30,000 bases of DNA from Chromera velia (Eukaryota > Sar > Chromeraceae): positions 1,380-31,379 of the forward strand of contig JAHBMJ010005166.1 in assembly GCA_018398765.1 (NCBI GenBank), written 5' to 3'. Below the pieces are notes generated by a model. That model saw nothing but the letters and a program-made list of their open reading frames with translations, was not told the origin of the DNA and did not search any database. The first letter of the stretch is position 1, and each line of letters opens with the position of its first letter. Positions 1 to 30,000 of the stretch are shown in pieces. Made by a program: the position numbers and the translations under genes.

Positions 1-966
1 GGGGGGGGGGGGGTCAACGGGCTCGCGTGCCATCCCTCCGCCCTCCAAAACCTAACCCCCCCCCCCCTCGGATTTGAAGCCATCCCTCCGCCCTCGAACC
101 GTCATTGACCCCCCTCGTGCAGACCTCCGGGGTGATATGCGTCCCCGCGAGTCGATGGATTGAATCCTCCAATCGAATCAAATAGGTAGGTGGGTGAGTG
201 AAAAAAATTAAAGGAATTTTGGATTCTTCTTTTTCTCGTTCTTTCTTTCTTTCTTTCTTTCTGTCTTTCTTTCTTTCTTTCTTTGCTTCCTTCCTTCCTT
301 CCTTCCAGCGTCGTCCTCTGACTGCCTTTTGGCGAATTCACCTCTCTAGTCTTTCAATTAATATTTCTGTGAGTAGAGTTCGATTTAATTGAACAATTAA
401 TGGATGAATAAATAAATCAATCCAGTCGTTCTTTCAGCAGGCAGGCATTTATTTGACGTGATGCCGACTGATTAATTGGTTGATCAATCGATTGGTGGAT
501 GGATGGATGAATTTTAAGCCGCCGGTCGGTACCTTTCATTCCCGCTTTCTTGCGAGAGGAGATGAATGAGATCAGGAATCACGTGATCGCGTTCCTCCCC
601 CCCCCCTCACTACTCATGCAATCATGGATTGATTCGTCAAATAGAGTTTTTAGCCATGCATGCATATACGAGCATGCACCGCTAGGACGTCCCCAACCGG
701 CTAGCTCCTTTAAAGGTCAAAATGCACATTCTCAGACTGTCAGACTGATCGATTGCAGAATAGCTGCTGCAGCATGAATGGAAAATTGCCGTCGTCCGGA
801 TCGAACGCTCTTCGAAGAGTCTGAAGACCAAGATAGGGCAAGGCATGGTCAGCTGCGCACAGACAGAGAGGAGCTTAGAGGCCGCCGCGAATTGTTCATA
901 TACCCTCCTCAGTTCTTCTTCAGTTCTGCAACGAGCACAGTCACAGCAAACAACAGTCCGAGCAAG
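1..966. other. Non-coding flank with poly-G/C runs and CTTT microsatellite
   Basis: No credible gene is seen before the dioxygenase. The first 120 bases hold a 13-base G run and a repeated C-rich phrase (CCATCCCTCCGCCCTC at about 31 and 80). A CTTT tract passing into CCTT fills about 239-306. Open frames across it are by-products of the repeats (Ser/Phe or Arg/Lys runs). Bases 778-966 are open in frame with the dioxygenase start and could encode an N-terminal extension, but they lack family similarity. Confidence 0.7.
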
Positions 967-2784
967 ATGGCAGAGCGTTGCGCGAATCTGCCGATCATAT
1001 CTCTCAGTGCCTTGCGCTGTTTGTGTCCCAAAGAGTTGGAAAAGCTGCGGCGCGCCTGCACAACGGAGGGTTTCTTCTACGCCTCTGATCATGGCATTGG
1101 CGAAGAAATCGTGAACGAGGCAACAGTCTCTGCGTTGCGATTCTTCTCTCTGCCCCTTGAGAAGAAACTCCAATTCTCCCAAGAACACCAAAGTATCACT
1201 CCGAAGACGTGTAGAGGCTACGTGCCCGCGGGGGGGGAAACTCTAGACTCAACCAGGGGTGCCGATCCGAAGGAGATCTTTGATGACGGCCTGGAAGTAG
1301 AGGGCGAGAAGGGGAGGGCCAACTTTATGGGCAGGACGTTTCTGCCTGACGAGACCACTGCACCCGGATTTGCCGCGTCAACGGCGGCACTCAGAAGGGA
1401 GGTTGTGGACAAAGTCATGCCCCCGCTGTGCAAGGCATTTTCCATTCTACTGGGACACAAGGAAACTTTCTTGGACGAGTTCATGAGCCCCCCCACCCTC
1501 ATTCAACGCTGTATCTTCTATCCGGCCAACTGCAACAGCTTTGCAGGGAAACACACTGACAATGGTCTCTTCACAGCTCTGCTTGTACCCAAGATGCCAA
1601 CCACCAACGAACCCTCCCCGCATGACACCAACGGGTCCGTCTCCGAGACGGGAGACGACGACAAGACAGCAACGCCCCCCAAGGCCTCCCTAGAGGTCTT
1701 CACACAGGGCCGGTGGATTCCTGTACCTCCTCTGAAGGGCTGCTTCCCCGTGAACATCGGGGACCTCCTTCAACACATCTCAGGGGGCACTTTCGTCTCC
1801 ACCCCACATCGGGTCAGTTCATTTCTATATCGTCTCTCCGTTTCTCTGTCTGTCTCTCTGTCTGTCTGTCTGTCTGTCTGTTTACAGTGGAAGCAGCACA
1901 GAATTGACGTGTGAACCCAGTGATGACGTGAAAGTCTGTCGGGAGGTGGAGAGGCAAGGGGCGCTTAACTCTCACCTTTCGGGCCCCCTGCCCACTTTGT
2001 CGGAGTCGTCGTGATGTTCTTTTGTCTTTGTTGTGTTCTTTCTTTTTGTCTGTTTCGTTCATGAAGAAAAGGAGAGAAAGAAACCATATAGTCTGTCTGT
2101 CTACACTTCGCTTCGGGAGGCAGCTTTCTCCCTTCGTCGCGTCGGGCGAAAGGGGGGGGGGAGGGGGACCAGGAAGAAGAGTGAATGAATGAAAAAGGAG
2201 AGACAGACAGACAGTGAGTGGCTTACGGAGACTGCCAGGGGGGGAGCAATGAGGTCCTCCTCTCAGAATGTCTGTGTATTCGTTTTCCGAACTTCTTTTT
2301 TTGGTTTGTCTGAAGGGAGGAAGGATCGGTGCTTCCTTTTCTTTCTTTATTTCTTCTCTCTCCCTGTCTTCATTCTCTCCCGGATCTCTTTGTGTGCTGA
2401 ACTTCATTTGTATCTGCAACATCAATTCGCCCTTAATTTGTTTGTCGCCCGCTGCGTGCCTTCCTCCCTCCCTCCCTCCCTGCCTGACTGTGGTTGCAGG
2501 TCGAACACCACTTCTCCCCCTCCCCCCGCATTTCCTTCCCCTTCTTCTTCTACCCCTTCTACGAGTCCCGTGTCCCAGTGGTGGCATTGGAAGAGGAAGA
2601 AGACTCCTCCCACCAACTGATCAAGGTCAGGGGGGGAGAGGGGAAGGGGAACAACGAGGAGACAGGCAGGGACCCAGAGAAGACCTCAGGGTTCGTGTCT
2701 GTCAAAGAGGTGATGGACAGGAACTTTAGTCAGATCTGGCAGGAGGGGGGGGGGGCAGGGAGGTCGAAGGAACTGGAAGATTGA
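967..2784 (+). CDS. 2-oxoglutarate/Fe(II)-dependent dioxygenase, isopenicillin-N-synthase-like; exons 967-1812 and 2500-2784
   Basis: Soluble non-haem iron oxygenase that would couple 2-oxoglutarate decarboxylation to oxidation of an unknown substrate. Splicing 967-1812 to 2500-2784 gives 376 residues, normal for the family. The N-terminal DIOX_N-type region covers about residues 8-110 (LPIISLSALR, then EGFFYASDHGI). The iron site is H196 and D198 (GKHTDNG) with H281 (STPHR). The 2-oxoglutarate anchor R292-x-S294 (RISFPFF) lies in exon 2, so the splice is needed for a working enzyme. Between D198 and H281 is a Ser/Thr/Asp-rich insert (about 210-245). The ATG at 967 (AGCAAGATGG) starts just ahead of the conserved domain; an in-frame ATG at 778 is possible but adds 63 unconserved residues. 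The substrate cannot be told: gibberellin-oxidase-like, flavonoid-type and IPNS-like members share these motifs. Confidence 0.88.
1813..2499 (+). other. Intron of the dioxygenase gene
   Basis: The donor is CGG|GTCAGT at 1812/1813 and the acceptor is TTGCAG|GTC at 2499/2500, phase 0. Removing it joins STPHR to VEHHFSPSPRISFPFF, restoring family order (iron-binding His, then the R-x-S motif). The intron holds a TCTG microsatellite (about 1843-1882), a dispersed repeat (1888-2101), pyrimidine tracts and TCCC runs next to the acceptor. An internal TTTACAG at 1881-1887 could act as a cryptic acceptor; using it would keep frame but reach a TGA after eight codons. Confidence 0.85.
1888..2101. repeat. 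Dispersed repeat copy A, in the dioxygenase intron
   Basis: This stretch closely matches 16265-16483. The core, from GTGAAAGTCTGTCGGGAG through CTTTTGTCTTTGTTG, runs about 125 bases with roughly three mismatches by eye. The 3' part (TTCATGAAGAAAAGGAG...AACCATATAGTCTGTCTG) recurs more loosely at four places between 15.94 and 16.48 kb. Both full copies end in GTCT repeats. The antisense strand is open through the core in both copies (RKVRVKRPLPLHLPTDFH), but no known protein family is recognised. Confidence 0.75.
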
Positions 2785-4371
2785 TTGACTGCTTGCTTGC
2801 TTGCTTGATTGAACGGGGTTTTTCAGTTGCTCGATTGATGTATGTATGTATGTATGGATGGATGGATGTATGGATGGATCTGTCCGTTGGTTGGAGGCAC
2901 AGTCACAAGCACACATACGCACGCACACAGGCACAAAGAGAGGGACGGAGGGAGACGAAGACAGACGTCAGAGGCATGAGAAGAAATTGAGTACAGCCAG
3001 ATTGACATCAGAGAAGGGAAGGAAATGATCTGGAAGGGAGGGAGGGAGGGAGGAAGGAAGGAAGGAAGGAGGGGGGGAAGGAAGACACAAGAAACGAGAG
3101 AGCAGAGGGAAACAGTAAACGGATGGAGCCCTAGTTCTTGTCTCACTGTCTTTCGTTCTCTTTCCGTCTGCATATGCACATGTCGTTGTGCGTCTGTGTG
3201 GGTGTGAACCCATGAAGGTTTTTTTTTTAGTGCATGATAATGACGTTCAGAGATCGAAGCGCCAAAGCCAAAGAGATGCTTGGCATCGATCGCTTCAAAG
3301 AAAAAAGGAATTGATCCATACGAAAGCAGACCAGACCCAAAAAGGGATTCAACCAGAGAACAGAAGAGAAGGCAAGGGACTGATGAATTGAATTGGCACA
3401 GCAACTGAGTGATCGAAGAAGGTTGGATTGCTCGGTTTTCTGTTTACAGTAGAGTATGAAATCATATTTTGTTGTCGTGTCGTACGGAAATGAGCATCTA
3501 ATCTTTCTCTTTCTCTCTTTCCTTCTTTCTTCGTTTGAATGCAAACCGCCGCATTGCCTTTTCATTCTTCTCTTCCCCTTCTCTGAACTCCTCTCAACTG
3601 GCTTGTTCTCTCTTCATTTTTTACTGTCTTTACGTCCTGCTCCGTGAATTGATGTCATACAATGCCGGGATGCCTTCTACTCCACACAGGCAGATTAGAC
3701 GTTCTGCAAAAATTTAAAGTTATGGGGAGGTATCCTGTTCAAAGCGTATAAGTCCGCGCGCACGCGAGGGGGGCATGGAAGGGGACAGCGTAGAATTGCA
3801 ATGTACGCAAAATTGAGGTGACAATGAAACAGCAAGGAAACATGCAAACTCAAAAGCCGAAGAAAACCAATTGTACAGTGATACTCACAGACAGATAGAC
3901 AGGTCTACCGACTGCCGGACAAACTGACTGATGGACCTCCAAGATCCGAGGAGCGAGCTGAGTCGTTTCCTCCCTCCCTCCCTCCCTCCCTCCCTCCCTT
4001 CCTTCCTTCCTTCCTTCCTGATTTCTGTCGACCCGCTGATTCGTCAATCCAGCCAGCCCTGCATTGTTTCGGTTGTTTACACATGCATACCGTTTCGCAG
4101 CTCTTTCTCCGATATGTCCCATCAATCCCATTCTCTCCACCGCGGGGAAACGTCCACCGGCCTGCAACAGAGAGAAAGGTGGGAGGAGAGAGAAGCAAGT
4201 GTGATTCGCTGCGAAGTAAAGAAAGTCGAGTTGAGTTGAGTCAGCCTGTCGGAAAAAATGGAAGAAGAGAAAGGGGGATACAGAGAGGGCGCAAGGGTTT
4301 GAGAAGGAGACAGAAGGAAGGTCGAGAGGATCGATTTGGGGGAGACACGCTCATGAATGTATGCACAGAGC

Positions 4372-4402
<31 letters not shown>

Positions 4403-5805
4403 AGAGAAGAGAAGAGAAGAGGGATGTCTCCGAGAGCTACTTCTCTCGAGAATTGTGAAAAACTCTCCTCAATTCCTTCTGTTTTACCTTTCCTTTTTCG
4501 TCTTTTGACTTTTTGGTGTTGGAGGCTTTACTTTTCCTGGTGCACGTGCCTTGCTGCCTTGCTTGCTTGCTCGCCTGTCTTTGTGTCTGCCGGCCTGTCT
4601 CTTTGTCTGTCTGCCTGTCTGTCTGCGTGCAAGATTATGTCCTGAAGAGAGGAAGACGGACAAATTTTGCTGTTCAGCATGCAATTGAATCGAGGGATGG
4701 AGGCACAAACTGCCACAGTCCATCAACCAAAGTTGGAAAGCCACAGGGAATCTCTGACCGCAGTAGGCTGGCAGGGTCGGCATATGCTCTTCATCTTCCC
4801 ATGTGTGTACGCTGCACTTGCCGCGTCGTCTTTGAGATTTTGTCGTATTAAAGCGTGCGGAGCTGTCATTGCCTTCTGGAAGGAAAGCCTTGCATTGCTC
4901 CGTCACTGACTTTGGCTGTGAAGGGGGAAAAATCACTTTGCATACTCCCGTAGAGCTTTGGAGGTTTTTGGATCCTCCAAGCCTTCCGTGTGTGGTCACA
5001 GTGGTCGATTTGCCTTCTGGATTGGGACGTCTCTACTCGCTCATACACTCATTTCACCACTTCTTTTTCGTCAATGAATGACTGGACATCCTACATGTAC
5101 GGGATGTTCAGGAAAAGGATGGAAAGGAGGGCGGAAATGTTCAGAAACAAAAAGAGATAGGTGCAAAATGTTTCCGAATTGTCTCTCTGATCGATTGTAC
5201 GCATCCATCCACCCAAAATTGACACTCTGCCAGCGGATTGGATCTGGCAATATGGGCCCACTTTGTTTCTTTGTGTTTCTTTTACTTCTTTGTATCACTC
5301 AATCAATCGACGAAACTTCAAGTTCTTTTCTTGTCGTCTGCTCAACAGTACGTTAACTATAGAGGGGACACACTTTCCAAAGCAGATCAACACGGGCAAG
5401 CACTATCGTGTAGAGTCACTGTAGACCGATAGATCACCTGCCAGTGCGTGCATGTTTCATTTTCAGTACACGTAGAGTTTATGAATTAAATATTGAATTT
5501 GTAGGTGAAATTGGAATGTGAATGATGCTTGTGGGCCAGTTGTAGCATTAGAGGCATGACAGTTCACACGTTTTTCAATCTATTTCAATCAATCTTTCAG
5601 TGAGCTTCTATCAAGACCTTTATATGGCTTACTAGATAGTTTAGCTTTTTTGGCTCTAAATTCATTATAACCTTGGCTGAGACTTAGCCAGCTTTACCCA
5701 GGGCTTTACCGAAACTTTAATTCCGATCGCAGGGCCAGTCCTGGGGCCAGTCTTATAGTGCTATAGTCAGCATTATAATCGCTATACTAGTCAGCATATT
5801 AGTCG
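2785..5805. other. Gene-free stretch of microsatellites
   Basis: I see no supported gene. Simple repeats include CTTG (2788-2808), TATG/GATG (2836-2880), GGGA/GGAA (3032-3081), CCCT/CCTT (3969-4019), GA followed by AAGAG (4371-4425) and TGTC/TGCC (about 4555-4628). Open frames here are repeat-driven. From about 5460 to 5800 composition turns AT-richer, with short direct repeats of ATAGTCAGCAT type. An 18-base phrase CAAAATTGAGGTGACAAT at about 3808 recurs at about 7506 inside the hAT-like element. Confidence 0.6.
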
Positions 5806-5865
5806 CAGCTTGTTGTGAACCAACCTGAAGTCAGTCAATGAGCCGAGATGATAGAAAGCATGCGT

Positions 5866-6712
5866 ACTTCTTCTCGAGACATCCCAAAAGAACCCTTCCC
5901 CCTCCTATCAGCAAAAGACGCCAGCTCCTTCAGAGAATGACTTGGGTGTCTCTCTTGGGTTGCACGTGATACCCGCCCTGACTTGATACAGGGGTGTAAC
6001 CAACTCAGCCACCATGCTTCTGCCCCTTCAACTGCTGATGCAGACCTTCTAACTTTCCCTGCTATGCTACGCACGTCATACAGCCACATCCCGTGTCATC
6101 TAAATCTCTCGTTCCGATGTCCCTTCTACCTCCTCCATCATAATCGGCGTCATTTACCCCATCTCCTAGAGTGATGCTGCTCTAGGGACAGTAGGCAACG
6201 CCCACCTCCAGACAGGCTGGCTCCTCAGCCTAGGATCTGCCATCTTGCATTGGCGGTCCTTCTCGCAACAGCGTGTAGTGTGCTCTTCTACAAGGGCTGA
6301 ACTGTACGCCGCTCATGACTTGGTTGACTTTTTGGAGTGTCTCTTGTCAGCTCTCCGATGTGCCTGGAAAGCAGGCATAGTTTTAGAGGTCAGAGTTGAT
6401 TCTGACAACCTTCTAAAGCTTGTCTCCAGTGAGATGCCCTGACTGACAGAGCGTGCCCTTCTGTCAGGCATCCAGTCTCTGCAACTGGGAGTCCTCGAAC
6501 GTTCCCCTCACACCCTCGTCTTTCATATCCTTTCCCTCCAAGACGTCTTCAAAGCCGCCTCAGTCCGCCTTTCTTTTGTCCTCTCAGAAGAGAATGTGGC
6601 CGATCCGTTGACCAAGCCTATATCCATCTCTTTACTCCTTCCTTTCTTCACCAACCTATCCTCTCGTCCTTCCTGTGACCCTTTCCTTGGTTCGAGTGCC
6701 ATTGTGTTGTGA
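5866..6712 (+). pseudogene. Ty1/copia pol fragment (end of RT and RNase H)
   Basis: Frame 1 reads SFRE-stop-LGCLSWVARDTRPDL then NQLSHHASAP, the copia segment between reverse transcriptase and RNase H. After a frameshift near 6110 the RNase H follows in another frame: SDAALGTVGNAHLQTGW, HWRSFSQQRVVCSSTRAELYAA, VRVDSDNLLKLV and finally ENVADPLTKPIS, the copia-type RNase H end, with a stop at 6710-6712. In-frame stops are TGA 5938, TAG 6167 (just before SDAA) and TGA 6440. Copia RNase H normally has the S-D-A, S-S-x-x-A-E and D-S-x-x-L motifs, all visible here. The piece is non-functional. RNase H identity is secure; the exact frameshift point is not. Confidence 0.75.
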
Positions 6713-6759
6713 TTTAATTTTTCCACATGCATGAAAAAAAAGAAAAAGAAAAGAATGTG

Positions 6760-7068
6760 TGTTGTAAACCAACCTGAAGTCAGTCAATGAGCCGAGATGA
6801 CAGAAAGCATGCGTGTGTCGGCGTGAGTCCTTGCATGTGTTAAACAGCGAATGCGATCCAATTAGGTGCATGTAATAGCATGCAAGTACATGCTTTTCAG
6901 TTGATCGAAGCATGTAAGTAGAAGATCGATCAGTGAAGACAGTTTGAAGTTAAGTAGCGAATTGCCTTGTTGAATGAATAACGAATACACACAATAAATT
7001 CTGTGTACCTTGAGATGCCTCAACTCCTGCATAGATCTTCACTGGTCTATAAGAATTGGGGCTTTTCA
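6760..7068 (+). repeat. 3' LTR of the copia element
   Basis: Begins TGTTGT directly after a purine-rich tract and ends TTTTCA just before the CAGCT duplication. It contains AATAAA. Only its first 55 bases are present at the other end of the element. Confidence 0.65.
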
Positions 7069-7121
7069 CAGCTAGAGTCGCACTGCAGTGATCTATAGGC
7101 AGTGATCAACGTAGTGATATA

Positions 7122-8766
7122 TAGTGACCATGTTTGATTTGATTATATTTGATTTGATTTGATTTGATTTGATTTGAGCTTCAACCTCAAATATTTGATA
7201 TTTGAGGTAAGATTTGAGGTTAACCTCTTAGGGTTCCTCACTGAGTCACTGACTTACTGTCACTCTGATCATTTTTCTCATGACAATAGTTATCAGAACA
7301 TTTCTGATGTGTGTTTCAAAAATTTAAAAATATATATATATAATTATAACTTATCAGTTCCGTAAAAAAAATATGCCTGTGTGGCAGTGTATATACACTA
7401 GTCACTGAGACTCACTCTAGTACTAATAGAGATTAAGAACGTAAAATTGATAGATTTGAAATTGCATATGACTTTTTGTTGATACGATAAAGTTAGAGCA
7501 CGTACCAAAATTGAGGTGACAATCACTCAGCTTTATGGCACTTCCTTTTCCTCTTCTTCATGATCACTTTCTTCAATGTGAATCGAATCGATCGGTGGTG
7601 GGAGCTGCTGAGAGCTTTTTCTCTGGCTTTTCGGCTTTCCAGGAGTGGGTGCTCCTGGGCTTCTATTCGGTTGCGGAGAGATGACAACGGGGTGAGACGG
7701 AGAACCGCGCACACGTTTGCTATTGCTGTTGGTGTTGGAACCGTCCTATTTCTGGGCAGCTAAGCATCCAGAGTTGGTAAGTTCGGCTACCCTCTGTGCC
7801 GTGCCAGGGCCGACAACAAGCCCCTTGTATTGGAGGTGAATATAGAGAGGTCGGTAGCCTTCCTCACCCGGAGTGATGACTTTCTCAGGAGGGGGAAGTT
7901 TCCCCCTAGCCTTCTCAGCATTTGCGTCTGCGGCCGCCTCCTTTGGTTTCAAATTAGTCCTCCCGCTGGGCCCTGCAGGAGCAGCCCCCCCTCCAGCACT
8001 GTCAGCAGCCCCCCCATTGCCTTTTCCCTTGCCTTTCTGGACAGCTGCTTCGTCCCCCCCGCCCCCTCCAACCGCTTCTCCTGTCTTTCTTGGAGTAGCT
8101 GCACATGTTTGTCAGACGTGATCGTCAAGCCATGCTGATTGATGAGGTGGGTTTGAAAAGAACTGGTTGCCGCTGCTGCATACTCACAGCCACAAATAAT
8201 TTCTCCTTCCCCCTCGGCTCCTTGTATTTTCACCTGATACTGAATCACATTTGCCCCCTTTTGCACGGACCATATTTTTTTTGCGTACCCGGCTCTAAAA
8301 ACAAATGCCTCCTTCTTCCCGTTCGACCTTGTCAGATTGTATGACATGTCTTTACGGGGTGTAAAATGTTTGCAGACGCTTAAAAAGGGGGCCGTAAAAG
8401 ATGTTCCAGCACCAGAAAAGTCAACACAGCTGTTTGGGAAAACGTTCAGCTGATCGGTTTACCTCTGCATGAAGTAAAAGGAGGTGAAACGTCAATTTCA
8501 GTACAGCTCAAAACGTTTTTTTTTTGAGAGCAAACCATCAAGATTTAGGTTTTTTCATTTAAATCAGCATGCGTGACGGATCGGTACTTGCAAAAGGTTT
8601 TTTGGGACCTTCATATTTGAGGTTGAAAGTCATATTGATCAAATATTTGATCGTATTTGATAGGTCTTTAAACACTAGGTCCTTCCTGACTGGATATTTG
8701 ATTTGAGCTTAAGCCCTGCCTCAAATCAAATCAAATCAAATCAAATCAAATCAAACATGGTCACTA
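7122..8766 (-). mobile_element. Non-autonomous hAT-like DNA transposon
   Basis: Inverted termini TAGTGACCATGTTTGATTTG start at 7122 and, reversed, end at 8766. Both are followed inward by runs of TTTGA units. The 8-bp GTGATATA lies directly outside both ends (7114-7121 and 8767-8774), a perfect target duplication. Eight-base duplications and termini of the YARNG type (here TAGTG) are typical of the hAT superfamily. The length is 1645 bp. Inside is one minus-strand protein relic with a zinc-finger-like motif but no hAT catalytic domain, so the copy would depend on a transposase made elsewhere. Confidence 0.8.
7533..8347 (-). pseudogene. BED-finger-like protein relic inside the hAT-like element
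   Basis: Starts at an ATG (8347). The N-terminal part has a possible BED or C2H2-like zinc finger: ICGCEY then QTHLINQHG, that is C-x-C, a spacer and H-x4-H. Hypervariable G runs near 8000-8060 mark a likely frameshift. Past them the better frame is a Gly/Ala/Lys-rich linker followed by KPKEAAADANAEKARGKLPP and EEGYRPLYIHLQYKGLV, interrupted by TAG at 7746-7748. It stays open to an acidic tail (ESDHEEEEKEVP) and TAA at 7533-7535. hAT transposases carry an N-terminal BED finger, which fits the host element. The catalytic RNase-H-like and dimerisation regions are absent. DNA binding is inferred; the first finger pair has one residue fewer than usual. Confidence 0.5.
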
Positions 8767-8991
8767 GTGATATATCAACCCAGTGGGCTAGGCAGCGGGA
8801 GTTAGTGCTAGCTAGTACTTGCTAGAGAGCGCGTTTCTTATATAATTAAAACTGGATAGGACTCATTTACGACCAGAGGATTGGTGCTATAATAGCCATC
8901 TATTAGGCCCGCCGGGCTGCCTTTGAGAATCTACTTATGGATATTATTATTATTATTATTATTATTATGATTATTATTATATTTTATTATA

Positions 8992-9023
<32 letters not shown>

Positions 9024-10781
9024 CATAAAAGAATCCAAAGGAATTAACTTTTTTGAACAACTTTTTGAACGTTGTGGTTGGCCGGAGCCTGAGAGCTATG
9101 TTTTCATCGATCATGTTGTCATGCCAACTCTAGTGTCGACTTAGTATAACTTAGCAGTGCTCATCAGTACTCTAGGCTAGGTCCTTAGCAGAGCCCTCAT
9201 TCAATAAATTCTTTCTTTGATTAGAATGCTACATATAAGATAAATTTGAAATGATAATTAACGTAAAAAAAAATTAATTATATACTTACTCACTTACTTA
9301 GTTAGTTAGTTACTTACTTACTTAATAGCGGTACGCCGTTTAACCTAGAGTCTCCAAAACCTGAGACAAACGGCAACCCATGCATGTAATTCGTGTGCAA
9401 CCTAGGTTTGGAGATAAAGTGATCAATGACATGTCTAGTCCTAAGACATGAAGCATGCTATCCCTGTAGAGCATGCTCAGAAAAAGACTCTTACCTTGAG
9501 CTTTTAGACTCCTCTCTCCTTTAAAATTCTAGTTAAAATTCTCGAAAAAAAGGGAAAGAAGGGTTCGGTAGTAATTAACTACCTATGCAGTACACAAACC
9601 TCCCGTCCAGCCCTCCCCCCTTGAAGGACACAGTCGTAGTATCAACCTCAGCCTAAAGAAGCCTGGTGGTACCTGGTGGTTTCCTTCCCTTCGATCCATT
9701 ACCATATGTTCCTTTGTTACTCATTACTGTTTTGTTTTTCTAAGACTTTTTCTCTCTGCCTTAAAGTTTCCCCAGCTCACTCCCTACTCTGAGTGAAACA
9801 CCTTCCTCGGTCCTTTCTGGCTTTCTTCTCCCCTCTCCTCCTCTTCCTTTTCATTTCTTTTTAAGTTTTTACTGCTCCTGCCATTGGTCGGCCCATGCCC
9901 TATAGGAGGAGGTCCTGCCGCACTCCTCAGTTAGGTTTGAGAGACTGTAGCCTGACGCTTCAAAATTTTTTGGGTAGATTCTAAACTGCTGCTGCCTTGC
10001 GCAGACCCCAACCGCTTCCCTGGAGTACCCTGGAGGATTGAACTGCACTTGTTGTCTTACTCCCCGAGCTCACTAGTTCAGAAAAAGAAAAACCGAGCCC
10101 GCCAATAAACATCTTCACTGGATGACAGTCTCTGATTTGGGTTACTAGGCCGTTTTGGAGTCACTGTAATAGGAGAGGTAGTGGCGTCTGGGTGCTGCTT
10201 TGGGAGCTGCGATGTGTAGAAGACTGTAAAGCGAACTGGTGTGAGAGCAGGGAAACCAGAACCATACCCACACAGTGCATAATTAAGCGTCTGGTTTCCC
10301 AGAGGCAGCGTCAGAGGGAGCACAGGGATTGTTGCTGTTTAAAAATTTATAGAAGAGCTGCTCTGCCAGCGGGTTGGCCTTGACGGCGCTCTCTGGCGGA
10401 AGACAGCTCCTGCTTTGTCTTTGCATACCTGACGATGAAAGAAACGTTCACTTGTTCGTTTCTCATTTCAAAGTGGTAACATATCTGAAAGAAGAGGGAG
10501 AAGACATTTTCAGCAGAGTGTCTGTCCACAAATTCTATAATGGAGCCCCCGAGGAAAGATCTGAACCCACAGATAGAAAGAGTTGAGAAAGGATAGTATA
10601 CTTTCCCCTGGCTCCATTAAGAAAGGACATAACCTACCAGAAAAAAGAGGAGCCGCCTCCGTACGTCAAGCGGTCATCATGCCGTTGACGGTCTTCACTG
10701 TCGGGAGTACAACTGCTAGCAGAATCGAATCCGAGGAGGGCTCGAAGTCTCTTACTTCTGTTGTCGTGGCCCTCTTATGTT
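8767..10781. other. AT-rich intergenic stretch with microsatellites
   Basis: Contains ATT then TA repeats (about 8940-9022) and CTTA/GTTA repeats (about 9286-9325). Near 9600-10080 pyrimidine-rich sequence follows. On the minus strand of 9870-10780, frames in continuity with the ORF at 10782-11186 are broken by many stops, so it may be decayed retroelement sequence, but no domain is recognisable. No RNA gene was identified. Confidence 0.5.
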
Positions 10782-11186
10782 CTAACTCCAACTGGCGTTG
10801 GAGCGCGTTGGAGCCGAATCTTGATCAAGAGAGTGCACTTTCTTCAATAAGAGATCATTCAGAGACTTGATCTGATCTTCATGTTTATGAAGCCTCTGTT
10901 CAAAATTGTTTACGCACTCCTTGAGCTGGGAGTTCTCTTCACGCAAGGCGGTCCTAATCCGGTTTAGCCATACTGTCAGCATCTCACTATGGTTATCCGA
11001 CTCATCCTTTGTCATGTTTTCAAAAATGAGACGGGAAGTTGAAATCCTTAAAAGTTGAACAAAGGTTTCTCCACGGTGGGATGACGACAGAGCTTGGGAA
11101 AACAACGACCAGGAACTGTGCCTCCTGAAGAATGAGAGGAGTTCAGAGTTGGTCAGAGTTGGTAGTACACTAGAGACCCCAGACAT
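10782..11186 (-). CDS. Hypothetical coiled-coil protein, possibly a retroelement gag remnant
   Basis: A true ATG at 11186 opens 134 codons ending in TAG. The first half is LTNSELLSFFRRHSSWSLFS-like, with mixed hydrophobic residues. The second half (about residues 70-125) is a likely coiled coil: NRIRTALREENSQLKECVN, then HKHEDQIKSLNDLLLKKVH, with leucines at heptad-like spacing. No family is recognised. The frame continues downstream with frequent stops. Its position in AT-rich sequence between transposon relics, and the helical coiled-coil build, make a gag-like fragment plausible. It could equally be an orphan ORF; no expression signal was seen. Confidence 0.3.
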   Translation of the reverse strand: MSGVSSVLPTLTNSELLSFFRRHSSWSLFSQALSSSHRGETFVQLLRISTSRLIFENMTKDESDNHSEMLTVWLNRIRTALREENSQLKECVNNFEQRLHKHEDQIKSLNDLLLKKVHSLDQDSAPTRSNASWS

Positions 11187-12671
11187 AGTACATAATCGTA
11201 ATCAACTACATAATCTAGTACATAGTCAACCAGAACAACATTATATTATTTTTTATATAAAGAAGATTACGATTCATAAATTTAATACCATCTAGCCGAC
11301 AGTGTTAAATCATGTAAAATTAACTCACTGTGACTCACATACATTTAATTTTTTGTTCCACCAACTTCAACACAAATATGCATATCGACGATGATAGTCA
11401 TCTAAGAAAGTCATAGTCTCGTGATTAAGGAAGCGAACCCCGTTTGGCACGATAAGTTTAATTACCAGAAGAAAGACAAGTGGCCCTTGAAGTGGGCCGG
11501 CAAACGACATGTGGCATGCACTTTGGTCGCGCTGTTCACTTAAATGTGCAGATCGAATTCGATACGAAGACTGCCTGACTGTTTGAAGACTGCAGTGATA
11601 AGAAAGGCGGCGTGACTGCAGCGATACGCATGCTTGAAAAGCACCGTCAGAATTGAGTGCGCGATTTGTTTTTGGATCAACCAACGGACATCCAATGCAG
11701 TGGCATGCACCCTGAGGTGGTCAAAAGCTCCTTCCATTATTCCAGTGTAAGCCCTTGCAGGCCCAGCACATGCAATTTTCGTTTCATTTCAATTTTATTG
11801 GAGCCTGAGTGCTTTGAGCTCCCTTCCCTCCTTTCAACCCCGTTTCATCCGAAAGGACAATCGAAGAAGAAAAGAGAGTCTCAAACCCCATTACTTGATG
11901 TCCCCACCCACGCAACTGCCAATGCAAGCAGGGACAAGATGCAGCGGGAAGGAGTCGAAGACCATCACGCGCACAACAGCAACATGGGGCCTGCACGGCC
12001 AAGCGCTCTGTCTGTCTGTTTGATCATGCATTCAGACTGACCAAGTTGAACGGAACGCACTTGTACATTGTGTGTGTGTATGTGTGTGTGTGTGTGTGTG
12101 GGACACGACAAGATGCTTGAAGACCTTTCGTTGCATGATGACACTGACTTATGTCTTTTCCTTCTCTCCTCCCTCGGTCCTTTTCTCTTGACAGTCATTC
12201 ATGCGCCTGCATCTGGAAGGAATGAACAGGCAGACCATGCATGCATCGTAAAAATAGGCAAAGATGCTGCTTGCTCTCTTGAACAAACACACCGATAGAG
12301 ACACAAAGGCACGGACAAAATTCGTTTCTGACACAGAAGGAGGTGAGATGCATGCTCCCTTTGCATATGCTTGCTTGTTTGTTTGCGTGTGTTTTCTTCA
12401 CCTCCTTTCTTCCGTTCCCTTTTCGTCCCAGCGCTTGACCTGCGTCTTCACTCTAGATCTCTTCTTTTTTCTCCGAAACTGCACAGAATTGCAGTGTGTT
12501 TGCCCCACCTCTACTCTCTCCCTCACTTTCCCGCCGGCTTTGCTCTTGCCGGCAACAGCTGAGAAAGAGAAAGAGGGAGAGAGAAAGAACCAACGGCAAG
12601 GAGAAGGCGAACCAACCGGCTTCTTCACACACACACACCCGGCGGCAGGCAGGCTGAGAGAGGAAAGAGGG

Positions 12672-12716
<45 letters not shown>

Positions 12717-13403
12717 TCCTCAAGAAGTTGAATCGAGGAGGGGAGCAGTAGGAACAGAAGACGCAAAAATTGAAAAAGGGCAGTCACACCCATGTAAAGT
12801 TTTATTCACATTCTTTTCTTACGAATCACAACTTCTCTCTTTACCTCTCTCCATGCATTGCGAACTGCCAAGCAGCAAGTAGCCACCTACAGCCCACAGC
12901 AGGTCGACCAGAGAGGCAGACAGCAAGAGAGGAAGGAAAAGAGGATGGATCGATGACACACCCGCAGTGAGTGCATACCTTTGGACCCTTTCCCGCCCCG
13001 ATTGATTCTCTATTTTTGCAAACAAAGGAAATTAAAGAAAAAGGGTGGAGAAAGTTAGCACCAGCTAAGCACTTTCCACACTTTGATTCTCTTCTCTGCC
13101 TGGAAGGCTCTCTTTTTTTTTCATTCATTGAGAAAAAGGGGAGAAAGAAGAGGGTAGGGGGGAAGAGAAGAAAGGACGAAGGCAACAACTCGAATTGAAT
13201 TCAACAAACGAAGGCGTCCGTCTGTCCATCGCTTCATCCGTCCATCCCTCTCTCTCCCACCCTTTCTATCAGACCGCCTAGCTCCCTCCCGCACACCTGT
13301 TTCATCTATTCTCTTGTCTGTCCTCTTTTCCCTTCCTGCCATCCACTCATGCTTCATGCACCTTTAAATCTTCTCATGCCCACACACAGGCAGACAGACA
13401 GAC
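11187..13403. other. Gene-free stretch with GT and GA microsatellites
   Basis: AT-rich up to about 11350, then mixed sequence. A GT repeat lies at about 12069-12101 and a GA repeat at about 12673-12713. GACA units abut the aquaporin stop codon (13390-13402). Open frames here show no conserved motif on either strand. Confidence 0.6.
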
Positions 13404-14369
13404 TTAGACTTCCTCAGTAGCAGTACGAGTAAACACGGCTGCACTGTCATTCAAAGCAGACGTCTCTCCTCCCGACCCTGCCACCTGGGAGGATCTTGTA
13501 GTTGCTGCCCTCTGCACAGGCGCAGGGGCAGAAGAGTCCTTCACAATCTCCGGGATGGCACTGTCCTTCTCAGGAGGAGGGGGCGTCCTGTCCACAGGGC
13601 CCTTGTGCAGGATGGCAGTCACGCCTGCAGCAAGTGCAGCCCCGGCCAGCGGCCCGGCCCAGTAGATCCACCAGGAGGTCATCAGGTCTTCTTCGTTGGC
13701 GGGGTCAGCGGCGAGGGACACCATGGCCGGACCGAATGTGCGTGCGGGGTTGATCGAGCACCCAGTGAAGGGCACGAGGACCATGTGGGAGATGGCGACT
13801 GCCAACCCGATGGCAAAGGGGGGCTGCGAAGGTTGGGCAGGGGAGCGGGTGTCGATGGCGGTTTGCACGACCACCTTGCAGAGAAGGAATGTGCCCATGA
13901 TCTCAAGGACAAAACCATTCCACTCGTTCACGCCCTTGCTGAGGGTAGTGGCAGCAAGAAGGAAGGGTGGGTATGCCCCTTCGTTTAGGGGGTCATCCTT
14001 AAGAGCGCTGGTGGCAGCCCACACCAGCAAGGCGCCCAGGAGGGACCCTGCGAACTGGGCAGTCCAGTAGAGGGCGGCGCGGATGGGGGACACTTTCCGG
14101 AGGATGAGGAGACAGAAGGTGACTGCGGGGTTGATGTGGGCCCCACTGATCTGGGCAGTCGACCAGGCAAGCACAGCGATAGAGAGACCGAAGGCGAGGG
14201 GCACTGTAGGGAGAAGAGGAGCCTCAAGGAACTTGCAGGCGATGACAGAGGAGCAGCCCATGAAGACAAAAGTGGCCATGTTGACAAATTCAACCAAAGA
14301 GGCTCTTGTCAGATCCTCAGGGGTGTCCTGGAGGACGCGAAGCTTCACTCCTCTAATTCTCGCAAACAT
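13404..14369 (-). CDS. Aquaporin (major intrinsic protein family), water-channel type
   Basis: Intronless, 321 residues. It forms a six-helix membrane channel for water or small neutral solutes. The two half-helix signatures are SGAHINPAVT (NPA at 80-82) and TGCSINPARTFGPA (NPA at 207-209). The selectivity-filter positions, aligned by eye to animal AQP1, are F60, H195, C204 and R210, the set of strict water channels. The Thr and Ala of NPARTFGPA and the WIYWAGP segment also favour aquaporin over glycerol facilitator, which would have Asp/Arg there. Helices lie at about 28-46, 55-72, 97-120, 150-170, 185-202 and 232-254. The tail after 255 is long, Pro/Ser/Thr-rich and cytoplasmic, a likely regulatory region. 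The start is the first ATG, directly before the conserved core. The cellular membrane cannot be told. Confidence 0.95.
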   Translation of the reverse strand: MFARIRGVKLRVLQDTPEDLTRASLVEFVNMATFVFMGCSSVIACKFLEAPLLPTVPLAFGLSIAVLAWSTAQISGAHINPAVTFCLLILRKVSPIRAALYWTAQFAGSLLGALLVWAATSALKDDPLNEGAYPPFLLAATTLSKGVNEWNGFVLEIMGTFLLCKVVVQTAIDTRSPAQPSQPPFAIGLAVAISHMVLVPFTGCSINPARTFGPAMVSLAADPANEEDLMTSWWIYWAGPLAGAALAAGVTAILHKGPVDRTPPPPEKDSAIPEIVKDSSAPAPVQRAATTRSSQVAGSGGETSALNDSAAVFTRTATEEV

Positions 14370-15766
14370 TTTTTCAGTCTCTGGTTCTTGTTAATAAATA
14401 CTTGGATGATTTTTTGTCTTCCCTTTCGGGAACAAAAATGTGCCGAGAGCACGACTGTGAGTTGTAATAAAACAAGACTGCAAGCAGCCAGCAAGTCAAA
14501 TTGAGTAAGCGAAGCCGGAACTTTGGTCAAACCACGCCGATTGAGATAGATTCTTCAAGAAGGGTCAGACTGAGATGTTTTTTTCAGTGCAGAGACTGAC
14601 AGAGTGACTGAAAACGAAAACTCCTTTGAACCAAGCTTTACGTATATTAATATACGGATGGAGCTTGCAGAGTCAAGGGCGGCTCAGAGAGTTTCACAGG
14701 GACTTTGGAACTCAAAAAAGTATTGAGAGGGTGTGCCATGGTGTGCCAATGCAACGAGATCCAGTGAACGAGTTCAGCTTGGAAGGAGACGGCACTTATT
14801 TTTGGAAAATTAAAAACCTCCGCCAAAAACCGCGTGCTGGAGAAGGGGCCTGTAAAGCGAAAAAAAAAGACATTGAAGTTCTCGCGGGCGCGCAAATTCA
14901 GTGTTGACAAAAAAAAAGTGGCGCTGCTGTTATCTGCTGTTGACGCGAGGAGGAGTCCGTGGATGTCCGTGGAAAGGTTCCTTTTATATTCCTTTTATTA
15001 GTAATTGGCTCGGTTCGCAGTGCATGATCGTCAAACCATTGCGGTTCTCAGTTGCGCAGTCGGCAGACGGTCCGTCCAGGTTGGAAGGCTGATGATAGAT
15101 GTAGATCGAGCGCCTCTCTCAGTCTGATTGACAGACAACATTTCCACAGCTTCCCAGCCGTCTCCTAGTTTTCTGTTCTCTTTTCTTTGAACCCGTATCC
15201 TCTTTGAGAAAACGCGTGAGCAGAAAGGCAAGGAAGCCCTTCTCGCAGCAAGAGGGTGCGAAATTCCAAAGACTGCGAGGAACGGAAGGGGTTGAAGCCC
15301 AAGGAACGAAGGAAGATTCACTTTCCCATTGAAACAAGTGGTCAGTCAACCCTTTTTTCGTTTTTGAAGGGAAAAGTGCACACAGTCATGTGATTAGCGA
15401 AGGAGGACAAAAGTATATCGAAGCAGGTCGACCATAGCACCCCTCGCAAAGCCCTGGAAGAAAACGAGCGCACGAATGCACAAATCACGCAGCCCGATTG
15501 AAAGGGATGGCCAGCGCGAAGAGGAAGGAATGAGAGGCAGACCGAGGACAGACCGAGGACGTTCTTTTATTTTTTTTTCCGTTGTGGGTCCAAAATCCTC
15601 CAAAAAGGAATTGACCGACACACACATTGGACCCTCCGGAGTTTCCTCTTTTGAGTTCATGCGGAAGGTCGCTGTCCTGCCTTTCCACCCATCTGTCTGT
15701 ATGCCTGCTTGCCTTCCGTTCCTCTATTCATTTATCTCCCCTCTTTCCGTCCTGCCGTCGTCTCTT
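14370..15766. other. Spacer upstream of the aquaporin, no gene seen
   Basis: Contains the presumed aquaporin promoter side (just above 14370) with no clear TATA box. Open frames on both strands lack conserved motifs. A small palindrome TATATTAATATA lies near 14643-14654. Confidence 0.5.
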
Positions 15767-15842
15767 CGTATGTATGTATGTATGTATGTATGTATGTATG
15801 TATGCGTCTGTCTGTTTGTCTGTCTGTCTGTCTAGTCTGTCT
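15767..15842. repeat. TATG then GTCT microsatellite
   Basis: About nine TATG units (15768-15805) pass into TCTG/GTCT units. Similar GTCT tails end each copy of the dispersed repeat just downstream. Confidence 0.9.
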
Positions 15843-15929
15843 GGCCAAACGAAGAAAGGAAAAAGCAGAAGAGAATGAAGAAAGAGAAAAAAGGAAAGAA
15901 AAGACGATTCAGTCTGTCTGAAACGTACC

Positions 15930-16483
15930 GTCTGTCTGTCTGTCTGTTATGTACATGAAGAAACGAAGGAAAAAAAAAAACATATAGTCTGTCTGGGAGA
16001 AGAAGACACATGTAGTCTGTCTGTTCATGAAGAAGAGGCAGGAAAGAAACCATGTCGTGATGTTCTTTTGTCTTTGTTGCTTTCTTTCTTTTTGTCTGTT
16101 GCGTTCATGAAGAAGAGGAGGGAAAGGAACCGCATAGTCTGTCTGTCTGTCGGCCCCACCCCTGTCTGAAGACCATGACGGTGCCGGTTCCCACGTGCAG
16201 TTTTTCTTTCTTTTTTTCTTTGTTGTTTTTTCTCGTCTTTTTCTTTTCTCTCTCTTGTCTTGAGTGGAAGCAGCAGAGGATAAACGTGTGATCACACCCA
16301 GTGATCATGTGAAAGTCTGTCGGGAGATGGAGAGGCAAGGGGCGCTTAACTCTCACCTTTCGGGCCCCCTGCCCACTTTGTCTGAGTTGTCGTGATGTTC
16401 TTTTGTCTTTGTTGCTTTCTTTCTTTTTGTTTGTTGTGTTCATGAAGAAAAGGAGGGAAAGAAACCATATAGTCTGTCTGTCT
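15930..16483. repeat. Cluster of dispersed repeat copies (copy B 16265-16483 and partial copies)
   Basis: Copy B matches copy A in the dioxygenase intron over its whole length. The TTCATGAAGAAGAGGAGGGA...AGTCTGTCTG module also occurs at about 15945, 16022 and 16107, and a longer partial (from GTCGTGATGTTC) at 16053-16151. Copy B contains a perfect inverted repeat, TGATCAC-ACCCA-GTGATCA. The arrangement looks like tandem insertion or duplication of one short family whose ends are GTCT repeats. Confidence 0.7.
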
Positions 16484-17162
16484 TCGGTAGTCTGTCTTCG
16501 GCCGTGTCTCTCTGTGGCTGTGTGTGTGTGAGAGAGAGAGAGGGAGAGGTACCTTCTCCACTTTGCTCGATGATCTGGAAAGCATTTTTTTTGCTTTTGC
16601 GCTCCGTTTTGAGCGCGATGAGTACAGATGCCTGTGCGTGACGGAAAAATGTGCTGGGTGTGTGTTTTGTTTTCATGTTTGTTCCTGACCTTTCTGGCTT
16701 GCGTGCAGGACGAAAACGGGACGAAAAAAGAGAAGAGGGGGAGCACGTAGAGAGGCGTGCGTCCACACACACACACGCACAAAAGGAGGACACTGAACAG
16801 AGCCTCTTGCTTCGCCCGCTGGTGAGGCAAAAGAGAAGGAGAGCAAAGAGAACGGGGAGGGAAGGTAGTGTCCTGCGAAACGATCAAGTATTTCCCTCAG
16901 TGATACACAAGTCAATAAACGACTTCAGGAAGAGACAGTGAAGAAGAGTGCAAGGAGGTGGAGCGAGAAAGAAAAGAAAGAAACAAAGAAAGGAAGGAAG
17001 GAAATCAAAGAAACGATCCCACAAGCTGACAGACTGACCGACAGTTAGAAACAGAGAGGCACACACACGCACTCTCAGGGGGGGGGCAGAAAAGCGGGAG
17101 AAAAAAGGGAGGGGCGGCCAGGATTTGTGTGTGAAAGGACGAAGAAATAATACAAAAAAGGA

Positions 17163-17198
<36 letters not shown>

Positions 17199-17212
17199 AA
17201 AGGGCCAGAAGA
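16484..17212. other. 5' flank of the farnesyltransferase gene, purine-rich
   Basis: No gene is seen. The plus strand becomes strongly purine-rich, ending in an AAAG tract (about 17161-17200) directly before the ATG at 17213. It probably contains the promoter and 5' UTR, but no TATA box is evident. Confidence 0.5.
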
Positions 17213-19039
17213 ATGGCCAAATACCGTACCTCTCTGTACCTGGACGGAGTGCCCACTCACACATCAACAGAGCAGCAGGAAACAGAGCAGTCCGTTCTGT
17301 CCATTTTCAAAAGTTTCATCGACTTACAACTGAAGGAGGATGAGGTATCGATCAAAAGAGCCGACCACATAGCCTTCCTCTCAAAGGCCCTCGAGGGCTT
17401 GCCAGAGAAGCTGGTCTCTCTCGACGCTTCTCGACCCTGGTTGTCCTTCTGGTCGCTCCATGCGTTGGAGCTCTTAGGGGGGTTGGGAGACAAAGAAAGA
17501 AAGGAGTTGCGTCCGCGTGTGAGTGCCTTTTTGAAAACTTGTCAGACTGCAACGGGGGGGTTTGGGGGGGGGCCTGGTCAACTGCCTCACTTAGCACCTA
17601 CTTATGCATCCATAGCCTCCCTGTTGATTGTCGGGGGTGAGGAGGCATTGTCTGTTGTTGACAGGGGTGCTCTGTATGCCTTCCTGCTCAGACAGAGAGA
17701 CGGGGAGACGGGGGGATTTCGAATGCATGAGGACGGTGAGCTGGACATGAGGGGGGCGTATTGTGCCATAGCGTCTGCTTCGATGTGTCAGATCCTTACG
17801 CCGCAGTTGACTGAGGGGCTGGTTGAGTATGTAAAGAGCTGCCAGACCTGGGAAGGGGGCATTGCGGGAGAGCCTGGGTTGGAGGCTCACGGGGGATACA
17901 GCTACTGTGGACTTGCGGCCTTGTCTATCATTGGGAAAGCGCAGGAGCTAGAGCTCGTCCGTCTGATTGACTGGCTAGTGCATAGGCAGATGGGCCTCGA
18001 AGGGGGGTTCTGTGGTCGGACGAACAAACTAGTCGACTCGTGTTACTCCTTTTGGCAGGGTGCTGCGTTCCCTTTAGTGAAGGAGGCACTTAGGATAAAA
18101 AAGATTCAAAGAGAAGGGAAGGCGGTGGGTGAGGCAGAGACAGAGACGGTTGGGGAGTTTTTGTGTAGTCAATTGGAGACCGTCCTTCTCGAGAGGGATC
18201 TGTTTTCGCCCTACCGTTTGCAGATGTACGTCTTCCTTTGTTGTCAGGAGACAGAGGCCAACAAGGGGGGGTTGCGAGATAAACCTTCGGCAAAGTGTGA
18301 CCTGTATCACTCCTGTTATTCGCTTTCAGGTCTGTCTGTTGCACAGCACGGACACCCTCTTCAGCAGGGGGGGTGGGAGGGGGGAGAGGGAGAGGGAGGG
18401 GAGTGTTTCCGGGGGGCGAGGGCGGAACAGGACAAAGCGGAAGATGTAGAGAGCGTTGGGAGAGATGGAGGAAATGCATCAGCAGATCAGCATGAGCCAG
18501 GCGGAAAGAATGCAAGTGAAAAGGAGAAGAACGGAAGTTTCCAAAAAGGAGCAGACAATTCACAATGCTCTTCTTCTTCTTCTTCTGCCTCTTCAGCTGC
18601 TGTCGCTCGGGGAGAAGACAGTAGAAGCAACAGCAAGCAGAGGAAAGGGGGAGGTGGGAAAGGGGGTGTGCAGTCGAATTCGAAATGGCCATTTGTTTTC
18701 GGGTCTCCTCAAAATCTTCTGGAGCCCACTTGTTTCTTCTATAACGTCTCCCCGATGCGAGCGCAAGAAGCTCGAGAGTACTTCTCGTCTCTGCCTCCTT
18801 TGCCCCTGTCCGTCTCGCAGCAGCAAGATGGCTCTCCGTCTTCCTCTGTGCCCCTCGCCCCCTCTCCTCCGTCTGTAGAAGGGGGACAGTCGATACCCAG
18901 TACTGGAATTCAACTGGCGGGTGCAGTGGACATCGGGGTCGGGGAAGGGAGTAGAGAGCTGGGGGGAGAGGAAGGGGCCGGAGTGACACAGTTTGTGGAT
19001 TGGCAGAGAGAGCTGCTGGACCGAGCTAGGTTCAGTTAG
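17213..19039 (+). CDS. Protein farnesyltransferase beta subunit
   Basis: Intronless, 608 residues. With an alpha subunit (not in this window) it would attach farnesyl to the Cys of C-terminal CaaX proteins in the cytosol. It has the prenyltransferase repeat barrel: RPWLSFWSLHALELLG (74-89), GGFGGGPGQLPHLAPTYAS (115-133), GGFRMHEDGELDMRGAYC (167-184), EGGIAGEPGLEAHGGYSYCG (214-233), GGFCGRTNKLVDSCYSFWQG (264-283). The zinc ligands are D275, C277 and H366, with Y365 beside H366 as in FTase. Diphosphate-site residues H226, R269 and K272 are present, and DLYHSCYSLSGLSVAQH marks FTase rather than geranylgeranyltransferase I. About residues 380-500 form a Gly/Glu/Ser-rich insert, after which LLEPTCFFYNVSPMRAQEA matches the usual C-terminal segment. 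Animal and yeast subunits are about 430-440 residues, so the insert explains the extra length. The ATG follows an AAAG tract. Confidence 0.93.
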   Translation: MAKYRTSLYLDGVPTHTSTEQQETEQSVLSIFKSFIDLQLKEDEVSIKRADHIAFLSKALEGLPEKLVSLDASRPWLSFWSLHALELLGGLGDKERKELRPRVSAFLKTCQTATGGFGGGPGQLPHLAPTYASIASLLIVGGEEALSVVDRGALYAFLLRQRDGETGGFRMHEDGELDMRGAYCAIASASMCQILTPQLTEGLVEYVKSCQTWEGGIAGEPGLEAHGGYSYCGLAALSIIGKAQELELVRLIDWLVHRQMGLEGGFCGRTNKLVDSCYSFWQGAAFPLVKEALRIKKIQREGKAVGEAETETVGEFLCSQLETVLLERDLFSPYRLQMYVFLCCQETEANKGGLRDKPSAKCDLYHSCYSLSGLSVAQHGHPLQQGGWEGGEGEGGECFRGARAEQDKAEDVESVGRDGGNASADQHEPGGKNASEKEKNGSFQKGADNSQCSSSSSSASSAAVARGEDSRSNSKQRKGGGGKGGVQSNSKWPFVFGSPQNLLEPTCFFYNVSPMRAQEAREYFSSLPPLPLSVSQQQDGSPSSSVPLAPSPPSVEGGQSIPSTGIQLAGAVDIGVGEGSRELGGEEGAGVTQFVDWQRELLDRARFS

Positions 19040-19647
19040 ATCATGTAATGATTATCCAATTAGTTGACTGAACCAGACCGATTGATTTGTAAGTAGATTG
19101 ATCGTGATCAATTTTAGCATGATGTAGTAGCATCAAATTGCCATCGATTGCTAAATTGATAATTGATTGTATCAGTCTAGGTATCAGTAGGAAGGATTAA
19201 TGTCTGATACTAGGCTATTACTAGCAATGATAGTAGTCATTAAAAAACTCATCACATACTGATTCCTAGACTGATTCATAAATTAAGTGACTTATTGATA
19301 TGAAAACAAAATAATGATTCTTTATTAATAAATAAATCCTTGCAATATAGTAACGTATAGGCCCTGCACTACATAAAAAAACAAAGCAAAAGATCGGAAA
19401 AACTTTTTTTTATTAATTTTTTTTTTTATCATAGCAGTCAACAGGCAAAGTGTGCCGCAAACAACTGTTGTTCAAGTGTTGCAGGAGTGTTGCGTAAAAA
19501 CTATATGTTTTTTGGTTGATAAATAAAAAAAAGAAAAAAAAGATTAGAAAGTTCAATATGGAAACTTTCTTTTTCTTTTTTCTTTTTTTGTTTATGTATG
19601 GAGTGCACAGCCTCAATAATAACTAGCCTAGTTCACAGATTACTAGA
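19040..19647. other. AT-rich spacer between the farnesyltransferase gene and the Ty3 element
   Basis: No gene. Overlapping AATAAA motifs at 19327-19336, about 290 bases past the stop codon, are candidate polyadenylation signals for the farnesyltransferase gene. A/T homopolymers fill 19400-19440 and 19500-19590. Confidence 0.45.
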
Positions 19648-20143
19648 TGTTAAGCATACGTAGAGCTAGCGTATAGGACTACGACTTCTACTTACGTGTA
19701 TCTACGTAAAGGTCTGTTCGTCTGGTCGTTCATCTTTCAACTCCTTTTAGAAAGATTTCAGGTTGGCTACTCAGAACAGATATGATCGGTCAGTCAGACT
19801 GCATTCGTGTACGCGTTGTGCATGTAGTATGGTATTCATCTGTATCAGTCTACTTAAATGCATGTCATCTCTGTATTTGCTGTGTCCATCTTTCTGACGT
19901 CTGTTCTGTCTCTGTGTCATTCCGTTTTGTGTGAACTCACTTCTGTGGTATTTCTTTTTCCATGTATTCATGCATGCATTGTAAACTGCATGAGCGCTCT
20001 GCATGTGTGCGCAGTGCTTATTGCCTGACCTCGCCTTGCGCTTTCTTTATTGCTCGGCGTGCGCGTATGAATTCTTTCTAGTCCTGCCTCGCGCTTTCTT
20101 TATCGCTCGGCGTGCATGCATAAATTCTTTCTGGTCCCCAACA
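19648..20143 (-). repeat. 3' LTR of the Ty3 element
   Basis: 496 bp, paired with 26089-26587. Both have TGTT...AACA ends. A 53-bp unit is tandemly duplicated at 20027-20079 and 20080-20132. Confidence 0.95.
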
Positions 20144-20170
20144 ACTACTCGGCCCCTTAACTCTGCTCGT
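20144..20170 (-). promoter_or_regulatory. Expected polypurine tract position, weak
   Basis: A Ty3 element needs a purine tract just upstream of the 3' LTR. On the minus strand this reads GAGCAGAGTTAAGGGGCCGAG, with only a short AAGGGG core. It is a weak match; the true tract may be degraded. Confidence 0.25.
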
Positions 20171-20270
20171 CCCTAAGCAGAACGCAAAAAGGAAAGAATA
20201 GAAAGGACCTCAGCATCAGCGTATGCAAATCAGCGCAATCATTACAAGGTTCCGAAAGTATGAAAATCAT

Positions 20271-23200
20271 TCAACTCAGTCCCATCAAAACCTTTTCTTT
20301 CTCTCTTTCAAATTCTTGAACCATCTCAGGCAAGTCAATCTCTTCCTCTGATAACCAGGCAAACGTTCCGTCGTCGAACGAGACTCGGTACGTTTCCTTG
20401 CCGTCTCGAATTCCACTCGCAGAGATACGGACTGGCGAAGGGCCCTTCCGTCAGGCTCCCCACTTCCGCCCCTCCACTGCCTGAGCAGGTACTTCCAACT
20501 CATCTCCCAGTCCCAACTCATCCAACAAATCCTCCAACTCCGGATCTTCTGCCAATCGAAAGTCCAATTGAGGAGTGCCTGGTAGAATGATCACTCTTTC
20601 TCTTTCAGACGATCTTCTCATCTCTGTAGCTACTCTCTTCTCCTCCTGGTGTCTCTCTTCCCTCGGCAGTGCAGAGTCTTCTTCTGCCTTACTCTCCTCA
20701 CTCTTTTCACTCTCTTCCTTCTCTCCATCTTTTGGCTCCCACAATCGCAATCTGTCTGAACTCACCACGTCCCTCTTCTTTCCTCCTAAGGGCCTGATCA
20801 CGGTCATATGTGGTCTGTTCCTCGGTGTCCCCACGACCATATAGGTTCCTTCTGCTCTCGCCTCGAAGGCAGGTTACTTCCCTATCGGATTAGGAGGTCT
20901 GCGCAGGAACACACGGTCCCCTAGACGGAATCTTCGCATCATCGGAGGGGGATTACGCCTTTCCCTTGCTTGCTTCTCTTTCTCTGCTCTTGTGACTGCT
21001 CTGTCGATCTTCTGCACACGTTCTTGTCGAATGAATCCATAGTAGTCGTCATAACAGACAGGCGGAGACCTCGCTCCCTCAGGCGGTGGTTGCACATGCA
21101 ACATTGACTGCGGCGTGTGAGCAAACAACAATTCAAAGGGAGAGAGACCTGTCTCGGCATGGGAAGCAGTGCGGTATGCTGCATTGTACGGCTGGAGATA
21201 GAGATCCCAATCTCCTTTCTCTTGATCTAGCTGCTTCCCCACTCCCTCAGCCCATGAACGATTGAATCGCTCAGGGATGCCGTTCGCCTGTGGATGATAC
21301 CCTGTTGTGGTATGGTGACGGACCTTCATGAGGGTAAGGAGCTCCCTCACAATCTCGCTAAGGAAGTTCGTCCCTCTGTCCGACACCAACTCCTCGATAA
21401 AGCCATACCTGCAGATGATCTCCTCGAAAAGAATCTTTGCAACAACCCATGCGGGGACCTCTGGCAAGGCAAAGGTCTCTGGCCATCGTGTGAGGGCACA
21501 CGTGATGACAAAGACAAATCGGTTGCCTCTACGGGAGGTAGGCAAAGGACCTTTCACATCAATGCCGACCTTCTGGAAGGGTCAAGTGGGGACGGGAACG
21601 GTCTGTGGGTTGCGTTGCGGTGCTTGTGCTCTTCTCTCTTGACAGGGGCGGCACTTGTAGACCCAGCTGCGCACATCCTTACGCAGACCTGGCCACCAGA
21701 ATTCGGTGAGAAGCCGAGCTGTCAGCTTCTTTGTTGCTGCGTATCCTGCCATGGGGTGATTGTGGTACATCACCAGCACTGTCTCTCTCAAATGGGCAGG
21801 GACATACAACTGCTCAGACTCACCTGAAAACCTGTAGAGCAAGCCATCTCTTAACTCGAACAAAGACTCCTGTGCTAGCACCGTCCGTCGGCGCTGAAGA
21901 TCCTCCGGAAGAGACTTCTTCTGCAGATACTCAAACACATCTTTCACCTCCACCTCTGTTGGCTCTGAACGTCGCACCTTCTCTAGGAAAGGAACGATTG
22001 CTTGTGTGGGTGCGGACTCGGCTTTGATTACCTTCACTCCTGCCACTGCTGCATCAAATCCTGATCTGAGGGGAGTGCTTCTATCAGAAGGAAGGAAACA
22101 GTGCTGACAGAGGGGAGCGCCTGTGTCTGTCGAATGCTCTACCTGTCTCGGGACAGGCAGACGGGAAACAGCATCTGCATCGGTGTGGGACTTTCCCTCC
22201 TTATACAAAAACTGCAATCCATACTCCTGCAATTTGAGAGCCCATTTCTCGATTCTTTTATTCGCCAACTTGTTCTCCTGCATTGCTAGATTCGGTTTGT
22301 GATCGGTCTGGATCACCCACAAGAAAACGGAACTGCCAAGCAGGTAGTGTCTCCACTGCCTGCAGCAAAACACATTTGCCAGAGCCTCTCGCTCTGGAGC
22401 TCTATAATGTAGCTCCACCCCCTGTAATCCCCTGCTTGCGTATGCGATCACACTCTCCCTCCCGTCCTTGATTTATACCAAAACACCCCCAATCGAAATG
22501 TTGCAAGCATCCAGCTTCACAATGAATGGGGTATGCATATCAGGGAAGGAAAGGATAGGTGGCTCAGTGAGACGGTTGCGAAGCTCCCGGAAAGCTTCAT
22601 CTGCTGCGGCTGTCCAGACAAAGGGAAGGGGCTGCTTGTTCTCATCAAAGGGACGCAACAGTTGATTCAGCGGATGGGCAATCCGCGCAAACCCCTCCAT
22701 AAAAGTTCGGTAGTAGTTGCACAAGTAAACGAATGTGCGAAGGCCCTGGCTCGGACGGTCGGTCGGGGTCGGCCAGTTCTTTACCTTCTCCATGTTCTTT
22801 CGACTTGGATGGACTCCATGGGCGGATACGGTGTGACCTAGGTACTCCACCTGTGCCTTTCCAATCTGTGCCTTTTCGAGGCGGAGCTTCAGACCGGCGG
22901 CACAAACAAGGGTGAAGACCTCACGGAGGTCCTGCAAGTGCTCGGCGTGACTGCAAGAGAAGATGATGACATCATCGACGTAGACAAGTGCTATCTCTCG
23001 TGGGAGCGATGCGAGGACGAGCGTCATTACTCATTAGAAAAGGGCGGGTGCGTTGACTAAACCAAAGGGCATACGAAGAAATTTAAACAGCCCAAACGGA
23101 GTGATGAAGGCTGTCTTCTCTCTGTCCTCTTCCTTCAAGGAAAGCTGATGGAAGCCCAAGGTGTAGTCAAGTGTAGAGAACACTGACAAGCCGGCAAGCT

Positions 23201-24806
23201 TGTCAAGTGTCTCCTAGATACGTGGAAGCGGAAAGAGATCCCGCTTGGTGGCTGCGTTGAGTCGTCAAAAGTCGAGGCAGAATTGGGTCGAGCCGTCTGA
23301 CTCAGGTTTCTTGACAAGAACGACCGGAGCTGCCCATGGAGAATGCGAGGGTTGAATGATCCCTGCACTCTGCATTGCATTCAATTCTTTCTTCACATCC
23401 TCTCACTGGTAATAGGGGATTCGGTCCTGCTGCCATCTGATGGGAACGCTCGTCTCTGTAGGGATAGTCACTTCATATGGCTTCCTCCCCACCTTCAATT
23501 CTCCCAAATCAAAATGTCCCCGTGACTACAGGTCTCCAAATTCCCCCAACAAACCCACATACTCCCCCTTCATCTCCTGTGGGACATCTGAGATGACCTT
23601 CTCCAAATCGATTGGAGGAAGGTCCTTTGAAGACTCTGTAGGCATGTCTGCCTTTGGAGGAGTCTGCAAGCGAGAAGAGAAAGGGGAGCGAAGCGAGGGA
23701 TGCGTATCTGCACTCTGTGCATTCGACAAAGTAGGTGGAGCGACTGACCGAGAGTATGTCGGGGCCTGCTCCCCGGACCGCACTTCCAGCGGTTTTCCCG
23801 AGGACATGCGATCATATCTCTCCAGTCTCTCGGCCGTCTGAGTCGTCTCCATACTCCATGGTCCTGCGTCCCGTTTTTCTGCTGTCACAGCAGTCACTGC
23901 CGCAATGTGAGAAGGCGGCTCTGCAAAGGACAGTGCTATCTTTGAACCGACTATGATTTTCGAACGGGAAATGTTTGTGACCTCAATGACTGCGATGCCT
24001 CCCTGTACGGTAGTCAGCTGAGCAGGAACAGCCAGACCAGGATGGCTACGGGGGAAGTTCTTTCAAATAAGGACTTCCGAACCATCCGGGGCATCGACGG
24101 ACACTTGAAGGAGGGAGCGGTGCCATCGGGGCACACGCGTCCTCTTTGTGGCACACACCTTCGTCGATTTCAGACCATTATCATACCAGACCTCAAAGGG
24201 AGGAAAGTCTCCCATATACAGCTTTCCCCCCCCAAAAAGTTTAAAAGAAACATCAGATCGGGATCGAAGAAAATCCATCCCAAGAACCACATCGTACTTT
24301 GAATTCTCCGTCACCAGTACTGGGTGCTTAAAAATTTTCTTGGGTGCAGACTCATGCGAAAACTCTGCACACATCTCTCCCACTACCAGAATTCCATTGT
24401 TCCCCAACGCACTCAAACCAACACTCGCCGTCTGCATTTCATAATCTGCAGATGTGAGAAAAGAGATGCTGATCACACTGGTTTGTGCACCTGAATCCAA
24501 CACTGCAGATGCCTTTCGGCCAAAAAGAAACAAACTCACCCAAGGGCGGGCTGCTACCTCAACTGTGGCTGCAGCACCTGGCGTCTTTGGGAAAGGGAAG
24601 ACAGACGACCTCCCGGCAGCAGCAAACGAATTCGGGTTATCAGCAGCAACGCCACGAGAAGTAGGGACATCTTGCGACTTCTGCGAAAGCCTGCTAAAAT
24701 CATGGTCCTCCTCCCAAACGATTGCAGGCACACAGGGAGGAGGCAACTTCTGATCACTCACGGAGGACAAGCCTGCCTCTAAGCCCGTCCCCCTCTCCCG
24801 TTTCCC
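20271..24806 (-). pseudogene. Ty3/gypsy pol polyprotein (PR-RT-RH-IN), stop-interrupted
   Basis: From the frameshift site the same frame runs to TGA at 20271-20273. Protease has DSGAQTSVI (D at 24497) and DVVLGMDFL. RT has [47 protein letters not shown] and YVDD (22971-22982). RNase H has IVKLDACN, IAYASR, QTDHKPNL and SHTDADAVSRLP. Integrase has a zinc-binding segment (HPMAGYAATKK, CRPCQ) and DDE core (GIDVKGPLP, SDRGTNF, GIPERFNRS). A C-terminal region ends with a chromo- or Tudor-like [19 protein letters not shown]. Stops: 24063 TGA, 23526 TAG, 23403 TGA, 23265 TGA, 23214 TAG, 23034 TAA, 23031 TGA, 22473 TAA, 21582 TGA, 20874 TAA, 20451 TGA. No net indel was found. The second His of the integrase zinc motif is Tyr here (21741-21743). 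Confidence 0.93.
24762..24806 (-). promoter_or_regulatory. Programmed -1 ribosomal frameshift signal between gag and pol
   Basis: On the minus strand the heptamer GGGAAAC (24806-24800) is phased G GGA AAC in the gag frame, the X XXY YYZ form. After six bases (GGGAGA) comes a stem GGGGGAC (24793-24787) pairing with GTCCTCC (24768-24762), seven pairs including one G-U, with an 18-nt loop. Gag terminates at TAG 24779-24781, within that loop. Slipping back one base enters the pol frame, which is open here. The same heptamer serves in some retroviral gag-pro junctions. Confidence 0.75.
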
Positions 24807-25954
24807 TGATTCCTGCCCCCACTCCCTCGCGGTGCATCGGGGCACTGTGCGATTCGATGCTCTTTTGAACCACATTGCCTACACCCCACATAATTGGGAT
24901 GCCCCAGTGTATTCCCTCCGGGGACACTTTAGGAAGACGAAGAGGAAGTTGGGTATCCTTGTCCTCTCCCCCCTCTCCCTCTCTAGTTCCCTCCACGTGC
25001 CCCTCCATTGTATTTATGTCCAAACGATGCCGCCATCGACTGCTGTAGGGCAGCCGACGCTTCTTGGGGGTACTGCGCCTGTCTCTGCAGCGAGTCGATA
25101 CTTGACTGCAGAGAAGAGATTTGGGCACGCAGTTGCTTAACGTCATCGGCAGACTTCGTGGCTGGGGCCATCTTGGCAGAAGGATTTGGTCCCTTCTTTT
25201 GCTCCTGTTGATGAAGGAACAGCACTTGAAGGATCAGCTTGGCATACTCTTTATGGGCAGGCTCTGTGGTGATTTCCATAGAGAGCGAGGGATAGAGGGT
25301 CCCGAGGAAGGGGAGCATACGAGCGTTGATCTCGTGCCCGGGTTGGACGACCCTCATTTTGGCTTCGAAGACCTTGACATGCGCGTCAAAGTCACCTATG
25401 GGGAAGAGCTTAAGTTGAGACAGCTCATACACTGCCTGCTGGCTCTCGGCTTCGGTGGGCATGAATCTGTCCAGGAACGCCTGCTCGAACTCTTTGATAG
25501 TGGTGTACTGGTGCGTGTTTTTGGCTATCCACTCTCAAACTTCCACTCCCTCCGCATGCCTCTCAAACAGAACTTTACACTCCTCTATGTTCAGATTCCC
25601 GTTCCTCACCTTCTTCATGAAGATGGACATCCAAACCACGGGGTCGTCTTCCCTCTTCTTGAATGGCTCCATGACTCTTCGGACGTCAAGAGCCTTAAAC
25701 TTGGTCATGTCCACATTGGGAGGTGCTTGGGCCTGTCCGTGTTGGCCTGCCTGCTGCTGCTGCTGCTGTTGTTGATGTTGGGGTGCCTGCGGTGCCTGCG
25801 GTGCCTGCTGCTGCTGGGCTTGTGCGAGTTGCTGGGTCAGTAGCTGCTGGACCTGCTGGGCTGCAGCAAGATCTGCATCTCTCTGCTGCAACTGTGCCTG
25901 CAAGGCATCGATCTATACCTGCAGGGCTGCTGGATCTGGAGGTCCGCCCGACAT
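24779..25954 (-). pseudogene. Ty3/gypsy gag, stop-interrupted, with CCHC zinc knuckle
   Basis: Frame from ATG 25954 (MSGGPPDP) to TAG 24779-24781, about 391 codons; the frame is open further upstream to about 26055, so the true start is uncertain. An N-terminal Gln-rich coiled coil (LQQRDADLAAAQQ, then runs of Gln and Gln-Ala-Pro) is followed by a retrotransposon gag domain (VVWMSIFMKKVRNGN, EWIAKNTHQYTTIKEFEQAF, GHEINARMLPFLGTLYPSL). Next is a second coiled coil, a Gly/Arg region and the nucleic-acid-binding knuckle C-RQ-C-GSKE-H-RIAQ-C at 24883-24842. In-frame stops: TAG 25913, TGA 25535, TAG 24983, TAA 24929. Gag would form the particle and package the RNA. The knuckle is intact. Confidence 0.88.
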
Positions 25955-26070
25955 CTGCTGCTCGGCTTCCTCCGCGTTTGTTGGAAGCGCCGGGTTGAGG
26001 TATCTCCGGCCAGAGCGAGTGGCACCCGAAATGGCTGCAAGCAAACACCAATGAGGCCATCAGAAAGAAA

Positions 26071-26085
26071 CTGCTCTGCTAACCA
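26071..26085 (-). promoter_or_regulatory. Primer binding site of the Ty3 element
   Basis: Three bases inside the 5' LTR the minus strand reads TGGTTAGCAGAGCAG. TGG complements a tRNA CCA end. AGCAGAG equals the acceptor complement used by initiator-Met primed elements (TGGTAGCAGAG) but with one extra T. The primer is therefore probably an initiator-tRNA-Met-like tRNA, not settled. Confidence 0.6.
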
Positions 26086-26088
26086 GTT

Positions 26089-26587
26089 TGTTGAGCATAC
26101 GTAGGGCTAGCGTATAGGACTACGACTTCTACTTAATACGTGTATCTACGCAAAGGTCTGTTCGTCTAGTCGTTCATCTTTTAACTCCTTCTAGAGAGAT
26201 TTCAGGTTGGCTACTCAGAACAGATATGATCGGTCAGTCAGACTGTATTCGTGTACGCGTTGTGCATGTAGTATGGTATTCATCTGTATCGGTCCACTTA
26301 AATGCATGTCACCTCTGTATTTGCTGTGTCCATCTTTCTGATGTCTGTTCTGTCTCTGTGTCATTCCGTTTTGTGTGAACTCACTTCTGTGGTATTTCTT
26401 TTTCCATGTATTCATGCATGCATTGTAAACTGCATGAGCGCTCTGCATGTGCGCGCAGTGCTTATTGCCTGACCTCGCCTTACGCTTTCTTTATTGCTCG
26501 GCGTGCGCACATGAATTCTTTCTAGTCCTGCCTCGCGCTTTCTTTATCGCTCAGCGTGCGCGCATAAATTCTTTCTGGTCCCCAACA
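26089..26587 (-). repeat. 5' LTR of the Ty3 element (promoter LTR)
   Basis: 499 bp, ends TGTT...AACA. Near its transcriptional start side a 53-bp unit is repeated in tandem (26471-26523 and 26524-26576), each with an ATAAAG motif, which could serve as an enhancer or core promoter. It has three bases more than the 3' LTR near 26135. Confidence 0.95.
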
Positions 26588-27247
26588 CTAGAGTTGAACT
26601 TGTTTTCTTTATAATTGAATTAATCCTATTGTATCATAACTTATATATGTCATACACACTGTACACTGTCCATGCACATAAGAGTAATGGCTATAGAATA
26701 GCAACGAGGCGGCCGTAAGGCCGCCGAGTTACGGTTTTTTAGTAACTAAAGCTTTAAAATGATGAATTATGGAAAAACAGTAACACAACCTCCTGATTAT
26801 AGCCTGATATACGATTATTCAGTTATGAATATCAACTACTGGGAACAAGACTGAATTTAATCTATTCAAAACTTAATTACTTTTCGAGGTCCATAGCTAC
26901 CTTTACATTCAAAAGGTTGACAAAACAATAGAAAAGATTGACCTTGCAAGCCCTTCCTATCCCCCCCTCTTCTCTTAATTATAGCCTTTTTAACTGCCGG
27001 CTTTGGCTTTTGCCTTGCTTTTTAGTCTTCCTTTACCCTTCGCCTTTACACTGTCTTGAATACTGTCTATACCGAGAGTGCCTCCCACTATCTCCCACTC
27101 ATCGACCAATAGTTTTACTGAAATGTGAAGACTTATCATGTAGATTGCTTCATGAGTGTCTATTTCCTCTTAGCATGGGTGCATAAGCAGTTTCAAATTT
27201 GACTTGTCACTGAAGAACCGTGAGATTTCTATACTGGGGCCTACACT
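26588..27247. other. AT-rich spacer with a GC hairpin
   Basis: No gene. It holds a strong hairpin at 26708-26725 followed by six T (26735-26740), described separately. Confidence 0.55.
26708..26740. repeat. GC-rich nested inverted repeat followed by a T run
   Basis: GGCGGCC-GTAA-GGCCGCC is a perfect 7-bp stem with a 4-base loop (26708-26725). An overlapping pair CCGTAA (26713-26718) and TTACGG (26729-26734) gives an alternative stem. TTTTTT follows. Its shape resembles a bacterial terminator, but in this eukaryotic AT-rich setting a transposon end or cruciform is as likely. Confidence 0.5.
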
Positions 27248-29010
27248 GTGCTATTAGGAGTAACTACCAGCCTTTCTCAGAAGACTTTTGGTTACCATCA
27301 ATATGAGGCTAAAGAGGAGCTTGCAGTCATGTGTGGGGTAGAACAGCTAGTAGGGGGGCAGCAGGGCGCCATCAAGGTGGCAATCCATGCAGTAGGGGAG
27401 GATATGGACAGGGCTGCAGGGGATGACCCGCACTTAGCGTTCGGCCTACTCGAAGTAGATGCCTCCAACGGCTTTGGAGAGGCAGGGAGGATCGCAGGAC
27501 TCTGGAATATCAGAGTCAAGTGGCCGCGAGCGGCACAGTTCATCTTCAATTGTTACAGGGGAGATGCCAAAATGTTTCTACGGGGGAAAAACAGGACGAC
27601 AGTTCTCCAGAGCAATCAGGAATAGACACAAGGAGACCCTCTAGCAATGGGGGGCTATGCGATCACTCAGCTAGTCACTCAGCTGCCCCTCTTGTAGGTA
27701 CTACAAGATACTATTACACAGGTTAGGGTGGGGGGAAGGGGAAGGGACGAACAGGAAGAAAGAGCAAACAGTGAGAATGAGGAGGGAAGGGAGGGGGGAC
27801 AGGAGAGGGACGAGGGCGTCGGGAAGGATAACCGGGGAGCATACATCCGAGAACTGTGGAGAGAAACGGACCCGTAGATCCCCCCTCCTAGACCTCTAGA
27901 TGCCCTAGCCGAAGCAGCAGCCCCCCCACGTAAGGCATGACGGCAGATATAGTATACAGACAACGTGTCCTGCCTCGGCAGGCTAGTGATGATCAAAGAA
28001 TGGTACCGCACAGTGCTACAGAGGGGTCCGGCCACAGGCTACTTCCCCGAGCTTGATAAGACAATTCTCACAGTCCCCGCACGGTTTATGGAAGATTCTG
28101 AAGCCAAGAGGGTGTTTACCAAGTTTTTATCCGAGGAAGAGGGGGGAAAGGGCTAAGGAAAGGGAATGACCATAGTGACAGGGTGCAGACTCCTAGAAGG
28201 ATTTGTGGGAAATGAAACAGAGAAAGAGAAGTGGGTGGGAAAGAAGGTAGAAGAGTTCGTAAAGAGAATGGAGAAAGTGGCTGAAGTAGCTGTGCACGCG
28301 CCCCAGGAAGCGTACACAGCGTACGTTAAGTCACAACAGCAGGAGTAGGGGTTCCTGCAGAGGGTTACACAGGCAAGGGGGGAACAGTTTGATCCCCTCC
28401 AGGCAGCCACTGCATTCACAACAGGCTACTCCCAGCCTTGCTGTTCGAGAGGCCCCGTGACAGCCCCCCCACTGCCGCAGAGCAATGGATGAAAGAGGTC
28501 AGTGCACTACCAGTTAGACTGGGGGGGATGGGGATTGACAATCCTAAGACAGAAGGGGGGGAAGCGAGAGCGACATCTCAAATAGCAACCAGAGAGCTCA
28601 CACAGGCTTATGGTATTCGAGAAGGAAGAGAGGTAGAGGAGGAAAAAGAAAGAGAGGAAAGGAAGGAGGCCCGCAAAGAGCACAGCCAGAGGAAGAGGGC
28701 GGAGACGAAAGAGAGATGAGAGAGGGTGAAAGAAACGGAAGTTCCAGAGGTGACGGGGGAGTACAGGAGAGCAGTCACTAGGAGCAGTCAGAGATGTAAA
28801 GGCAAAACGATACTCAGGTTGGCTCAGTATGGTCCCGCGAGAAGCGGACGACATGCTTCTCAGCCCGGAAAAGTTCTGAGATGCCCTCACCCTGCACTAC
28901 TAATTCAAGGCACAGGGAGATAAGAGGAATTGCGAGGAGTGTGGGGGCAGCTGGAGGCTGCAGCACGCCATCAAATGCCACTGGGCTAGGGGGCCACATT
29001 CTAGATGCCC
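27248..29010 (+). pseudogene. Decayed non-LTR reverse transcriptase of a protist-type family
   Basis: The plus strand, mainly one frame, shows ELAVMCGVEQLVGGQQGAIK, FGLLEVDASNGFGEAGR (RT motif A Asp), LWNIRVKWPRAAQFIFNCYR, TQGDPLAM (motif B), then YTDN at the YxDD site (27953-27964), LQRGPATGYFPELDKT, GFVGNETEKEKWVGKKV and PVRLGGMGIDNP. The end has C-x2-C-x7-H-x3-C (28931-28978), a C-terminal zinc motif used by this type. Stops in frame include TAG 27623, TGA 27938, TAG 27950, TAA 28154 and TAG 28346, and a shift lies near 28410-28425. The second catalytic Asp is Asn, so it is dead even without the stops. A Gly/Glu/Arg-rich spacer lies at 27720-27850. The element ends are not defined and no poly-A tail was identified. 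Confidence 0.75.
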
Positions 29011-30000
29011 CCCCTGTTTTAGCTCTATATGCTAGGGTATTTGACTATTTCAATTACGATTAAGATTTTATAGGTAAGATCATACAAAACATATAATAAA
29101 AATATAGATTACATAAATATTTCAGGCTAAAGGAACGTGGTTCATCTTAAAAAGCTTAAATCCGGTGAAATTAAGTGTGATTATAGGAAAAAATAATTAT
29201 ATGCCCCCCCTTTTATGGTATGTCTCTTACAACTGATTACGGATTACGAGATTACGGCATCTTTTGAAAGACTACCAATATTTTTTTTCCTTGCATGCCG
29301 TCACCCATCTCCCAGAAAGCACAAGGATTCCCACTGTAGCTCATACAAAAGACAATAAGAATTATTAATTCTCTTCTTCTGCAGTCTTTTGAGCGCCTAT
29401 CAAGGATTCAGGCTAGGGATTCAGGGATAAAGGGAGGGGGGGAGACTGTTAGGGAGACTGATGGAAGAGGTGTTGAGTTGACTACTCAGCCTCTCTCGGG
29501 AGGCCGCAGAGCAATAACAGCCGCTGCGAGCCTGGTTCTATTGCAGCCCAAAAATTAATCAATTTACCTTAATACTATTGGTCTTGCTACTGTTTTTTAT
29601 TGATTGCACCATGTAAAAGTCATAGGAAAAGACTAGGGAAAAAGTTTGTTTATGGAGGAGGATGAGCTGCAAAAAGTCAAAGAAGCGTTCAAAAAGCTCC
29701 TCATGAAGGACTCTGGTGTTACCATGGATGTTGAGATTGAAGTCTAGTGATGACATTGTCGCATCATGACGGTTTTTTTTTATTTTTTGAAGGAGGGTCC
29801 AGGGAGGGGGGCTGTTTACCCCATTTTACTATATATTATGGATTACGAGTTTATGAGCCCTTTCTAAATATCACCTGGAGACAAGACTTTCATCGCAGAT
29901 TGCAAGCAAACCAGTGAGCATTCTGATGAGATGTTGACTTTGTTTGAAGTAATTTAATGTAATAAGTCCTAAAAAAATGGTTTTTAGTGTAGAGGTGGCA
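29011..30000. other. AT-rich tail, no supported gene
   Basis: Mostly AT-rich with homopolymer runs. The phrase GGATTACGAG occurs at about 29240 and 29840. Nothing else was recognised apart from a short ORF noted separately. Confidence 0.5.
29652..29747 (+). CDS. Possible small ORF or terminal exon, 31 codons
   Basis: Reads MEEDELQKVKEAFKKLLMKD and ends VEIEV then TAG. The charged amphipathic pattern looks more protein-like than the surrounding AT-rich DNA, and it could be the last exon of a gene or an element remnant. No family is recognised and chance cannot be excluded. Confidence 0.15.
   Translation: MEEDELQKVKEAFKKLLMKDSGVTMDVEIEV

Follow-up and report, generated by a model that had tools for sequence, protein, structure and literature searches.

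Strand-symmetric C:G-to-T:A decay and the in-frame stop codons of a Ty3/gypsy element in Chromera velia

Known routes of cytosine decay in mobile elements

Hypermutation of retroelements by APOBEC/AID enzymes turns C into T, produces nonsense codons, and is marked by strand bias and by strand-coherent clusters of changes. A dim2-positive strain of the fungus Zymoseptoria tritici acquires many more C>T changes in methylated regions, nearly all of them at CpA (PMC8016269). RIP of a TpCpG type is described for Microbotryum (PMC5381629), and methyltransferase-carrying retrotransposons of Symbiodinium have been suggested to methylate themselves (PMC5890265).

Here, we describe a Ty3/gypsy LTR retrotransposon on the minus strand of a 30,000-nucleotide stretch of Chromera velia DNA (the window), which houses 15 in-frame stop codons. 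As with APOBEC/AID hypermutation, C-to-T changes create nonsense codons in this element; however, it is without strand bias and, among singleton changes, without strand-coherent clusters. It resembles the dim2 system of Z. tritici in that C:G>T:A changes are concentrated in transposable elements and nonsense mutations disable the element genes (PMC8016269). The two differ in host, one being a fungus and the other an alga, and in context, since more than 98% of C>T changes in the dim2 strain of Z. tritici fall at CpA and CpG is hardly affected, whereas CpG exceeds CpA in C. velia. The likeness to the MATE RIP of Aspergillus nidulans is closer in context, with both strands affected, CpG preferred and CpA second, long repeats affected and one short repeat spared (PMC2621366), but the C. 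velia element accumulates its changes gradedly.

The element and its siblings

The element is an ordinary dead Ty3/gypsy copy. Its 5' LTR (26089..26587, minus strand, 499 bp) and 3' LTR (19648..20143, minus strand, 496 bp) were delimited by alignment with each other, and the flank letters on the minus strand give the target-site duplication TCTAG at 26588..26592 on the 5' side and at 19643..19647 on the 3' side. The LTR pair differs by 19 substitutions in 496 columns, all 19 of them transitions (10 A/G and 9 C/T), plus one 3-nt gap. A putative tRNA primer-binding site, TGGTTAGCAGAGC, lies at 26085-26073, 3 bases past the 5' LTR. The gag frame (24779..25954, minus strand) runs from ATG to TAG and contains 4 of the 15 stops; the pol frame (20271..24878, minus strand), shifted one base back relative to gag, covers protease, RT, RNase H, and integrase and contains the other 11. 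The gag start ATG is common to 16 of 19 siblings. The frames appear to end naturally at TAG 24779 (gag) and TGA 20271 (pol), since a stop stands at the same place in 18 of 19 siblings for gag and in 20 of 21 for pol. By eye, gag carries what we take to be a CCHC zinc-knuckle motif. Pfam searches of the separate open pieces returned protease, RVT_1, RT_RNaseH, Integrase_H2C2, and rve in gypsy order, and among solved structures, yeast Ty3 Gag-Pol was the closest to the RNase H part. Assignment to Ty3/gypsy follows from the two LTRs with TCTAG on both sides and from the protease, RT, RNase H, integrase order.

A database search with the RNase H-integrase piece gave 26 relatives, 18 of them named Chromera velia, which aligns the element with the Ty3/gypsy elements of C. 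velia CCMP2878; four of these 18 matched 21-41% of its length at 90-94% identity. The present copy differs in bearing its 15 in-frame stops. The published C. velia assembly comprises 193.66 Mb in 5953 scaffolds, with approximately 30 Mb of transposable elements (PMC4501334). Our sibling search used three pieces of the element (501 to 551 bases) as DNA queries against a genome of 177.8 Mb in 4040 contigs and, with 40 of 63, 20 of 20, and 40 of 68 candidates scored, yielded at least 29 further copies, some partial, with 89-97% identity across the aligned parts. Each contig was counted as one copy, two overlapping matches on contig C3262 being merged into one, and the comparison left out 41 of 5939 columns with a majority below 60%, plus 12 covered by fewer than 12 copies.

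Stop codons, ancestral codons, and strands

Direct reading of the sequence confirmed every stop named in the first-pass annotation: TAG at 25913, 24983, 23526, and 23214; TAA at 24929, 23034, 22473, and 20874; and TGA at 25535, 24063, 23403, 23265, 23031, 21582, and 20451. Elsewhere both frames are open: a frame scan (gag from 25990 to 24790, pol from 24785 to 20272; codons covered by at least 8 siblings) returned 15 stops (4 TAA, 4 TAG, and 7 TGA) and no extra one. The commonest sense codon among siblings at these sites was CAA at 4, CAG at 2, CGA at 7, and TGG at 2. Thirteen stops are coding-strand C>T changes, and the remaining two are coding-strand G>A changes, the product of C>T on the complementary strand. 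The earlier assignment of all 15 stops to Gln or Arg codons therefore stands for the 13 with a CAA, CAG, or CGA majority but not for the two with a TGG majority, and the Trp codons, thought to be intact, are broken at 2 of the 23 majority-TGG positions.

That the stops are read through or recoded, by a ciliate-like code or by editing, had also been offered as an explanation, and their position in frames that are open elsewhere is what such a reading would have. We give it almost no credence. At each stop site, 12 to 20 of 18 to 23 siblings agree on one sense codon, and a stop is found in 0 to 7 of them; the same type of change is present in the noncoding LTRs; and the codons that became stops are of three kinds, Gln, Arg, and Trp, with further kinds in siblings.

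The contribution of C-to-T change to the stops was upheld, since C:G>T:A makes up 77 of the 87 private changes of this copy; the strand bias was refuted. Private changes, defined as those at sites where at least 90% of at least 8 siblings agree, comprised 41 C>T, 36 G>A, 2 reverse transitions, and 8 transversions, and a looser threshold gave 82 C>T versus 75 G>A. The comparison set beforehand, C-to-T versus G-to-A per strand and context in aligned siblings, returned equal rates, the outcome that had been named in advance as refuting the strand bias. Over 30 copies, sense and antisense changes were 768/7033 versus 764/7077 at CpG (0.109 and 0.108, p 0.83), 746/9524 versus 673/8959 at CpA (0.078 and 0.075, p 0.42), 293/7297 versus 460/11686 at CpT (0.040 and 0.039, p 0.79), and 300/9451 versus 310/9778 at CpC (0.032 and 0.032, p 1.0). 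Singletons gave strand p values of 0.17 to 0.81 by context, the widest gap being that at CpA (135/6977 versus 105/6486, p 0.17). By piece, CpA showed opposite sense/antisense leanings, at 0.084/0.068 in gag and 0.073/0.081 in the integrase part. The strand balance of single copies was slightly overdispersed, with an SD of z of 1.17 in 30 copies and, for singletons, 1.33 in 16 copies; shared ancestry is the sole explanation that we can offer. Extreme single copies reached, for example, z values of +2.8 and -2.5.

Coding-strand C-to-T damage, whether linked to transcription or caused by an enzyme of the APOBEC/AID type that attacks single-stranded DNA, should leave either asymmetry or strand-coherent runs. 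Thirteen sense C>T stops out of 15 speak for it, as does a small deficit of sense/antisense runs over all changes (mean z -0.35, t -2.5, 30 copies), a set in which copies share changes by descent. However, runs were random among singletons (mean z 0.04, 16 copies), the strand counts showed no asymmetry in any context, and two of the stops are Trp derived. In matched CpA context, moreover, siblings had changed TGG to TAG in 40 of 486 cases and Gln to a stop in 140 of 2339 (Fisher p 0.08), so that Trp codons were changed no less often than Gln codons. Given the strand counts, the matched contexts, and the runs, we reject both forms of this reading, to which we assign only a very slight probability.

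Why, then, did the stops seem one-sided? A single C:G>T:A step makes a stop from CAA, CAG, or CGA through the sense strand and from TGG through the antisense strand. The majority codons of siblings and window together include 32 CAA, 84 CAG, 34 CGA, and 23 TGG (34, 83, 33, and 23 in siblings alone). Gln and Arg codons account for most of the stops, since under the code some 150 such codons are open to sense C>T, against 23 Trp codons (46 G positions) open to antisense change. CGA illustrates the point: an antisense change yields CAA, which is not a stop, and thus only sense changes yield stops by themselves. Of 701 sibling CGA codons, 68 carried the sense change (TGA) and 64 the antisense change (CAA), with 9 more carrying both; in the window, 7 of 34 carried the sense change and 5 the antisense change.

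A symmetric model with family rates scaled to this copy expects about 12 stops (7.05 from Gln, 2.93 from Arg, and 1.98 from Trp); 6, 7, and 2 were observed, and the probability of at least 15 stops is 0.22. The Arg-derived stops exceed expectation (7 versus 2.9, one-sided P 0.03). Among 297 stops in siblings, 53 were Trp derived and 17 came from codons other than CAA, CAG, CGA, and TGG. Given the sibling Trp share of 53/280, which omits those 17, two or fewer Trp-derived stops among 15 have a probability of 0.44; none among 15, as first claimed, would have had a probability of 0.043. Taken together, sibling codons, strand counts, and symmetric expectation indicate that the apparent pattern is the genetic code superimposed on a C:G-to-T:A decay of both strands. 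Counting stops alone makes symmetric deamination appear strand biased, since the code conceals most antisense changes.

Spectrum, targets, and candidate causes of the decay

Across the element family, C:G>T:A changes affected 6.1% of C:G letters and T:A>C:G changes 0.56% of T:A letters (4314 and 324 changes, respectively), a ratio of approximately 11. CpG was the most affected context (about 0.109), followed by CpA (about 0.077), CpT, and CpC, the last two also lying above A:T transitions. LTR copies (the window's and 20 of 42 listed) had the same bias, with a ratio of 7.9 and CpG and CpA alike. A sister LTR family of approximately 70% identity showed a weaker bias, with ratios of 3.4 and 4.6 in two sets of loci (5 and 6, respectively) that overlap in some of their copies. 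The control, an approximately 220-bp dispersed repeat (1880..2102, plus strand), showed no C>T excess in 40 copies plus the window's, with 65 C:G>T:A changes (1.75%) versus 75 T:A>C:G changes (1.77%), and no CpG excess, with 3 of 427 CpG changed. These 40 copies were the 20 best by similarity and 20 taken from the 100 exact matches listed among 395 places of a 30-base pattern. Transversions per site were more numerous in the repeat than in the element (0.0164 versus 0.0029-0.0042), although the repeat is the sole control family and may be under constraint or have its transversions inflated by misalignment. Strand symmetry, the order of contexts, and a spectrum common to the LTR copies, weaker in the sister family, and absent from one short repeat are thus shown by these comparisons.

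We also considered methylation of the plant CHG type and rejected it, CAG being changed less than CAA, and the rates at CTG and CCG lying inside or near the span of the remaining CTN and CCN contexts.

The decay is probably best accounted for by 5-methylcytosine laid on LTR elements and deaminated on both strands. The host would place 5-methylcytosine on these elements, and after insertion, deamination over time would turn the cytosines of both strands into thymine in a graded, clock-like manner, fastest at CpG, then at CpA, and then at CpT and CpC. The excess of C>T at CpG and CpA on both strands that 5-methylcytosine predicts was observed, the choice of methylated contexts in C. velia being an assumption. 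C>T density rose with transversion density in 26 copies (Spearman 0.81 for singletons and 0.54 on all changes); since copies lacking near relatives are richer in singletons of all types, this correlation is an indirect sign of a clock. Slow deamination accounts for the graded accumulation more readily than a burst does.

Observed/expected CpG argues against targeting: the LTRs, at 1.07, are undepleted, and the element body, at 0.66, lies no lower than the host parts of the window (0.49-0.66). The youth of the copies could explain the undepleted CpG. Alternatively, these values may be taken in favor of a plain genome-wide mutation bias with CpG decay that is not aimed at LTR elements. We regard this as quite improbable given the 220-bp repeat, which, as one control family, had equal rates in the two directions and no CpG excess despite its greater number of transversions. 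The excess of Arg-derived stops, the overdispersed strand balance, the deficit of runs, the opposite CpA leanings of the pieces, and the elevation of CpC and CpT above A:T transitions are further points against methylation and deamination as the explanation.

A slow or old RIP-like defense, in which long duplications are sensed and their C:G pairs mutated to T:A, had been raised in the first-pass annotation and survives in part. As a symmetric process it is compatible with equal strands, and repeats do show C:G>T:A in both of their strands, a RIP trait, symmetrically in two LTR families, with the 220-bp repeat spared. The order of CpG and then CpA is known from A. nidulans MATE, and Neurospora RIP has a minimum length of approximately 400 bp, although this rule is not absolute, a 275-bp repeat having shown strong CpA change (PMC2621366). 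Mitotic, dim2-dependent C>T change at CpA in transposable elements of Z. tritici provides a further precedent (PMC8016269). The graded accumulation, which follows transversions, does not suit such a defense, however, and CpA is not the main target as in the Neurospora type. TpA/ApT of the element body is 0.52, C. velia is not a fungus, and the methylase matches compared (3 of 4; see below) are DNMT2-like. All told, we consider this defense unlikely.

Does C. velia have the means to methylate? The SRA domain is a reader of methylated cytosine, and two adjoining matches to it were found in the genome, on contig C2797. The genome has four matches to the Pfam DNA_methylase domain (PF00145), and for three of these, located at two loci, the nearest solved relatives are DNMT2; among the three, no DNMT1, DNMT3, or DNMT5 gene and no RID-type methyltransferase was evident. 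DNMT2 is known to methylate tRNAs (PMC9998398). Judged from these sequence matches, a methylation system in C. velia is plausible. Genome searches for DNMT1-RFD and for the NAD1 deaminase gave no match, but their controls were equally silent and the searches are uninformative. In seven scanned gag/pol pieces (20271-20873, 23031-23525, and 24879-24982 lay outside the scan), there was no methyltransferase domain. The available text of open-licence literature, including PMC4501334, PMC9778586, PMC9998398, and PMC4751559, yielded no report of cytosine methylation in Chromera.

It is also conceivable, if rather doubtful, that C. velia has a repeat-targeted cytosine mutator or methylation without a recognizable DNMT1 or DNMT3, acting through a DNMT2-type or unrecognized enzyme, which would be a RIP-like defense outside the fungi. 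Its marks would be CpG and CpA as targets, long LTR elements hit, and a short repeat spared.

In sum, this analysis removes a striking but false strand pattern and leaves a measurable C:G-to-T:A decay that is concentrated in LTR elements. The remaining signal is a known kind of process, the C:G-to-T:A decay of transposable elements, which seems here to be aimed at LTR elements in a chromerid alga. C. velia is free-living and related to the parasitic apicomplexans. Should methylation underlie the decay, chromerids would be well suited to dating the loss or change of DNA methylation in apicomplexans.

Possible primer site and reading frames of the Ty3/gypsy element

Three bases past the 5' LTR of the minus-strand Ty3/gypsy element lies a possible primer-binding site, TGGTTAGCAGAGC (window 26073–26085). 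For roughly 100 bases (24779–24878) gag and pol share the same stretch of sequence in different frames, pol being set one base back, an arrangement that suggests −1 frameshifting.

Repeats and host genes in the window

Copies of a dispersed repeat of about 220 bp, which served as a control for the C-to-T decay found in the LTR element, occupy 1880–2102 and 16263–16483, with a partial copy at 15931–16148; a search of the genome with a 30-base core of this repeat, allowing up to three mismatches, gave 395 sites. C-to-T decay was absent from this repeat (40 copies plus the window's), and an Rfam search of the window returned no match. The segment at 7760–8440 belongs to a large repeat family, for which 40 of 399 candidates were scored: copies were 94–100% identical in the main rows, and a 397-bp segment was common to most copies among the matches listed. 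A Pfam scan of this repeat's open frames yielded nothing above the cut-off. Pfam identified host genes for a 2-oxoglutarate/Fe(II) oxygenase (778–1914), an aquaporin (13404–14390), and a prenyltransferase subunit (17135–19039).

Candidate methylation genes

The genome containing the window carries two DNMT2-like loci (contig C3982, 50694–51056; contig C1092, 6065–8385). Furthermore, two neighbouring SRA-domain matches, with inferred exons, lie on contig C2797 (69898–70705). The SRA domain is a methyl-cytosine reader, and this pair hints at a cytosine methylation (5mC) system.
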